Shown here piece after piece: positions 1 to 64,000 of a DNA stretch of 64,000 bases. The position numbers and the translations under genes are program-made. The DNA comes from an uncultured Lachnospiraceae bacterium (GTDB lineage Bacteria; Bacillota; Clostridia; Lachnospirales; Lachnospiraceae). The DNA is taken from the NCBI GenBank assembly GCA_947565425.1, contig CANOFW010000008.1, positions 1 through 64,000 of the forward strand, written 5' to 3'. Under the pieces are notes generated by a model. It did no database searches and had not been told where the DNA came from. It was given only the letters and a program-made list of their open reading frames with translations. Numbering within the stretch: the stretch's first letter is position 1; each line of letters opens with the position of its first letter.

Positions 1-2
1 AT

Positions 3-266
3 ATAAGATGGCATGATTTGAGAAGCACCTTCTGTACCATTTTATTAAAGAACAACTTCAATCCCAAAGCGGTATCACAGCTAATGGGACATGCGAAAGA
101 AATGATCACCATAGATGTTTACGGAGATACCGCCGAAATCATTGAGGACTGTTTAGATGATCTCCAGCCGTTTATTGATGAAGTAATCCCGAAGGAAGAA
201 AGCGAAGGCGGTACAGATTTTTCAGAAGATAATTATATAGAACAAATCAGTGAGTTTCTTGCATGA
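3..266 (+). CDS. C-terminal part of a tyrosine recombinase/integrase (cut by window edge)
   Basis: The reading frame is open from the left edge, so the gene starts outside the window; position 18 (TTG) is not a convincing start. The visible 87 residues carry the end of a tyrosine recombinase catalytic domain: HDLRST (the HxxR box), then LMGHAK (the G-H box), then the nucleophile tyrosine in DVYGD. A short acidic tail follows. Such enzymes cut and rejoin DNA at attachment sites of phages or integrative elements. A terminator hairpin follows at once, and a cluster of direct and inverted repeats lies 170 bp downstream, as at the ends of some integrative elements. It could equally be a chromosomal or remnant integrase; the missing N-terminus prevents assignment to a subgroup. 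Confidence 0.85.
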   Translation: MRWHDLRSTFCTILLKNNFNPKAVSQLMGHAKEMITIDVYGDTAEIIEDCLDDLQPFIDEVIPKEESEGGTDFSEDNYIEQISEFLA

Positions 267-297
267 AACTAAGATACTGGCATAATCAAATCGCATG

Positions 298-342
298 AAA
301 AAAGTACAGAACAAAAGTTCGATTTTGGTCTGTACTTTTTTT
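298..342 (+). terminator. Rho-independent terminator after the recombinase gene
   Basis: AAAGTACAGA (301-310) pairs with TCTGTACTTT (329-338) and is followed by a run of T to 342. The stem closes a loop of 18 bases that contains the LexA-like box described separately. Confidence 0.8.
309..320. promoter_or_regulatory. LexA/DinR-type operator (SOS box)
   Basis: GAACAAAAGTTC is a perfect match to the Gram-positive LexA box pattern GAAC-N4-GTTC. It lies just upstream of an extended -10 promoter that reads toward uvrB, a classic SOS gene. It overlaps the stem of the upstream terminator. Control of uvrB by LexA is an inference from this placement. Confidence 0.65.
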
Positions 343-359
343 GACTTATGTGTTATAAT
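331..359 (+). promoter_or_regulatory. Candidate uvrB promoter (extended -10)
   Basis: TGTACT (331-336), a 17-bp spacer, then TATAAT (354-359) preceded by TG at 351-352. The -35 is weak but the extended -10 is perfect. It would give a leader of about 210 nt before uvrB that contains the inverted-repeat cluster at 436-564. Confidence 0.5.
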
Positions 360-435
360 GAAAAACCAAATGACTGGATAATACTATCTGTACTGGCTGG
401 TGTTATTCAGTGTTGTTTCGTTTTAAAAATACGGT

Positions 436-564
436 TTTGTGACCTGCATTCGTGTAATTGCTATTTTAACGCTTATTCGCCAGCTTTGCAAGCCCATTTT
501 ACACGAATCGAAAACTGAATTACACGAATTTTGGGCGAATAAGCAAACTTTTTTCGGTCACAAA
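436..564. repeat. Interlaced inverted and direct repeats upstream of uvrB
   Basis: This explains most of the 312-bp gap between the recombinase and uvrB. Three perfect inverted pairs are present: TTTGTGACC (436-444) with GGTCACAAA (556-564); ATTCGTGTAATT (448-459) with AATTACACGAAT (518-529); GCTTATTCGCC (471-481) with GGCGAATAAGC (534-544). The second and third pairs cross, as in a pseudoknot, and the first encloses both. TTACACGAAT also occurs as direct copies at 499-508 and 520-529, 21 bp apart (two helical turns). It may be a protein-binding array at the end of an integrative element, or a structured leader RNA. Confidence 0.75.
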
Positions 565-578
565 TTGGAGGTTTTCAT

Positions 579-2639
579 ATGCCAGATAAAAGAGGTAATT
601 CGCAATCCGCTGACAGCGGTCAGCTCCTTGCTCATGAAAGCAGCCCAAAAGGCGGGCATGCTTTCAAATTACAAGCCCCCTACAAGCCTACAGGCGACCA
701 GCCGCAGGCCATTGCCGAGCTGGTCAAAGGCTTCAAGGAAGGCAATCAATTCCAGACTTTACTAGGGGTTACGGGTTCCGGCAAGACATTTACGATGGCG
801 AATGTCATTCAGGAATTGCAGAAGCCCACTCTCGTTATAGCACATAATAAAACGCTTGCTGCTCAGTTGTACGGAGAATTCAAGGAGATGTTCCCTGAGA
901 ATGCAGTGGAGTATTTTGTCTCCTATTACGATTACTATCAGCCCGAAGCATATGTGCCATCCACCGACACATATATTGCCAAGGATTCTTCGATCAATGA
1001 TGAGATTGATAAGCTTCGTCTGTCAGCTACCGCGGCTCTTGTAGAACGGCAAGACGTCGTTATCATATCCAGCGTGTCCTGCATCTATGGTTTGGGAAGT
1101 CCGATAGATTACAAGAACATGATGCTGTCTTTGCGCCCGGGCATGGAGAAGGACAGAGATGATGTGATACGCAAATTGATTGACATTCAGTATACCAGAA
1201 ATGATATGGATTTTCAGAGGGGAACTTTTCGGGTTAGAGGAGATGTGGTAGAAATTTTTCCGGCAAACTTTGGGGAGACTGCATTCCGTGTAGAATTTTT
1301 TGGGGATGAAGTGGACAGAATTACAGAGATTGATGTGTTGACAGGAGAAATTAAGAGCCAGTTAGAGCATATTGCGATATTTCCAGCCTCCCATTATGTA
1401 GTTGCCCCGGAAAAGATACGCCAGGCGGCTGCTGAGATTGAACAAGAGATGACGGAGCGCGTTAAATATTTTAAAGGCGAGGACAAGCTGTTAGAGGCGC
1501 AGCGGATTGCCGAGCGCACGAATTTTGATATTGAAATGCTCAAAGAGACTGGATTTTGCAGCGGCATTGAGAACTATTCCCGCTATTTGGCAGGGTTACA
1601 GCCAGGGGAACCGCCCAACACATTGATTGATTATTTTCCAGATGAATTTTTAATTATTGTGGACGAGTCTCATATTACGATTCCGCAGGTGCGGGGTATG
1701 TATGCGGGTGACCAGTCACGTAAAACTACATTGGTTGACTATGGTTTTCGTCTGCCTTCAGCGAAAGATAATCGCCCTTTAAATTTCGGTGAATTTGAAA
1801 GTAAAATAGACCAGATGCTGTTTGTGTCAGCGACTCCTAATATCTATGAGAAGGAACATGAGCTGCTGCGAGCAGAACAGATTATTCGCCCGACCGGACT
1901 GTTAGATCCACAAGTGGAAGTGCGGCCGGTGGAAGGGCAAATTGATGACTTGATAAGTGAGGTTAATAAAGAGATTGCAGGCAAGAATAAGGTTTTGATA
2001 ACGACACTTACCAAGCGGATGGCAGAGGATTTGACAGATTATATGCGTGAGGTGGGCATCCGGGTAAAATATCTCCATTCCGATATAGACACGTTAGAGC
2101 GCGCTGAGATTATTCGTGATTTGCGTTTGGACGTTTTTGATGTGCTGGTGGGCATAAATCTGCTGCGTGAGGGGTTGGATATACCAGAAATAACGCTGGT
2201 GGCTATCCTTGACGCAGATAAAGAGGGGTTCTTGCGTTCGGAGACATCATTAATCCAAACAATTGGACGTGCCGCCCGCAATGCGGAAGGACATGTAATC
2301 ATGTATGCGGACAACATTACAGATTCCATGCGGGTAGCGATTGACGAGACAACCCGCAGGCGCAGTAAACAGGAAGCATATAATAAGGAGCATGGTATTA
2401 CGCCCAAGACAATTCAAAAATCTGTTCGCGAACTTATCAGCATTTCCAAGAAGGTAGCGAAAGAGGAGTATCGATTCGAGAAAGATCCAGAATCCATGAG
2501 TAAGAAGGAGCTGGAGAAGCTAATTAGCGAAATTCAAAAGAAGATGCAGGCGGCAGCAGCAGAACTCAACTTTGAGGCAGCGGCAGAGCTGCGTGACAAG
2601 ATGATAGAACTCAAAAAAAATCTGAGGGACTTGACCTAA
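579..2639 (+). CDS. uvrB: Excinuclease ABC subunit B (UvrB)
   Basis: UvrB is the DNA-loading helicase of nucleotide excision repair: UvrA delivers it to damage and it then recruits UvrC. The 686-residue protein has Walker A GVTGSGKT (63-70), the damage-probing beta-hairpin region [10 protein letters not shown] (about 116-125), a DESH Walker B box, the helicase motif QTIGRAARN, and a C-terminal UVR motif (about the last 40 residues) that contacts UvrC. GGAGG at 567-571, seven bases before the ATG, supports the start. Homology to typical UvrB begins only at [14 protein letters not shown], so about 27 residues form an N-terminal extension; the usual length is about 660. A LexA-type box upstream suggests SOS induction. 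uvrA follows in the same direction. Confidence 0.98.
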
Positions 2640-2678
2640 GGAGGGATTTGACCTAAGGAGGGACCAAATGACCTGAGC

Positions 2679-2738
2679 AGGGACCCAACGAAGCTGGGAG
2701 GAGCCCTGAGGTCGCCTATCGGAGCCAAAGAAGTAAAA
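2679..2738 (+). repeat. Dispersed intergenic repeat, copy 1 (uvrB-uvrA gap)
   Basis: This segment closely matches 23967-24026 in front of the HPr gene. Shared blocks include GGGACCCA, CGAAGCTGGGAGGA, then AGGTC, CCTA, GG and CAAAGAA. The centre is a hairpin with a GAA triloop, CCCAAC-GAA-GCTGGG (2684-2698), with one mismatch in this copy. Both copies end shortly before the ribosome site of the next gene. Partial tandem copies of the AGGAGGGACC motif lie just upstream (2657-2664 region). Confidence 0.7.
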
Positions 2739-2773
2739 ATTTACCTGATATTATAAAAAGGAGTTATCATATT

Positions 2774-5611
2774 ATGGCAAAAGCGGAAAGAAAATATATT
2801 AAAATACGGGGAGCGAACGAGCATAATCTAAAAAATCTTGATGTGGATATTCCAAGAAATGAGTTTGTTGTACTGACAGGTTTAAGCGGCTCGGGCAAGT
2901 CTTCTCTTGCTTTTGATACCATATATGCGGAAGGACAGCGCAGGTATATGGAATCATTGTCTTCTTATGCGAGGCAGTTCCTGGGACAGATGGAGAAGCC
3001 GGATGTAGAGAAGATTGAGGGGCTTTCTCCGGCGATTTCGATTGACCAGAAATCGACAAACCGCAATCCGCGTTCAACGGTGGGAACTGTCACGGAAATT
3101 TATGATTATTTCCGCTTGCTTTATGCCAGAATTGGTATTCCGCATTGTCCAAACTGCGGCAAAGAGATTAAGAAACAATCCGTAGACCAGATGGTAGATC
3201 AGATACAGTCTTTGCCGGAGGGCACAAAAATCCAGCTCTTGGCCCCGGTTGTGCGTGGGCGCAAGGGTATGCACCAGAAATTATTTGAGCAGGCAAAGCG
3301 TAGCGGTTATGTGCGTGTGCAGGTAGATGGAAATATCTATGACCTTTCGGAAGAAATTTCTCTGGACAAGAATATCAAACACAATATTGAGATTGTGGTA
3401 GACCGTTTGGTGGTGAAGCCAGGGATCGAAAAGCGTCTCACAGATTCTGTGGAAAATGTATTGGAGCTTGCCGAAGGACTGATGACGGTGGATGTTATAG
3501 GCGGGGAAGCGATCAATTTTTCACAAAGCTTTTCCTGCCCGGACTGCGGCATCAGCGTGGACGAGATAGAGCCTAGAAGTTTTTCGTTCAACAATCCATT
3601 TGGCGCCTGCCCGGATTGTTTTGGGTTGGGATATAAGATGGAATTTGATGTGGACCTGATGATTCCTGATAAATCACTAAGCCTTGCCGGGGGCGCTATC
3701 CAGGTGATGGGCTGGCAGTCAAGTACCGACAAAGGTAGTTTTACCAACGCCATCCTCACGGCTCTCGCCAAAGAATATAAGTTTGATTTGCAGACCCCTT
3801 ACGAGGAGCTTCCAGCAAAGATACAGAATATTATAATCAATGGTACAGGTGGAAAGGAGTTAAAGGTTCACTACAAGGGGCAGCGTGGAGAGGGCGTTTA
3901 TGATGTGGCGTTTGAAGGTCTTGTGCAAAATGTTCAGCGACGTTATCGGGAGACAGGATCCGACACCATGAAGCAGGAATATGAACAGTTCATGCGTGTG
4001 ACCCCCTGTAAAACATGCGGCGGCCAGCGTCTGAAGCGTGAAGCTCTTGCAGTGACGATCTCAGGGAAGAATATTTATGAGGTTACATCTATGTCTATCC
4101 GCAAGCTTCAGGAGTTTTTGGCGGACATGGAGCTGACGAAACAGCAGCAGCTCATAGGCGCCCAGGTATTGAAAGAAATCAAGGCACGCGTGGGATTTTT
4201 GGTAGATGTGGGGCTTGAGTATTTGACACTGTCGCGCGCTACCGGAAGTCTTTCTGGTGGGGAGGCACAGCGTATCCGTCTTGCGACACAGATTGGCTCC
4301 GGGCTTGTTGGCGTCGCCTATATATTGGATGAACCGAGTATCGGCTTGCACCAACGGGATAATGACAAACTGCTCAATACCCTGAAAAATTTAAAAGAGT
4401 TGGGGAACACCTTAATTGTAGTGGAGCATGATGAGGATACGATGTTGGCGGCAGACCACATCGTAGATATTGGACCGGGCGCTGGGGAACACGGCGGCAA
4501 ACTGGTGGCGCAGGGAACCGCAAAGGACATTATGAAGTGTCCAGATTCTGTGACTGGCGCGTATCTCAGCGGCAAAGTGCAGATTCCGGTGCCGGAGACG
4601 AGAAGAAAGCCGACTGGTTTTCTTAAAATCAAGGGAGCGCAGGAGAATAATCTGCAAAATATCAATGTAGAGATTCCCTTGGGCGTGATGACTTGTATCA
4701 CCGGAGTGTCTGGCTCCGGGAAATCTTCGCTCACAAATGAGATTCTTTACAAGCGTCTGGCGCGCGACTTGAACCGTGCCCGGGTGATACCAGGAAAACA
4801 TAAAAGTATTGAGGGAATGGAGCAGTTAGACAAGGTGATTGACATCGACCAGTCTCCGATTGGCAGAACGCCGCGCTCCAATCCGGCAACGTATACAGGG
4901 GTGTTTGATCAGATCCGTGATTTATTTGCGGCAACGCCGGACGCTAAGGCAAAGGGCTATGCGAAAGGGCGATTCAGTTTCAATGTGAAAGGTGGCAGGT
5001 GCGAGGCGTGTTCTGGCGATGGTATATTGAAAATTGAAATGCATTTCTTACCGGATGTTTATGTGCCTTGTGAGGTCTGCGGCGGCAAACGTTATAATCG
5101 AGAAACGTTGGAAGTGAAATATAAGGGTAAGAACATTTATGATGTGCTGGATATGACGGTGGAGGAGGCATTGGCATTTTTTGAGCATGTGCCCTCTATC
5201 CGCAGGAAGATTGAGACTTTGTATGATGTGGGGCTTTCTTATATCAAGCTGGGACAGCCTTCGACAACGTTGTCCGGCGGGGAAGCGCAGCGTATTAAGC
5301 TTGCTACGGAACTTAGCCGTCGCAGCACGGGCAAGACAATTTATATCTTGGACGAGCCGACAACGGGACTGCATTTTGCTGATGTGCATAAATTGACAGA
5401 AATTTTGCAGCGTTTAGCGGAGGGGGGCAATACGGTTGTGGTCATCGAGCATAACCTTGATGTTATCAAAACGGCGGATTACATTATCGACATGGGACCG
5501 GAAGGCGGAGACGGCGGCGGAATGGTAATTGCTAAGGGTACACCGGAAGAAGTGGCGAAGGTGGAAGGCTCCTATACGGGACAATATATAAGCAGATATC
5601 TTTTTAAATAG
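2774..5611 (+). CDS. uvrA: Excinuclease ABC subunit A (UvrA)
   Basis: UvrA is the damage-sensing ABC-type ATPase dimer of nucleotide excision repair and loads UvrB. The 945-residue protein (family about 940) has two ATP-binding modules: Walker [10 protein letters not shown] at 36-44 and GVSGSGKSS near residue 640, each with an LSGGEAQR signature. Zinc-binding cysteine pairs are visible near residue 120 (CPNC), in the insertion CPDC...CPDC near 250-285, and in the C-terminal zinc finger CEAC...CEVC near 740-770, which senses DNA damage. AAGGAG at 2758-2763 supports the ATG. It lies 134 bp after uvrB, separated by a dispersed repeat, so co-transcription is likely. A terminator hairpin follows. 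Confidence 0.98.
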
Positions 5612-5631
5612 AGTACAGGTATTTTTTGTGC

Positions 5632-5667
5632 AAAGTGTTCATAACGTTTCGCGATATGAACACTTTT
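5632..5667 (+). terminator. Terminator after uvrA
   Basis: AAAGTGTTCAT (5632-5642) pairs with ATGAACACTTT (5656-5666), followed by T-rich DNA (TTTTGTATTAATAATT). It lies 21 bp after the uvrA stop codon. Confidence 0.75.
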
Positions 5668-5708
5668 GTATTAATAATTGTAGAATATATAAATGTTTGA
5701 ATTACAAT

Positions 5709-5737
5709 CTGGAAATCCGTGGGAAAGTTGTTATAAT
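5709..5737 (+). promoter_or_regulatory. Candidate promoter for the chemoreceptor operon
   Basis: TATAAT (5732-5737) is preceded by TG at 5729-5730, a perfect extended -10. The -35 region (CTGGAA at 5709-5714) is poor. It lies about 100 bp before the chosen start codon at 5838. Confidence 0.45.
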
Positions 5738-5837
5738 ATGGCTTGAGGAAGGGAATCAGCAAAAATGCGAGAGCCTAAATTCCTTGTATTGGAGAAGCAT
5801 ATTAAAAGGAACAAAGCATAGAAAGGAAATGTTAGCG

Positions 5838-7808
5838 ATGAAAAAGAAACGGTCGATAAAGCAGACGATTGAATTTTATGTGATGTCGGTTGCCATTATT
5901 TTGGGCGCCCTTCTCACGATTATCATGATAATCAGCAGTTTCATTTCAACAGACAAAATCCTTTTGGAAGATCTTCAGCTAATTGCCAAAACTTCTTCCC
6001 AAAATGTTGGTGCGAATCTGCATCTATTGACAGACCGTATGGCCAATCTGTCCCAGGAGCGGGCATTGAGTGAGGAGGGAAGTTCTGTTCAGGAGAAGCA
6101 AGAAGTTTTGATTGAACGTGAGACCCGCATCGAATTTGTGTGGCTTGGAGGTTACGATCTGTCAGGCAAGAAGCTGTATGGAAATGAAGAAGCGCCGGAC
6201 AGCATTGCGGATAAGAAATATTACACATATCTGCAACAGACAGGAAATGTTGTCATTGATGAGCCTTATTACGAAAATGATATCTGGCAGTTGTGTGTCG
6301 CGCTCCCCATGAGCAAGGGAGGGGAGGTTGTGTCATATTTGGTGGGCAGCTATAAATATGACATGCTGAACGATGTGTTGACGAATATCAATATAGGTGT
6401 GACGGGTGATTCTTACATCATTAACGAAGAGGGAACCATTATCGCTGACAAGGACCCGCAAAGTATGCAGAATCATGAAAACATCTATGAACTTTTCAAT
6501 GCGAAGAAGAATAAAAAGATTTTTGATAATATGCTTAATTTTCAGACCGGTTCTGAATCTACATACTTGCATGGGGTGAGTCACTATGTGGCTTACGCGC
6601 CAGTGCCAGGAACGAACTGGACGCTTGTGATAGACGCTCCAAGGAGGGAGTTTCAGGCAACATTGTTTTTCTCTGTGTTTGTCTGTATAATTCTTGCCGT
6701 ACTGCTTTTGCTGGCAGCGCGATATGTGATTGTCAGAATGGCAGACAGCATTTCCGATTCCTTATCTCTTGCTACGGGCAGGCTCACTTCTTTGTCGGAA
6801 GGAAATCTCAAGGATGAAGTTGTGCTTGCTGAAACGAATGAGGAAGCGCAGATTCTTACTGGCGCTCTCGCCAAAACCATTGCCAGCATGGGTCATTATA
6901 TCAATGATATCGAATCTTCTCTTGGCTATCTGTCTGAGGGTGATTATTCTCAAGAAGTGCCGGATTCTTTTAACGGTGATTTCGTAGCGATTCGGGAGGC
7001 ATTGAATGCCATTACGGAATCCCTCAATGAAACAATGCGCAGAATCAACCGCTCTTCTTTAGCAGTAAACGAGAATTCTTCCGAAGTTTCCGGTTATGCC
7101 AAACGGCTGTATGACGGTTCTGTTGAACAAGAAGTTGCTCTGGAACGACTGATTGACAGTATACAGCGAATCACAGAGCAGATTGAGCATATTACGGAAA
7201 ACGCTGCGCAAGTGACGCTGTGCGCGGGCGGAGCGCAGGATAAGGTGGACCAGGGGCAAGAACAGATGGATGATATGTTGGCGACTATGCATGATATCTA
7301 CGACAATATGCAAGAAATCATTAAAATTAGCCAGTTAATCGAAGAGATTTCTTCTCAGACCAGCCTTCTTGCTTTGAATGCATCTATTGAGGCTGCGCGC
7401 GCAGGCGAATCTGGCAAAGGTTTTGCGGTGGTAGCGCAACAGATTGGTATTTTATCAGAGCAGACGGCAAGTGCTTTGAAACAGACAGGTAGTATTATTG
7501 CGCAGGCGAATATTTCCATAGAAAAGGGCTTGAGAACAGCGGATGCTACAGCGGAATCTTTCCGGGAAATCTATCAAGCTGCTGAGAAATTTACCGGTAT
7601 TTCTAACAGTATGGCAGAGGTGGTGGACCAGCAGAAGCAGGCAGTCACCATGGTAACGGAGGAAGCGGATAAGGTTCTAGAGATTGCCAATACGAACCGA
7701 CAGCTTGCGCAGGAGACGGATGAGACGGCGGCATTATCACTGACACAAGCGGAAGAATTGGGAGAAGTGGTGGCAGCAGTGAAGCTGAAAGGAGGGGCTC
7801 TGGAATGA
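5838..7808 (+). CDS. Methyl-accepting chemotaxis protein (transmembrane chemoreceptor)
   Basis: A membrane receptor that would relay an extracellular stimulus to the CheA kinase. ATG 5838 is chosen because GAAAGGA (5821-5827) is correctly spaced for it; the frame is open further upstream but has no ribosome site there. From this start (656 aa): a membrane segment at about 13-36, an extracellular sensor region of about 250 residues (Cache-like by length and pattern), a second membrane segment, a HAMP-like linker, and the conserved cytoplasmic hairpin tip around SLLALNASIEAARAGESGKG. The stop codon overlaps the start of the next gene in ATGA, so the FMN-binding lipoprotein is translationally coupled to it. 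The ligand cannot be told from sequence. Confidence 0.93.
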   Translation: MKKKRSIKQTIEFYVMSVAIILGALLTIIMIISSFISTDKILLEDLQLIAKTSSQNVGANLHLLTDRMANLSQERALSEEGSSVQEKQEVLIERETRIEFVWLGGYDLSGKKLYGNEEAPDSIADKKYYTYLQQTGNVVIDEPYYENDIWQLCVALPMSKGGEVVSYLVGSYKYDMLNDVLTNINIGVTGDSYIINEEGTIIADKDPQSMQNHENIYELFNAKKNKKIFDNMLNFQTGSESTYLHGVSHYVAYAPVPGTNWTLVIDAPRREFQATLFFSVFVCIILAVLLLLAARYVIVRMADSISDSLSLATGRLTSLSEGNLKDEVVLAETNEEAQILTGALAKTIASMGHYINDIESSLGYLSEGDYSQEVPDSFNGDFVAIREALNAITESLNETMRRINRSSLAVNENSSEVSGYAKRLYDGSVEQEVALERLIDSIQRITEQIEHITENAAQVTLCAGGAQDKVDQGQEQMDDMLATMHDIYDNMQEIIKISQLIEEISSQTSLLALNASIEAARAGESGKGFAVVAQQIGILSEQTASALKQTGSIIAQANISIEKGLRTADATAESFREIYQAAEKFTGISNSMAEVVDQQKQAVTMVTEEADKVLEIANTNRQLAQETDETAALSLTQAEELGEVVAAVKLKGGALE

Positions 7809-8287
7809 AATTACGAGCAATAAAGAATTTACGATCAAGCCTTTGTGTGAGATGCAGCGGCAAATCTGGAATTAAAGTGACAGCGTTCGTTCTTCTTTTT
7901 GGTTTGCTGTTGACAGGATGTGGAAATAAAATGAAAGACGGATATTATACGGCGGAGATGGCAGAGTTTTCCCATGGATGGAAAGAGTATGTCTGCATAC
8001 AAGTAAAAGATGACACAATTGTGTCGGCAGAGTTTAACGCCAAAGATGCCAGTGGTTTTATCAAGGCTTGGGATAATGAATATATGCGTAATATGGGTAT
8101 AGTATGTGGAAGTTATCCCAATCAATATACGAGGGAGTATGTCAGACAACTTATTGAAGAGCAGAAAGATATACAGGTAGATTCTGTAACCGGAGCGACA
8201 CATTCCGGTGATAATTTTAAAAAGCTGGTTCCGGTAGTCATAGAGCAGGCGAAGAAAGGGGATTCTACGACGGTACAAGTAGAATAA
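7805..8287 (+). CDS. FMN-binding-domain lipoprotein
   Basis: A 160-residue exported lipoprotein. A basic N-terminus, a hydrophobic stretch (24-37) and the lipobox LLTGC predict lipid attachment at Cys39. The rest is one FMN-binding domain: DGYYTAE at the start and VDSVTGATHSG near 125-135, where the threonine of TGAT is the residue to which FMN is covalently attached in RnfG/NqrC-type and PplA-type domains. Such proteins carry electrons outside the membrane. ATG 7805 overlaps the chemoreceptor stop, so the two are made together. This hints that the receptor responds to redox state or to an extracellular electron acceptor; that link is inference. Confidence 0.85.
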   Translation: MKLRAIKNLRSSLCVRCSGKSGIKVTAFVLLFGLLLTGCGNKMKDGYYTAEMAEFSHGWKEYVCIQVKDDTIVSAEFNAKDASGFIKAWDNEYMRNMGIVCGSYPNQYTREYVRQLIEEQKDIQVDSVTGATHSGDNFKKLVPVVIEQAKKGDSTTVQVE

Positions 8288-8345
8288 AGTTGTTTTGCGA
8301 TTATCAATTGTCAAAGCGACAGTCCTGTAACTTTTGGAATAGAAA

Positions 8346-8424
8346 AGGAGCTGTGCACGAATTGCTTCGTGTGTCAGCTCCTAAAGGATTCGGGGAGTAC
8401 CTCCCGGATTCCTGGGAATCCGGG
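8346..8424. repeat. Compound hairpin cluster after the lipoprotein gene
   Basis: AGGAGCTG (8346-8353) pairs with CAGCTCCT (8375-8382) around an inner stem CACGAA-ttgc-TTCGTG (8356-8371). Then CCCGGATTCC (8403-8412) pairs with GGAATCCGGG (8415-8424). GGGGAG-tac-CTCCC upstream can compete with the second stem. It may end the chemoreceptor transcript, although no T-run follows. Confidence 0.65.
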
Positions 8425-8545
8425 AAGCATGAGTTATGAAAAATTATATTAGCTTGTTAGCTAGTACAGGTATTAGTATAACCTGAGAATGTGTCTAGTA
8501 TGTGATAAAATAAAAAACATTTTCAAAAGAATATAAAAATTATAT

Positions 8546-8597
8546 AAACTTCCCTAAGGATTTCCGTGAAAATGGTTAATTATGGAAGTTTTTTATT
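8546..8597 (+). terminator. Terminator-like hairpin upstream of mbl
   Basis: AAACTTCC (8546-8553) pairs with GGAAGTTT (8584-8591), followed by TTTATTTATTTT. The loop is about 30 bases, so this is less certain than the other terminators. Confidence 0.55.
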
Positions 8598-8615
8598 TAT
8601 TTTGAAAAAAACACT

Positions 8616-8643
8616 TTGAAAATAACTTCTGATTGTATATAAT
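8616..8643 (+). promoter_or_regulatory. Promoter of the mbl-flagellar rod operon
   Basis: TTGAAA (8616-8621), a 16-bp spacer, TATAAT (8638-8643). It is the best sigma-A-type match in this gap and lies 74 bp before the mbl start. Confidence 0.6.
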
Positions 8644-8717
8644 GTAACTATGTATGGAAAAATAAAGTTATTACGTTCAGCGATATTCAGATAGAGAGAC
8701 GAAAGGGGACAATCAAG

Positions 8718-9713
8718 ATGTCGACAGATATTGGAATCGATTTGGGAACAGCGAGCATCCTGGTATATATAAAAGGAAAAGGCGTCGTCTTAAAGGAGCC
8801 CTCTGTAGTAGCGTTTGACAGAGACACGAATAAAATTAAAGCCATCGGTGAAGAGGCAAGGCTGATGCTGGGAAGGACGCCCGGAAATATTGTTGCGGTA
8901 AGACCTTTGCGTCAAGGGGTTATTTCTGACTACACAGTGACCGAAAAAATGTTAAGATACTTTATTCAGAAAGCTCTTGGCAAGAAAAGTTTCCGTAAGC
9001 CCCGAATCAGTGTATGCGTACCCAGTGGTGTAACAGAAGTGGAGAAGAAGGCAGTTGAGGATGCCACTTATCAGGCTGGTGCGCGTGAGGTTTCGATTAT
9101 AGAAGAACCCATTGCAGCGGCAATCGGCGCAGGTGTTGACATTGCGAAGCCCTGCGGCAATATGATTGTCGATATTGGCGGCGGGACAGCGGATATTGCA
9201 GTAATCTCCCTGGGTGGAACAGTGGTAAGTACTTCCATTAAGATCGCAGGGGATGATTTTGATGAGGCAATCGTCCGATATATGAGAAAGAAGCATAATC
9301 TTCTGATCGGTGAGAGAACCGCAGAGGACATTAAAATTAAGATTGGCACCTGTTTCCCCCTGGCACAGAATGATACGATGGACGTGCGGGGACGTAATCT
9401 GGTAACCGGACTTCCTAAGACGGTGTCTGTATCTTCCGAGGAGACGGAGGAGGCATTGCGTGAGGCGACCTTGCAAATCGTAGAGGCTGTTCACAGCGTG
9501 TTGGAGAAGACGCCGCCGGAACTTGCGGCAGACGTTGCAGACCGCGGAATTATTCTTACAGGCGGAGGAGCGCTGCTTCGTGGCTTGGAAGAGTTGATTG
9601 AGGACAGGACCGGAATTAATACGATGACAGCCGAGGAACCTATGACCTGTGTGGCGATTGGCACGGGCAGATATGTGGAGTCCTTATCGGGGACGGTCAG
9701 GAAAGAGGAATAA
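8718..9713 (+). CDS. mbl: MreB/Mbl-family rod-shape actin homologue
   Basis: A bacterial actin that polymerises under the membrane and guides cell-wall synthesis along the cell length. The 331 residues (family about 335) include the nucleotide-binding boxes DLGTAS (8-13), VDIGGGTADIAVI (about 152-164) and a C-terminal LTGGGALL box. GAAAGGGGA at 8700-8708 supports the ATG. It is called Mbl rather than MreB because two flagellar rod genes follow directly, as in Bacillus mbl-flhO-flhP, and because mreC and mreD are absent. A promoter at 8616-8643 probably drives the whole group. Confidence 0.9.
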   Translation: MSTDIGIDLGTASILVYIKGKGVVLKEPSVVAFDRDTNKIKAIGEEARLMLGRTPGNIVAVRPLRQGVISDYTVTEKMLRYFIQKALGKKSFRKPRISVCVPSGVTEVEKKAVEDATYQAGAREVSIIEEPIAAAIGAGVDIAKPCGNMIVDIGGGTADIAVISLGGTVVSTSIKIAGDDFDEAIVRYMRKKHNLLIGERTAEDIKIKIGTCFPLAQNDTMDVRGRNLVTGLPKTVSVSSEETEEALREATLQIVEAVHSVLEKTPPELAADVADRGIILTGGGALLRGLEELIEDRTGINTMTAEEPMTCVAIGTGRYVESLSGTVRKEE

Positions 9714-9749
9714 AGTAACAGATAATCAGCAGACAAAGGAGCAGAGATT

Positions 9750-10547
9750 ATGGTAAAAGGATTATATACGGCTTATACCGGTATGATTAATCAGCAGAAC
9801 CGCATGGACGTACTCACCAACAATCTTGCTAATTCAGCCACCAACGGCTTTAAGAAGGAGGGGGCGACAGGCCAGTCCTTCGATGAGATGCTGGCGATTA
9901 AGATTAAGGACAGTTCATCGTTTGGCTTGCCGAGAGGAATAGGGGATGTTTCTCTTGGCGTTAAGATTGGAGAATGTTATACGGATTATGGACAGGGATC
10001 GTTCCGTGTGACAGACAATATTTATGATATGGCGATTGACGGAGACGGCTTTTTTGCGATTTCCTATACGAATAAGGCGGGAGAAACATCTGTAAAATAT
10101 ACCAGAGATGGCGCCTTTAGCGTTACCAGAGAGGGATATCTGGTAACAAAGGACGGTGACTATGTGTTGAATCAGGCGGCGGCTCAGGCGGGCAACCCGG
10201 GGCAGGCCGGTTACATAAGAGTTGACCCTAACATACAATTAGTAGTGGATGAGAATGGCAACCTTTACCAGAACAATGCGCTGGTAGGGCAGGTCGGCGT
10301 TGTGGATTTTGCAGATTACAATTTCCTTGCCAAGTATGGTGAGAATATGTATGACCTTGTAGAAGGCGGGCAGGCACAGGCTTCCAACGCAAGAATCGAA
10401 CAGGGCACGTTAGAGATGTCCAATGTGAACGTAGTCTCTGAGATGGTGGAGATGATTAATATTTCTCGTGCTTATGAGAGTAATCAGAAAATTATACAGA
10501 CAATAGACAGCACGCTTGAAAAAGCTGTGGCAATGGGCAAGGCATAG
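9750..10547 (+). CDS. flhO: Flagellar basal-body rod protein (FlgF/FlgG family, FlhO-like)
   Basis: A structural subunit of the flagellar rod, exported by the flagellar type III apparatus. The 265-residue protein starts with the family motif NNLANSATNGFKK (about 25-37) and ends with the conserved helix containing VSEMVEMINISRAYE. The middle has a DMAIDGDGFF box typical of FlgE/F/G. AAGGAG at 9735-9740 supports the start. It lies 36 bp after mbl and before a second, longer paralogue, as flhO does in Bacillus. Confidence 0.92.
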   Translation: MVKGLYTAYTGMINQQNRMDVLTNNLANSATNGFKKEGATGQSFDEMLAIKIKDSSSFGLPRGIGDVSLGVKIGECYTDYGQGSFRVTDNIYDMAIDGDGFFAISYTNKAGETSVKYTRDGAFSVTREGYLVTKDGDYVLNQAAAQAGNPGQAGYIRVDPNIQLVVDENGNLYQNNALVGQVGVVDFADYNFLAKYGENMYDLVEGGQAQASNARIEQGTLEMSNVNVVSEMVEMINISRAYESNQKIIQTIDSTLEKAVAMGKA

Positions 10548-10549
10548 GA

Positions 10550-10700
10550 GGAAGGCAAATGCGAAGCATTTATGAAATGCCTTCCGACGAGAGGGAGGCG
10601 CCTCGTGCAAAGCACGACATATAATGCGTCGACCGATAGGTCAGGTCCGGCAAAGCCGGGCGTGACATTACCAACAGGCAGGTGGCGTGAAGCGGCGCGT
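10550..10700. repeat. Cluster of tight hairpins between the two rod genes
   Basis: The 189-bp gap holds several perfect stems. AAATGC-GAA-GCATTT (10557-10571) lies inside a longer GGAAGGC/GCCTTCC stem (10550-10585). TCGTGC-AAA-GCACGA is at 10603-10617 and CCGGC-AAA-GCCGG at 10647-10659. An imperfect GGCA...TGCC stem spans 10677-10703. The GAA/AAA triloops closed by G-C are the same type as in the intergenic elements at 2684, 23973 and 37870. The next gene's ribosome site lies just downstream. Confidence 0.75.
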
Positions 10701-10736
10701 GCCGATACCTTATTATCAGAAAGGAGTTGTTTTAAC

Positions 10737-11555
10737 ATGATGAGATCTTTATGGTCGGCAGCGTCCGGCATGATTTCACAGCAGACAGCGGTAGATACGA
10801 TTGCCAATAATCTGGCAAATGTCAATACCACTGGTTATAAGACGGAAAAGACGGAGTTTAAATCTTTGCTGTATCAAACATTACAGACGAGAACGACCAC
10901 AGCGAATGGAGAACAGAAGCCTATTTCTGCTCAGGTGGGACTGGGAACGAGAGTAGCTTCCATCACTTCCAATTTTGTACAGGGTGCGCATTTGGACAGT
11001 GAGAGTTATACAGCGATGGCAATTGACGGTGATGGGTTCTTTGCAGTGCGCGGCGCCGATGGCAATACATACTATACGAGAAATGGAGATTTCAAGCTGA
11101 GTGTGGGCAATAATGGCAATCTCACGCTTGTAACTTCCAACGGCTATCCAGTACTCGATACGAACGGTAATCCAATTGAGATTCCCAGCGGGGTGAGCGC
11201 CAGCAAGATGGTGGTTGACCAAGATGGAGCATTTGGTTATAAAGATGCCCAGAATAATTATGTGCCGTTAAATCAGACAATTGGTTTGTTCCAGTTTAAT
11301 AATCCGGCAGGACTTGATAAATTGTCCAATAGCTTGTTTGGTGTTACCGACGCATCTGGGCAGCCGTTGAATGAAGCGACAACCCAGGGACTGACATTAA
11401 GTTCTATCCGCCAGGGATATCTGGAAGGGTCTAATGTACAGGTGGCAGACGAGATGGTCAACTTGATTGTAGCACAGAGGGCTTATGAGATGAATTCCAA
11501 GGCTATCCAGACTTCAGATGATATGTTGGGTCAGGCGAATCAGCTCAAGCGGTAA
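10737..11555 (+). CDS. flhP: Flagellar basal-body rod protein (FlgG family, FlhP-like)
   Basis: The second rod subunit, 272 residues. ATG 10737 is chosen because AAGGAG (10721-10726) precedes it and the flagellar rod motif begins right there (MMRSLWSAASGMI, NNLANVNTTGYK); the open frame upstream only runs through the hairpin cluster. A MAIDGDGFFAV box is in the middle, and the C-terminal helix with VADEMVNLIVAQRAYEMN closes the family signature. It is clearly paralogous to the preceding gene. It probably forms the distal rod. Confidence 0.93.
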   Translation: MMRSLWSAASGMISQQTAVDTIANNLANVNTTGYKTEKTEFKSLLYQTLQTRTTTANGEQKPISAQVGLGTRVASITSNFVQGAHLDSESYTAMAIDGDGFFAVRGADGNTYYTRNGDFKLSVGNNGNLTLVTSNGYPVLDTNGNPIEIPSGVSASKMVVDQDGAFGYKDAQNNYVPLNQTIGLFQFNNPAGLDKLSNSLFGVTDASGQPLNEATTQGLTLSSIRQGYLEGSNVQVADEMVNLIVAQRAYEMNSKAIQTSDDMLGQANQLKR

Positions 11556-11577
11556 TTGACAGAAAGAGGGTTAGATT

Positions 11578-11928
11578 ATGAGTCTTACAATGGAGGGATT
11601 GGGCGCTTTATATGATACTAACACCAAAACAAGCGCGACAACCAATCAACTGGAAGATACCCTGAAATCTGATTTGTCTAAGGCGACAGAGAATGAGCTC
11701 ATGGATGTCTGTAAAGATTTTGAGGCGTATTTTACAGAGCAGATGTTTAAGGCGATGCAGAAGATGATTCCTGAATCAGAGAGTGTTTCTGCTTCCACCA
11801 GACAGTTGCAGGATTACTATAAGGAGCAGATGGTCCAGAGTTTTGCCGAACAGTCCGCACAGGGCGAGGGACTTGGGCTTGCGCAGATGCTTTATGAGCA
11901 GATGAAGCGCAACTATGGATTGGAATAG
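11578..11928 (+). CDS. FlgJ-like rod-binding protein
   Basis: A 116-residue protein matching the N-terminal, rod-binding half of FlgJ: CKDFEAYFTEQMFKAMQKMIP, then QDYYKEQMVQSFAEQ and GLGLAQMLYEQM. The muramidase half found in proteobacterial FlgJ is absent, as is usual in Firmicutes, so another enzyme must open the wall. GAAAGAGG lies about 10 bp before the ATG. It follows flhP by 22 bp and its last 14 bases overlap the start of recD2. Confidence 0.8.
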   Translation: MSLTMEGLGALYDTNTKTSATTNQLEDTLKSDLSKATENELMDVCKDFEAYFTEQMFKAMQKMIPESESVSASTRQLQDYYKEQMVQSFAEQSAQGEGLGLAQMLYEQMKRNYGLE

Positions 11929-14155
11929 AGATGTGGAGACATTAAGTGGATATGTAGAACATATCGTATTTCAGAATAATGATAACGGCTACACCGTATT
12001 AAATTTTGTGAGCGGGGATGAAGAGGTTACCTGTGTAGGTATTTTCCATGGCGTCAGTGAAGGAGAGACTTTGGAGATGACCGGGGAATACACCACGCAT
12101 CCTTCTTACGGCAGGCAGTTTAAAATGCAGTCCTTTGGGGTGAAATCCCCGGAGGACATTTTGTCGATTGAGCGGTATCTCGGTTCCGGCGCTATCAAAG
12201 GAATCGGTGTGGCGTTGGCAGCAAGAATTGTCCGTAGATTTAAGGAAGATACCTTTCGCATTATGGAAGAAGAGCCAGAGCGTCTGGCGGAGATTAAGGG
12301 TATCAGTGAGCGCAAGGCAAGAGAAATCGCCAGCCAGGTGGAAGAGAAGCGGGAACTGCGTCAGGCCATGCTGTTCCTGCAACAGTATGGCATTTCGCAA
12401 ACGCTTTCCGTGAAGATTTATCAGACATACGGACAGGAACTTTATACCATATTAAAAGAGAACCCATACCGCCTGGCAGATGACATCCAGGGTGTGGGTT
12501 TTCGTATTGCAGATGAGATAGCCTCCAGAATTGGCATTCACACAGATTCTGATTTTCGCATTCGCAGCGGCATTCTCTATACCTTGCAGCAGGCGGCGGC
12601 GGAGGGGCATACGCGTTTGCCACAGGAGCTTTTGTCGCAGCGGGCGCAAGAACTGTTGGGGCTTGACGCGCAATACATAGAGAAGCATTATATGGACCTT
12701 GCGATTGACCGAAAAGTGATGATCAAAGAGATGGAGGGAGTACGCTATCTTTATGCATCAAGTTTTTATTATATGGAGATGAATACGGCATCCATGTTGA
12801 GCGAGCTGGATATCTCCTACGATATACCGGAAATTGAGATTGAAACGCGCATCCGTGCGATTGAGAAAACTACTGGTATGGAATTGGACGCTTTGCAAGC
12901 GGAAGCGGTCAAGGAATCTGTCTGCAACGGTCTGGTGGTGATTACCGGTGGACCAGGAACGGGAAAAACCACCACGATTAACACGATTATCCGCTATTTT
13001 GAGATGGAAGGAATGGATATCTTTCTTGCGGCTCCGACGGGGCGCGCGGCAAAGCGTATGAGTGAGACAACCGGATTTGAGGCGCGTACCATCCATAGAA
13101 TGCTGGAATTGAACGGCGGCATGGAAGGGAATGAAGGGTTTGAACGCAACGAGCAGAATCCGTTGGAAACAGATGTCATTATTGTTGATGAAATGTCCAT
13201 GGTAGACATTTCCCTTATGTATGCATTGCTGAAGGCGATAGCGGCGGGAACGCGGCTGATTTTGGTGGGGGACGTCAATCAGCTTCCGAGCGTGGGGCCG
13301 GGAAGTGTACTACGGGATATCATAGAATCTGAGCGTTTTCATGTCGTGCGCCTAAGTAAGATTTTCCGGCAAGCGGCGCAGAGTGATATTGTTGTCAATG
13401 CCCATAAAATTAACCGTGGGGAAGAAGTGGCGTTGGACAATAAGAGTATGGATTTCTTTTTTCTCAAAAGGTTTGATGCTAATGTGATAATCAGTGTTGT
13501 GATCCAACTGATTCAACAAAAACTGCCCAAATTTGTGGAGGCGGAGCCCTTTGATATCCAAGTGTTGACCCCTATGCGTAAGGGCCTTTTGGGAGTGGAA
13601 AGGCTGAATAATATTTTGCAGAGGTATTTGAATCCGCAGGACGGAAGCAAGAAAGAGCGGGAGCATGGCGATATGGTGTTTCGCGAGGGCGATAAGGTCA
13701 TGCAGATTAAGAATAATTACCAGTTGGAATGGGAAATCCGCAGCAAATATGGTCTGGCAATTGATAAAGGCATGGGTGTATTTAACGGTGACATGGGCAA
13801 AATCCTAACGATTGATGATTACCAGGAAATTGTGACTGTGGAATTTGAAGAAGGAAGAATGGTGGATTATCCGTTTAAGCAGTTAGAGGAGTTAGAACTT
13901 GCCTATGCCATTACCATACACAAATCTCAAGGGAGCGAGTATCCGGCTGTCGTGATTCCATTGCTGACGGGTCCTAGTATGTTAATGAATCGCAATCTTT
14001 TGTATACGGCGGTTACCCGAGCGAAGAAGTGTGTGACGCTGGTGGGAAATGATAGAATATTTCAGGAGATGATTGGCAATGTCAGTGAGAGGAAACGTTA
14101 TACGGGATTAAAAGCCTGCATAAAGGAGGCGGCAGGACTTTCGGATTCACAATAG
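11915..14155 (+). CDS. recD2: ATP-dependent DNA helicase RecD2
   Basis: A 5'-3' superfamily 1B helicase involved in DNA repair in bacteria lacking RecBC. The 746 residues comprise an N-terminal OB-like part, helix-hairpin-helix elements (IKGIGVALAARIV near 94-106, IKGISERKAREI near 127-138, IQGVGFRIADEI near 191-202), Walker A GGPGTGKTTT (345-354), Walker B DEMSMVD (about 425) and a C-terminal UvrD-like box TIHKSQGSEY. The ATG overlaps the end of the FlgJ-like gene by 14 bp, so it is coupled to the flagellar operon although unrelated in function. No strong ribosome site is seen, and a few codons' uncertainty in the start remains. Confidence 0.93.
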   Translation: MDWNRDVETLSGYVEHIVFQNNDNGYTVLNFVSGDEEVTCVGIFHGVSEGETLEMTGEYTTHPSYGRQFKMQSFGVKSPEDILSIERYLGSGAIKGIGVALAARIVRRFKEDTFRIMEEEPERLAEIKGISERKAREIASQVEEKRELRQAMLFLQQYGISQTLSVKIYQTYGQELYTILKENPYRLADDIQGVGFRIADEIASRIGIHTDSDFRIRSGILYTLQQAAAEGHTRLPQELLSQRAQELLGLDAQYIEKHYMDLAIDRKVMIKEMEGVRYLYASSFYYMEMNTASMLSELDISYDIPEIEIETRIRAIEKTTGMELDALQAEAVKESVCNGLVVITGGPGTGKTTTINTIIRYFEMEGMDIFLAAPTGRAAKRMSETTGFEARTIHRMLELNGGMEGNEGFERNEQNPLETDVIIVDEMSMVDISLMYALLKAIAAGTRLILVGDVNQLPSVGPGSVLRDIIESERFHVVRLSKIFRQAAQSDIVVNAHKINRGEEVALDNKSMDFFFLKRFDANVIISVVIQLIQQKLPKFVEAEPFDIQVLTPMRKGLLGVERLNNILQRYLNPQDGSKKEREHGDMVFREGDKVMQIKNNYQLEWEIRSKYGLAIDKGMGVFNGDMGKILTIDDYQEIVTVEFEEGRMVDYPFKQLEELELAYAITIHKSQGSEYPAVVIPLLTGPSMLMNRNLLYTAVTRAKKCVTLVGNDRIFQEMIGNVSERKRYTGLKACIKEAAGLSDSQ

Positions 14156-14683
14156 AACATGATAGGTTTGTTTGTTATGACAAAGCGCCCTTTGCGAAAA
14201 GTTTTGCATATTCGCAGGGGCGCTTTGTGGTGTTACGGTTAATTTTTTTGACGCAGTGGATGCGTAATTAGACAAGCGGTAGTAAATATACAATAAAAAG
14301 AAAAGTATTAGTCGTCTTTTTTTTTCCTTTTCAGCTTCTTCCAGGCATGTGCTGATTTTGTCCAGGAGGTCTGCTTGGCTGGCTGGTTTTAATATGTAGC
14401 CAGCCGGTTTGGTTGCCAGAATGGAGAGAATTGTCTTTTCGTCGGAAGCGCTTGTCAGGAAAATCACCGGTATATCTTTCATTTTCTCGTCTTGGCGCAT
14501 AATCTCAAATACTTGTTTTCCGTCCATTTCTGGCATTTTGTAGTCCAGAAGGACTAAATCAGGCTCTTTTTCAAAGATGACGTGTAGCGCCTGTTTCCCA
14601 GAGGTCGCATAGAAGACAGTGTAGCGGTCGCCTAAAATGTTTTTGACATTTCTTACCAACAGCGGCGTGTCATCCACAATCAT
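14147..14683 (-). CDS. Single-domain response regulator (reading frame disturbed at both ends)
   Basis: The first 115 residues are a phosphoreceiver domain: the IVDD acid pair, phospho-acceptor Asp47 in LLDYKMP, LTSAS and the conserved Lys in ILKPAS. No DNA-binding domain follows, so it would signal by protein contact or act as a phosphate carrier for the adjacent hybrid kinase. Two oddities are visible. A good start (GAGG plus ATG at 14724-14722) lies upstream in another frame and would join this one only by a -1 shift on A7 (14692-14686), giving the usual KKIMIVDD beginning. At A9 (14325-14317), loss of one A would end the protein at KKDD just before the terminator; as written, about 50 further residues run through the terminator and overlap recD2. 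These may be sequencing errors, phase variation or real decay. Confidence 0.75.
   Translation of the reverse strand: MIVDDTPLLVRNVKNILGDRYTVFYATSGKQALHVIFEKEPDLVLLDYKMPEMDGKQVFEIMRQDEKMKDIPVIFLTSASDEKTILSILATKPAGYILKPASQADLLDKISTCLEEAEKEKKRRLILFFLLYIYYRLSNYASTASKKLTVTPQSAPANMQNFSQRALCHNKQTYHVLL
14180..14228. terminator. Bidirectional hairpin between recD2 and the response regulator
   Basis: ACAAAGCGCCC (14180-14190) pairs with GGGCGCTTTGT (14218-14228), with an inner GCGAA/TTCGC stem. It lies between convergent genes. A T7 run on the plus strand begins about 15 bp downstream (near 14243). Confidence 0.65.
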
Positions 14684-14749
14684 AATTTTTTTCTTTTCTG
14701 GTTTTTGTAATTAGATCCTATCATAATCTACCTCATTTCTACAGGAGGA

Positions 14750-17134
14750 TTATTGCTCCTGTGCTATTTTATTTTGTAGTTCACCTATGTAATGTTCGAC
14801 CTGTTCGTTGTCCAGGTTCGTTACCGCCAAAAAGAGTTTTTGCATTAGGGGCGTAATTTGCTCGGAATAGCAGAAAGTATTAAGCTGTGCGGCAATTTCA
14901 TCAGATGCGTCAATATCCATATCGGTCATGGCGTTGCCAAGTGCGGATAGCAGTTCTAACGTCTGTGCAGGTTCAGCTTCCGTCTTTTCTGTTTCCTGCT
15001 CTTTTGCCCAGAGGTGTAAGCGTTCACGAAGCGCCATCCACTCTTCCAGAAAGGCCGGCGTAACCCGTGCCACGGTATCAGCTTTGCCGTCCCGGGCGGC
15101 GTATTCCAGTAGCCTGGCAACGCCCGATAATGGAACCGCTCCCACCATGCCGGCAGCGCTCTTCATAGAATGTACTTGAACTTCATACTGTCCGAGAGCT
15201 TTTGCAAAACGATCGTTTGTTTCGCTGGCAGATTCTATATTTTCTGCCAGTTGGATCAATTGACTGGCTTGCGCATCCATGGTCTGATAAAAATCCAGGA
15301 CCGTTGCCGTCAACATAGCTTGGTCATTAGAGTAACGCATAGCATATTCCCAGTCGATACCATCAATAGTTGGCAACTCCTGAAGCGTAGGCGTGTCGGT
15401 AGTTTTGCCGGAGGTCGGGGTACTCCCGCGGAACACCTTTTCGGACGGCAGGTTTTCCATCAACATCATTTCTAGCTTATCCGGTAGAATAGGCTTGGAG
15501 AGGAAATCGAAAAACCCTTCTGCGAGGTATCGCTCTTTTGCACCTGCCAATGCATTTGCAGTTAATGCCACAACTGGCGCATCGCGGCAGGGGTTTTCTT
15601 CTTCTGCTAACAAGCGATGCAATGTTTCGATGCCATCCAAATCAGGCATCATGTGATCTAAAAAGATCATATCATAGTGTTTTTGACGAGTCATTTCCAG
15701 GCATTCCATACCGCCTCCCGCCTCCTCTACCATAACTTCTGTCGCTTTGAGCAGATTCTTGAAGACACGGCGGTTTAGGCCATTGTCATCCACTACCAGA
15801 ATGAGGGCTTCGGGGGCGGTAAAGGATACCTGATAGGAGTATTCTTCTGCCTGTTTGGAAATTCGTTCGTCAAGATTGCCTACAGGCTCGTTATCTATAA
15901 TTTTTTGTTGCAGGGAGAAAGAAAAAACAGAGCCTTCGCCATAGACGCTTTCCACTTGCAGCCGGCTATCCATTCGTTCGAGAAGCTGCGTGGTGATGCT
16001 CATGCCAAGCCCGGTTCCCTCAATATTCCGGTTGCGCGTTTCTTCAATTCGTTCAAACTCTGCAAAAAGTTTGCCGATATCTTCCTGTTTAATGCCAATG
16101 CCAGTATCTTGGACTTTAAAGTTTAAGATGGCGTTGTCATCGTTTACCGCCCCCGATACGGTCAGGGTAACGCTGCCCTGTTCCGTATACTTTACAGCGT
16201 TGTTCAGCAGGTTCACCAGAATCTGGCGGATTCTTACGTCATCACCCCAGAGACGAGCGGGGATGGTATCGTCAACCGATAAATGTATCTTGAGCCCTTT
16301 GTCTGTAGCTTTTGTGGAAATCATATTCATGACATCGTGGATCAGGGTGCCGAGATCGTATTCTTGCGGTAGTATTTCCAGTTTCCCCGACTCAGCTTTG
16401 GATAAATCAAGAATGTCATTAATCAGCGATAGAAGGCTTTGGCCGGCATTTTGAATGTCCAGCGCATATTCGCGGATGGCTGGTTCTGTGCTCTCCCGCA
16501 AAATCATGGCATTCATACCAAGCACGGCGTTGATGGGTGTGCGAATCTCATGAGACATGTTAGCAAGAAATTTGCCTTTTGCTACGCTGGCAAGCTGTGC
16601 TTCCTGGCGCATGCGCTCTATTTTCATGATTTCCTGTGCTGTATTTGCCGTAGCAAAGAAGAGGAGCAGTATCAAGCCTAATGGAAGGATTGCGTGCTGG
16701 AAAGAATCTTTTCCGGTGAGGGAAAAGGCAATCCTTAATAGAGAAGCGATTAAAATAATTGCACAGCCCATAGCTAGGACACGATATTCTTTAATATGGC
16801 CGGTACGCACATCATTTATTTCTGTGACGATAATCAACAGAGAAAAAAGGATGATGGTAATGGCAGTGCAAGGCGAGGTCGTGGAAAAATCGGAAAGCCC
16901 TGTCAGTTGCAACAGAGAGCAGAGCACAAAGTCTGCGAGTACGAAAAGCACCATAAGACGGTATGCTCTGTGGTAACGTTTATTCTGCACAGTGTCCATG
17001 TACAAGAGAAATGGCAGAGGTATTAGCATAAATATGTATCTGGCAAAGCTGTCCGGGGCGGCTTCGAATGGGTAGAAAATCCTCGAAAAAGGAGAGACGG
17101 CAACGTTCCACACGGCGGCGACCAGTATTCCCAA
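14750..17134 (-). CDS. Hybrid sensor histidine kinase (7TM-His kinase-receiver-HPt), main frame
   Basis: A multi-step phosphorelay kinase. In this frame (794 aa, TTG at 17134): about six membrane segments in the first 165 residues, a dimerisation/phosphorylation helix MSHEIRTP (His195), an ATPase domain with NLLNNAVKYT, DTGIGI and GTGLGM, a receiver domain (VVDDN near 447, Asp in FLDHMMPDLDG near 495), and a C-terminal HPt domain with VHSMKSAAG (His near 664). TTG 17134 is probably not the real start. Adding one G in the GGG at 17132-17130 would join it to the N-terminal fragment (17331-17131), giving about 860 residues, a ribosome site and the first membrane segment. The response regulator follows 26-66 bp downstream. 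Confidence 0.85.
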   Translation of the reverse strand: MGILVAAVWNVAVSPFSRIFYPFEAAPDSFARYIFMLIPLPFLLYMDTVQNKRYHRAYRLMVLFVLADFVLCSLLQLTGLSDFSTTSPCTAITIILFSLLIIVTEINDVRTGHIKEYRVLAMGCAIILIASLLRIAFSLTGKDSFQHAILPLGLILLLFFATANTAQEIMKIERMRQEAQLASVAKGKFLANMSHEIRTPINAVLGMNAMILRESTEPAIREYALDIQNAGQSLLSLINDILDLSKAESGKLEILPQEYDLGTLIHDVMNMISTKATDKGLKIHLSVDDTIPARLWGDDVRIRQILVNLLNNAVKYTEQGSVTLTVSGAVNDDNAILNFKVQDTGIGIKQEDIGKLFAEFERIEETRNRNIEGTGLGMSITTQLLERMDSRLQVESVYGEGSVFSFSLQQKIIDNEPVGNLDERISKQAEEYSYQVSFTAPEALILVVDDNGLNRRVFKNLLKATEVMVEEAGGGMECLEMTRQKHYDMIFLDHMMPDLDGIETLHRLLAEEENPCRDAPVVALTANALAGAKERYLAEGFFDFLSKPILPDKLEMMLMENLPSEKVFRGSTPTSGKTTDTPTLQELPTIDGIDWEYAMRYSNDQAMLTATVLDFYQTMDAQASQLIQLAENIESASETNDRFAKALGQYEVQVHSMKSAAGMVGAVPLSGVARLLEYAARDGKADTVARVTPAFLEEWMALRERLHLWAKEQETEKTEAEPAQTLELLSALGNAMTDMDIDASDEIAAQLNTFCYSEQITPLMQKLFLAVTNLDNEQVEHYIGELQNKIAQEQ

Positions 17135-17331
17135 CCTAAATATTCCAGAGAAATCAGCTTATGGTAATGTAGGCGCAGCAGACATACGCTTAACACAATA
17201 CAAACAATGCTTAGGACCATGGCGGATGATATAATTATCAATTCTATGCCAAATTGTCTGAAAAATGGCCTGATTTGTTCCATTTGGGAGAGCAGTTTAT
17301 CGCTGCCAGATATTATCTGTGTCATTGTCAT
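17023..17331 (-). pseudogene. N-terminal fragment of the hybrid kinase, separated by a frameshift
   Basis: The first 67 residues hold a likely extracellular N-terminus and a membrane helix (IIISSAMVLSIVCIVLSVCL) ending in SLEYLGW. AGGAGG (17345-17340) lies eight bases before the ATG, so this is where translation of the kinase should begin. After YLGW the frame runs into unrelated sequence and stops at 17023, while the kinase continues in the next frame as GILVAAVWNV. One missing base in the C3/G3 tract at 17130-17132 accounts for the break. Confidence 0.75.
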
Positions 17332-17368
17332 TTTCTTTACCTCCTGGTAAGGACCATTATATGATAAT

Positions 17369-17397
17369 ATCTTACCCTAAGTTGTAGGATTTTTCAA
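17369..17397 (-). promoter_or_regulatory. Promoter of the sensor kinase-regulator operon
   Basis: On the minus strand: TTGAAA (17397-17392), a 17-bp spacer, TAAGAT (17374-17369). It lies about 40 bp before the AGGAGG and ATG of the kinase. Confidence 0.5.
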
Positions 17398-17481
17398 GAT
17401 AAGACACAAGGTTCCGTGAGATCCAGCGCGCAAAGTTCAGATAACGCCGTTCAATTTAACATAATCTTAAAAAAATATTTA

Positions 17482-17510
17482 TAGAAAGATATGGGGATGT
17501 ATGTTAGAAT
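17482..17510 (+). promoter_or_regulatory. Candidate promoter of comFC
   Basis: TAGAAT (17505-17510) is preceded by TG at 17502-17503 (extended -10). The -35 (TAGAAA, 17482-17487) is weak. It lies 34 bp before the comFC start. Confidence 0.4.
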
Positions 17511-17543
17511 ATAAACTGCCTGGAAGATTTTTTCAAAAATTAT

Positions 17544-18281
17544 ATGAAGATTTACTGGGAACATTTGATTCATCTGTTATTTCCGCCGAGGTGTCCGTTT
17601 TGCGATGGCGTGCTGTTTTCTTCGATATTTTTTCCGCCGCAGTTTGTTTGTGCTACTTGTAGTGGGAAAGCAGAATATGTCAGGGAGCCCGTCTGTAAGA
17701 AATGCGGAAAGCCTTTGGAGGATGAGCGTCAGGAATACTGTTACGACTGTGCACGCAGTGAGCGGGCGTTTGCGCAGGGAAAGGCGCTTTGGGTATATCG
17801 GGGCGCAGTGAAGGACTCGATTTATCGCTTTAAATACCATGGAAGGCAGGAATATGCAAGGTATTATGGAAGTGAACTAGTGCGGGTATATGGGGAATGG
17901 ATAAGAAAACGCGAAATAGACGCAATTGTGCCCATACCATTGTCGAGAAGAAGGATGCGCCGGCGCGGGTTTAATCAGGCGGAGCGTATTGCCAATCAGG
18001 TGGGCAGGCAGTTGAGCATTCCGGTGCGTCGGAATTTACTGTTTCGTGTTCGCGATACCAGGGCTCAAAAGGGATTAAATGAGGAAGAACGTAAAAATAA
18101 TTTGAAAAAGGCTTTTAAAACAAAGGAAAATAAGGTACAATTAGAACATATATTACTTATTGACGACATATATACAACAGGAAGTACGATGAATGAAGCG
18201 GCAGTAGAACTAAAGCGGGCAGGAGCCGGAGAGATTTACTGTCTGAGCATTAGTATCGGAAGAGGCTACCAGGAGGAATGA
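17544..18281 (+). CDS. comFC: ComF-family phosphoribosyltransferase-like protein
   Basis: A 245-residue protein (family about 230-240) with an N-terminal zinc-ribbon-like part (CPFC at 17-20, CATC at 36-39, CKKC at 51-54, CYDC at 66-69) and a C-terminal phosphoribosyltransferase fold with the PRPP loop LLIDDIYTTGST (about 205-216). In Bacillus the homologue is needed for DNA uptake; its reaction is not established. No helicase (comFA) partner is next to it. yvyF follows 4 bp later, the same order as in Bacillus comFC-yvyF. The ribosome site is weak and distant (GGAAG, 17522-17526). Confidence 0.88.
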   Translation: MKIYWEHLIHLLFPPRCPFCDGVLFSSIFFPPQFVCATCSGKAEYVREPVCKKCGKPLEDERQEYCYDCARSERAFAQGKALWVYRGAVKDSIYRFKYHGRQEYARYYGSELVRVYGEWIRKREIDAIVPIPLSRRRMRRRGFNQAERIANQVGRQLSIPVRRNLLFRVRDTRAQKGLNEEERKNNLKKAFKTKENKVQLEHILLIDDIYTTGSTMNEAAVELKRAGAGEIYCLSISIGRGYQEE

Positions 18282-18285
18282 GGGT

Positions 18286-18696
18286 ATGGAAGTTAGAAAT
18301 TGCAAAGGCTGTGGAAGACTTTTTAATTATTTGCAGGGACCACCATTGTGTCCTGCCTGCATCGGAGATCTGGAAGACAAATTCCAGCAGGTAAAGACAT
18401 TTTTGCGGGAGAATCCCAAGGCGCCCATGAGCATGGTTTCTGAGGAGAATGATGTTTCCGTTAAGCAGATTCGACAGTGGGTAAGAGAGGAGCGTCTTTC
18501 TTTTACCGAAGAATCTCAGATTACATTGGAATGTGAAAACTGCGGCGCAAAGATTTTGACAGGAAGATTTTGCAGCAAGTGTAAAAATGGTCTGATAAGC
18601 GATTTGTCCGGGGCTGTGAAGAGGCCGACCGCGACGTTGGTGCAAGAACCGAAGAGGAATTCAGAGAAAGATCGCATGAGATTTTTAGAGAAATAA
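18286..18696 (+). CDS. yvyF: Flagellar-operon zinc-finger protein (YvyF/TIGR03826-like)
   Basis: 136 residues with two zinc-binding CxxC pairs near the N-terminus (C6/C9, C22/C25), a central helix-turn-helix-like stretch (SEENDVSVKQIRQWVREE) and a second CxxC...CxxC knuckle (CENC...CSKC) near 84-101. The family lies between comFC and flgM in Bacillus-type flagellar clusters and is thought to act as a regulator; the mechanism is unknown. Here flgM does not follow. AGGAGG spaces correctly before the ATG. The C-terminal 35 residues are Arg/Lys-rich and look disordered. Confidence 0.8.
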   Translation: MEVRNCKGCGRLFNYLQGPPLCPACIGDLEDKFQQVKTFLRENPKAPMSMVSEENDVSVKQIRQWVREERLSFTEESQITLECENCGAKILTGRFCSKCKNGLISDLSGAVKRPTATLVQEPKRNSEKDRMRFLEK

Positions 18697-18736
18697 GCTG
18701 GTTGGAAATTGAAACACCTGATAGATTTTGGAAGGG

Positions 18737-18765
18737 CCTTGGAAAACAGAAATTTTCAAGGTTTT
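18737..18765 (+). terminator. Terminator-like hairpin after yvyF
   Basis: CCTTGGAAAA (18737-18746) pairs with TTTTCAAGG (18753-18761) with one bulge, then TTTT. It may end or attenuate the comFC-yvyF transcript. Confidence 0.5.
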
Positions 18766-18799
18766 GTCTGCTGTTTAGATGATGTGGAATGGTGTAGAT

Positions 18800-19213
18800 A
18801 TGTTGAATGAAGAACGTATTCGCCTTATGACGAAGATGGCCTCCTACGAGGAGGGAGAAGGCAGGGAATTTATGCCCATAAAACAATATTACCGCAAAGA
18901 CTATGTGGGTCTTGGCATGATTAAGACGTTTATCACGTCAAGCATTGCATTCGCAATCTTGTTTTTATGTGGAATTCTGTATGAGATGGAAAATATTACA
19001 CAGATTCTCGCGGACAGGGATTTGACGGAGCTTGGAATACTTGTGCTCACCGTCTACGTTGTCTTTACAGCAGTTTATCAGGTGATTGCCCTTTGTGTAT
19101 ATAATTGGCGCTATTCGAGGGCAACCGCCAGTATGAAGGGGTATCATTCTATAATGAAGAAGGTAGAGAAACTTCAGGAGAGGGAGGAAAGGTCGCTGCC
19201 TTTGGAGGATTGA
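18800..19213 (+). CDS. Small membrane protein of unknown function
   Basis: I do not recognise a named family with confidence. 137 residues: a charged cytoplasmic N-terminus (MLNEERIRLMTKMASYEEGE), then two hydrophobic segments at about 43-62 and 79-102, and a basic coiled-coil-like tail (SIMKKVEKLQEREE). An earlier in-frame ATG (18779) exists; 18800 is preferred because the protein pattern starts there, but neither has a strong ribosome site. It ends 2 bp before the next membrane protein, so the two are probably made together and may interact. Confidence 0.65.
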   Translation: MLNEERIRLMTKMASYEEGEGREFMPIKQYYRKDYVGLGMIKTFITSSIAFAILFLCGILYEMENITQILADRDLTELGILVLTVYVVFTAVYQVIALCVYNWRYSRATASMKGYHSIMKKVEKLQEREERSLPLED

Positions 19214-19215
19214 AC

Positions 19216-20205
19216 ATGACGGGTTTGTTGGAGATAAGAGAGAAGCTGCGGAATTTTTATGGAAGGTATGAGGTGTATGTTACGGCGGGCGTGAAGTTCC
19301 TGTTGGGATTGGTAACGTTTTTCCTGATTAACATTCAGTTGGGCTACATGGAACAATTGAATCAGCCGGCGGTAGTGCTGCTTTTGGCATTGGCGTGCTC
19401 GTTTTTGCCAGTCAATATCATGGTTGTCGCAGCTTGTGGTTTGATTTTGTTGCACTTATCTGCATTATCGTTGGAGGTTTGCGCAATCGGGTTGTGCCTA
19501 ATGCTATTGCTATTTTTTTTGTATGGGAGGTTCGCGCCCAAACATGGATATGCGGCAATACTAACGCCGATTCTTTGCTTTTTTAGGATTCCGCAGGTGA
19601 TGCCGGTTTCCGAAGGGCTTCTTCATGGACCGTCTGCATATTTATCCGTGGTCAGTGGTGCAATGGTATTCTTCTATGTGGAAGGTGTGAAAATTAACAT
19701 TGTAAATTTTACCTCTGTGGAAGAGGTAGAGGGATTTGCGAAGTTTACAGCGGCTTTGAAGATGCTGATAGGAAATAAAGAGATGTATCTTTTTATTGCA
19801 ACATTTCTTGTAACATCCTTGGTGGTATATGCCATACGCAGGCAGTCTGTTAATTATGCATGGCGGATAGGTCTGGTGGTGGGCAATCTCATGCAGATGG
19901 TAATTCTTTTGTCAGGATACGTCTTGTTGGGGATGCCGGAAAAGATTCTTTGGGTGCTTCTCGGTACGGCAGTTTCTGTGGCGGTCTGCCTGCTTCTTGA
20001 ATTCTTTTTCTATAATCTGGATTATTCGAGGATTGAACGGGTACAATTTGAAGATGATGAATATTATTATTTTGTGAAGGCTGTTCCCAAAGTATATCTT
20101 GCCAGGAAAGATAAACGGGTGAAACGCTTTACCCCGAAAAAGACGACGATTAGCCGCAGACAGCTTGAGGAAGAGTTTGATATTGATAAGGATCTCCTAC
20201 AATAA
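19216..20205 (+). CDS. Polytopic membrane protein of unknown function
   Basis: 329 residues from ATG 19216, chosen because GGAGG (19204-19208) lies seven bases upstream; the open frame before it has no start signal. About eight hydrophobic segments cover residues 22-275, followed by an acidic/basic cytoplasmic tail rich in Asp, Glu, Lys and Tyr (EDDEYYYFVKAVPK, KKTTISRRQLEEE). No catalytic motif is evident. It sits 24 bp upstream of cdaA in the same direction, so it is likely expressed with the c-di-AMP genes; whether it is functionally linked is unknown. Confidence 0.75.
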   Translation: MTGLLEIREKLRNFYGRYEVYVTAGVKFLLGLVTFFLINIQLGYMEQLNQPAVVLLLALACSFLPVNIMVVAACGLILLHLSALSLEVCAIGLCLMLLLFFLYGRFAPKHGYAAILTPILCFFRIPQVMPVSEGLLHGPSAYLSVVSGAMVFFYVEGVKINIVNFTSVEEVEGFAKFTAALKMLIGNKEMYLFIATFLVTSLVVYAIRRQSVNYAWRIGLVVGNLMQMVILLSGYVLLGMPEKILWVLLGTAVSVAVCLLLEFFFYNLDYSRIERVQFEDDEYYYFVKAVPKVYLARKDKRVKRFTPKKTTISRRQLEEEFDIDKDLLQ

Positions 20206-20229
20206 TAACTTTTAGAAAGGAATGAAATT

Positions 20230-21135
20230 ATGATACAGGAATTGTTCGCATTTATTAGTTCATTTGCGTCCAAATATCTGTTCTGGATAGAGATGCCTCA
20301 GATTACCAAAACCGATATTGTGGAAATTATTATTATTTCATTTCTGCTCTATAATATTTTGGTATGGATTAAAAAGACCAGAGCGTGGAATTTGTTAAAA
20401 GGGATTATTGTTGTTGCGCTTTTTATTTTAGTCTGCGCAATGTTCCAGATGAACACTATTTTGTGGATTGTTGGTAAGACTATTAATGTGGCGGTTATTG
20501 CGATTGCAGTAGTATTTCAGCCTGAGCTGCGCCGCGCCTTAGAACAGCTTGGCCAACGTAATTTCATCATGTCCTTGTTTTCTTTTGACTCCCAGAAGGA
20601 GCAGGAGCGGTTTAGCGAGAAAGTTGTGGGCGAGTTGGTGAAAGCTACTTACGAGATGGCAAAAGTCAAGACGGGTGCGTTGATTGTCATAGAACAGGAT
20701 GTTGTGCTGGGAGAGTATGAGCGGACGGGAATTGCTCTTGATTCATTGGTGTCCAGTCAGCTTTTAATCAATATATTTGAGCATAATACGCCATTGCACG
20801 ATGGCGCTATTATTATACGTGGGAATCGAGTGGTGTCGGCAACTTGTTATCTGCCGCTTTCCGATAATATGGAGCTGAGTAAAGAACTGGGGACACGCCA
20901 CCGTGCCGCAGTGGGTATTAGCGAGGTATGTGACGCCTTGACGATTGTGGTATCTGAGGAGACAGGAAATGTGTCGATTGCCATCGGCGGCGAGTTGTAT
21001 CGCAATGTAGACGCTGATTATCTGAAAGGTAAATTGAATTTTATCCGCAAAGGTTCTATGGATGTGGGGAGATTCCGAATATGGAAAAGGAGGATGAAGT
21101 ATGTTTCAAAAAATGATGAAGCATCTGGCAAATAA
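20230..21135 (+). CDS. cdaA: Membrane diadenylate cyclase CdaA
   Basis: Condenses two ATP into the second messenger c-di-AMP, which controls potassium and osmolyte uptake and wall homeostasis. 301 residues: three membrane helices in the first 95, then a DisA_N catalytic domain with the signature DGA (191-193) and RHR (223-225), the latter in GTRHRAAVG. GAAAGGAA precedes the ATG at good spacing. The end overlaps cdaR by 35 bp. Order cdaA-cdaR-glmM is conserved in Firmicutes. Confidence 0.97.
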   Translation: MIQELFAFISSFASKYLFWIEMPQITKTDIVEIIIISFLLYNILVWIKKTRAWNLLKGIIVVALFILVCAMFQMNTILWIVGKTINVAVIAIAVVFQPELRRALEQLGQRNFIMSLFSFDSQKEQERFSEKVVGELVKATYEMAKVKTGALIVIEQDVVLGEYERTGIALDSLVSSQLLINIFEHNTPLHDGAIIIRGNRVVSATCYLPLSDNMELSKELGTRHRAAVGISEVCDALTIVVSEETGNVSIAIGGELYRNVDADYLKGKLNFIRKGSMDVGRFRIWKRRMKYVSKNDEASGK

Positions 21136-22474
21136 TCCGGGGCTGAAACTGCTGTCTCTTCTTTTCGCGGTGATCATCTGGCTGGTAGTGGTCAATGTGG
21201 CAGACCCGGATGCGACGAAGACGTATTCCATTCCGGTGGAGATTATCAATCAAGATATTATCACGGAAATGGGGAAGGTGCCAAATGTAGTGGGAGATAC
21301 TGATATTGCAGTCTTTTATATCACTGGACCGAGAAGTGCGGTGGATGATATGACTTCAGATGATTTTAGTGTGACGGCAGATTTAAGCCAGATTGATTTG
21401 AGCCAGGAAGGGGAAGCAAAACTGGTTCCGATTGAAATAACGGCAAAGAAAAATGAGCGGAATATTGAGATCGTGCGCAGAACTGTGAATATGCAGATTA
21501 CATTGGAAGACCGTTTGGAGAAGAAATTTGTAATTTCAGCCGATTCTATCGGAACGCCCGCCGAAGGGTATGCCATCGGAGGCGTGGAGGTAACGCCGAA
21601 TCTGCTAAAAGTGTCGGGTCCTGCTTCTGTTGTGTCAAAGATTAGCCGTGTTGGGGCGTCCATCAATGTGGATGGGGTTTCCAGCGATGTGTCCGACAGT
21701 GTAATTCCGGTGCTTTACGATGAGGATGGTTCAGTGATATCTTCTGATCTTCTGGAGATGAACCAGTCGGCAGTGACAATAAAAGCGGAGATTTGGGCAA
21801 CGAAGAGCGTACCTGTGCAATGCCGGGTGAGTGGTGAACCGGCGGCAGGTTATGAATTCCGCAAAGTGGAATGCGCGCCTGAGAGCGTACTGGTAAAAGG
21901 AAGAGCTGCGGTGTTAAATGGAATTAATGTCATAAATATTCCGGCAGATGTCATTGATATTACCGGCGCTAGAGAGGATATGGAAAGTACGATTGATATT
22001 GTTCCCTATCTGGAGGAATTGGGGATTTCCCTGGTGGAACCGAACGCCAGCCAGATTGCTGTGACTGTTACCATAGAGCAGAAAGAGACGAAAACAGTTG
22101 ATTTCCCGGCAAGTAGCATCAAAGTTAGCGGGTTAAAAAATGAATATGATTTGACATTTAATGCGGAATCCGTAACGATGACTGTTCGCGCGCTGGAAGA
22201 GGATATGGAGACGCTTGCTCTGGATCAAATTGAAGTATTGTTGGATGTGACAGATTTACAGCCAGGCACTTATACAAGGCTGTTGAACGTTACCCTTCCT
22301 GGGGATAAATACGAGTTGATTGGACAGGTAAACATACAGTTTATCATTGTCGACAGGAATGCAGAAACGGAGAGTGCGCCAATAAATCCAGATGACAATC
22401 AGGAAGAGAATAACGGTGGGGAAGATAGTGGAACGAATGATGAGGAAGACCAAGATACCGCGGGTAACGAGTAA
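21101..22474 (+). CDS. cdaR: CdaA regulatory protein CdaR (YbbR-domain protein)
   Basis: A membrane-anchored extracellular regulator that binds CdaA and modulates c-di-AMP synthesis. 457 residues: one N-terminal helix (LLSLLFAVIIWLVVVNV, about 15-31), then about four repeated YbbR beta domains, and a low-complexity acidic tail of about 35 residues rich in Asn, Glu and Asp. AAGGAGG (21087-21093) lies inside cdaA seven bases before the ATG, so the pair is coupled. The acidic tail is longer than I would expect for the family. Confidence 0.93.
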   Translation: MFQKMMKHLANNPGLKLLSLLFAVIIWLVVVNVADPDATKTYSIPVEIINQDIITEMGKVPNVVGDTDIAVFYITGPRSAVDDMTSDDFSVTADLSQIDLSQEGEAKLVPIEITAKKNERNIEIVRRTVNMQITLEDRLEKKFVISADSIGTPAEGYAIGGVEVTPNLLKVSGPASVVSKISRVGASINVDGVSSDVSDSVIPVLYDEDGSVISSDLLEMNQSAVTIKAEIWATKSVPVQCRVSGEPAAGYEFRKVECAPESVLVKGRAAVLNGINVINIPADVIDITGAREDMESTIDIVPYLEELGISLVEPNASQIAVTVTIEQKETKTVDFPASSIKVSGLKNEYDLTFNAESVTMTVRALEEDMETLALDQIEVLLDVTDLQPGTYTRLLNVTLPGDKYELIGQVNIQFIIVDRNAETESAPINPDDNQEENNGGEDSGTNDEEDQDTAGNE

Positions 22475-22593
22475 GATGTTGCGCAGAGTAAGCGTTGGGG
22501 AAGCATGAAGATTTAAATCAATCCGAAAATCAATCAGTGTAGATTTGTGGAATTATGAATAATATAATCAGGAAAGAGATAGAGGTGCGAAAT

Positions 22594-23943
22594 ATGGCGA
22601 GAATGTTTGGAACAGATGGAGTAAGAGGAGTGGCAGGCACAGAGCTTACAATTGAGCTGGCAATGAAACTTGGGCAAGCAGGAGCGTATGTGCTGACGAA
22701 GGAGAAGGCGCACCAGCCAACAATAATCGTAGGCTGTGATACGAGAATTTCCGGTGATATGCTGGCAAATGCGCTGATGGCCGGTATCTGCTCGGTAGGG
22801 GCGAACGCAGTGTATATGGGTGTAATGCCTACGCCGGCTATCGCATACTTGACGAGGAAGCATAAGGTGGATGCTGGGGTAGTTATTTCCGCTTCCCATA
22901 ATCCTATGGAATTTAACGGTATTAAGTTTTTTAACGGAGAGGGTTATAAGCTTTCCGATGAGCTGGAGGATGAGATTGAACGGTTAATTGAGAATGGCAT
23001 GAAGGATGTTCCGCTGCCTCTAGGCTCCGGAATTGGAAGAATCAGTTACCGCTTTGATGCCAGAGAGGAATACGTTTTCTTTATGAAGAAGACGGTTCCA
23101 GTAGACCTTAGCGGAATGAAGATTGTTATTGATTGCGCGGAGGGAGCTTCCCATTATACGGCAGTGGAGACATTGAAAGGACTGGGAGCCAATCTGGTGG
23201 CAATTCATACAAACCCGGATGGCACCAATATCAATGCCAACTGTGGCTCTACTCATATGGATGAATTGCGCGCACGGGTCGTTTATGAGAAAGCAGATTT
23301 GGGGATTGCCTTTGACGGGGATGCAGACCGTATGCTTGCGGTAGACGAGAAAGGCAATATTGTAGACGGCGATCAGGTAATGGCAATTATCGGCAATGAG
23401 ATGAAGAAGAATGGTACGCTCAAGAAGGATACGATTGTAGGAACAGTTATGAGTAATCTTGGATTTACGTTGATGGGCAAAGAATACGGCATCCATATTG
23501 AGCAGACGAAGGTGGGTGACCGCTATGTTTTGGAAAATATGAGAGAAAATGGTTACAATATTGGCGGAGAGCAGTCTGGACATATTATTTTCCTTGATGA
23601 GAATACAACGGGAGATGGGCTTTTGAGCGCTCTGCATCTGCTGGAAGTGATTGTTAAGACGAAAAAGCCGCTTTCCGAGCTGGCAAGTATTATGGAGGTG
23701 CTGCCCCAGGCATTGGTAAATGCCAAAGTGCCGAATCACAAGAAAGAGAAGTTTATGGATTACCCGGAGATTGCTCAGGCAGTGCATGATCTTGAGAATA
23801 AATTTGCTGGCGAGGGCAGGGTCTTAATTCGTCCGTCTGGTACAGAACCGCTGGTAAGAGTTATGATTGAGGGCAAGAATCAGGAGGAGATTTCTAAGGA
23901 TGCGCAATCATTGGCAGACTTAATCATGAGAAACGTTTTGTAA
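22594..23943 (+). CDS. glmM: Phosphoglucosamine mutase
   Basis: Converts glucosamine-6-phosphate to glucosamine-1-phosphate for UDP-GlcNAc and so for peptidoglycan and glycan precursors. ATG 22594 is chosen: AGAGGTG (22581-22587) precedes it and [12 protein letters not shown] is the normal family N-terminus; the 13 upstream codons are probably not translated. 449 residues (family about 445-450) with catalytic Ser101 in ISASHNP, the metal loop DGDADR (near 240), the sugar-binding GGEQSGH (near 320) and the phosphate-binding RPSGTEP near the end. In other Firmicutes GlmM binds CdaA, matching this gene order. Confidence 0.97.
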
Positions 23944-23966
23944 ATTGGCATGAGGCTGGAACTAAG

Positions 23967-24026
23967 GAGGGACCCAGCGAAGCTGGGAGGATGCCTTAGG
24001 TCTCCTAGCGGTATCAAAGAAATAAA
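23967..24026 (+). repeat. Dispersed intergenic repeat, copy 2 (glmM-HPr gap)
   Basis: It matches 2679-2738 between uvrB and uvrA. The core hairpin is perfect here: CCCAGC-GAA-GCTGGG (23973-23987). Downstream blocks AGGTC, CCTA, GG and CAAAGAAATA align with copy 1. It ends about 20 bp before the AGGAGG of the HPr gene. Confidence 0.7.
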
Positions 24027-24056
24027 AGGAAGTAAATTGACCTGAGGAGGAAAAGT

Positions 24057-24320
24057 ATGGTTAGTCAGAAAGTTACGATAAAGAATCCTACCGGGCTGCA
24101 TTTGCGCCCGGCGGGGATTTTATGTAAAGAAGCGGTAAAATACCAGTCGCTGATAACCTTTAATTTTAAAGGGGGAACAGCAAACGCTAAGAGTGTATTG
24201 AGCGTGCTGGGGGCATGTATTAAATCGGGTGACACGATTGAGTTTATGTGTGATGGCGATGATGAGGAAGAGGCTTTGCAGGCAGTAGTAGAGGCAGTGG
24301 AAAGCGGTTTGGGAGAATAA
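24057..24320 (+). CDS. ptsH: HPr phosphocarrier protein
   Basis: Carries phosphate from enzyme I to PTS sugar permeases, and when phosphorylated on Ser46 acts with CcpA in carbon catabolite control. The 87-residue protein has His15 in GLHLRPA and Ser46 in AKSVLSVLGA, both at the canonical positions, so it can serve both roles. AGGAGG precedes the ATG. No enzyme I gene is adjacent; it stands at the entry to the glycan locus, 9 bp before the first glycosyltransferase. Confidence 0.93.
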   Translation: MVSQKVTIKNPTGLHLRPAGILCKEAVKYQSLITFNFKGGTANAKSVLSVLGACIKSGDTIEFMCDGDDEEEALQAVVEAVESGLGE

Positions 24321-24329
24321 CAGGAGCTT

Positions 24330-25223
24330 ATGGAAACAAAGAAAGTTCAGATTCTGATGTCGACATACAATGGGGAACGTTTTTTGGCGGAGCAGATAGA
24401 GAGTTTACTTCGCCAAACTTGGGGGAATCTGGAGATTTTAATTAGAGATGACGGCTCCAAAGACAAAACTCCTAATATTTTACAGGAATATGGTGCAAAA
24501 TATAATAATATTAAGGTCTTCTTGGAAAAGAATCTGGGAGTCAGCAGAAGTTTCTTTGAACTTCTGAAGAAAAGTGATGCAGATCTGGTGGCATTTTGCG
24601 ATCAGGATGATATCTGGTTGGAAGAAAAAGTAGAAGTCGCCGTGCGCAGGTTGGCGCAGGAGAAAGGCCCCGCGCTTTATTGCAGCAATAAGATTCTGGT
24701 AAATTGTGACGGAACTCCTATGGCGAAGCAAGATGGGAGGAAGCGTGTTCCGGGATTTGGCAATGCGGTGGTAGAATGTATCTGTACCGGTTGTACAACG
24801 GTGATGAACCGCGAGCTGGCGGAAATTATTAAGGCAAAGGTGCCGCAGCGTGCAATTTTGCATGACTGGTGGTCTTATCTGGTTGCTACTTATGTGGGAA
24901 AGGTAATCTTTGACGAGAATGCCTATATCAAATATCGCCAGCACGAGGGGAATGTCGTTGGCGCCAGGGCAGGTTTTTTTGGAGAAGTTCGTTCCAAGGC
25001 AGCTTATCTTCGGAAAAATCGTGGGAAGCTCTATGGGCAGCTCAGTGATTTTGCAGAGCTTTACCAGGGAGATGATAAGAAGGATGCGCTGGTGAAAAAA
25101 GTTCTTGCTGCCAGGCATTTTGCAGGCAGATGGAAGATTCTCTGGAATCGTCAAATCTACCGGCAGAGCCGGCTGGACGGATTTGTTATGCGCATATTAT
25201 TTTTGACAGATAGGATGTTATAA
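24330..25223 (+). CDS. Family 2 glycosyltransferase (rhamnosyltransferase-like)
   Basis: 297 residues with a GT-A fold: LMSTYNGERFLAEQIESLL at the N-terminus, RDDGSKD near 34-40, and the nucleotide-sugar/metal box DQDDIW near 92-97. HDWW near 177 is the acceptor-side motif typical of rhamnosyltransferase-like GT2 enzymes. It would add a sugar from a dTDP- or UDP-donor on the cytoplasmic face. The next two genes make dTDP-rhamnose, which supports rhamnose as donor, but the sugar is not proven. AGGAG precedes the ATG. Confidence 0.88.
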   Translation: METKKVQILMSTYNGERFLAEQIESLLRQTWGNLEILIRDDGSKDKTPNILQEYGAKYNNIKVFLEKNLGVSRSFFELLKKSDADLVAFCDQDDIWLEEKVEVAVRRLAQEKGPALYCSNKILVNCDGTPMAKQDGRKRVPGFGNAVVECICTGCTTVMNRELAEIIKAKVPQRAILHDWWSYLVATYVGKVIFDENAYIKYRQHEGNVVGARAGFFGEVRSKAAYLRKNRGKLYGQLSDFAELYQGDDKKDALVKKVLAARHFAGRWKILWNRQIYRQSRLDGFVMRILFLTDRML

Positions 25224-25235
25224 GGAGGAAACAAC

Positions 25236-26105
25236 ATGAAGAAAATTCTAGTTACGGGCTGCAACGGGCAGCTTGGACGAGCTATCAATCAGGAATATGG
25301 TAGCGAGGCAGAATTTATCAATACAGATGTGCAGGCAGGCGAGGGCGTGATTGCGCTTGATATTACGAAGGTGGAGGACGTGCTTTCTTTGGTACGCGAG
25401 ACGAAGCCGGATGTTATCATAAACTGTGCAGCGCACACAGCGGTTGATTTGTGTGAGCAGCAGTGGGACAGCGCATACAGAATTAATGCTATTGGCCCCA
25501 GGAATTTGAGCATTGCCGCATCTGATGTAGACGCGAAGCTGATACATGTGTCGACGGATTATGTGTTTGACGGCAATGGCAGCAAGCCTTATACAGAGTT
25601 TGACGCGCCGGGACCTAATAGCGCCTATGGAAAGACGAAATTGGAAGGTGAGAACTTTGTGAAAGCGTTTGCCAAGAAATATTTTATCCTGCGTACGGCA
25701 TGGCTGTACGGTGACGGCAAGAATTTTGTAAAGACGATGTTGCGTCTCTCTGAGAGCCATGATAAGGTGACTGTGGTAGACGACCAGGTGGGTTGTCCTA
25801 CCAGCGCTTTAGAGTTGGCGAAGATGATTCATTTTTTAGAGCCTACGGAGAATTATGGATTATTCCACGCAGTCTGTGAAGGAAGCTGTAGTTGGGCAGA
25901 TTTAGCGGAGGAGACATTTAAACTGGCAGGTAAGAGCACGGTGGTAGAGCGTGTGAGTACGGAGGAATACTGCCGCCGCAATCCAGGGCAGGCGCCGCGG
26001 CCGGCTTATTCAATTCTTGATGATTATATGATAAAACTGACGAGCGATTTTCGTATGGCAGACTGGAAGGATGCTTTGAAAGTATACCTGAGTGGTAATG
26101 CCTGA
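25236..26105 (+). CDS. rfbD: dTDP-4-dehydrorhamnose reductase
   Basis: The last step of dTDP-L-rhamnose synthesis: NADPH-dependent reduction of dTDP-4-dehydro-L-rhamnose. 289 residues (family about 290) of an extended short-chain dehydrogenase: Rossmann motif GCNGQLG (8-14), STDYVFDG (about 106-113), the catalytic Tyr-Lys pair in YGKTK (about 131-135), RTAWLYG. AAGGAGG precedes the ATG. It ends just before rfbB; rfbA and rfbC lie 17 kb away in the same locus. Confidence 0.95.
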   Translation: MKKILVTGCNGQLGRAINQEYGSEAEFINTDVQAGEGVIALDITKVEDVLSLVRETKPDVIINCAAHTAVDLCEQQWDSAYRINAIGPRNLSIAASDVDAKLIHVSTDYVFDGNGSKPYTEFDAPGPNSAYGKTKLEGENFVKAFAKKYFILRTAWLYGDGKNFVKTMLRLSESHDKVTVVDDQVGCPTSALELAKMIHFLEPTENYGLFHAVCEGSCSWADLAEETFKLAGKSTVVERVSTEEYCRRNPGQAPRPAYSILDDYMIKLTSDFRMADWKDALKVYLSGNA

Positions 26106-26130
26106 GATTTTAGAAGAGAAGGAGACGGAT

Positions 26131-27213
26131 ATGAGGACTTATTTGGTTACAGGAGGAGCCGGGTTTATCGGTTCAAATTATATTCATTATATGTTCCGCA
26201 AATATGACAATGAAATTCGTATCATCAATGTGGACAAGCTGACCTACGCGGGAAACCTTGAAAACTTGCGAGAGGTAGAAAGCAGAGAGAATTATACGTT
26301 TGTGAAGGCGGATATCTGTGATAAGGAAGCCATCAACAAGATTTTTGCAGAGAATGATATTGACAGAGTTGTGCATTTTGCAGCAGAGAGCCATGTGGAC
26401 CGCAGTATTAAGAATCCAGAGGTATTTGTGCAGACGAATGTCCTGGGTACGGCAGTCGTGCTCAATTGTGCTAAGGCGGCATGGGAGCAGGAAGACGGAA
26501 CTTATAAGGACGGCAAGAAGTTTCTGCATGTGTCTACGGACGAGGTATACGGTTCTTTGACAGAGGATGGCGGATATTTCTATGAGACGTCTCCCTACGA
26601 TCCGCACAGCCCTTATTCGGCGAGCAAGGCAAGCTCGGATTTCCTGGTTAAATCTTATATTGATACTTACCATTTCCCGGCAAATATTACCAATTGCTCA
26701 AATAATTATGGGCCGTATCAGTTTCCGGAGAAGCTGATTCCGTTGATTATCAACAATGCGCTGCATGGCAAGAAGCTTCCCGTGTACGGCGACGGCAAAA
26801 ATGTCCGCGACTGGCTGTATGTGGATGACCATGCCAAAGGTATTGATATGGTGCAAGAGCATGGTAAATTGGGAGAGACTTACAATATCGGCGGACATAA
26901 CGAGAAGCAGAATATTGAGATTGTTCATATTATTATCGAGACTTTATTGGAAATGCTGCCAGAGGGCGATCCCAGAAGAGAACTGGTGAGCAAAGACCTG
27001 ATTACGTTTGTGGAGGACCGCAAGGGGCATGACCGCAGATATGCGATTGCACCGGATAAGATTAAAGCGGAAATCGGCTGGAAGCCGGAGACCATGTTCA
27101 AAGAAGGAATTAAGAAAACGATTGCCTGGTATTTTGAACATGAGGAGTGGATGAAAAACGTAACCAGCGGCGACTATCAGAAGTATTACGAGGATATGTA
27201 TCAGAACAGATAA
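26131..27213 (+). CDS. rfbB: dTDP-glucose 4,6-dehydratase
   Basis: The second step of dTDP-rhamnose synthesis: dTDP-glucose to dTDP-4-dehydro-6-deoxyglucose, NAD-dependent. ATG 26131 is chosen from AAGGAG (26119-26124) and because MRTYLVTGGAGFIGS is the family start; the 13 codons before it overlap rfbD and are probably not used. 360 residues with the NAD motif GGAGFIGS (8-15), the catalytic STDEVYG segment near 135 and YSASK (Tyr/Lys) near 162. It directly follows rfbD. Confidence 0.96.
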   Translation: MRTYLVTGGAGFIGSNYIHYMFRKYDNEIRIINVDKLTYAGNLENLREVESRENYTFVKADICDKEAINKIFAENDIDRVVHFAAESHVDRSIKNPEVFVQTNVLGTAVVLNCAKAAWEQEDGTYKDGKKFLHVSTDEVYGSLTEDGGYFYETSPYDPHSPYSASKASSDFLVKSYIDTYHFPANITNCSNNYGPYQFPEKLIPLIINNALHGKKLPVYGDGKNVRDWLYVDDHAKGIDMVQEHGKLGETYNIGGHNEKQNIEIVHIIIETLLEMLPEGDPRRELVSKDLITFVEDRKGHDRRYAIAPDKIKAEIGWKPETMFKEGIKKTIAWYFEHEEWMKNVTSGDYQKYYEDMYQNR

Positions 27214-27225
27214 TGGGAAGAGAAA

Positions 27226-28035
27226 ATGGAATTTAAACCACAGGATCATACATTTGCAATCTGCGCTTACAAGGAAAGCCCTTATCTTAGGGAATGTATT
27301 GAATCATTGAAGAAACAGACGGTTGCGACGAATCTTATTATGGCAACCAGTACAGAAAATGACTACATTCGGAATCTGGCAAAGGAGTACCAGATTCCTT
27401 TGTATGTGAACGATGGACCTGGCGGAATTGCTGGGGACTGGAACTTCGCCTATCATTGTGCGAAGACGAAGCTGGTCACTCTGGCACATCAGGATGACAG
27501 ATACCAGCCGGAATATGCACAGGATATGTTACAGAAAATCAACGCCTCCAAACATCCGCTCATTTATTTTGCAGATTATTATGAATTGCGTGACGGACAG
27601 GTTGTGCAAAAGAGTTCGATGTTGCGGGTGAAACGCTTGCTGCTGCTGCCCTTAAAGGTCAAGGCATTCCAGGGAAAATCTTTTTTTAAGCGGCTGGTGC
27701 TATCGTTCGGTAATCCCGTGGCATGTTGGTCAGTCGCTTATGTGAAAGACAGCCTTCCCGAGACGGTGTTTGTCTCTGCGTTTCGCAGCAATCTGGACTG
27801 GGAAGAATGGGAAAAGCTTTCCCGGGAGAAGGGAGAATTTGTTTATTCCAGGGAGGCGATGACCTGCCACCGGGTACATGAGGGTTCTGAGACGTCGAAC
27901 ACCATCCGTGAGGGCAATATCCGTGCCAAAGAGGATTATGCGATGTTTCAAAAGTTCTGGCCTACTTGGATGGCAAAGTTACTCATGCGTTTTTACATCA
28001 AAGGAGAAAAGTTAAATGAAGTGGATCACAAATAG
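27226..28035 (+). CDS. Family 2 glycosyltransferase
   Basis: 269 residues. The N-terminus FAICAYKESPYLRECIESL is a GT2-type nucleotide-sugar fold, and HQDDRYQPEY near 85-94 takes the place of the DxD box. It has no membrane segment. The acceptor and sugar cannot be told. Its last 20 bp overlap the start of the next membrane protein, so the two are coupled, which may mean that they act in one glycosylation step. Confidence 0.8.
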   Translation: MEFKPQDHTFAICAYKESPYLRECIESLKKQTVATNLIMATSTENDYIRNLAKEYQIPLYVNDGPGGIAGDWNFAYHCAKTKLVTLAHQDDRYQPEYAQDMLQKINASKHPLIYFADYYELRDGQVVQKSSMLRVKRLLLLPLKVKAFQGKSFFKRLVLSFGNPVACWSVAYVKDSLPETVFVSAFRSNLDWEEWEKLSREKGEFVYSREAMTCHRVHEGSETSNTIREGNIRAKEDYAMFQKFWPTWMAKLLMRFYIKGEKLNEVDHK

Positions 28036-29623
28036 AAAATTGCAAATTCCGCAGTACATTTCCAAGGACCTTAAAAAATTAGCAGTCATTCTTTTGGCGG
28101 CGGCAGTGCTTTCCTTTGGGTTGGAGCGGCTGATTGCAGTCATTTTTTATGGGAATGATGCTTTCTTTCTGGGAAGGTATCTGGGCGTTTTTGTGGTACT
28201 GGAGCTAGCTGCACTCTTCGTTTGTTTTCGCGAGATTGTCGCCAAAAAGGTGGAAATTGCGGTTTTAGTGATTATTCTCAGCGTAGGTACGCTATATGCG
28301 GCGGCGCTTCCGTCTTCCTGCGGCGTGTCCTGGGATGATGAGTGGCATTATTACTATCCAATGTTGTTGTCCCATATTTTAAAACCTGGTATAACAGAAG
28401 CGGAAATGTATTATATGAACAATTTCCCGCAGACAGCGCTTGAGCGCAAGAATTATGATAGGGAAAGTCAGCAGGAAACGTATCAAGAAATAGATGGACT
28501 TTATCAGCCAGAGAAAGCGGCGCTGGCAGACCGAACGTGGCCACGTTATCGGAATCTCTGCTATCTTCCGGCCGCATTTGGGCTATGGCTGGGAAGGTTG
28601 CTTCATCTGCCTTACCATATGACGTTTATGCTGGGACGTTGGTTTAATCTGTTATTTTATGCTGTTTTGGTATATTTGGCGATTCGCAAATTGAAATCGG
28701 GCAAACTGTTGGCGGCAGTGATAGCCCTGATTCCCTTTACGCTTTTTATGGCAGCTTCTTATTCCTATGACCCATGGATAACGGCCTGGTTCCTCTATGG
28801 GTTCTGCTGTTTCTTCGGGGAATTGCAGCGGCCGGAAAAGAAGATGACGACGATGGAATCGCTCTGTATGATTTTTGCATTTTTCATTGGGGCGGGTCCC
28901 AAACTTCTATATATTCCGCTGCTGTTAGTCACGTTGTTTCTTCCTAAAGAGAAATATGCAAATCCCAGGCAGAGAAAGATTATACTTGTTGTGTTGGCGC
29001 TTGTGTTTGTTGTGGCGTGTGTGAAGCTGTTGCTGTTGTTTACGGTTCCAGACGCGGGTGGCATCCAGGATACACGTGGCGGTGAAAATATTGACGCGTT
29101 TGGGCAGATTTCTTATATTTTCTCCCATCCCTGGGAATATACAAAGACATTGCTGGGATTTTTGGCGGATTATGTATCACTGAAATCGGCGGTCCATTAT
29201 TTCTCTTATTTGCATTATTTTACCAACCTGGAGCCGACTGTTTTTTCTTCTTTGATGGTAGTAACCTTGGCGGTGGTGACCTTTACGGATAAAAGCGAGT
29301 GCGACCTTGGTGTGAAGATGCTTCCAAGAATTGCCTGCTATGTATTGTCGTTTGGTGTGTTGTGCTTGGTTGCGACGTCCATGTATGTCGCTTTCACAGA
29401 TGTGGGCAGCGACACGATTAAGGGCTGTCAATACCGATACATTGCTCCTATATACTTTCCGGTACTTTATTCTCTGGGAAGTTTCAGGATTGTAAATTGG
29501 GTTAGGCAAAAATGCAAGATTGTTAATAGGATCAAGCGTGAATATTACAATGGTATTGTGCTTGCCATCTGTGCGTTTGTGTCAATCCATGCAGTATGGG
29601 TATATGCCATTAACCAGTACTAG
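28016..29623 (+). CDS. DUF2142-like polytopic membrane protein (GT-C-like)
   Basis: 535 residues with about 11-12 membrane helices. After the third helix an extracellular loop carries SWDDEWHYYYPML, an acidic pair of the type found in GT-C lipid-linked sugar transferases, and a long external loop follows. Near the end KGCQYRYIAPIYFPVLYSLG resembles the DUF2142 signature. By family pattern it would move a sugar from a polyprenyl phosphate to a glycan outside the cell; this is inference. AAGGAG lies before the ATG inside the preceding glycosyltransferase gene. Confidence 0.75.
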   Translation: MKWITNRKLQIPQYISKDLKKLAVILLAAAVLSFGLERLIAVIFYGNDAFFLGRYLGVFVVLELAALFVCFREIVAKKVEIAVLVIILSVGTLYAAALPSSCGVSWDDEWHYYYPMLLSHILKPGITEAEMYYMNNFPQTALERKNYDRESQQETYQEIDGLYQPEKAALADRTWPRYRNLCYLPAAFGLWLGRLLHLPYHMTFMLGRWFNLLFYAVLVYLAIRKLKSGKLLAAVIALIPFTLFMAASYSYDPWITAWFLYGFCCFFGELQRPEKKMTTMESLCMIFAFFIGAGPKLLYIPLLLVTLFLPKEKYANPRQRKIILVVLALVFVVACVKLLLLFTVPDAGGIQDTRGGENIDAFGQISYIFSHPWEYTKTLLGFLADYVSLKSAVHYFSYLHYFTNLEPTVFSSLMVVTLAVVTFTDKSECDLGVKMLPRIACYVLSFGVLCLVATSMYVAFTDVGSDTIKGCQYRYIAPIYFPVLYSLGSFRIVNWVRQKCKIVNRIKREYYNGIVLAICAFVSIHAVWVYAINQY

Positions 29624-29638
29624 GAAAGGAGTTTACAA

Positions 29639-30793
29639 ATGAAGGAACAATTTGAGCTGACAATATTGATGCCCTGTCTCAATGAGGCAGAGACATTGGC
29701 AACCTGCATCGGCAAGGCGAAGACTTTTCTTGCGGAGAGCGGGGTAAATGGAGAAATTGTGATTGCCGACAATGGGAGTACAGACGGCTCCCGGCAGATT
29801 GCGGTTGACAACGGCGCAAGAGTCGTGGAAGTGGAAGAAAAAGGGTACGGCGCAGCGCTGATTGGTGGCTGTAACGGCGCCCTTGGCAAGTATGTGATCA
29901 TGGGGGACGCGGATGACAGTTATGATTTTTTGCATCTGATGCCGTTCGTGGAAAAACTCAGAGAAGGTTATGATCTGGTGATGGGCAATCGCTTTAAAGG
30001 AGGCATTGAGCCGGGGGCGATGCCGCCGCTGCACAAGTATCTGGGGAACCCGGTGCTCTCTTTCATTGCTCGGCTGTTCTTCCCCTGCGAAATTGGCGAT
30101 TATCATTGTGGGCTTCGGGGCTATAACCGGGAAGCAATTCTCGGTCTTGGACTGGTAACGACCGGTATGGAATATGCCAGTGAGATGGTGGTGAAAGCGA
30201 CTTTGAACCACTTGAAAATAGCGGAAGTGCCGACGACCTTGAAGAAGGATGGACGTTCCCACGCACCGCATTTGCGGAGCTGGTCGGATGGCTGGCGCCA
30301 TTTGAAATTTCTGTTGATGCACAGTCCGAATTGGCTGTTTATGTATCCGGGGTTGATTTTGTTTGTGATTGGTTTGATTCTTACGGTTGTGTTAAGCCTT
30401 GGCAATATACAGATTGGCTCGGTAGGACTTGGCGTGCATACCTTGATGTATGCGGCGGCAGGTATGATGGTCGGCGCCAACTTAGTGATGTTTTCTCTGT
30501 TTGTACGCTCCTATGCCAGCGTGACGGGCTTTATTCCCACGGAAGGGAAACTTGACAAGTGGTTGGAAGATACGACGACAGAGAAAGGCGTAGTGATTGG
30601 TCTAATCTTATTCTTGCTTGGCGTAGTGATTACAATTGCGGCTTTTTGTATCTGGGGAGCCACCGGGTTTGGCGGTTTATCGCCGGAGAAAATGATGCGT
30701 ATTACCATTCCGGCCATGCTTTTGATGGTGGTTGGTATTGAAGTGGTATTTGGCAGCTTCTTTATTGGAATTTTGCATATCAAACATAAGTAA
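29639..30793 (+). CDS. Polyprenyl-phosphate glycosyltransferase (DPM1-like GT2 with membrane tail)
   Basis: 384 residues: a soluble GT2 domain (ILMPCLNEAETLATCI, ADNGSTDGS near 45-53, the DxD-type box GDADDSYDF near 93-101), then four hydrophobic segments from about residue 230 to the end. This architecture makes polyprenyl-phosphate sugars (as Dpm1 or GtrB do) that GT-C enzymes use outside the cell. It lies between two polytopic GT-C-like proteins, which fits it being their donor supplier. AAAGGAG precedes the ATG. Confidence 0.85.
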   Translation: MKEQFELTILMPCLNEAETLATCIGKAKTFLAESGVNGEIVIADNGSTDGSRQIAVDNGARVVEVEEKGYGAALIGGCNGALGKYVIMGDADDSYDFLHLMPFVEKLREGYDLVMGNRFKGGIEPGAMPPLHKYLGNPVLSFIARLFFPCEIGDYHCGLRGYNREAILGLGLVTTGMEYASEMVVKATLNHLKIAEVPTTLKKDGRSHAPHLRSWSDGWRHLKFLLMHSPNWLFMYPGLILFVIGLILTVVLSLGNIQIGSVGLGVHTLMYAAAGMMVGANLVMFSLFVRSYASVTGFIPTEGKLDKWLEDTTTEKGVVIGLILFLLGVVITIAAFCIWGATGFGGLSPEKMMRITIPAMLLMVVGIEVVFGSFFIGILHIKHK

Positions 30794-30804
30794 GGATCGG
30801 TTAC

Positions 30805-32859
30805 ATGAAATTACTCGAAAAGATAAAAGAACATAAGCTGTTGTTGCTCTTTCTGGTAGCCGCGCTGATCAAGCAAATTTTGGTTAGCAGGCTTCCCATT
30901 TATGTGGTGCCTGGTTCCCCCTGTGACGACGAACTGATGAAAGAGTGGGCGTTTTCTATTTCCAGATTAGATTGGACCGGGGATTTCAACTCGTATACGT
31001 TTATGAAGGAGCCAGGATTTGCTATTTTCCTGGCTGTCTGTTATCGCTTGCATCTGCCGTATATTTTTACGATTACGCTGGGGTATTCCGTGGCGTGCAT
31101 GTGTTTTAGCAGCGCCTTAGTAAACATTTTTTCTTCCAAAAAATATGTGGCGGCTATCTATTTGGCCTTGCTGTTTCAGCCCATTTCTTATTGTAGCACC
31201 GTGTTACAGCGGGTGTACCGCAATGGTTTGGGCGTAATTCTCACGCTTTTTGTGTTTGGAGGCTTGCTCCATCTGTATTTTTCAATTTCCGCGCCGCGGC
31301 TGCGCGTGCCCTTGTTATGGTCCGCTTTTACAGGGATAGCGCTTGGGTATTTGTGGATTACGAAGAGCGATACTGTCTGGCTTCTGCCCTTTACGGGAAC
31401 TGTCTGCCTGATTCTGTTTTTTGTACTATTTGTGAAACACAGAACATGCAAAAACTTGCCGCGGTTTTTTTGTCTTGTTGTCCCATTTCTGGGAATATTC
31501 CTGTGTACTTCGATGGTGAAATTATTAAATGTATATCGGTATGGTTCTTCCACTGTGGAATATTATAGCGCAGTTATGGAAGATCTTACTCATATCAAGG
31601 CAGAAGATGCGGATGAAATAATTCCCCTCACACGGAAACAACTGCGTGAACTTTATGAGATTTCTCCCACGTTGGCGAGTGTGAAAGTAGAGTTAGAGAT
31701 TGCTATGAGCGATCATAATGAGTATGATACGCACCCGACCGATGGGGAAGTGGAAGCCGGCTGGTTAGGTTGGGCGTTGGTGAAAGGGCTCTCGGAAGCC
31801 GGCGTTTATGAAGACAGCAAGACGGCAAATGCATTTTATAAGAATGTTTACGATGAACTGGAGGCGGCATTTGCAGATGGCAGGCTGCAAAGAACAGAGA
31901 CGAAAATGATGGAGAATTATTATCTGGATACGCCAGCACATCGTCAGGCGCTGGTAGGCCGCACGCTGGAAGCCATTAATTATATGACTAGCTATAAAAT
32001 GACGCGCGCAAGGGCTTTTATCTGGAAAAAGCATGAGAACGATTATGAGGAATTTGAAGTGCTCACCAGGAATAAGGCGGCAGCTTTCCGGTATAAACGC
32101 GACCATTTTATCAAAGGCTGGATTGTCTTTCCAGAGTACGATGGAGTAGATAAGACGGTGTATTTGGAAGATGAGCAGGGGAATCAATATCGGAAAGTGA
32201 AATTTAAGGAGAGCGAGGGCGTCTATGATTATTTGAAAGATAAGGGGATTGTTTTGGAGGATGCCAGAAAATGTTATTTTAAGGCAAGATGGGATGTAAA
32301 AGATGGCCTGCACGATGAAGGCTGGTATCTATCGGTATACCAGAATGGCGAGAGAGTAGCGAAAGTTCGGGTAAACAGCAATGGGTTCCACGGTGACGGC
32401 AAGACAAAAATTACTGGCATCTTAGATGCATATTCCAGTAAGAAGGATGAAGTATACATAGAAAATGCCGGCAGGAAGGCGGCGGTAAGGCTCAATTGTA
32501 TTGGTAAGTGTTACCGTAAATGTGGAAAAGCAGTGTTCTGGTTGGGAATTATTTCTTATATTCTGCTGACAGTGGTAGTGATCTATGATTTGCGCAGGAA
32601 AAAGTTTGCGCATGGAAACGCCTGGCTGGTTGCCACCGGCTTGGGTCTGAGCGTGCTTGTACTTGCTGCCGGAATTGCGATGGTAGATTTGACAAAGTGC
32701 CCGGCAGTTAATACGATGTATTTAAGCGGCGGTTATCCCATCCTTTTGGGAGCGGAGTTAATCAGTATCTGCAAATGTACAGAGTTCGCAGTCAGTTTCG
32801 TGCGCAGCCAAAAAGCGGGCAGTATCATGTGCTGTTCGAGAGATAAAGTGTTGTTGTAG
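30805..32859 (+). CDS. Large membrane protein with GT-C-like N-half and a soluble insert
   Basis: I do not recognise the family. 684 residues: one helix, then an external loop with SPCDDELMKEW (an Asp pair like GT-C active sites), about seven more helices to residue 245, a hydrophilic region of about 320 residues (about 250-570) and two or three helices at the C-terminus. The soluble region looks alpha/beta, with a WIVFPEYDGVDKTVYLEDE stretch resembling a beta domain. Its place next to a DPM1-like enzyme suggests a lipid-linked sugar transferase or polymerase. Confidence 0.7.
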   Translation: MKLLEKIKEHKLLLLFLVAALIKQILVSRLPIYVVPGSPCDDELMKEWAFSISRLDWTGDFNSYTFMKEPGFAIFLAVCYRLHLPYIFTITLGYSVACMCFSSALVNIFSSKKYVAAIYLALLFQPISYCSTVLQRVYRNGLGVILTLFVFGGLLHLYFSISAPRLRVPLLWSAFTGIALGYLWITKSDTVWLLPFTGTVCLILFFVLFVKHRTCKNLPRFFCLVVPFLGIFLCTSMVKLLNVYRYGSSTVEYYSAVMEDLTHIKAEDADEIIPLTRKQLRELYEISPTLASVKVELEIAMSDHNEYDTHPTDGEVEAGWLGWALVKGLSEAGVYEDSKTANAFYKNVYDELEAAFADGRLQRTETKMMENYYLDTPAHRQALVGRTLEAINYMTSYKMTRARAFIWKKHENDYEEFEVLTRNKAAAFRYKRDHFIKGWIVFPEYDGVDKTVYLEDEQGNQYRKVKFKESEGVYDYLKDKGIVLEDARKCYFKARWDVKDGLHDEGWYLSVYQNGERVAKVRVNSNGFHGDGKTKITGILDAYSSKKDEVYIENAGRKAAVRLNCIGKCYRKCGKAVFWLGIISYILLTVVVIYDLRRKKFAHGNAWLVATGLGLSVLVLAAGIAMVDLTKCPAVNTMYLSGGYPILLGAELISICKCTEFAVSFVRSQKAGSIMCCSRDKVLL

Positions 32860-32871
32860 GAGGATTGAAAC

Positions 32872-33672
32872 TTGAAGACGGGAAATATTTATGTAATTAC
32901 ACATAAGCCTTTGGCGTCTTCGTTGCCAGAACATTACCGGAAACTCTATGTAGGCGCCGCAAAGCTTCCCCAGGAAGAGAAACAGAAGCTAACAGGTTAT
33001 GGTTTTGACGATGAAGGGCATAATATTTCAAATAAGAACGGCAGTTATTGTGAATTGACGGGCTTGTACTGGATATGGAAAAACCAGCAGGCGGACATCG
33101 TAGGCATCAGCCATTACCGCAGATTTTTTACAGAAGAGGGCGAAACTCTGGCCTGGGAGCGTGCAGAGCGCATATTGGAGGAATCCGATGTGATTGTGGC
33201 AAAGAAATGGTGGGTTCCGGGCAGCGTGCAGAGGCATTTTGCAAGATGCCATAATAAGGAAGATCTGACCGTAGTCCGTCGGGTGATTGAGGAACGCCAT
33301 CCGCAATATGTGGAGAGTTTTGATAAAGCGATGGGCAAAGGATTCCTGTTTCCGTTTAACATGAGGGTATGTCCGAAAACAATATTTGACGATTATTGCG
33401 CAGGGCTGTTTGATATTTTGGGAGAGTGTGAAAGGCGTGTGGACCTTGGTGGTTATGATACATACCAGGGGCGCATCTATGGTTTTTTGTCAGAACGGCT
33501 CTGGCTGGTATATCTGATATACCATAAGTATGAGGTCAAAGAGCTGAAGGTACGGGAAGTCGACATGAGCCTGCGTATGCGGGCAGAGCGCGTGATATAT
33601 AAGTGTATGTTTTGTATCAGAAAGGTCAAGAACATATGCTTACAGGGGAGGGGTATTTCCTATTGGAAATAG
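32872..33672 (+). CDS. DUF4422 family glycosyltransferase
   Basis: 266 residues matching the DUF4422 family of capsule glycosyltransferases: NIYVITHKPL at the start, ISNKNGSYCELTGLYWIWKN near 45-65, then VGISHYRRFF. GGAGG (32859-32863) is eight bases before TTG 32872, which is taken as the start. No membrane segment. The enzymatic mechanism is inferred from family membership only. It directly precedes the flippase. Confidence 0.82.
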   Translation: MKTGNIYVITHKPLASSLPEHYRKLYVGAAKLPQEEKQKLTGYGFDDEGHNISNKNGSYCELTGLYWIWKNQQADIVGISHYRRFFTEEGETLAWERAERILEESDVIVAKKWWVPGSVQRHFARCHNKEDLTVVRRVIEERHPQYVESFDKAMGKGFLFPFNMRVCPKTIFDDYCAGLFDILGECERRVDLGGYDTYQGRIYGFLSERLWLVYLIYHKYEVKELKVREVDMSLRMRAERVIYKCMFCIRKVKNICLQGRGISYWK

Positions 33673-33700
33673 GAGCGTGTGCATAGCAGGAGAAAATTAA

Positions 33701-35173
33701 ATGAATAAGAAACATTCCGTAACTTTTAATTTTATAATGAATTTCATCTTGACTGCGTCCTCCGTAATTTTTCCCTTGATTACGTTTCCCTACGTTTCGC
33801 GAGTGTTGCTGCCAGTGGGAACCGGAAAGGTAGCTTCGGCCATGGCGGTAGTCAATTATTTCTCGATGGTGGCGATGCTGGGAATCCCTACCTATGGAAT
33901 CCGCGCCTGTGCCCAGGTGCGCGATGATAAAGAGAAATTATCGAGAACTGTGCAGGAAATTCTCATCATCAACAGCGCGATGACGATGCTTGTATATGTT
34001 GTATTCGGCGTCAGCCTTTATACCGTACCGAAATTTGCGGAGGACAGAACGTTGCTTCTGGTGGTGAGTTCAGCAATCATTCTCAATGTGATTGGTGTGA
34101 ACTGGCTGTACTCTGCGTTGGAAGAATATGCGTATATTACAGCGGCTTCCCTCGTTTTTAAAGTTATCGCCGTTTCAGGCATGTTTTTGCTTGTGCATAA
34201 AAAAGAGGATTATATTATTTACGGCGCGTTGACTGTGATTTCCAATATTGGCTCTTATGTAGTTAATTTTCTCAGGATGGGCAGATATATTACGATTAAG
34301 CCTTTGGGCGGTTATAATCTGAAAAGGCATCTAAAACCAATCACGGTGTTTTGTGCGATGACAGTGGCCAGCAGTATTTATACAAATCTGGACACAGTGA
34401 TGTTGAAATTCATCAGTGGGGACGAGCAGACCGGCTACTACAATGCGGCGGTTTATGTCAAGACTGCGCTGGTGAGCCTGGTGATTTCTTTGGGTACGGT
34501 GCTGCTGCCGCGTCTTTCCTATTATATTGAAAAAGGGATGCAGAAGGAATTCAAGCGCATGACTTCCCATGCCCTGAGTTTTGTGCTGCTGATATCGCTT
34601 CCTCTTGCCGTGTATTTCATGTTGTTCGCGGAAGAAGGAATCGGTTTTCTCTCAGGTCCGGCGTATGCGCCGGCGGCAATTTCCATGCGCCTGATTATGC
34701 CGACGATTATTTTTATCGGATTGTCCAATATTTTAGGTATGCAGATCCTCGTGCCTACGGGCAGGGAGAGAAACGTACTGCTGGCGGTAATTGCGGGCAG
34801 TGTGGTTGACTTAATTATCAATTTATGGCTGATCCCTACGTTTGGCTCCTGTGGAGCGACAATTGGTACGCTGGTGGCAGAGTTTGTGGTGGTATTGATA
34901 GAAGCAGTCGTCTTAAGGCAGTTCTTAAAGGAAATTTGGCAGATAAGACGTATCGTCCCATATATGCTGGCTTTAATTCCCTCTGTGGCGGCTGCGGTGG
35001 CGCTGCATAAAATGGTTTTGCAGAATACCGGGAATTTCCTGACGCTTGTATTTACGGCAATTGTGTTTTTTTGCCTATACGGAGTGGCCTTGTTGTTACA
35101 GAAGGAAACAATTACCATGGAGTTTGTGCTGCCGTATGTGCGGAAGTTACTCTTGACAAAAAAGGCGTCATAA
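33701..35173 (+). CDS. Wzx-type polysaccharide flippase
   Basis: 490 residues with 12-14 membrane helices of the MATE-like polysaccharide transporter family. The start FNFIMNFILTASSVIFPLITFPYVSRVL is the conserved Wzx/RfbX N-terminus, and the GTGKVASA and YGIRACAQV segments also fit. Such proteins flip undecaprenyl-linked repeat units across the membrane. The two ABC exporters further down serve the other export route, so the locus has more than one way out. GGAG lies 10 bp before the ATG. Confidence 0.9.
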   Translation: MNKKHSVTFNFIMNFILTASSVIFPLITFPYVSRVLLPVGTGKVASAMAVVNYFSMVAMLGIPTYGIRACAQVRDDKEKLSRTVQEILIINSAMTMLVYVVFGVSLYTVPKFAEDRTLLLVVSSAIILNVIGVNWLYSALEEYAYITAASLVFKVIAVSGMFLLVHKKEDYIIYGALTVISNIGSYVVNFLRMGRYITIKPLGGYNLKRHLKPITVFCAMTVASSIYTNLDTVMLKFISGDEQTGYYNAAVYVKTALVSLVISLGTVLLPRLSYYIEKGMQKEFKRMTSHALSFVLLISLPLAVYFMLFAEEGIGFLSGPAYAPAAISMRLIMPTIIFIGLSNILGMQILVPTGRERNVLLAVIAGSVVDLIINLWLIPTFGSCGATIGTLVAEFVVVLIEAVVLRQFLKEIWQIRRIVPYMLALIPSVAAAVALHKMVLQNTGNFLTLVFTAIVFFCLYGVALLLQKETITMEFVLPYVRKLLLTKKAS

Positions 35174-35248
35174 CAGAAAATAGATAGCAAATAATGTCGG
35201 TTTTGAGCGGCAGAGCCACGCCTGTAATGGAAATGAGAGGTATGTAAG

Positions 35249-36199
35249 ATGAAGAAGATCAGTTTGATTGTTCCATGTTATAATGAAGAAAGCTGTCTGC
35301 CAGCCTTTGATACGGAGATCGCAAAGACTGTGGAGCAAATGCCAGAGTATGAATTTGAGATTCTCTATGTGAATGATGGTTCTTCCGATGGGACGCTGAA
35401 GTTGTTACAGGAATTTGCAGGAAATAGGCATTACGTCCGTTATCTTTCCTTTTCCAGAAATTTTGGCAAAGAGGCGGCGATGTATGCGGGATTTTGCAAT
35501 GCCACCGGAGATTATGTTGCCGTGATGGACGCCGATTTGCAAGACCCCCCGCATCTCCTTCCTGAGATGGTGAAGATTTTAGAGACGGGGGAATATGACA
35601 GCGTCGCTACGCGGCGGGTAGACAGAGCGGGGGAACCGCCGATTCGTTCTTTTTTTGCGAGAATGTTCTATAAATTAATTAATAAAATATCAGATGCGGA
35701 CGTTGTAGACGGAGCCAGGGATTATCGGCTGATGAAGCGGGAAATGGTGGATGTGATTGTGCAAATGGGCGAGCGGAACCGTTTTTCCAAAGGAATCTTT
35801 GGCTGGATTGGCTTTCGTACTTACTGGTATGCCTTTGAGAATGTGGAGCGGGCTGCCGGAGAGACGAAGTGGAATTTCTGGAAACTTTTTAAATATTCTC
35901 TGGAGGGCATCATCAGTTTTTCACAGATGCCGCTAAGTATAGCCTCTTGGATGGGCGTGGCGTGTACGGGGATTTCTCTGCTTGCCATCTTATTTATTAT
36001 CATCCGGCGGCTTGTGTGGGGCGACGCCGTGCAGGGCTGGGCGTCGAATATGTGCGTGATGATTTTTATTGGTGGCGTACAGTTATTTTGCCTTGGTGTC
36101 ATTGGTCAGTATGTTGGCAAGACTTATGTGGAAACGAAGAAGAGACCTCATTATATTGTAAGTGAGTGCAGTGACGATCAGATAAAAAAGATTGGCTGA
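35249..36199 (+). CDS. Polyprenyl-phosphate glucosyltransferase (GtrB-like)
   Basis: 316 residues: GT2 domain (LIVPCYNEESCLPAF, VNDGSSDGT near 44-52, DADLQDPP near 94-101) and two C-terminal membrane helices (about 230-255 and 270-290). This is the GtrB/CsbB architecture, which loads a hexose on undecaprenyl phosphate in the cytoplasm. It is followed by a Gtr-II-type membrane transferase and a GtrA flippase-like protein, so the three form a glycan-modification module. GAGAGG lies before the ATG. Confidence 0.9.
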   Translation: MKKISLIVPCYNEESCLPAFDTEIAKTVEQMPEYEFEILYVNDGSSDGTLKLLQEFAGNRHYVRYLSFSRNFGKEAAMYAGFCNATGDYVAVMDADLQDPPHLLPEMVKILETGEYDSVATRRVDRAGEPPIRSFFARMFYKLINKISDADVVDGARDYRLMKREMVDVIVQMGERNRFSKGIFGWIGFRTYWYAFENVERAAGETKWNFWKLFKYSLEGIISFSQMPLSIASWMGVACTGISLLAILFIIIRRLVWGDAVQGWASNMCVMIFIGGVQLFCLGVIGQYVGKTYVETKKRPHYIVSECSDDQIKKIG

Positions 36200-36218
36200 G
36201 GAAGGAAAGGAATCGTAA

Positions 36219-37757
36219 ATGATTGAGGATGTAAAATTGTTTGCAAAGAGACATACGAATGCATTATTTGTCAACGGAATTATGGCCTGTATCTGTTATT
36301 TACATATGGTATTTTCTCTCAATGTCGGAATAGATACGGAGCGAATTATTCAGGACGAAGGGGCTTTGCTGGATTCCTGGAAAGCTGTGGGCAGACAGGG
36401 GCTTCTTCTGAGCAAGGCGGTTTGGACGCCGGGAGGCTACAATCCATACTTTGCAGGGCTTTTGTTTCTGGCAGGTTTTATTCTGCTGGGTGCGTTTATT
36501 GCATTTCTCTGCTGGACGGTGAGTGGTAAGGACGACAGTTATCCATATGGATTGTTTATGGTGTTATTCACTGTTTGTCCGGCATGGATGCCGCAGTTTT
36601 ATTTTTCTTTGCAGCGGACAGAAGTGGTATTTGGCATGTTTTATGCCGTAGTCTCCGTGTTCGCCTTGAGCCGTCTCATTTATTTTACAGGCAATAAGGT
36701 GGTGTGGACAGTTCTGGGTCTTGTGTCGGGAGTCTGGAGCTTTTGTACGTATCAGGGCTGCGTGGCGTTTTATATTGGTCTTTGCATTATAATTTTCCTG
36801 ATGGATTTTGCGCGAACATATGAGGAAAAGCTTTGGAAAGAATATGCTATAGCTATTTTCAAGCTAATTGGCGGATTTGCCGTAATTTATATTGTAAATA
36901 CGGTGATTACGCGGTTGTTTTTTGGTATGGATATATATCTTCAGGGGCAGATTGCCTGGGGCAAAGCGCCGTTATCGGAAATTATGGGCTATATTGTCAA
37001 GCACATGGCAAAAGTGATGCTCTGGGGATTGGGTAGAGTGGAATACAGTTCGGCATATCCGTTTATGTGTTTGTTTTTGGCAATTGTCTTTTTCAGTTTT
37101 TGCAGAAAGCGCGCAATAAATAAATCTGTGAAGTTTGTATTGTTTCTTGCGCTGGCGGGATTGGCGCTGACGCCGTTTTTGATGACTATTTACACCGGAA
37201 ACCAGTTGGTGGCGCGTTCTCAGTTTGCGTTGCAGCTTGTAGCGGCTTTTGGCTGCATGTTTGCCTATGGCATATGGAAGAAAAAGGAAGGCGCGGGTTA
37301 TCAGTGGGTATGCCGGGCGGCTCTGGTGATTTGCGTGGTGGTGATTTGGTTGAATGTCAGTACCATCTCCCGGCTCTTGTATACCGATGATGTGCGTTAT
37401 CAGGAGGATGTGCGTGTAGCATCGCAAATTGCAGAAGATGTACAGCGCATGCCAGGGGCCGAGGGTTTGCCGATTATTTGTGTGGGCGGCTATGGGGCGC
37501 ATTTGAACCATGCAGCGCGGGGTGCGGACATGTATGGCGTTTCTTTCCTGGCGTGGGATTATACGCCGGCAAACTTGGCGGGCGCTACTGGGCGCGTGGT
37601 GGGCATTATGAATACGCTGGGGATTGATATTGCTGGCACGTTGGATTACAAAGATGAGGCAATCGCTTTGTCAAGAGAGATGGAACATTACCCGAATCAA
37701 GGGTATATATCCGTACAGGATAACTATGTGATTGTGAAGCTTTCGGAGATAGAATAA
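36219..37757 (+). CDS. Membrane glucosyltransferase-like protein (Gtr-II type)
   Basis: 512 residues with about ten membrane helices and a C-terminal external domain (about 400-512). The pattern (short cytoplasmic start, NVGIDTERII external loop, repeated aromatic-rich helices, soluble tail) matches the Glucos_trans_II group that moves the sugar made by GtrB to the outer glycan. GAAAGGAA precedes the ATG. It ends 18 bp before a strong terminator, so the gtrA-like gene beyond it is probably expressed separately or by read-through. Confidence 0.78.
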   Translation: MIEDVKLFAKRHTNALFVNGIMACICYLHMVFSLNVGIDTERIIQDEGALLDSWKAVGRQGLLLSKAVWTPGGYNPYFAGLLFLAGFILLGAFIAFLCWTVSGKDDSYPYGLFMVLFTVCPAWMPQFYFSLQRTEVVFGMFYAVVSVFALSRLIYFTGNKVVWTVLGLVSGVWSFCTYQGCVAFYIGLCIIIFLMDFARTYEEKLWKEYAIAIFKLIGGFAVIYIVNTVITRLFFGMDIYLQGQIAWGKAPLSEIMGYIVKHMAKVMLWGLGRVEYSSAYPFMCLFLAIVFFSFCRKRAINKSVKFVLFLALAGLALTPFLMTIYTGNQLVARSQFALQLVAAFGCMFAYGIWKKKEGAGYQWVCRAALVICVVVIWLNVSTISRLLYTDDVRYQEDVRVASQIAEDVQRMPGAEGLPIICVGGYGAHLNHAARGADMYGVSFLAWDYTPANLAGATGRVVGIMNTLGIDIAGTLDYKDEAIALSREMEHYPNQGYISVQDNYVIVKLSEIE

Positions 37758-37775
37758 GAATGTATTTTGCAAATG

Positions 37776-37811
37776 AATACCCCGCCGTTTCGTTGCGGGG
37801 TATTTGTTTAT
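37776..37811 (+). terminator. Strong terminator after the Gtr-II gene
   Basis: AATACCCCGC (37776-37785) pairs perfectly with GCGGGGTATT (37795-37804), followed by TGTTTAT. It marks the end of the transcript that begins upstream of 24 kb. Confidence 0.85.
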
Positions 37812-37920
37812 CTCAATCGGAGATTGAGATAAAGCCTCCGGCGGATGGCAGGCGTGCGGATATGAATATGTCAGCAAAGCTGACCCGCACGCCGCCGCAA
37901 GAACGCCAGCGGCGTTCTTG
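37810..37920. repeat. Chain of perfect triloop hairpins
   Basis: Three hairpins with three-base loops follow the terminator: ATCTCAATC-GGA-GATTGAGAT (37810-37830); GTCAGC-AAA-GCTGAC (37870-37884) inside GGCGTGCGG/CCGCACGCC (37851-37859, 37885-37893); CAAGAACGCC-AGC-GGCGTTCTTG (37898-37920). It fills the 208-bp gap before the GtrA-like gene and belongs to the same structural style as 10550-10700. Confidence 0.75.
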
Positions 37921-37965
37921 AACTTATAGGAAGACCTTGTCACACTAAAGTGAGAAAGTGAGATT

Positions 37966-38376
37966 ATGATGGAAACAGTCAGAAAATTGTTCCTAAAATT
38001 TAAGTCAGAAATATTGTATTTGTTTTTTGGTGGATGTACTACGCTGGTAAATATTGTCTGTTATTATGTTCTATACCGGCAAGTCCATCTTACAAATTTT
38101 GTAAGCACAGTCGTCGCATGGATTGTTTCTGTGGCGTTTGCATATATTACGAACCGTCAATTTGTATTTGAAAGTGAGGTGAGAGGATTTAAAGGATGGC
38201 TGCAAGAAGCAATTGCCTTTGTTGGCTGCCGTTTTGCCACAGGGGTGATGGATGTCATCATCATGGTACTGGCGGTGGATTGTATGCATTGGAACAGCAT
38301 GGTTTGGAAGATTATATCCAATGTGCTGGTAATTGTGCTTAATTATATTGCAGGTAAATTTTGGATTTTTAAGTAA
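37966..38376 (+). CDS. GtrA-like membrane protein
   Basis: 136 residues with four membrane helices and the GtrA signature (YLFFGGCTTLVNIVCYYVL near 17-35, AYITNRQFVF near 60-69, C-terminal NYIAGKFWIFK). GtrA-type proteins are thought to flip polyprenyl-phosphate sugars outward. It completes the GtrB/Gtr-II/GtrA trio but is cut off from the other two by a terminator and a hairpin chain. The ribosome site (AAGTGAG) is weak. A second in-frame ATG follows the first. Confidence 0.88.
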   Translation: MMETVRKLFLKFKSEILYLFFGGCTTLVNIVCYYVLYRQVHLTNFVSTVVAWIVSVAFAYITNRQFVFESEVRGFKGWLQEAIAFVGCRFATGVMDVIIMVLAVDCMHWNSMVWKIISNVLVIVLNYIAGKFWIFK

Positions 38377-38434
38377 CTGGGAAAGTCCGTAACAGCGGAT
38401 TTTGCTTGGTGAAAAGAGACAGAAGGGATCAGAT

Positions 38435-41263
38435 ATGAAAAAGAAGAGGATATTGTCTGTACTATTGGCAGCAGTGCTGTTGTTTACTATGGATGGAGGC
38501 AGCCTTTATGCCATGGGAATGGAGCCGTACAGACAGGAACAAGAGGGACAGACTGCACAAGAGGGATGGCAAGATGAAACTGTGCAGCCAAAAGATGCAG
38601 CGCCAGAAGAGGAGGAGCGAACGCATACCGTTTGTTTTGAATTGAATGGGGGAACGACCGCAGAGGGCGAACAGAGTTATACCATTCAGGTAAAGGAGGG
38701 AGAGACAGCGGATGCATCTGCAATTACAGAAGTAAAGAAAAAAGGTTACCTCTTTCAAGGCTGGCTGGACAATGAAGGGAATTATTATGTGTTTGATACA
38801 CCGGTAATGGAAGATATCACGTTATCGGCTTCCTGGACGCCGGTTACATACCGCGTACGATTTGATTTGAATGGCGGGCAGGGGCAGGTTCCACAAGACT
38901 GTGTGCTGTCCTATGATGAAAAACTGACGCTTCCGCTCAGTAAGTGCTATCGCAACGATTATGTGTTGATTGGCTGGGAACAGGAAGGCGTGGGCATCTA
39001 TCAGGAACAGTCCGTTGTAGAAAACCTCACGGATACAGAGGGCGCGGTTGTCGTGCTCAAAGCAATCTGGCGGCTGGGAGAATACAAAGTGCGCTTTCAG
39101 GCAAACGGCGGCAGCGGTACAATGGTCGACGAAGCGTTTACCTGTGGAACGGGTAAGAAATTAACGAAGAATAAGTTCACGAGAGCAGGCTATTCCTTTG
39201 CAGGGTGGAATACGAGAAAGGATGGGAAAGGCGTAAGTTATAAGCAGCGGGAGAAAGTTTCCTTTGCCAACCAGAAGGATGGAAACATTGTGACGCTCTA
39301 TGCTATGTGGAAAGGCAATTCCTATAACGTTAAGTATGATGGAAATGGCGCAAAGATTGGTAAAATGTCTGTTTCTAAGCATGTGTATGGTACTTTGAGT
39401 AAACTCAGTGCAAACCGCTTTGTGCGTACAGGGTATAAATTTGTGTGTTGGAATAGCAAAAAGAATGGCAAAGGCAAAGACTACAAAAGCGGCGCCCAGG
39501 TGAAGAAGCTGACGACAAAGGCGGGGGGCACAGTGACGCTTTATGCCAAGTGGAAGGCAGTCACGTATAAGATAAAATACTATACGAACAAAGGTAAACT
39601 CTCCAAAAAAGCTAAGAAGAGTTATACAGTTCAAACGAAGACCTTTGACCTTCCCGTACCCACAAGGAAGGGATATGATTTTGACGGATGGTATAAAGAT
39701 AAAAAATTCAAGAAGCGCGTCAGCTATGTGAGAAAGGGCAATGCCGGAAACAAAACATATTATGCCAAATGGGTAAAATGTACGCGCAAGCCGAATACGA
39801 AATTGACGAAAATCCGCTTGTGTAAAGCGACGAAAAAGGGTATTGTCAGGGTAAAAGCGACAGTAAAGAAACGTGTGGCGAGTTCCGACGACCGTTATTA
39901 CCTGGTATATGTCAACCCCTTTAATGGAAAACCGTACAAGATGGCAAAGAAAGCGCCGAAAAAGAAGAATCTCAGTTTTACCTTAAAAACAGCGGAGAAT
40001 GCGGGATATGCCGCTTCCAAGTTTGGTATTGCCGTGAAAAAGAACGGCAAATATCAATTGATCAGCGGAACTTCCTTTGTGAAGAATCCGGGAAAAGCGG
40101 CAAAGAATAAATCGAAGTATAAGCCTGGAAAAACGAAAAAGGGTATGCAGTTTTACAGTTCCTTAGAGGAGCTTATCGCCTGTAAAGCAAAGAATACGTT
40201 TATTAACCTTACGGTGTATGATGTGTGTGCCAACCCGTCGGTGCCCTACAAATATAATGGCAAGACATATTATTTCAGCAATATGGGATTTTATCCGTGG
40301 TTTGTATCAGAATGCAATAAAAGGGGAATTAATGTTACTGCACAGTTTTTACTGAACTGGGTGGATGGCCAGACGGACTTGATTGATCCTAGTGCAAGAG
40401 TAGCGGGAGCGGCGCAGTTTTATTCCTGGAACGTGCGCGATAATGCGGCAAGAGAGAAGATGGAAGCTATATTCAGTTATGTGGGCGAAGTATTTGGCAG
40501 GAAAAGCTGCTATGTATCCAACTGGATTTTGGGAAATGAAATCAACAATCCGCGTTATTGGCATTATGCGGGCGGGATGTCCGAGGATGCGTATTTCCAG
40601 TCGTATGCTTATGCGTTCCGTTCCTTATATTATGGGGTGCGCAGCCACTATGCCAATGCAAATGTCTTTATCTGCATGGACAATTACTGGAATACAGCGC
40701 CAGCGGGCGGTTACACGGTCAAACACTCCATTGCTTCCTTTGCAAAGCATTTGAATCGTATACAACGAGGATTAAAGTGGAACCTCGCTTATCACGCATA
40801 CTCGGCGCCATTGACCTATACGAACTTCTGGGAGGGGTACGGCATTACCTATGACGAGAACAGCCCTTATGTTACCATGAAGAATCTCGATGTGTTGACG
40901 GATTATATGAAGCGCAATTACCGTTCTTCGATGCGAGTCATTCTCTCTGAACAGGGCTACGCCTCTAATTGGGGGCAGGCGAACCAGGCGGCGGCAATTG
41001 CAGCAAGTTATTACATAGCGGCATGTAATCCGATGGTGGACGCATTTATTATTCGCAGTTACCGCGATCATCCGCTGGAAGCTGCCGACGGGATGCCGAT
41101 GGGCATCGAAGGAAAGGAGGCTTTTGATGTGTATAAGTACATGGACACCACCAAAACCTCTCAATACACAGACCGTTATCTGGGACTGATTAAGATTTCT
41201 TCCTGGGGACAGCTTGTGCCGCGTTATAGCAAAAAGAGACTCTATACGATGTATCGAAGATAG
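38435..41263 (+). CDS. Secreted protein: five InlB-type repeats plus DUF5722-like glycosidase-fold domain
   Basis: 942 residues from ATG 38435 (AAGGG at 38423-38427). A signal peptide (1-26) is followed by an acidic stretch and about five Listeria/Bacteroides repeats (InlB B-repeat) starting at about residues 63, 139, 216, 295 and 373, each with an LNGG-like turn and a GWxxxxxG segment. A Lys-rich linker (about 450-565) follows. The C-terminal 370 residues look like a TIM-barrel hydrolase: SNWILGNEIN offers an acid/base Glu and ILSEQGYASNW a nucleophile Glu, the usual pair of clan GH-A. I recall this as DUF5722. It may trim or anchor to the surface glycan made by the locus; the substrate is unknown. 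There is no LPxTG motif. Confidence 0.78.
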   Translation: MKKKRILSVLLAAVLLFTMDGGSLYAMGMEPYRQEQEGQTAQEGWQDETVQPKDAAPEEEERTHTVCFELNGGTTAEGEQSYTIQVKEGETADASAITEVKKKGYLFQGWLDNEGNYYVFDTPVMEDITLSASWTPVTYRVRFDLNGGQGQVPQDCVLSYDEKLTLPLSKCYRNDYVLIGWEQEGVGIYQEQSVVENLTDTEGAVVVLKAIWRLGEYKVRFQANGGSGTMVDEAFTCGTGKKLTKNKFTRAGYSFAGWNTRKDGKGVSYKQREKVSFANQKDGNIVTLYAMWKGNSYNVKYDGNGAKIGKMSVSKHVYGTLSKLSANRFVRTGYKFVCWNSKKNGKGKDYKSGAQVKKLTTKAGGTVTLYAKWKAVTYKIKYYTNKGKLSKKAKKSYTVQTKTFDLPVPTRKGYDFDGWYKDKKFKKRVSYVRKGNAGNKTYYAKWVKCTRKPNTKLTKIRLCKATKKGIVRVKATVKKRVASSDDRYYLVYVNPFNGKPYKMAKKAPKKKNLSFTLKTAENAGYAASKFGIAVKKNGKYQLISGTSFVKNPGKAAKNKSKYKPGKTKKGMQFYSSLEELIACKAKNTFINLTVYDVCANPSVPYKYNGKTYYFSNMGFYPWFVSECNKRGINVTAQFLLNWVDGQTDLIDPSARVAGAAQFYSWNVRDNAAREKMEAIFSYVGEVFGRKSCYVSNWILGNEINNPRYWHYAGGMSEDAYFQSYAYAFRSLYYGVRSHYANANVFICMDNYWNTAPAGGYTVKHSIASFAKHLNRIQRGLKWNLAYHAYSAPLTYTNFWEGYGITYDENSPYVTMKNLDVLTDYMKRNYRSSMRVILSEQGYASNWGQANQAAAIAASYYIAACNPMVDAFIIRSYRDHPLEAADGMPMGIEGKEAFDVYKYMDTTKTSQYTDRYLGLIKISSWGQLVPRYSKKRLYTMYRR

Positions 41264-41278
41264 GAAAAATGGATAAAT

Positions 41279-41307
41279 TTGCATTTGCCGTAAGTGCGTG
41301 ATATAAT
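41279..41307 (+). promoter_or_regulatory. Promoter for the rfbA-rfbC-ABC exporter unit
   Basis: TTGCAT (41279-41284), a 17-bp spacer, TATAAT (41302-41307), about 65 bp before the next start codon. Confidence 0.6.
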
Positions 41308-41370
41308 ATCCGCGAAAGCAATGGTTTTGTTGATGGTGAATGGACAATTAAAAAGTCAGGAGAATTTAGA

Positions 41371-42426
41371 ATGCAGCTTGCAGTATGTTTGCTTGTGCTT
41401 TTATTGTTAGGCATAGAATTTCATATTTATGGCGCTGCTTTGGGCAGGCTGTTTCACTGGGAATTCAGAAAGTATGAGATGGGGATTTTAGGATTTTTCG
41501 TGTATTTCGGAGTTTTTCAGATAGCGGCTCTGCCGTTAATTCTCCTGCAAAGGCCCTTTCATGAGATGGTGGTATTGTGGCTTTTAATCGCTGTAGTGGT
41601 TCATATCTATGTGTTCATAGCGGCAAGAAAAGAGCTGGGCAGCATGATAAAGGGGATATTTGCCGGAGTTTGGCGTAGCAAAGGACTCTTGCTGGCGGCG
41701 GTGATTGCGTTGGTGTTGTTTTGCTGCTGGTTTGCTGGGACACAGCAGTATGTAGGGTGGGACACGTCCTATTATATCGGGATTGTGGACACCACAACGA
41801 TGACGGATACGATGTTTGTGTATGATGGTGAATCGAATGTCATGGAGAAAGCGTTGGATTTTCGGTACGCATTATCTTCCTTTTATATACATTCGGCGCT
41901 GTTGAGCAGGTTGACCGGCATTAGCGGTATGCTCTTACAGCATTATGTGCTGAGTCCGCTTTGCATTTTCCTGCACGCATCTATCTTGTTTGCGATGGGT
42001 AGGCGTCTGTTCCCGGAAGAGAAAAAAGCGCTGTTTCTAACAGGGCTGGTGTTTATACTGCATCTGGGATTCCATACAAGCTATGCGGCGTCGGATTTTC
42101 TGCTGATACGCAGTTATGAGGCAAAGGGATTCTGTGCCAATGTAGTAATTCCGGCGGTCTTTTATGCGGTGCTCTGTCTGTGGAAGGATAGGCGAAAAAG
42201 GGAACATTGGGCCTTAGCGTTTGTTATTTGCTTTTCTAGTATTCCGGTGTCTATGTCTTCATTGGTGATAGTTCCTGCCATCCTGGTTATTGCGGTGTTG
42301 GCGGATTGGCTGGCGGAGCGAAGCTGGCAGATCTTGTGGCGTGCATTTGTGTGTGTGCTGCCCAATATTGTGTATATTATGCTCTATTTTATGTATATTA
42401 GGGGAATTCGCATCCCCATCAAGTAG
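41371..42426 (+). CDS. Polytopic membrane protein, N-terminal part of a probable split gene
   Basis: 351 residues with about nine membrane helices and an external loop GWDTSYYIGIVDTTTMTDTM after the fourth, similar in style to DUF6077-type membrane proteins of Lachnospiraceae glycan loci. It stops abruptly after a hydrophobic helix (YIMLYFMYIRGIRIPIK). The next reading frame, 40-50 bp away, continues with further helices and an external domain, so the two are likely halves of one former protein of about 630-640 residues. AGGAG precedes the ATG. Function unknown; a lipid-linked sugar transferase or polymerase would fit the place. Confidence 0.65.
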   Translation: MQLAVCLLVLLLLGIEFHIYGAALGRLFHWEFRKYEMGILGFFVYFGVFQIAALPLILLQRPFHEMVVLWLLIAVVVHIYVFIAARKELGSMIKGIFAGVWRSKGLLLAAVIALVLFCCWFAGTQQYVGWDTSYYIGIVDTTTMTDTMFVYDGESNVMEKALDFRYALSSFYIHSALLSRLTGISGMLLQHYVLSPLCIFLHASILFAMGRRLFPEEKKALFLTGLVFILHLGFHTSYAASDFLLIRSYEAKGFCANVVIPAVFYAVLCLWKDRRKREHWALAFVICFSSIPVSMSSLVIVPAILVIAVLADWLAERSWQILWRAFVCVLPNIVYIMLYFMYIRGIRIPIK

Positions 42427-42478
42427 CGACATTTGCATGTGGCAAAAGCCGCGGTAAATATAAAGAATGAGGGAACTT

Positions 42479-43297
42479 ATGTATACAGTAGAGAGTGTAA
42501 AGCAGGTAATTGAGACGTATATGGGATCGACGGTGTTTTTGTCGCTGTTTCTCGTCTGCATGGTTTATGTTTTTTGCCATGGAGATGAGAAAGGGCGCAA
42601 GCGTTTTGCATTCGTCGTAATCCTCAGCGTGCTGTTTATATTTAATAACTTATCGCTGCGTCTGATGGGAAAAGTGACAGGTATTAACACGTATTACCGT
42701 TTTCTCTGGGCAGTACCCATCTTGCCGGTGATTGCCTGGGTGGGGACGAAGGCTGTCATGGATTGCAGGAAATTGTGGGAGAAAGCAGTGGTCTGTGTGC
42801 TGTTGCTGACGCTCTTTGTCGGTGGCACAAGCACCTTTCTTACGGAAGGAAGTATTCGGATTCCGGAAAATATTTATAATCTACCGAAGGATGTGATTGA
42901 AGTTTGTGAGATCATCGAGCAGGACAAGGATAAGGAACACCCGGTCGTCGTGTTTGACGGGGAATTTCAGACCAGGGCAAGATTATACGATCCATCACTG
43001 GTATGGGGAATTGGCCGTAAAGTTTATCAGGAGCATAATAACGCGGAAGGGTATGAAAATGTGCCCAAGCAATACATTGCAGAAAAAGCGATTATCCGGG
43101 CAGTAAATTATGGCATGAAAGACGAACCGAGACGTCTGGCAAGGGCGCTTGATAAGAGGAACGTGGATTATATTGTGACATTCTGTTCTTTTGAGATGGA
43201 TGCCTATCTGGAACAGGTTGGTTTTGGGCTGGTAGACGTTACAGAAACGAGAAGCGTGTATGCCCGCAAAGAAAATGATTTGGAGGTAAATCAATGA
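42479..43297 (+). CDS. Membrane protein, C-terminal part of the same probable split gene
   Basis: 272 residues from ATG 42479, preferred because GAGGGA (42469-42474) is well placed; an in-frame ATG at 42467 has a stop codon two codons upstream and no ribosome site. Four membrane helices (up to about residue 120) lead to an external C-terminal domain of about 150 residues (from [18 protein letters not shown]-like sequence to the end). The architecture completes the preceding membrane protein. Separate translation from its own ribosome site is possible, so it may still be functional as two chains. The stop codon overlaps the ATG of rfbA. Confidence 0.65.
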
Positions 43298-44172
43298 AAG
43301 GAATAATTTTAGCCGGGGGCGCCGGAACAAGATTGTACCCATTGACGAAGGCAATTTCTAAACAGATCATGCCTGTTTATGACAAGCCGATGATCTATTA
43401 TCCGCTGTCGACTTTGATGTTGGCGGGTATCCGTGAAGTATTGATTATCTCAACGCCCAGGGATCTTCCGGTGTTTGAAGACTTGCTGGGTGACGGAAGT
43501 CAGTTGGGCATGCGGTTCGCCTATGAGGTACAAGAAGAGCCCAGAGGACTTGCGGACGCCTTTATCATTGGGGAAGAATTTATTGGAGAAGATGCAGTGG
43601 CTTTGGTGTTGGGAGACAATATCTTTTACGGTCAAAGTTTTTCCAACGTACTAAAGCAGGTTGCAGAACGGACGGACAGCCAGCCGGGAGCTACGATCTT
43701 TGGATATTATGTCAGAGATCCCAGGGAGTACGGCGTGGTGGAGTTTGATGCGTCGGGAACGGCAATTTCCATTGAGGAGAAGCCGCAGAATCCGAAATCT
43801 AACTATGCTGTGCCGGGATTGTATTTTTATGACAATGACGTGGTGGAGATTGCTAAGAATGTGAAGCCGTCTGCACGTGGTGAGATTGAGATTACGAGCG
43901 TTAATAACGAGTATTTGAGGCGGGGCAGTCTCAAGGTAGAGACGCTGGGACGCGGTTTTGCCTGGCTGGATACCGGGAATCATGATATGCTGCTGGCGGC
44001 GGCAGATTTCGTATCGGCATTTCAGAAACGCCAGGGGCTTTATATCTCTTGCATTGAGGAGATTGCGTATAAACGCGGGTTTATTGATAAGGAGCAGTTA
44101 AAGAGATTGGCGGAACCATTGATGAAAACGGAATATGGGCAGTATTTGATGGAAATTGCCGAAGGATTGTAG
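43294..44172 (+). CDS. rfbA: Glucose-1-phosphate thymidylyltransferase
   Basis: The first step of dTDP-L-rhamnose synthesis: dTTP plus glucose-1-phosphate to dTDP-glucose. 292 residues (family about 290) with the nucleotide-binding loop GGAGTRLYP (8-16), [28 protein letters not shown] (metal-binding Asp) and [14 protein letters not shown] lies eight bases before the ATG, which overlaps the previous stop (ATGA). rfbC follows 30 bp downstream. Confidence 0.97.
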
Positions 44173-44202
44173 GACAGAGTTGTTTATAAAGAGGAGATTG
44201 AG

Positions 44203-44784
44203 ATGGGAAAGATTAAAGTGACAGATAATTGTAATGGAATTGAAGGTTTGAGAGTGATTGAGCCTGCAGTATTTGGAGATGCGCGCGGGTACTTTATGGA
44301 GACTTATAATTTTAATGATTTTAAGGAAGCAGGCATCGACTGTGAGTTTGTGCAGGATAATCAGTCTGCCTCTAAAAAAGGTGTGCTGCGCGGGTTACAT
44401 TTCCAGATTAATTATCCGCAGGATAAGCTGGTGCGCGTGGTAAATGGTGAAGTGTTTGATGTGGCGGTAGATTTGCGCGACGGTTCCGAGACATTCGGCA
44501 AGTGGTTCGGTGTGACATTGTCCGCGGAGAATAAGAAGCAGTTTTTTATTCCCAAAGGATTTGCGCATGGTTTTGTCGTCTTGTCTGATTATGCGGAATT
44601 CTGCTATAAAGTGACTGATTTCTATCATCCCAACGATGAAGGCGGACTTCTGTGGAAGGATGAGAAGATAGGCGTAGCGTGGCCGCTGCCGGAAGGGATG
44701 ACAGAGGACGATTTGATTTTGTCCGACAAAGATAAAGTTTGGGGCGGTATTGAGGATTATGTAAACAGTCGCCAAAAGAAGTAG
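44203..44784 (+). CDS. rfbC: dTDP-4-dehydrorhamnose 3,5-epimerase
   Basis: Converts dTDP-4-dehydro-6-deoxy-D-glucose to the L-rhamno form. 193 residues (family about 180-190), a cupin-fold enzyme with RGLHFQ (catalytic His), DLRDGSETFGKW, FIPKGFAHGF and the conserved YKVTDFYHPNDEGG segment. GAGGAG precedes the ATG. With rfbA just upstream and rfbD/rfbB at 25-27 kb, it completes the rhamnose pathway. Confidence 0.96.
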   Translation: MGKIKVTDNCNGIEGLRVIEPAVFGDARGYFMETYNFNDFKEAGIDCEFVQDNQSASKKGVLRGLHFQINYPQDKLVRVVNGEVFDVAVDLRDGSETFGKWFGVTLSAENKKQFFIPKGFAHGFVVLSDYAEFCYKVTDFYHPNDEGGLLWKDEKIGVAWPLPEGMTEDDLILSDKDKVWGGIEDYVNSRQKK

Positions 44785-44843
44785 AGGGATCAACTATCAG
44801 GGAGAGAGTTATGAGCATGTTATGTTAAAGAGGAGGATATGAT

Positions 44844-46772
44844 ATGAAAACACGTTTTTTATCCTGTTTATTGTTCGCAGTTATGCTCTTTACGGCAGTC
44901 CCGACCCAAGTTTTTGCTACAGTTTCGTCCGATGATGCCGCCGGGCAGGAAGAGACTCAAAAATACAGCTTACAGGAGTTGGCGGTTATAGAGATTTCTG
45001 ATGAAGCGGCTGAGGAGATAGGGGTAGTCTCTGTAGAGGATTTGACTGCGGAGGGGGAATTGCAGTACGATGTTAATATTTATGGTTCTCAGGTGTACAA
45101 TACTTCCTGGGATATGTATTCTGCCAATTATATTTATAACAGGTTGGAAGCGAACGAGCGCAAGCTCTGGGATCTTCTGGATGCAGAATGCAGGAGATAC
45201 CTGACGACTACCGTGAATGCGAAGAAACAGGAAATTACTGACAGAACGACGGGTTTCACGGATACTTACAATATCACAGAGGGCGTAGAGTTTTTGACTT
45301 TGGGGCTGACGCCGGATAAAGCCGGCAATGTCTATCTTATGTTCGGCTATGCCAATCCGCAATATTATTTTCTGGACAGCGGTTATCTGAGAAGCAGCAC
45401 GGCTATGTTTCCAATGATTTACGATAGGTTTGCCAAGGGCTCCGAGCGCAAGGCAGAGACGGCAAAAGTGAAAACACAAATTAATAAAATGAAGGCTAAA
45501 ATAGACGAAGGTGAGACCGATCTTGAGAAAGCGAAGATTGCTCACGATTTGATTATTCGTAAAGTGTATTATGATCATGATTACGCAACAAGCAGTCCTC
45601 ATACGCCTTATCACCAGAGCGCTTACAGCGTGTTCTGTGATTCTTATACCGTTTGCGCAGGGTATACAAAGGCGTTTGCGCTGCTTATGAACAGCGTAGG
45701 TATTGATACGATCGGAGTTACAAGCCTTTGGATTACCGGCATAGACCCGTATGGCAGGAATGTTACGTCAGGCCATGCCTGGAATACGATCTGTCTAAAT
45801 GATTCCTGGTATAATGTGGACCTTACCTGGGATGACCAGGATGGGAGGGGCGGCGTTGAGGGAATCTACACATGGTTCGGTCTGAGCAAAGCGTCGCTCA
45901 CAGAAAAGATGGACCGCACGCCTGCCCATAGAGAGCAGTCTTTTTATAAAGGTTTGACGCCGAAATGTACCTTAGACCTTGGCTCCACACCAAACAATGT
46001 GGGCACGTTGAAGGCGCCGGCGCGGGTTACGGAAGCGCCCACGATTACCCAGAAAAAGACGGCCAATGGTATGAGAGTAACATTGACGTCGAAAACACCG
46101 AGCGCAGAAATATATTATACCATGGATGGGAAGGAGCCCTCTGCGTCGTTTACCAGAAGTTATCATTATACAGGAGCTTTCACGGTCAATGCAAATGTGA
46201 CGTTAAAGGCGGTTGCCGTGTGCAATGGCGCAAAAGATAGCGAGGTTGTGTCTGCGAATGTGCAGGGCAGACAGTATACCGTAAAGTTTGATACCATGGG
46301 CGGCAGTAAAATTTCGGCACAGAAAGCTTGGCCGCAGGAGGCGGTGTCGAAGCCAGCCAACCCCAAACGCAAAGGTTATCAGTTTGCGGGATGGTATAGT
46401 AATAAAAATGGTACGGTTAAGTGGAATTTTAATCTGGATAAGGTGACCGGGAATACAACAATTTATGCGAAGTGGACGAAAGTGAAGGTAGATATACCGG
46501 CTGTCAAGAAGTTAAAGAAACGTTCCAGTAAAAAATTTGACGTTACGATCCGCAAAGTCAGTGATGCCAGAGGTTACCAGATTCGCTATTCTACCAAATC
46601 AAATATGAAATCGTCGAAAAAGGTATTGACGAAGACTACGAAAAAGACTATTTCCGGGATCCGAGCGGGTAAAAAGTATTATGTGCAAGTGCGTGCCTAT
46701 AAGCTTGATTCGGCAAAAGAAAAGGTTTACAGTAAGTGGAGCAAGACGAAGGCGATTACGATTCGTAAATAA
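44844..46772 (+). CDS. Secreted transglutaminase-like protein with InlB-type repeat and Fn3-like tail
   Basis: 642 residues. Signal peptide (1-25, cleavage near VFA-TVS). A transglutaminase-like cysteine-protease-fold domain spans about 225-360 with the triad Cys271 (YTVCAGYTK), His311 (GHAWN) and Asp326 (NVDLTWDD). Then come a chitobiase-type beta domain (about 395-475, EIYYTMDGKEPS), one InlB-type repeat (about 478-550, FDTMGG...GWYSNKNG) and a Lys-rich fibronectin-like tail (IRYSTKSN, YYVQVRAY). Such proteins cleave or crosslink cell-wall or surface proteins; the substrate is unknown. GGAGGA lies nine bases before the ATG. Its repeat is the same type as in the DUF5722-like protein upstream. 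Confidence 0.82.
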   Translation: MKTRFLSCLLFAVMLFTAVPTQVFATVSSDDAAGQEETQKYSLQELAVIEISDEAAEEIGVVSVEDLTAEGELQYDVNIYGSQVYNTSWDMYSANYIYNRLEANERKLWDLLDAECRRYLTTTVNAKKQEITDRTTGFTDTYNITEGVEFLTLGLTPDKAGNVYLMFGYANPQYYFLDSGYLRSSTAMFPMIYDRFAKGSERKAETAKVKTQINKMKAKIDEGETDLEKAKIAHDLIIRKVYYDHDYATSSPHTPYHQSAYSVFCDSYTVCAGYTKAFALLMNSVGIDTIGVTSLWITGIDPYGRNVTSGHAWNTICLNDSWYNVDLTWDDQDGRGGVEGIYTWFGLSKASLTEKMDRTPAHREQSFYKGLTPKCTLDLGSTPNNVGTLKAPARVTEAPTITQKKTANGMRVTLTSKTPSAEIYYTMDGKEPSASFTRSYHYTGAFTVNANVTLKAVAVCNGAKDSEVVSANVQGRQYTVKFDTMGGSKISAQKAWPQEAVSKPANPKRKGYQFAGWYSNKNGTVKWNFNLDKVTGNTTIYAKWTKVKVDIPAVKKLKKRSSKKFDVTIRKVSDARGYQIRYSTKSNMKSSKKVLTKTTKKTISGIRAGKKYYVQVRAYKLDSAKEKVYSKWSKTKAITIRK

Positions 46773-46806
46773 TCGCCCGAAAACAGCAAAGGAAGTCTGA
46801 ACACAT

Positions 46807-47634
46807 ATGAATGCATCATCAAAGAACATTGTCAGGGAAATGATAGAGAACCGGGCGCTGATAAAGAGCCTGGCAAAGAATGATTTTAAAATAAAGTTTG
46901 CCGGCTCTTACCTGGGCACGGTCTGGGCGTTTGTACAGCCAGTGGTCACCGTATTGATTTATTGGTTTGTATTTGATATGGCAATCGGGGCGACGGCGCC
47001 TATCCGTGGTGAGCGTCCGGTAGCGTATGTGTTGTGGCTGGTGGCGGGCATTGTGCCGTGGTTTTTCTTTTCGGACTGTGTGAATGCGGGAACTTCTGTG
47101 CTGACAGAGTACAACTACCTGGTGAAAAAGGTCGTGTTTAACGTTGATATTCTGCCAGTGGTAAAAGTATTTTCTTCTATATTTGTACATGTGTTTTTTG
47201 TGGTGTTCATGCTGGTATTATTTCTCTGTTACGGCTACTTTCCAGATTTATATGTTTTACAGGTCATTTACTACAGCCTGGGGGTCTTGGTTCTAGCGTT
47301 GGGTATGAGTTATCTGACCAGCGCAGTGTCCGTATTTTTTCCAGATGCCAGGCAGATTGTGAATATCGCTTTGCAGATTGGCATCTGGGCGACGCCGATT
47401 ATGTGGAGTATCGACGATATGAAAGGGAAGATTCCGCATGTTGCTATGGAAATATTGAAACTGAATCCTCTTTATTATATTGTGCAGGGTTACCGGGAAG
47501 CGTTGATTGACAAGGTATGGTTTTTTGAACATCCGGGCATGACACTGTATTTCTGGTGTTTTACGATTGTCATATGTTTCCTGGGTGTGACGGTATTCCG
47601 CAGGTTGAAAGTGCATTTTGCAGATGTGTTATAG
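46807..47634 (+). CDS. Polysaccharide ABC exporter, membrane subunit (Wzm/TarG type)
   Basis: 275 residues with six membrane helices of the ABC-2 family. The N-terminal amphipathic segment and FKIKFAGSYLGTVWAFVQP are the conserved Wzm/TagG start; a WATPIMWS motif follows in the fifth helix region. It would move an undecaprenyl-linked polymer to the outer face. The ATPase subunit follows 11 bp later. AAGGAAG lies 11 bases before the ATG. Confidence 0.92.
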   Translation: MNASSKNIVREMIENRALIKSLAKNDFKIKFAGSYLGTVWAFVQPVVTVLIYWFVFDMAIGATAPIRGERPVAYVLWLVAGIVPWFFFSDCVNAGTSVLTEYNYLVKKVVFNVDILPVVKVFSSIFVHVFFVVFMLVLFLCYGYFPDLYVLQVIYYSLGVLVLALGMSYLTSAVSVFFPDARQIVNIALQIGIWATPIMWSIDDMKGKIPHVAMEILKLNPLYYIVQGYREALIDKVWFFEHPGMTLYFWCFTIVICFLGVTVFRRLKVHFADVL

Positions 47635-47645
47635 AAAGGGACAAT

Positions 47646-48911
47646 ATGAGTAAGACAGCGATTAAGGTAACGCAGGTCAGTAAAATATATAAGCTTTACG
47701 ACAGTCCGTCGGCACGGCTTCGGGATGCGCTGGGGCTTTCGCGCGGTAAGAACTGTCGGGAGCATCAGGCATTGCAGGGCGTAGATTTAGAGGTTAAGAA
47801 GGGGGAGACGATAGGAATTATCGGCACCAATGGCTCTGGCAAGTCTACGTTGCTGAAAATTATTACGGGCGTGATAGCCCCCACCAGCGGGGAAGTAGAG
47901 GTGGCGGGGCGCATTTCTGCATTGTTGGAATTGGGCGCGGGCTTCAACCAGGAGTATACGGGAATTGAGAATGTGTATCTGCAAGGGACGATGATGGGAT
48001 TCTCCCGTGAAGAGATAGCCGCGAAAATGGAGGATATATTGGATTTTGCAGATATCGGGGAGTTTGTCAATCAGCCAGTCAAGACGTATTCGAGCGGTAT
48101 GTTTGTGCGCCTTGCCTTTGCGGTGGCAATCAACATAGAGCCGGAAATCCTTATCGTGGACGAGGCGTTGTCTGTGGGAGATGTATTTTTCCAGGCCAAA
48201 TGTTACCGCAAGTTTGAGGAGTTCAAGGAGTTGGGTAAGACCATTCTCTTTGTCAGTCATGATCTAAGCAGTATTACCAAATATTGTGACCGGGCGATTC
48301 TTCTCAACAGGGGCGTGAAGGTCATGGAAGGCACGCCTAAGGAAGCGGTAGACCAGTATAAAATGGCTCTGGTGGAACAGAAAGAAGCAGAGCGTTTGCA
48401 AAACACCGCACTGTGGAAGCCGTCAGATTCCGGGGAGAAATGGAGGGAGCGCATCAGCATCAATCCTGAGACTTTGGAGTATGGCGATAAACAGGCGGAA
48501 ATCATAGATTTTGCCATTGTGGATGAGACCGGCAAACTGTCAAATGTGATTGAAAAGGGCACGCAGTTTACGATTAAAATGAAGGTGCTGTTTCATGAAG
48601 ATGTGACAGAGCCGATTTTTGCATTTACCTTAAAAAATTTGATGGGTATTGAGCTGACAGGAACGAATACAATGTTGGAAAAAGAGATGTTGGAACCTGT
48701 GAAGGCGGGCGGCGTTCGCACGGTGAGCTTTACACAGAAGATGACTTTGCAGGGCGGAGAATATTTGTTGTCGTTTGGCTGCACGGGCTATGAGAAAGAA
48801 GAGTTTAAGGTGCATCACAGATTGTATGATGTGTGCAGCCTGGGCGTGGTTTCCGAAAAGAATACCGTAGGGTATTTTGATCTGGAGTCCGTGGTGGAGA
48901 TTGAGGGCTAG
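47646..48911 (+). CDS. Polysaccharide ABC exporter ATPase with Wzt-type C-terminal domain
   Basis: 421 residues from ATG 47646 (GAAAGGGA just upstream; the 30 codons before it overlap the permease gene). The ATPase half has Walker A GTNGSGKST (60-68), the signature YSSGMFVRLAFA (about 148-159) and Walker B ILIVDEALSVGD. The extra C-terminal half (about 270-421) is a beta-sandwich of the Wzt carbohydrate-binding type, which in O-antigen systems recognises the modified chain end before export. That matches the methyltransferase-kinase fusion encoded two genes later. Confidence 0.9.
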   Translation: MSKTAIKVTQVSKIYKLYDSPSARLRDALGLSRGKNCREHQALQGVDLEVKKGETIGIIGTNGSGKSTLLKIITGVIAPTSGEVEVAGRISALLELGAGFNQEYTGIENVYLQGTMMGFSREEIAAKMEDILDFADIGEFVNQPVKTYSSGMFVRLAFAVAINIEPEILIVDEALSVGDVFFQAKCYRKFEEFKELGKTILFVSHDLSSITKYCDRAILLNRGVKVMEGTPKEAVDQYKMALVEQKEAERLQNTALWKPSDSGEKWRERISINPETLEYGDKQAEIIDFAIVDETGKLSNVIEKGTQFTIKMKVLFHEDVTEPIFAFTLKNLMGIELTGTNTMLEKEMLEPVKAGGVRTVSFTQKMTLQGGEYLLSFGCTGYEKEEFKVHHRLYDVCSLGVVSEKNTVGYFDLESVVEIEG

Positions 48912-48976
48912 GTCGGCATTTTCCTAGAGCTTTCACACAGTAAGAGGCGGATTTTAATTTTAGAGGATTAGAGAGT

Positions 48977-51412
48977 ATGCTAGAGAAATTTAACGTAGTA
49001 AAGGTCAGGTTTCACATAGAAGATACAGGAATTTTAGTGATTCAGGGATGGAAATACCAGATGACAGACACGGAGACGCTGGCGGTGACCTTGGATGGCG
49101 AGAAGCTGCCTCTTGATGTCAAGATATACGATGGTATGGAAGTGCGCCAACGTTATATGATATATGATTTGGGCATCGAGGAGGAATATTTCTTGTACGT
49201 GCATCTGCCAGAGGATTTTGCACAGAGGAAAGCGCTTTTACTGTGGGCGGGAGAGCACGTTGTTCACAGTTTTAACGTATCGGCATTGCGCAAAAAGCAG
49301 CGGGAAGTGGACTTGTTTATAGAGCAGACGGTATTGGAGAAAGGAACGTGTTGTATCAAAGGCTGGGCAGCCTCGCAAATGCCGCTTACGGTGAAAGCTT
49401 TCTCTTCCTGGGGACGGACGCTGCCCTGTGAAATCTCCTGGCATGAGCGCAGGGATGTAGCACATGTTTACCGGGAGACAAAGGAGCTTCCCGACGCAGG
49501 TTTTGAAATACGGATTCCTCACCGCGGCATTTCTAAGGTGCGGCTGGAATTTGCAGGCGGCAGCCGCAAGAGCAGCGTGACGGTTCCAGTCATTTCCACG
49601 TATCTGTTTGAAAATATCCTGGGCAGCAGTTACCTTGGCAAAGGGATGCGTTTTTTGCGGCAGCATGGGTTCAAAGAGTTCTGTACCCGCGCCATGCAGG
49701 TATTGATGCAGAAATCAGCGCCGCAGGGAGATTACGAGAAATACCGTCTTGCCGTGATGCCGCCGGAGGAAGAATTGGAACGACAGCGCAGGGAATCGTT
49801 TGTCAACGCCCCCCTATTTTCCATCGTGGTGCCTTTGTATTGCACACCGCTCAAGTATTTGGAGCAATTGGTCAAATCCATCCAGGCGCAGACGTATGGC
49901 AATTGGCAGTTGTGCTTGTCAGACGGTAGCGGTTCGCCTTCTCCATTGGCGGATTACTTGGATAAGCTGGAAAAGAAGGAAAAAAGAGTGCGGGTTGTGC
50001 GTCATCAAAGTCCGCAGCAGATTTCAGATAACACGAACGCGGCAATAGAGGCGGCAAGCGGGGAGTTTCTGGTGTTTGCTGACCATGATGATTTATTGAC
50101 GATGGATGCGCTTTATGAATGCGTCAAGGTATTGCAGGAACAGCCGGAGACGGAGCTGATTTACTCGGATGAGGACAAGGTGTCGATGAACGGCAAGCGG
50201 TATTTTGAGCCGCATTTTAAATCAGATTACAACCCGGATCTTTTGTGCAGCATGAATTATTTCTGTCATTTGGTAGTGGTGAAACGCTCACTGACAGAGC
50301 GCGCAGGGCTTTTACGAGGGGAATTTGACGGCGCTCAGGATTATGATTTTGTGCTGCGCTGCACGGAACAAACGGAGCAAATTGTCCATATCCCCAAGGT
50401 TCTCTATCATTGGCGCGCGCATGAGAATTCTACGGCAGAGAATCCTGAGAGCAAGCGGTATGCGTTTGAGGCAGGAATGCGCGCGATTCAGGCGCATTAC
50501 GACAGGCTGGACCTGCCCGCAGAGGTTTCGATGGGAGAATATCCGGGGCTTTATCGGACAACTTGGCATTGGCAGGAGCAGCCATTAATTTCCATCCTTA
50601 TTCCCAATAAGGATCATACCGAAGATCTTGATAAATGCATCCAGTCCATTGAGCAGAAATCTGCTTACCGCAATTATGAATATATTATTATCGAGAATAA
50701 CAGTGAGCGGAAGGAGACGTTTGCATATTATCAAGAATTGCAGGAGCGTAATGAGAAGGCGCATGTTGTCTATTGGGATGGGGCCTTCAATTTCTCGGCA
50801 ATCAATAATTTTGGCGCCAGCCATGCGCAAGGGGAATATTTGCTGCTTTTGAATAACGATACGGAAATGATTCATCCCGACTGTCTGTGGCAGCTTTTGG
50901 GCTACTGTATGCGTGACGATGTAGGGGCGGTGGGCGCAAGGCTTTATTATGAGGATGGTACGATTCAACATGCCGGAGTAGTTCTGGGCTTTGGCGGCAT
51001 TGCCGGGCATACCTTTATCGGGTTTGAGCACAACGCCAACGGTTATTTTTCACGGATTATTTGCGCGCAGGATTACAGTGCGGTCACAGCGGCATGTATG
51101 ATGACGAAGAAGTCGGTTTTTGAGGCGGTAGGCGGGCTTACGGAGGAGCTGGTGGTAGCGTTTAACGATATAGATTATTGTATGAAAGTACGCCAATTGG
51201 GGAAACTGGTGGTCTACAATCCTTATGCGCAGCTTTACCACTATGAATCGAAATCGCGCGGGCTTGAGGATTCCCCGGAGAAACTTGAGCGTTATTACCG
51301 GGAAATGAAATATTTTGTAGAGAAATGGAAACAATGTATGGACCATGGAGATCCTTATTATAACCCTAACCTTACCTTGTCGAAGGCAGATTTTTCTCTC
51401 AAACAAATATAG
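48977..51412 (+). CDS. Large glycosyltransferase: two N-terminal beta domains plus two GT2 domains
   Basis: 811 residues. Residues 1-205 look like two copies of a beta-rich domain (GILVIQGWKY near 18-27 and TCCIKGWAAS near 124-133 mark the same strand). The first GT2 domain begins at 281 (SIVVPLYCT) with ADHDD at 368-372; the second begins at 537 (LISILIPNKD) with LNNDTEM near 625. Both keep acidic metal motifs, so both may be active, as in bifunctional rhamnan or O-antigen polymerising enzymes. Neighbours are the Wzm/Wzt exporter and the methyltransferase-kinase. The start lies after a weak GAGG-like site (AGAGAGT). Confidence 0.85.
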   Translation: MLEKFNVVKVRFHIEDTGILVIQGWKYQMTDTETLAVTLDGEKLPLDVKIYDGMEVRQRYMIYDLGIEEEYFLYVHLPEDFAQRKALLLWAGEHVVHSFNVSALRKKQREVDLFIEQTVLEKGTCCIKGWAASQMPLTVKAFSSWGRTLPCEISWHERRDVAHVYRETKELPDAGFEIRIPHRGISKVRLEFAGGSRKSSVTVPVISTYLFENILGSSYLGKGMRFLRQHGFKEFCTRAMQVLMQKSAPQGDYEKYRLAVMPPEEELERQRRESFVNAPLFSIVVPLYCTPLKYLEQLVKSIQAQTYGNWQLCLSDGSGSPSPLADYLDKLEKKEKRVRVVRHQSPQQISDNTNAAIEAASGEFLVFADHDDLLTMDALYECVKVLQEQPETELIYSDEDKVSMNGKRYFEPHFKSDYNPDLLCSMNYFCHLVVVKRSLTERAGLLRGEFDGAQDYDFVLRCTEQTEQIVHIPKVLYHWRAHENSTAENPESKRYAFEAGMRAIQAHYDRLDLPAEVSMGEYPGLYRTTWHWQEQPLISILIPNKDHTEDLDKCIQSIEQKSAYRNYEYIIIENNSERKETFAYYQELQERNEKAHVVYWDGAFNFSAINNFGASHAQGEYLLLLNNDTEMIHPDCLWQLLGYCMRDDVGAVGARLYYEDGTIQHAGVVLGFGGIAGHTFIGFEHNANGYFSRIICAQDYSAVTAACMMTKKSVFEAVGGLTEELVVAFNDIDYCMKVRQLGKLVVYNPYAQLYHYESKSRGLEDSPEKLERYYREMKYFVEKWKQCMDHGDPYYNPNLTLSKADFSLKQI

Positions 51413-51438
51413 TCTCGCAGCACAGAACGGAGGAAGTT

Positions 51439-53655
51439 ATGGAGCGAATCGGAAATGTTATTTTGGATGCTACCCATTATCCCGGAGAGGATCTCTACAG
51501 TGATGGGGCAGTGGAGGATCGCATTCTGGAGTTGGTGCAGTCATACCCGGAACAAGAGTTTCCAGAGGTCATCGCAAAGGAGCAGGATTGGGCGGTCATG
51601 TACCATCTCGCTCATGAGCGAGAGAATATTTTGAGCTGGTATCCGTTTGTGCCGGGAGCAAAAGTGCTGGAAGTAGGTTCCGGCTGCGGCGCAGTCACAG
51701 GGGCAGTGGCGGCAGACGCCAAGTCAGTTACCTGTATAGATTTGTCTAAGAAGCGGAGTATGGTAAATGCGAGGAGGCACAAAGACAGCAGCAATATTAC
51801 GATTCGTCTTGGCAATTTTCAAGATGTGGAGAAAGATTTGGAGCGGGATTTTGACTATGCGACCTTGATTGGTGTGTTTGAATATGGACAGGGTTATATT
51901 GGTGGGGACAAACCTTATCACGGTTTTTTCACTACAATTATGAAACATCTTCGTCCGGGCGGCAAACTATTGCTTGCGATTGAGAATAAATTTGGGCTTA
52001 AATATTGGGCGGGATGCAGGGAAGACCATGTGGGCACATATTTTGAAGGGCTTGAGGGGTATCCGCATACAGCGGGCGTGCGCACGTTTACGCTCCCAAG
52101 GCTTAGACAGATTATGGAGGAGTGCGGTTTTACCGACTACAAGTTTTATTACCCTTACCCGGATTACAAATTTCCTATGGTGATTTATTCCGATGAATAT
52201 TTGCCGCGGAAGGGGGAATTGAATCGGAACATCTGCAATTTTGACCGAGACCGCCTGGTGTTGCTGGATGAGGGGAAAGTCTTTGATGAGATTTTAAAAG
52301 ACGGGTTGTTCCCACTGTACGCCAATTCCTTTTTTGTGGAAATCACCAAGCCGCAAATGGGGGACAAGGAAAGCGCCAGGACAGACGCAAGTATGCAGGA
52401 GATGTCCCTGGTGGAGGAAAGCGGTTTACATCAGCCGGAGCATATTCTTTATACAAAATATTCCAGCGGCAGAAACAGGCAATTTTCTATCCAGACGCGG
52501 ATTGTCCGCGGTGCGGATGGGAAGAATATTTTGTACAAAAAGGCGGAGTACCCGGAAGGGGAAGCGCATATTGCGCATATTGCCAAGGCTGGCAGGCGGC
52601 TTTCCGAACTCTGGCAGGAGCGGGGACAGCTTTTTGTCAATCGCTGTACGCCTGGCGAGGGCAGAGTTGCGTTTGAATTTCTACAGGGGACTACTGTGGA
52701 GGAAGAATTGGATTATTTGTTAGCACAGGGGAAGGCGCAGGAGGCGGCAGACACACTTAGAAAAACGGTTTTGCGGATTCAGGAGAGCGCTGCGCCAGAG
52801 CGTTTTTATATGACGCCGGAGTTTCAGAAGGTATTTGGTGAAGTGCAGATTCCCGCAGATACACCGTCGTTTGCAGTGGCGGATGTGGATTTGATTTTTT
52901 CAAATCTGCTTGTGACTGAGGATGGAAGATTCCATGTGCTAGATTATGAGTGGACGTTTTTCTTTCCTGTTCCGGTAGATTATATTTTGTTCCGTGCCTT
53001 GCATTATTATCTGGAAAGCGCTTCTGTGCGTGCAGAATTCGGCAGGCAGTTTGATTTCTATGAGGAGTTTGGCATTACGTCAGGGCAGCAGGAAATCTAT
53101 CGCCAGATGGAACAGCAGTTTCAGAGCTATGTGGCGGGCGGCGGCGTTTCACCCGGCAGCCTGTATCACAGTATGGGTAAAAAGGCGGTTCCTTTGGAGG
53201 AACTGCTGGCTGAGACGCAGCGCAGGCGGGTACAGGTGTATATAGATGACGGACAGGGATTTCGTGAGGAAAATTCGTATTTTATTGATACTGGGTATGG
53301 CAAAGATTTGAGTTATACAGTGAAAGTTCCTGCAAATACGGTAGGTCTGACGGTGGACCCGGCGTTAAGTTCCTGTTTGTTAAAGGATGTGCGCCTGACC
53401 TGGATGGGAGAGGAAGGCGGGGAACTTGCGTCTGTATCCTATAAAACAAATGGATACCGGGCAGGAAAGGACAGCTTTTTGTTTGACAATTCTGACCCAA
53501 AGATTATAATAGAAGAAATGATGCAGCAAAGCAGCAGGATCAAAGTTTCTTACCGTATCAATATTTTAGAGGAAGAGACGGTTGATTTGCTGCTGGGCGA
53601 GTTAGGTACAAAAGGGCGGGATAAGAAGAAAATCCGCAGGCTGATTAAAGGATAA
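51439..53655 (+). CDS. Methyltransferase-kinase fusion, candidate glycan chain terminator (WbdD-like)
   Basis: 738 residues. A class I SAM methyltransferase occupies about 55-255 (motif I VLEVGSGCGAVTG, 76-88). A kinase/phosphotransferase-like domain covers about 330-560: a candidate ATP-binding Lys in ILYKKAEYPEGE (about 365-376), a catalytic loop DVDLIFSN (482-489) and DYEW (502-505) in place of DFG. The last 120 residues are beta-rich. E. coli O9a WbdD has the same methyltransferase-then-kinase order and caps the polymer, and the Wzt C-terminal domain then recognises the cap. Here the exporter with such a domain lies 2.5 kb upstream, so chain capping is a good hypothesis; the order is suggestive, not proof. 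GGAGG precedes the ATG. Confidence 0.75.
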   Translation: MERIGNVILDATHYPGEDLYSDGAVEDRILELVQSYPEQEFPEVIAKEQDWAVMYHLAHERENILSWYPFVPGAKVLEVGSGCGAVTGAVAADAKSVTCIDLSKKRSMVNARRHKDSSNITIRLGNFQDVEKDLERDFDYATLIGVFEYGQGYIGGDKPYHGFFTTIMKHLRPGGKLLLAIENKFGLKYWAGCREDHVGTYFEGLEGYPHTAGVRTFTLPRLRQIMEECGFTDYKFYYPYPDYKFPMVIYSDEYLPRKGELNRNICNFDRDRLVLLDEGKVFDEILKDGLFPLYANSFFVEITKPQMGDKESARTDASMQEMSLVEESGLHQPEHILYTKYSSGRNRQFSIQTRIVRGADGKNILYKKAEYPEGEAHIAHIAKAGRRLSELWQERGQLFVNRCTPGEGRVAFEFLQGTTVEEELDYLLAQGKAQEAADTLRKTVLRIQESAAPERFYMTPEFQKVFGEVQIPADTPSFAVADVDLIFSNLLVTEDGRFHVLDYEWTFFFPVPVDYILFRALHYYLESASVRAEFGRQFDFYEEFGITSGQQEIYRQMEQQFQSYVAGGGVSPGSLYHSMGKKAVPLEELLAETQRRRVQVYIDDGQGFREENSYFIDTGYGKDLSYTVKVPANTVGLTVDPALSSCLLKDVRLTWMGEEGGELASVSYKTNGYRAGKDSFLFDNSDPKIIIEEMMQQSSRIKVSYRINILEEETVDLLLGELGTKGRDKKKIRRLIKG

Positions 53656-53659
53656 AAAT

Positions 53660-55021
53660 ATGAAAAGAAGAGAGCAATACAAGCATTTGCTGAATCTGGT
53701 TGCAAATGCGATTATGCTGCTGATCGAGGCAGTGATGTTCGGGTACACATGGTACTTAATTTATACGCCGATGCTTGCGAAGGAAAATCGTTTCTGGAAC
53801 AGAGGTAACTGGGCAGTTATCGGTATGTATGTGTTGATTATGTACTTTTTTACCAGGATATACGGAGGTTACCGCATTGGTTATCTGCGCATAACGGATA
53901 TTTGTCTGTCACAGATTCTTGCCATATTTTGTACGAATGTGGTCGGGTATATTCAGGTTTGTCTCATTGCCAACAATTATATGCCAGTTCATCCGATGGC
54001 GGTGCTGATGGGGGCGGAGCTTTTGGTAATCTTGCCAGGGGTCTATCTGGTGCGCTTTATTTATACCAGGCTATATCCTCCGCGCAGGATGATTGTTATC
54101 TATGGGCAGCATTCTCCGAACGATTTAATTCGTAAAATCAATTCTCGCAAAGATAAATATAATGTCTGCGCGACGGCAAGTGTATATATGGGCTACAAAG
54201 CATTGTATGAAAAGATTATGGAGTATGAGGCGGTAGTGCTGTGCGATTTGCCGACGAAAATGCGCAACCCGATCCTCAAATTCTGTTTCGATCAGAATAA
54301 GCGTACTTATATCACGCCTAAGATTTCCGATATTATTTTGACTGGCACAGAGCGCATCCATCTGTTTGACACACCGTTGATGCTTTCTCGTAACCGTGGA
54401 CTTACGATAGAGCAGCGATTTGTAAAGCGCACGATGGATATTGTGCTGTCTTTGATTGCCATTGTGCTCGCATCGCCGGTTCTGCTGGTGATCGCAGCGG
54501 GAATTAAGTTCTATGACAGAGGGCCCGTGTTCTACACGCAGGAGCGATTGACGCGGGATGGCGAGATTTTTAAGATTATAAAATTCCGCAGTATGCGCAT
54601 GGATTCCGAGGAGAACGGCGCGCAGCTCGCCAAGAAAGACGATGACCGAATTACTCCGGTAGGGCGTTTTATCCGCAGAATCCATTTTGACGAGCTTCCC
54701 CAGCTTTTCAATATCCTCAAAGGAGAGATGTCTTTCGTGGGACCGCGGCCAGAGCGGGAAGTGATTGCCAACGAGTATGAAACGATCATTCCAGAGTTTA
54801 GTTTTAGACTCAAGGTGAAGGCGGGACTTACCGGATATGCCCAGGTGTATGGCAAGTATAATACGACGCCGTACGATAAATTAAAACTGGATTTGACTTA
54901 TATTGAGAATTATTCCTTCTGGCAGGATATTCGCCTGATGCTGATGACGTTTAAAATTATTTTCCAGAAGGAGAATACAGAAGGCATTGATAAGGGGCAG
55001 ATGACGGCGATAAAAGAGTGA
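53660..55021 (+). CDS. Initiating phosphoglycosyltransferase (WbaP/polyprenyl sugar-phosphate transferase)
   Basis: 453 residues: about four membrane helices in the first 145, a nucleotide-binding-like middle, and the C-terminal bacterial sugar transferase domain (about 250-453) with a re-entrant helix, KIIKFRSMRMD, DELPQLFNILKGEMSFVGPRPE and the catalytic Asp-Glu of that motif. It places the first sugar phosphate on undecaprenyl phosphate, starting the glycan. It follows the methyltransferase-kinase by 4 bp; AAAGG-type sequence is weak, so translation may be coupled. Confidence 0.92.
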   Translation: MKRREQYKHLLNLVANAIMLLIEAVMFGYTWYLIYTPMLAKENRFWNRGNWAVIGMYVLIMYFFTRIYGGYRIGYLRITDICLSQILAIFCTNVVGYIQVCLIANNYMPVHPMAVLMGAELLVILPGVYLVRFIYTRLYPPRRMIVIYGQHSPNDLIRKINSRKDKYNVCATASVYMGYKALYEKIMEYEAVVLCDLPTKMRNPILKFCFDQNKRTYITPKISDIILTGTERIHLFDTPLMLSRNRGLTIEQRFVKRTMDIVLSLIAIVLASPVLLVIAAGIKFYDRGPVFYTQERLTRDGEIFKIIKFRSMRMDSEENGAQLAKKDDDRITPVGRFIRRIHFDELPQLFNILKGEMSFVGPRPEREVIANEYETIIPEFSFRLKVKAGLTGYAQVYGKYNTTPYDKLKLDLTYIENYSFWQDIRLMLMTFKIIFQKENTEGIDKGQMTAIKE

Positions 55022-55039
55022 TATTTTTGGGAGAAATGT

Positions 55040-55786
55040 ATGGAGAATCAGATACTTGTGTCAGTAATCATGCCGGCGTATAATGCGGAAAAGTATATCG
55101 CCAAAGCGATTGAATCTGTGCTATGTCAGAAGGTAGCCTGGGAGCTCTTCGTCATAGATGATTGTTCCACGGACCATACAGCTGAAATTGCAGAAAAATA
55201 TACAGAGAATGGTAATGTAATACTGCTGCGAAACGAACGGAACCTGGGAGTTGCAGAAAGCCGGAATGTTGGCATTCGCCGTGCCACAGGAAAATATATC
55301 GCTTTTCTCGATGCAGATGATTGGTGGGAGGGGCAGAAATTAGAAGAACAATGCCGCAGGCTGGCGGAGACAGGATGCGTACTCTGTTGCACTGGGCGGG
55401 AGTTGATGGATGTAGATGGAAATTCTTTAAATAAGGTCATCGGGGTATCGGAAGAGATAACGTATGCAATGCTGCTTCGCACCAATAGCATCTGTTGTTC
55501 TTCTGTGGTGATGGAGACCGCGGCGGCGCGGGAATTTTATATGTGCCATGACGAATTGCATGAGGATTATATCTTATGGCTAAAGGTTTTGCACAAATAC
55601 GGCAATGCATATGGCATTAATCAGCCCTTATTAAAAAGTCGTATGAGTAAGGGCGGCAAATCCAGAAATAAGTTGAAATCTGCGAAAATGCAGTTCGGCG
55701 TATACCGGTATATGGGATTTGGCATTTTGAGGTCTTCTTACTATTTTCTTATGTATGCCTGGCATGGCGTTTTGAAATACATGTAG
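55040..55786 (+). CDS. Family 2 glycosyltransferase
   Basis: 248 residues, GT-A fold: SVIMPAYNAEKYIAKAIESVL, DDCSTDHT near 39-46, LDADDWWEG near 91-99 (DxD box). It resembles short GT2 enzymes that add hexoses or amino sugars in capsule loci. No membrane helix, although the last 25 residues are hydrophobic and aromatic and may bind the membrane. It is the last gene before an inverted-repeat element and a new promoter. Confidence 0.88.
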   Translation: MENQILVSVIMPAYNAEKYIAKAIESVLCQKVAWELFVIDDCSTDHTAEIAEKYTENGNVILLRNERNLGVAESRNVGIRRATGKYIAFLDADDWWEGQKLEEQCRRLAETGCVLCCTGRELMDVDGNSLNKVIGVSEEITYAMLLRTNSICCSSVVMETAAAREFYMCHDELHEDYILWLKVLHKYGNAYGINQPLLKSRMSKGGKSRNKLKSAKMQFGVYRYMGFGILRSSYYFLMYAWHGVLKYM

Positions 55787-55796
55787 CTCAACAACG

Positions 55797-55955
55797 GAAA
55801 TCAATTTTCAGAATATTCTTATATGTAAGAAAAATGATTTCATACGGCCGGGGCTGCAAATACCCAAAGCGTTGTCCCGTTCGTGTGGGTATTTGCAGTG
55901 TTGGCAGAGATAAAATTATGTTGGTAGATGAAAGGATGTTCTGAAAATTGATTTC
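55797..55955. repeat. 159-bp nested inverted repeat
   Basis: The outer arms GAAATCAATTTTCAGAA (55797-55813) and TTCTGAAAATTGATTTC (55939-55955) are perfect inverted repeats of 17 bp. Inside is a second perfect pair, CTGCAAATACCCA (55854-55866) and TGGGTATTTGCAG (55886-55898). No reading frame is visible within it. It could be a miniature inverted-repeat element or a large 3'-end RNA structure of the preceding operon. Confidence 0.8.
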
Positions 55956-55978
55956 TGATGGTGACGGCGGTTCGTTCA

Positions 55979-56007
55979 TTGACGAGAAAGCGCTTTTATG
56001 GTATGAT
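55979..56007 (+). promoter_or_regulatory. Strong promoter of the second ABC exporter/phosphonate operon
   Basis: TTGACG (55979-55984), a 17-bp spacer, TATGAT (56002-56007) with TG at 55999-56000 (extended -10). It lies 40 bp before the GTG start and just after the nested inverted repeat. Confidence 0.7.
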
Positions 56008-56046
56008 ATGCAATTGATTATAATATAGAGTACGGAGGGAACAGCA

Positions 56047-56841
56047 GTGAAAAGATTCTTGGCGGATATAAACAAGTACAGAGAATATGCCGTATATTCA
56101 GCAAAATCTGGATTGAAGGCTGAAGTGGCAGATTCCCATTTGAGCTGGATGTGGTGGATTTTAGACCCACTGTTGTTCATGCTCGTCTATTCTTTTGTAG
56201 CAATTATTGTCTTTGGCAAAGGAGAAAAATACTTTGCAGCGTTCGTATTTATCGGTTTGACATCCTGGCGGTTTTTCTCTGCGACCATTAAACAGAGCGT
56301 GCGTCTGGTATCTAGGAACAGTTCAACCGTCTCCAGAATATATATGCCAAAATATATTTTGATTATTATTCAGATGTTAATTAACTGTTTCAAAATGTTG
56401 ATTTCGTTCAGTCTTGTGGCTGGCACTATGGTTATTTACAGGGTGCCGTTATCTTTCCGTATGCTCTATGCGATTCCCTGTATTTTGGTGCTGTTGGTAG
56501 TGACCTTTGGCTTCAGCAGCATTGTGCTTCATTTTGGTGTATATGTAGATGATTTGACAAATATTATAGATGTTTTTTTGCGGCTGGTATTTTATCTGAC
56601 CGGTATTTTCTATTCTATTGAGGCAAGGGTTGGAGGCGCTTTGGGAGCAGGTTATGCCACCTTGCTGCTGCGGGGGAATCCGGCGGCTTTGGTGATTGAC
56701 AGTATGCGTAAATGTTTGCTCTATGATATGACGCCGGATTTACCCGCATTGGGACTTTGGCTTCTTGCTGGATGTATATTATCGGCATTTGGCGTGCGGA
56801 TGATCTATAAGAATGAGAACAGTTATGTGAAGATTATGTGA
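56047..56841 (+). CDS. Second polysaccharide ABC exporter, membrane subunit (TagG-like)
   Basis: 264 residues with six membrane helices of the ABC-2 type. The N-terminus (YRELAVYSAKS-like, then SHLSWMWWILDPLLFMLVYSF) is the typical TagG/RfbA start. GGAGGGA (56034-56040) lies six bases before GTG 56047. It begins a new transcript with its own strong promoter and pairs with the ATPase 16 bp downstream. It is only distantly similar to the exporter subunit at 46.8 kb. Confidence 0.9.
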   Translation: MKRFLADINKYREYAVYSAKSGLKAEVADSHLSWMWWILDPLLFMLVYSFVAIIVFGKGEKYFAAFVFIGLTSWRFFSATIKQSVRLVSRNSSTVSRIYMPKYILIIIQMLINCFKMLISFSLVAGTMVIYRVPLSFRMLYAIPCILVLLVVTFGFSSIVLHFGVYVDDLTNIIDVFLRLVFYLTGIFYSIEARVGGALGAGYATLLLRGNPAALVIDSMRKCLLYDMTPDLPALGLWLLAGCILSAFGVRMIYKNENSYVKIM

Positions 56842-56857
56842 TTGTGAAGGTGAGCGC

Positions 56858-57592
56858 GTGGAAGAGAAAAATTATGCAATTGAGGTAAAAGATCTGAAAG
56901 TAAGATATCGTTGTCTGAATAAGATTTCCATTAAGAAAAGCTTGTTCAAACTCAAGAAGAGCAATGTGGAGATTTTTGAGGCTTTGCGAGGGATTTCCTT
57001 TAATGTGCCCAAAGGAGAGATTATGGGCATCGTGGGCAAGAACGGCAGCGGCAAGTCAACGCTTTTGCGCGCCATTGCCGGGATTTTTGCTCCAGACGAG
57101 GGCAGTATTGATCTGAATGGCCACACCGTGTCGCTGCTCTCGATTGGCGTTGGCTTCCAGAAGAAGTTGACCGGCAGGGAAAATATTCTGCTCTCCGGTA
57201 TGTTGCTGGGGTTTTCCGAAGAGGAAATCAGAGCGAGGATGTCGGAAATTATTGAATTCTCAGAGCTGGGCAAATTCATTGACCGCCCGGTAAGGACGTA
57301 CTCGAGCGGTATGCATTCCAAACTTGCCTTTTCTATAACGGCGATTTTAGAGACAGAGATTATGTTGGTGGACGAGGTGCTCAGCGTAGGAGACGCCAAG
57401 TTTAAGAAGAAAAGTTTTAAGAAAATGAAACAATTAATCAATGACAAAGACCGCACGGTTGTTATTGTCTCCCATAATAGTGAGACGTTGCGCAAGCTCT
57501 GCAATACGATTCTGTGGCTTCACGATGGAGTGATAAAGATGCAGGGAAGCACCGAGGAGGTATTACCATTGTATGAAGAATTCATGTCATAA
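56858..57592 (+). CDS. Second polysaccharide ABC exporter, ATPase subunit (TagH-like)
   Basis: 244 residues, an ATPase domain only: Walker A GKNGSGKST (60-68), signature YSSGMHSKLAFS, Walker B IMLVDEVLSVGD. It lacks the C-terminal chain-recognition domain seen in the ATPase at 47.6 kb, so the two exporters probably handle different polymers. GTG start with GGTGAG just upstream. It overlaps the LicD gene by 20 bp. Confidence 0.92.
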   Translation: MEEKNYAIEVKDLKVRYRCLNKISIKKSLFKLKKSNVEIFEALRGISFNVPKGEIMGIVGKNGSGKSTLLRAIAGIFAPDEGSIDLNGHTVSLLSIGVGFQKKLTGRENILLSGMLLGFSEEEIRARMSEIIEFSELGKFIDRPVRTYSSGMHSKLAFSITAILETEIMLVDEVLSVGDAKFKKKSFKKMKQLINDKDRTVVIVSHNSETLRKLCNTILWLHDGVIKMQGSTEEVLPLYEEFMS

Positions 57593-58409
57593 ACAGGAAT
57601 ATGATGTCAGACGGCTGCAAAAACATTTGCTGGATATCTTGACAGAAGTGGTGCGTGTATGCGAAGAATTGGGGATTGATTATTTCATCATGGGAGGGAC
57701 GGCGCTTGGCGCTGTGCGCCATGGAGGATTTATACCGTGGGATGATGATTTGGATATCGGCATGCGGCGGGAGGATTATGAGAAATTTCTTGCCGGGGCG
57801 CAGGCGCATCTGCGGTCAGATTTATTTTTACAGACATACCAGACAGAACCGAATTCTCCATTCTATTTTGCCAAGGTAAGGAAAGATAATACGAAATTCA
57901 TTGAAAAATATTGCCGGAAACTTGACATACATGCTGGAATTTATATTGATATTTTCCCTTATGACGCTCTGCCAGATGATAAGAAGGAACGAATGAAACA
58001 TTACCGCAGGATGAAATATATGTTGAACCTGTATATAGCGAAATGCGTGACTGGTACAAGTGTGCACTACAGGGGCATAAAGAAGCTGATCTATGGCTGT
58101 ATTCGCCATACACTCCATATTCTGATGCTGCCTGTACCGAAACGTTTCCTTTACAGGCAGACGGATAGGATGATGCGCAAATATAACGATAACCCGTCTC
58201 AGTATCTGGGTTATGGGGGGCAACCCAAAGTTCAGGTGCCGCGGGCTGACGTCATCGAACCGGCAAAAATTACGTTTGAGAACCTCACAGTCAAATGTCC
58301 GCAAAAGATTGAAGAATATTTGACATATAATTATGGGGATTATAAGAAATTGCCTCCCGTAGAGGAGCGCAAAGGCCATGTTCCCTGGCTGGTGGAATAT
58401 GAAAGATAA
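57573..58409 (+). CDS. LicD-family phosphotransferase
   Basis: LicD enzymes move a phospho-group (phosphocholine in pneumococcus) from a CDP/CMP donor to a glycan. 278 residues with the family box GGTALGAVRHGGFIPWDDDL (41-60): the DDD triad is the metal site. YIDIFPYD is a further family motif. GAGGAGG lies 12 bases before the ATG, inside the ATPase gene. The following genes make and probably CMP-activate a phosphonate, so the transferred group here may be 2-hydroxyethylphosphonate rather than phosphocholine; that is inference. Confidence 0.87.
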   Translation: MKNSCHKQEYDVRRLQKHLLDILTEVVRVCEELGIDYFIMGGTALGAVRHGGFIPWDDDLDIGMRREDYEKFLAGAQAHLRSDLFLQTYQTEPNSPFYFAKVRKDNTKFIEKYCRKLDIHAGIYIDIFPYDALPDDKKERMKHYRRMKYMLNLYIAKCVTGTSVHYRGIKKLIYGCIRHTLHILMLPVPKRFLYRQTDRMMRKYNDNPSQYLGYGGQPKVQVPRADVIEPAKITFENLTVKCPQKIEEYLTYNYGDYKKLPPVEERKGHVPWLVEYER

Positions 58410-58474
58410 TGGATAGAGATAGATGGCAATTGGACAAGCTAATAGTGTATGACAATAAGATGGAGGAATGGTGA

Positions 58475-59599
58475 ATGCAAATCAAATATTTATTGGATGA
58501 GATTGAAAAGTTGGGTGTAGCATTTTACACGGGTGTGCCGGATTCTCAACTGCGCGCGCTGTGCGATACGCTGATGAGCCGTTATGGTATCGGTGAGAAG
58601 CATGTGATTGCAGCGAACGAGGGAGCGGCAGTCGGGCTTGCCGCAGGACATTATCTTGCGACGGGCAATCCGGCGGTTGTCTATATGCAAAACAGTGGCA
58701 TTGGCAATGCTGTAAACCCGATTTGTTCTCTGGTAAATGATAAAGTCTATGCAATTCCTGTATTGTTTATTGTGGGATGGCGAGGAGAACCGGGTGTTCA
58801 TGATGAGCCGCAGCATATTTATCAGGGAGAAGTCACCAGGCAGTTGTTGGATTGTCTGGGTGTGAAGAATTTTGTTATCTCAAAGGACACTTCGCCGGAG
58901 GAATTATGCAGTTATTTTACAGAAATTAAAAAAGAGTTTGCTCTGGGACACCAGTGTGCGTTGGTGGTGCGAAAAGGCGCTTTGGAGTCGGAGGAAAAGC
59001 TGAAATATGTCAATGAGTATCCATTGTCCAGAGAAGACGTGGTGAAATTGTTTGTGGAGCATACCGATGAGCGGGATATCATTGTCTCCACGACTGGCAA
59101 GCTTTCCAGAGAGTTGTTTGAGGCAAGAGAGGCGCGCGGACAGGGACATGAGAAGGACTTCTTAACAGTTGGCTCGATGGGGCACTCTTCGATGATTGCC
59201 ATGGGCATTGCCAGGGAGAAGAAGGATCGTCGCGTCTTCTGTTTGGATGGAGACGGCGCGGTGTTGATGCATATGGGAAGCCTTGCTGTGGCAGGCAGCG
59301 CGCAGATGGCAAACTTTGTCCATGTCTTGTTTAACAATGGAGCGCACGAGACGGTTGGAGGTATGCCTACGGTAAGTGAGAAGATTGATTATCTGGGTGT
59401 TGCAAAGTCGTGCGGTTATGAGAATATTTATACGGCCAAGACAGAAGCAGAAGTGGTAGCTTTATTTGAAAAAATTGCGCAGGCGAAAGGCTCTGTGTTC
59501 GCAGAAGTAAAGACGAACTTGTTGTCGCGTGCAGATTTAGGCAGGCCCACCACGACACCTGTACAGAATAAAGAAGCGTTTATGGCGTTTTTAAAATAG
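58475..59599 (+). CDS. aepY: Phosphonopyruvate decarboxylase (AepY)
   Basis: A thiamine-diphosphate enzyme that decarboxylates phosphonopyruvate to phosphonoacetaldehyde, pulling the unfavourable PEP mutase reaction forward. 374 residues (family about 375-380): FYTGVPDSQL at the N-terminus, ANEGAAVGLAAGHYLA (the ThDP-activating Glu), and the cofactor-binding GDGAVLMHMGSLA with LFNNGAHETVGG near 258-290. GGAGG (58462-58466) lies eight bases before the ATG. PEP mutase is not in the window. Sulfopyruvate decarboxylase is a relative, but the neighbours favour the phosphonate role. Confidence 0.9.
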   Translation: MQIKYLLDEIEKLGVAFYTGVPDSQLRALCDTLMSRYGIGEKHVIAANEGAAVGLAAGHYLATGNPAVVYMQNSGIGNAVNPICSLVNDKVYAIPVLFIVGWRGEPGVHDEPQHIYQGEVTRQLLDCLGVKNFVISKDTSPEELCSYFTEIKKEFALGHQCALVVRKGALESEEKLKYVNEYPLSREDVVKLFVEHTDERDIIVSTTGKLSRELFEAREARGQGHEKDFLTVGSMGHSSMIAMGIAREKKDRRVFCLDGDGAVLMHMGSLAVAGSAQMANFVHVLFNNGAHETVGGMPTVSEKIDYLGVAKSCGYENIYTAKTEAEVVALFEKIAQAKGSVFAEVKTNLLSRADLGRPTTTPVQNKEAFMAFLK

Positions 59600-59609
59600 G
59601 GGAAAAAGA

Positions 59610-60338
59610 ATGAAAGCATTGATTTTAAATTCAGGAATCGGCAAACGTATGGGTGAGCTGACAAAGACGAAGAATAAGTGTATGGCAGAGATTGCGCCGG
59701 GAATTACGATTCTCGACTGGCAGCTTCGGTTGCTTGAAAAAGAAGGTATTACCGACGTGGTGATTACCACCGGTCCCTTTGCAGAACATTTACAGGAATA
59801 TGTGTCTGAAAGATATCCAGGGATTTCGTTTACGTTTCGTCACAATCCGGTGTATGACCAGACAAATTATATTTACTCGATTGCGCTTGCCGAAGATGCG
59901 CTGCGAGAGGATGATATCTTGCTGATGCATGGGGATTTGGTGTTTGAACGAAGCGTCCTTGCGGACATTGCTGGGTGCGAGACCAGCGCTATGGTGGTAG
60001 ATGAGACGTTACCTCTGCCGGAAAAGGATTTTAAGGCGGTTGTGCAGGAGGGAAAGATTACCAAAGTTGGGATTGAATTTTTTGAGGACGCTTATGCTGC
60101 GCAGCCTTTGTATAAGTTATACAGGGAAGACTGGTCACAGTGGCTTGCGAATATTTTGGCGTTTTGTGAACAGGGAACTCGTAGCGTTTATGCTGAGAAT
60201 GCTATGAATGAAATTTCCGACAAATTAACCATTCATCCATTTAACGTTGCAGGAAGAATCTGCACAGAGGTGGATAACCTTGAGGATTTAGCGCGGGTAC
60301 AGAAGATGATGGAACCAATCATTGCCAAGGAGAGCTGA
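59610..60338 (+). CDS. Nucleotidyltransferase, candidate phosphonate cytidylyltransferase
   Basis: 242 residues of the sugar-nucleotidyltransferase fold: MKALILNSGIGKRMGELT (a GxGxRM nucleotide loop in which Gly replaces part of the usual GGxGTR), then LLMHGDLVFE (metal-binding Asp). It resembles phosphocholine cytidylyltransferases (LicC) and the phosphonate-specific PntC group. In this operon it would couple CTP to 2-hydroxyethylphosphonate or 2-aminoethylphosphonate, giving the donor for LicD or the TagF-like enzyme. The exact substrate cannot be told from sequence. AGGGGAAA precedes the ATG. Confidence 0.78.
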   Translation: MKALILNSGIGKRMGELTKTKNKCMAEIAPGITILDWQLRLLEKEGITDVVITTGPFAEHLQEYVSERYPGISFTFRHNPVYDQTNYIYSIALAEDALREDDILLMHGDLVFERSVLADIAGCETSAMVVDETLPLPEKDFKAVVQEGKITKVGIEFFEDAYAAQPLYKLYREDWSQWLANILAFCEQGTRSVYAENAMNEISDKLTIHPFNVAGRICTEVDNLEDLARVQKMMEPIIAKES

Positions 60339-60422
60339 TACCGGCTGTCTGTTATGTGCAGATCAAGCGCAGGGCGGACGGTTTGATTTGCAGCTCGAGA
60401 AGGCGGATGTGGAGGCGGGAGT

Positions 60423-61262
60423 GTGTTATATAATGTTGTGCAGTCGGTGAAAACGGTACTCAAACAGGGGATGAAAGCGTGGTATGGCATGGTGGGTTTT
60501 TTTCGGAGCCATGGCATTGTATTTCGCGCAAATAGCAGGCGGCTTTTATCCTACCGGGATAAGTACAAAGGGCAAAGGTGCTTCCTTATCGGCAATGGGC
60601 CAAGCCTCAGAATGGAGGATTTGGAGAAGCTTGATGGGGAGGTTTCTTTTGCCTGCAATATTATTTATAAGGTATTCGATAAAGTCCGCTGGCGGCCAAC
60701 GTATCATTTTATCTCGGATGTTGTGGCCATTCATGCGATAAACGAGGAAGGAATGCTCGACAAGATTTTAGAACGTCCCCTATTTTCCAATAAAGATGTA
60801 TATGCAAAGCTCAAGCGCCTGCAAGATGTAGGAGAAGGGGTTATCTATTTAAACCGCATCAATCAGCAGAAGTACAGAGTCAGCAGAAATCCTCTGGCGT
60901 ATTATGTGCCGGCACAGGCAACGGTGATGACATTGATGATTGAGATGGCGGTTTTTATGGGATTTGCGGAAATCTATCTGCTGGGCGTGGACTGTACCAA
61001 TACGTTTACAGAAGGCCATTTTGAGAAATCTTATACTGATAAGTCGGTGGATGATTATAATTTGGAATGGGTGCGCAAGAAGACAAACCGTCCGAATCTG
61101 ACGTTGTTTGAGCTTGGCGAGGAACGTAGGCTGCGCTCGCTGGATGCCTATCGCAAACTGAAGGAATATGCAGACAGCAAACAGGTAAAAATATATAATG
61201 CCACGCGTGGAGGCGCCCTGGAAGTGTTTGAGCGGGTGGATTTCGACGAGGTTATGAAATGA
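60423..61262 (+). CDS. DUF115 (MptE-like fold) protein, possible glycan-modifying enzyme
   Basis: 279 residues from GTG 60423 with GGAGG at 60411-60415. The signature CFLIGNGPSLRMEDLE (53-68) is the nucleotide-binding loop of DUF115/MptE-like proteins, a Rossmann fold related to sialyltransferase-like enzymes of some surface-glycan loci. A second conserved stretch is AEIYLLGVDCTNT. Members act in pterin synthesis (archaea) or sit in bacterial glycan operons. Here a transferase role is likelier than pterin synthesis because of the neighbours. Confidence 0.75.
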   Translation: MLYNVVQSVKTVLKQGMKAWYGMVGFFRSHGIVFRANSRRLLSYRDKYKGQRCFLIGNGPSLRMEDLEKLDGEVSFACNIIYKVFDKVRWRPTYHFISDVVAIHAINEEGMLDKILERPLFSNKDVYAKLKRLQDVGEGVIYLNRINQQKYRVSRNPLAYYVPAQATVMTLMIEMAVFMGFAEIYLLGVDCTNTFTEGHFEKSYTDKSVDDYNLEWVRKKTNRPNLTLFELGEERRLRSLDAYRKLKEYADSKQVKIYNATRGGALEVFERVDFDEVMK

Positions 61263-61354
61263 GAATGCCCCAGTATGTGGGGAATTTGCAGTAAAGTCCG
61301 CAGACGTCTGTGAGAGGAAAGACGACGGATTGCCAGTTGCATAGAGGAGGAGCC

Positions 61355-62485
61355 ATGCAAAAAGAAAATTATAAAACCCAGGTGATTGTCAGTGGAGAAG
61401 GAGCTTTGCAGGAGGCGGCTTTGATTGTTCGGAAATTGGGCGTACAGAATATATTAGCAGTCTGCTCAAAATCGGCAAAGAAGCATTGCGGCGAGGAATT
61501 TTGGCGGGAATTTCCGGGAAAGGTTATCTTTTTCCATGCGTTTTCTCCCAATCCCAAATATGAAGAAGTTGAGGCGGGGGTGGCGTTGTTTGAGAAAGAA
61601 CAATGCGAAATGGTTCTTTCCATGGGTGGCGGCAGCGCCATGGATGTGGCGAAATGCATCAAAATGTTTGCGCCTATGGACAAACATGAGAATTATTTGA
61701 AGCAGGAAAAGAAAGTCAATGATATTCGTCATATTGCGATACCGTCCACTGCCGGAACCGGCAGTGAATCTACGAGTTTTGCCGTGGTTTATTACCAGGA
61801 GGAGAAGCAGTCCGTGGCGCATTCATCGCTGCTTCCAGATTATGCTATTTTGCATGCAGGATTTTTGGAAAATTTACCGCTCTATCAGAAAAAGGCGACG
61901 ATGATGGACGCTTTGTGTCAGGCGGTGGAATCTTACTGGTCGGTAAATTCCACGAAAGAGAGCAGGCAATATGCGCGCGAGGCGATTGTGGCGTTGCGTA
62001 AGGCGTGGCAGGGGTATGTTGAGGAAAATACAAATTGGCTACAGATTATGGCGGCGGCGAATTTCGCAGGCCGGGCTATCAATATTTCTAAGACGACGGC
62101 TGCACATGCGATGAGTTATAAGATTACTTCGATGTATGGGTTTGCCCACGGGCATGCGGCGGCAATCTGCCTGCCAAAGACTTGGGCTTATCTGCAAGAG
62201 CATATAGATGACTGTACAGATGAAAGAGGGAAAGATTACCTCTTGCAGATATTAGAGGAATTGAATCAGATGCTAGGCACGGAAAATACACAGGAGTCTA
62301 TATCCTGGTTTACCAAGCTGATTGATGACTTAGAGCTTCCTTATCCAGTTCAGTGTGGGGAAGAGGACGTGGAAATCTTATCCGCCTCGGTCAATGCAGA
62401 GCGGTTAAATAACTTTCCGGTAAAAGTAACTAAGGAAGCGTTGTGCGCGATGTACCGTGAGATTGTAGGAGAAACGCAGAGGTAG
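61355..62485 (+). CDS. Phosphonoacetaldehyde reductase-like iron-family alcohol dehydrogenase
   Basis: Would reduce phosphonoacetaldehyde (the product of AepY) to 2-hydroxyethylphosphonate with NAD(P)H. 376 residues from ATG 61355 (GGAGGAG just upstream). Group III dehydrogenase features: SMGGGSAMDVAKC (nucleotide-binding), PSTAGTGSES, and the metal region HAMSYKITSMYGFAHGHAAA. The first ligand pair reads DALCQAVES, so the His found in FucO-type enzymes is Gln here; this may be normal in the phosphonate subgroup. No transaminase lies nearby, so hydroxyethyl- rather than aminoethylphosphonate is the likelier product. Confidence 0.8.
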   Translation: MQKENYKTQVIVSGEGALQEAALIVRKLGVQNILAVCSKSAKKHCGEEFWREFPGKVIFFHAFSPNPKYEEVEAGVALFEKEQCEMVLSMGGGSAMDVAKCIKMFAPMDKHENYLKQEKKVNDIRHIAIPSTAGTGSESTSFAVVYYQEEKQSVAHSSLLPDYAILHAGFLENLPLYQKKATMMDALCQAVESYWSVNSTKESRQYAREAIVALRKAWQGYVEENTNWLQIMAAANFAGRAINISKTTAAHAMSYKITSMYGFAHGHAAAICLPKTWAYLQEHIDDCTDERGKDYLLQILEELNQMLGTENTQESISWFTKLIDDLELPYPVQCGEEDVEILSASVNAERLNNFPVKVTKEALCAMYREIVGETQR

Positions 62486-62489
62486 AGAA

Positions 62490-63701
62490 ATGTCAATAAT
62501 CACCAAGCTTCGCAACCGTGTGGAGAAGAAAATTGCATATATCATTTTTCGCACCCTGTTTCGGCAGGATGAGAAGCTTGTGTTGTTTGAATCCTATAAT
62601 GGGGAGGATAACAGCTATAGTTGCAACCCTAAGGCATTGTATGAGCGGATGCAAAAGGCGCCGGAGTATGCGGCGTATCGTTTTGTCTGGTCGGTGCAGC
62701 ATCCAGAGAAATTTGCCTTTTTATGCAAGAATCCCCGCACAAGTGTGGTACAAAAGGGCAGCTATGAGTATTTGAAAACTTGTGCCAGAGCTTGCTATTT
62801 GTTTACCAATACTGGACTGCCAAGTTATATCCTGCCGAACAGACGCCAGAAGTTGGTGTATCTGTGGCATGGGAAGCCCCTGAAATGTATTGGCTGCGGG
62901 ATCAAAGGCGCTGGCGACGGCAAACGCTCCAAGGCAAAGATTGCTATGGATTATCGAAGTTCCGGCAGACGGTTGGATATCCTGTTATCCCCCGCTCCGG
63001 CATTTTCAGATGTTATGAGCCAGGCTTACGCGCTCAGTGAGAAGAAACGAAAGCGCGCCTTACTATTGTGCGGTTATCCGAGAAATGATTTCCTGTTTCG
63101 TTATACGAGGGAAGATATTGCGCGCGTGAAGGTGAGGTTGTCGGTGCCCGCGGGGAAGAAGGTTATTCTCTATGCGCCGACCTGGAGGCCTTATCATTGG
63201 CTGGGGGGGAATCATTTTCAGCATACGGGCGGGCTTGATTTTGACTTGATGCGACGGAAGCTGGGAGAAGATTGTGTGCTGCTTTGTCGTCTGCATCATA
63301 TGGAAAAAGGAAGCGTTCGTTATGATGAATATCCAGGTTTCTTGTATGATGTGACGGATTACCCCGAGGTCAACGAGTTATATATTATCAGCGATTTGAT
63401 GATATCGGACTATTCCGGGACAATCTTTGATTATGCCAATCTTAAACGCCCGATGGTATTGTATATGTATGATAGGGAACAATATGTAGAGCACGCGAAT
63501 GGGCTGAACTTTCCCTTAGAATCGCTGCCAGGCAGAATTGTCGAGAACCAGGAGGAACTAGTATGCGCGGTTCGAGAAGAACTGTCTGCGTTTTCGTATG
63601 ATGAGAAGTACCGTCAATTTAATGAAACGTTCAACTGCCTAGAAGGAGCGGATTCTTCTGGCAAGCTTTTGGCAGCGGTCATTGGGCAGACAAATAGCTA
63701 A
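62490..63701 (+). CDS. CDP-glycerol glycerophosphotransferase-like protein (TagB/TagF family)
   Basis: 403 residues matching the C-terminal catalytic part of teichoic acid primases/polymerases: YLWHGKPLK (about 122-130), LYAPTWRPYHW (about 229-239), LRLHHME-like RLHHM, and MISDYSGTIFDYA (about 306-318). The family moves glycerol-phosphate (or ribitol-phosphate) from a CDP donor to a growing chain. No tagD (CDP-glycerol) gene is in the window. In this operon the donor could instead be a CMP-activated phosphonate; that is speculative. It starts 4 bp after the dehydrogenase and is the last gene of the operon. Confidence 0.85.
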   Translation: MSIITKLRNRVEKKIAYIIFRTLFRQDEKLVLFESYNGEDNSYSCNPKALYERMQKAPEYAAYRFVWSVQHPEKFAFLCKNPRTSVVQKGSYEYLKTCARACYLFTNTGLPSYILPNRRQKLVYLWHGKPLKCIGCGIKGAGDGKRSKAKIAMDYRSSGRRLDILLSPAPAFSDVMSQAYALSEKKRKRALLLCGYPRNDFLFRYTREDIARVKVRLSVPAGKKVILYAPTWRPYHWLGGNHFQHTGGLDFDLMRRKLGEDCVLLCRLHHMEKGSVRYDEYPGFLYDVTDYPEVNELYIISDLMISDYSGTIFDYANLKRPMVLYMYDREQYVEHANGLNFPLESLPGRIVENQEELVCAVREELSAFSYDEKYRQFNETFNCLEGADSSGKLLAAVIGQTNS

Positions 63702-63746
63702 AATGCTGGATTTGATGCAAGGAAATGGGAAGGACATGCATTATCT

Positions 63747-63915
63747 ATAGTGACAATTCAGCCATCGCCAAATTTATGGGCGAATCATGCTAGCATGAAT
63801 GAGCACATAATGACGGCGATGAACGGAACGCCAGATTATGAGCAAAAAGAGTTGTGTAGCAACGGAAAGCACGTAAGTGCGGTTTTGCGAATGGCGTGGG
63901 TTGAATAGTTACTAT
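63747..63915. repeat. Imperfect inverted-repeat element near the right edge
   Basis: ATAGTGACAATTCA (63747-63760) is an inverted match (12 of 14) to TGAATAGTTACTAT (63902-63915). Further pairs lie inside: CATCGCC with GGCGATG, and the perfect palindrome TCATGCTAGCATGA (63785-63798). No gene is seen in the 299-bp gap from 63702. It could be a small inverted-repeat element. Confidence 0.5.
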
Positions 63916-63936
63916 CTATAGCAGCAGTACCCTTGC

Positions 63937-63965
63937 TTGCAAATATATGCCTGGAATGGTATAAT
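63937..63965 (+). promoter_or_regulatory. Strong promoter reading out of the window
   Basis: TTGCAA (63937-63942), a 17-bp spacer, TATAAT (63960-63965) with TG at 63957-63958 (extended -10). AAAGGAGG (63993-64000) at the very end is the ribosome site of a gene that starts just beyond the window. Confidence 0.75.
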
Positions 63966-64000
63966 TATGTGGAAAATTTTGGCATTATGGACAAAGGAGG

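Follow-up and report, generated by a model that had tools for sequence, protein, structure and literature searches.

The window, i.e. the whole 64,000-nucleotide stretch of DNA analysed here, comes from contig CANOFW010000008.1 (C8) of an uncultured, gut-type Lachnospiraceae bacterium, whose assembly is 92.9% complete. It carries a single-strand run of genes for surface-polymer export and for phosphonate metabolism (Table 1). Re-checking the open reading frames confirmed the six genes of the initial annotation at their positions and tightly packed, with spacings of -20 to 84 bases from the Wzt-like to the TagF-like gene; licD and the ATPase gene share 20 bases. The assignments to LicD, AepY, a nucleotidyltransferase (NTP), DUF115, a dehydrogenase and a TagB/TagF-like transferase are all backed by family matches, DUF115 presumably being the former name of the MptE-like family PF01973. 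The operon interval proposed there, 57573..63701, holds for its genes but not for its end, as same-strand genes run on to about C8:79815 beyond a 305-base gap 3' of the TagF-like gene. Promoter and terminator scans were close to the shuffled expectation, so that the operon borders are not set by them, and scans of the whole window against Rfam (gathering threshold) and for tRNA genes found none.

Table 1. Features of the gene run. Positions are those of the window; the prefix C8 denotes positions on its contig.
Feature	Position	Strand	Supporting match
ABC-2 polysaccharide export permease, Wzm-like	56047..56841	+	NF050109 39.8 bits, below cut-off 380
ABC export ATPase, Wzt/TagH-like, 244 aa	56858..57592	+	PF00005 82.2 bits, above cut-off
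LicD-family phosphotransferase, candidate HEP transferase	57573..58409	+	PF04991 158.6 bits, cut-off 22.6
Phosphonopyruvate decarboxylase Ppd/AepY	58475..59599	+	TIGR03297 476 bits, cut-off 312.5
NTP, PntC/LicC-like nucleotidyltransferase, putative CTP:HEP cytidylyltransferase	59610..60338	+	PF12804 and PF00483, above cut-off
MptE-like (DUF115) protein, glycan-assembly setting	60423..61262	+	PF01973 39.5 bits, cut-off 34.6
Iron-type alcohol dehydrogenase, putative phosphonoacetaldehyde reductase	61310..62485	+	PF00465 121.4 bits, cut-off 31.3
TagF/TarF-like transferase; second candidate for HEP transfer, or polyol-phosphate transferase	62490..63701	+	PF04464 281.8 bits, cut-off 22.1
1296-aa fusion protein	C8:64007-67897		MptE-like and TagF-like domains
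PEP mutase with N-terminal CyTase domain	C8:74468-75793	same as window genes	TIGR02320 406.9 bits, above cut-off

The ABC exporter that had been placed upstream of LicD is real. Its ATPase scores 219.9 bits against the teichoic acid export ATP-binding subunit model NF010065, below the cut-off of 538, and the permease, for which a Pfam search gave no match, also stays below the cut-off of the galactan export permease model NF050109. A copy of the permease with 82% identity occurs in a syntenic locus (L106), and in another (L108) a Wzm/Wzt pair adjoins the same phosphonate module. Downstream, the C-terminal domain of the 1296-aa fusion protein is 43% identical to the MptE-like protein. No relative of this fusion other than itself was found in 299 genomes of the host's family (E 1e-8), and the predicted structure of its residues 1-609 is unusable (mean pLDDT 40.2).

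The genome search for PEP mutase suggested in the initial annotation, which regarded absence of the gene as a refutation, located it in the same gene run, about 10.5 kb past the window end on the same contig and strand. The motif EDKXXXXXNS is present as EDKTGLKKNS; this motif and scores of 101 and 148 bits, compared with 407 for PEP mutase, led us to reject assignments as methylisocitrate lyase and phosphonopyruvate hydrolase, respectively. Similarly, a sulfopyruvate decarboxylase/sulfoacetaldehyde route for Ppd and the dehydrogenase was rejected on the basis of the scores (TIGR03846 104 versus TIGR03297 476 bits) and the presence of PEP mutase.

PEP mutase, Ppd and the dehydrogenase together complete a predicted route from PEP to 2-hydroxyethylphosphonate (HEP), and the route suggested earlier thus gains support from the linked PEP mutase and from the comparative context. 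PEP mutase would convert PEP to phosphonopyruvate, Ppd would yield phosphonoacetaldehyde, and the iron-type dehydrogenase would reduce it to HEP. The stand-alone NTP would then join HEP to CMP, after which either LicD or the TagF-like enzyme would place HEP on a glycan or polyol-phosphate chain, and the Wzm/Wzt pair would export the polymer. We estimate a probability of about 0.7 that HEP is the product of the pathway, that the locus activates it as CMP-HEP and that it ends up on an exported surface polymer. Gene families, linkage, motifs and the NTP fold prediction were computed directly; from sequence we infer every substrate and product, especially HEP over another phosphonate, CMP-HEP as the product of NTP, the transferase and the acceptor. 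The final product may belong to the phosphonoglycans or to the phosphonate-bearing teichoic acids, or be of another kind.

The dehydrogenase is a putative phosphonoacetaldehyde reductase. It scores 124.4 bits against TIGR03405 (Phn_Fe-ADH, a model named PsrA), below the cut-off of 423.7, and its start is uncertain, the listed GTG at 61310 lying perhaps 15 codons early. Three residues, D200, H266 and H280, are conserved in 76 of 76 sequences, and residue 204 is Gln here, being His in 41 and Gln in 35 of the 76; we take these four positions to be the metal ligands of Fe-ADH. Among 17 family matches at E <= 1.2e-78, the protein itself included, 13 fall in PEP-mutase genomes and four in genomes without PEP mutase, so the association is not exclusive.

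NTP, encoded about 14 kb from PEP mutase, has a predicted PntC/LicC-type fold that is closest to PntC. The residues G9, G11, R13 and K23 of the motif GXG(T/S)RX4-8PK are kept in 95 of 95 relatives, and the protein here departs from the consensus at K12 (for T/S) and N22 (for P). At the position of the amine-side Glu104 of PntC, all 95 have histidine (His107), while the second acidic pocket residue, Glu196, is kept in NTP. At least 515 relatives occur in named genomes at E <= 1e-3. NTP is a candidate for forming CMP-HEP. It might instead work with LicD to put phosphocholine (Lic pathway) or some other phospho-alcohol on the polymer, next to phosphonate genes that are there by coincidence. This seems extremely improbable, since the best choline kinase (LicA) match genome-wide stays below the cut-off (PF01633, 25.5 versus 29 bits), and His takes the place of the acidic D105 of LicC. 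Moreover, all 15 strong NTP matches among the 299 family genomes lie in PEP-mutase genomes, and 58 reading frames of the best 80 named loci encode NTP and PEP mutase as one protein, a gene picker count that may be low.

A second candidate for activation is the PF01467 (CyTase) domain fused to PEP mutase. It matches structure 5x3d, which we take to be Fom1 (labelled PEP phosphomutase in the database), with E 3.7e-39 over 131 residues, and retains HxGH. Since CMP-HEP is the product of the Fom1 CyTase (PMC6697681), this domain could make CMP-HEP, with NTP using another polymer substrate. However, DAQYQR stands here in place of the GISSTR stretch of 5x3d, which is replaced in 86 of 86 CyTase copies from NTP loci, so that the domain is not obviously intact; of the 19 copies outside NTP loci, GISSSQ stands in one separate CyTase (G163) and GIQLDK in one more (G251). 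Furthermore, the domain occurs in AEP loci too. We regard this division of roles as rather unlikely, although the domain may still be active.

The comparison of loci was based on tblastn counts, except that fusions and neighbour clusters were counted with a longest-frame gene picker, which may give low values because opposite-strand frames mask genes. PEP mutase and the dehydrogenase occur together in 61 of the 80 best NTP loci, and nine of the 80 have no PEP mutase within the stretch examined. The dehydrogenase falls short of the threshold in 10 of 71 PEP-mutase-bearing named loci, six of which are shorter than 9 kb. With a 250-bit threshold, AEP transaminase was called in one HEP locus of the 80 (L154); a distant homologue in L129 (28%, 117 bits) is below this threshold. 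Apart from the core genes, the picker found only small clusters rather than an HEP-specific neighbour set, a count that may be low. The PEP-mutase tree, with rows bearing neither label left out, separates HEP from AEP by two changes, and only two independent HEP/AEP pairs lie on well-supported branches; the Fisher values of the HEP association are therefore inflated by shared ancestry and few independent changes. Read with this limit, the comparative context supports a predicted HEP branch here.

AEP itself could be the end product if an unlinked aminotransferase supplied it and the dehydrogenase served another role. Bacterial phosphonate capacity is thought to consist mostly of AEP-like surface groups (PMC6697681), and the same genome encodes a fusion protein at C3:142513 that combines an NTP with a class I/II aminotransferase. 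However, most relatives of the size of this fusion belong to family genomes that lack PEP mutase, the best PhnW/AepZ-type transaminase match in the 92.9% complete assembly reaches 162 bits against a cut-off of 360.8, and AEP transaminase is found in none of the 14 NTP loci from the host's family. This alternative is very unlikely. Somewhat less so, but still quite unlikely, is that HEP is processed further, so that what is attached or secreted is a later phosphonate such as methylphosphonate or an ester. HEP is described as an intermediate to methylphosphonate and antibiotic phosphonates (PMC8931226, PMC8976061), but no oxygenase family was found among the proteins scanned in C8:53660-79815, one of which had no match.

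LicD occurs in 20 of the 61 named HEP loci and is thus not universal. In this and related loci, phosphonate transfer might be the task of the TagF-like enzyme rather than of LicD. We regard this as possible but less likely than not, and it would be compatible with attachment of HEP to an exported polymer. Its gene starts only 4 bases behind the dehydrogenase, and the neighbouring 1296-aa protein carries a TagF-like domain after a decayed NTP/dehydrogenase-like stretch. PEP mutase lies within 5 kb of PF04464 in 11 and of LicD in 7 of 32 genomes, with 0.2 expected for each under uniform placement, which is a weak null as glycan genes cluster. On the other hand, CDP-polyols are the classical substrates of PF04464 enzymes, and CDP-ribitol could come from a TarI/TarJ/Rpe-like set on contig C20. 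Also, L157 encodes LicD and the dehydrogenase as one protein, and in L108 licD lies next to the dehydrogenase gene.

The TagF-like protein scores 240.9 bits against the TarF equivalog (NCBIfam), below the cut-off of 550, and the three near-full-length PF04464 matches in the genome all lie at this locus. For TagD, the glycerol-3-phosphate cytidylyltransferase expected with a glycerol-phosphate teichoic acid, the best match in the 92.9% complete assembly, 46.3 bits against a cut-off of 165.4, is the PEP-mutase CyTase itself; a further candidate at C3:180900 was rejected, as by eye it resembles a heptose-type adenylyltransferase joined to a sugar-kinase domain. In contrast to AEP and phosphocholine, HEP bears a free hydroxyl as well as its phosphonate, so that chaining of units by a TagF-like polymerase is conceivable. 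CMP-HEP could then give a polymer with C-P bonds in its backbone, either poly(ethylphosphonate) or a mixed phosphonate-polyol teichoic acid, an outcome we consider highly unlikely. In its favour are the three PF04464 domains, one right behind the dehydrogenase and one in the 1296-aa fusion, and the lack of a TagD over the cut-off; against it are the possible CDP-ribitol source and the fact that just 8 of 73 HEP loci have a canonical TagF-like cluster, a picker count that may be low.

Together with its relatives, the locus points to a second branch whose dedicated cytidylyltransferase would activate HEP, marked by an invariant change of a substrate-pocket residue. In a survey of how phosphonate synthesis branches in its early steps, HEP pathways reportedly account for about 8-9% of ppm neighbourhoods, and the HEP branch as such is therefore not new. 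Our literature search, with most subscription journals outside its reach, returned no HEP-specific PntC and no HEP-NTP branch in gut bacteria. Relatives of the module are widespread among Bacillota and Bacteroidota of gut and rumen. Surface polymers with C-P bonds may therefore be frequent but unseen in these communities, which would bear on phage receptors and glycan recognition as well as on phosphorus cycling. Cultured carriers of the module include Massiliimalia timonensis Marseille-P3753 (L108), Massiliimalia massiliensis Marseille-P2963T, Ruminococcus sp. FC2018 and Xylanibacter ruminicola D31d. The claim is hence directly testable, opening a little-studied surface chemistry with a tough carbon-phosphorus bond to experiment.

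Among known systems, Lic phosphocholine decoration shares the LicC-like fold and the LicD family, but here no choline kinase match exceeds the cut-off, and phosphonate genes are present instead. The CyTase-PEP mutase Fom1 of fosfomycin synthesis shares the two-domain order and the N-terminal match to 5x3d, but GISSTR is lost here, a separate NTP is present, and the setting is a surface polymer rather than an antibiotic cluster. The phosphonoglycans of Glycomyces and Stackebrandtia reportedly carry HEP. These polymers, to which PMC8931226 refers, and the HEP esters of marine dissolved polysaccharide (PMC9381506) resemble our proposed product in having phosphonate esters on exported polysaccharide, in other organisms. 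Antibiotic HEP enzymes, e.g. AlpH-AlpI-AlpJ (PMC8976061), likewise lead to HEP through PEP mutase, Ppd and an Fe-dependent alcohol dehydrogenase; here such genes lie beside those for polymer synthesis and export. The initial annotation could name no described system, yet the locus matches the phosphonyl-tailoring (pnt) clusters with PntC, for which CMP activation of AEP has been demonstrated and the later tailoring steps are called enigmatic (Rice et al. 2019, PMC6697681). Shared with them are a PEP mutase fused to or near cytidylyltransferase-type domains, Ppd, a LicD-type transferase, the surface-glycan setting (here LicD, PF04464, glycosyltransferases and the exporter) and the NTP fold. In contrast, the present locus has an alcohol dehydrogenase instead of AEP transaminase, His for the amine-side Glu104 of PntC, and an ABC exporter as well as three TagF-like domains.

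Reading frames and family matches show that all six genes proposed in the initial annotation are real and lie where it had placed them: LicD, phosphonopyruvate decarboxylase (Ppd), a PntC/LicC-like nucleotidyltransferase (NTP), an MptE-like gene, an Fe-type alcohol dehydrogenase and a TagF-like gene. With the exporter Wzm/Wzt upstream they form a tight array (table). Opposite-strand frames from Wzm to the MBOAT gene overlap the listed genes, and none is taken as a gene. The initial annotation had made its reading depend on a PEP mutase in the genome; the gene is present on the same contig, C8, whose first 64,000 bases are the window, about 10.5 kb past the window end. Its 441-residue product scores 406.9 bits against TIGR02320 (cut-off 319.55) and carries the motif EDKTGLKKNS.

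Features of the locus and of compared loci (C8, C3, contigs of the present genome, G000; other G numbers, family genomes; L numbers, extracted loci)
Feature	Location	Remarks
LicD		20-base overlap with ATPase gene
Ppd	C8:58475-59599	65 bases after LicD
NTP	C8:59610-60338	10 bases after Ppd
MptE-like		84 bases after NTP
Dehydrogenase	C8:61310-62485	47 bases after MptE-like
TagF-like		4 bases after dehydrogenase
1296-residue fusion	C8:64007-67897 (L003:2008-5898)	just past window
NeuB-, NeuA-like		before PEP mutase
Metallo-beta-lactamase-like (by eye)	C8:70116-71807 (L003:8117-9808)	four choline-binding-type (cell-wall-binding) repeats; within polymer gene run
TagF-like/glycosyltransferase fusion		before PEP mutase
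PEP mutase	C8:74468-75793	same strand
Mannose-6-phosphate-isomerase-like; SGNH-like (by eye, without Pfam match); MBOAT acyltransferase		after PEP mutase
RmlD- and RmlC-family, RmlA- and RmlB-like (by eye), several glycosyltransferases; second Wzm/Wzt	window 25236-48908	Wzt with C-terminal domain
NTP-class I/II aminotransferase fusion	G000:C3:142513-144325 (L103:2514-4325)	604 residues
NTP-CyT-dehydrogenase fusion, next to AEP transaminase and PntC-like genes	L154:9986-15772	Saccharofermentans bin; both branches at one PEP mutase
Close dehydrogenase relative (43%)	L098:8481-13212	genome without PEP mutase; adjoins phosphonate-ABC-importer-like genes (by eye)
Small-kinase cluster	e.g. L125:10195-10797	
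Divergent PF04464 protein	G004, G135, G190, G251, G261, G290, G294, G297, G283, G036	

In the 1296-residue fusion, the stretch at residues ~220-427 is similar to the dehydrogenase (hhalign probability 94, E 9e-8), that at residues 21-58 is weakly similar to the NTP (probability 47), and neither has the catalytic motifs; next come a TagF-like domain with 56% identity to the 62490 gene and an MptE-like domain (43%). The protein appears to be a fused and partly degenerate copy of the adjoining operon block, and in 299 family genomes the first 609 residues find no match but themselves. The polymer of the locus may hold the metallo-beta-lactamase-like protein on the wall. Since the window contains a second Wzm/Wzt pair, the region has at least two export systems.

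The Ppd step would take the pathway to phosphonoacetaldehyde, which has two known fates: transamination to aminoethylphosphonate (AEP) and reduction to 2-hydroxyethylphosphonate (HEP). A profile search of the genome (3.36 Mb, 65 contigs, 92.9% complete) found no AEP transaminase over the cut-off, and the dehydrogenase gene sits within the gene run. PMC8976061 assigns phosphonoacetaldehyde reduction in the argolaphos pathway to an Fe-dependent alcohol dehydrogenase, and PMC9381506 tells such reductases from common relatives by gene neighbourhood. Therefore, we compared neighbourhoods.

PEP mutase occurs at E <= 1e-60 in 32 of 299 family genomes (31 over the curated cut-off). By tblastn of up to 20 kb per side, as contigs allowed, with transaminase and PntC-like queries drawn from the compared loci themselves, 12 loci hold NTP and dehydrogenase and 11 PntC-like and AEP transaminase genes; the others have AEP transaminase alone (2), PntC-like alone (2), NTP alone (2) or none (3). 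The HEP and AEP sets never share a locus (0/32), even at E 1e-5. Of the transaminases, those of L051, L048 and L154 (AEP or mixed loci) were scored, and all three exceed the TIGR03301 cut-off. NTP relatives at E <= 7.2e-50 (15 matches, 14 genomes) occur exclusively with PEP mutase (14/14), above a sharp gap across the 299 genomes (next best 5.6e-26). The dehydrogenase is less exclusive: 13 of 17 matches at E <= 1.2e-78 are in PEP-mutase genomes, and of the remaining four, one lies beside phosphonate-ABC-importer-like genes (by eye) and three elsewhere. The L098 gene group possibly serves HEP or phosphonoacetaldehyde use. The family has many NTP matches in frames of about 604 residues, the size of the C3 fusion, and most of them lie in genomes that lack PEP mutase; the domain scan covers the C3 protein alone.

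Fisher values for the locus association (4e-7 and 3e-5) are not independent evidence. On a 68-sequence PEP-mutase tree, HEP/AEP labels need 2 changes with 12 rows bearing neither left out, and all three labels need 13. Only 2 independent pairs lie on well-supported branches; NTP and dehydrogenase change in the same direction in 1.6 of 2 (mean), never oppositely. Gene fusions weigh more: NTP-cytidylyltransferase (CyT)-PEP mutase (58 reading frames in the best 80 of at least 515 named NTP loci, by longest-frame picking, possibly low), NTP-dehydrogenase (L127, also G123), NTP-CyT-dehydrogenase (L154) and dehydrogenase-LicD (L157). L154 has both branches, paired as expected. In HEP and AEP loci alike, the Fom1-type CyT domain fused to PEP mutase keeps HxGH but no longer has the GISSTR stretch; the domain may have another role.

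The profile scan of named genomes gave at least 515 NTP relatives (E <= 1e-3) from at least 588 candidate stretches. Of the best 80, 58 are from Bacillota, 21 from Bacteroidota and 1 from Spirochaetota; most are metagenome bins, and many titles mention rumen or gut material. PEP mutase is present in 71, with dehydrogenase in 61 (Ppd too in 58, LicD in 20) and without it in 10, six of which are loci under 9 kb and one of which, L171 (Natronincola), has a weaker, sub-threshold dehydrogenase match. Nine have no PEP mutase; at least two of them, L106 and L110, end close to NTP. AEP transaminase occurs in one of the 80 (L154); L129 has a distant homologue. The closest named relative of the NTP gene among the matches listed, L106 (Lachnospiraceae bin, 84% identity), reads sugar-phosphate transferase, glycosyltransferase, Wzm, LicD, Ppd, NTP, contig end; its Wzt is presumably hidden beneath an opposite-strand frame picked in gene calling. 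L108 (Massiliimalia timonensis) reads Wzm, Wzt, Ppd, NTP, PEP mutase, LicD, dehydrogenase, LicD.

The donors of LicD and PF04464 enzymes both release CMP. Within 5 kb of PEP mutase, PF04464 genes occur in 11/32 genomes (3/12 HEP, 8/13 AEP loci), LicD genes in 7/32 (3/12, 1/13) and either in 16/32, against 0.2 each expected under uniform placement, a weak null because glycan genes cluster. The C8 LicD, 17 kb away, is outside the seven. These counts make the PF04464 enzyme a serious candidate for the phosphonate transferase. Many of these genes are of a divergent 430-720-residue type (TagF family) recurring near PEP mutase in AEP- and HEP-type loci, which may be a phosphonate transferase. In 10/73 HEP and 0/13 AEP loci, a small-kinase cluster is found no more than 8 kb from the module; one kinase scans as cytidylate kinase, and they could recycle CMP freed on transfer. 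No TagD exceeded the cut-off in the genome profile search. Contig C20 has TarI-like, zinc-type dehydrogenase and ribulose-phosphate-epimerase-like genes (by eye, except an IspD match), which could supply CDP-ribitol. The polymer may be either a phosphonoglycan or a phosphonate-bearing teichoic acid.

The literature searched, including the available part of PMC6697681, did not show the association of triple fusion and dehydrogenase, the AEP-transaminase exclusion or the His107 mark (the NTP pocket residue replacing PntC Glu104). PMC6697681 already reports 42 triple fusions, in which PEP mutase is joined to domains of PF12804 and PF01467, and Fom1 CMP-HEP; HEP on polysaccharides is itself already described (PMC9381506). 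The initial annotation could match the locus to no described system, but the phosphonyl-tailoring (pnt) clusters, as presented in PMC6697681, do match, and the C8 locus is a member of this kind.
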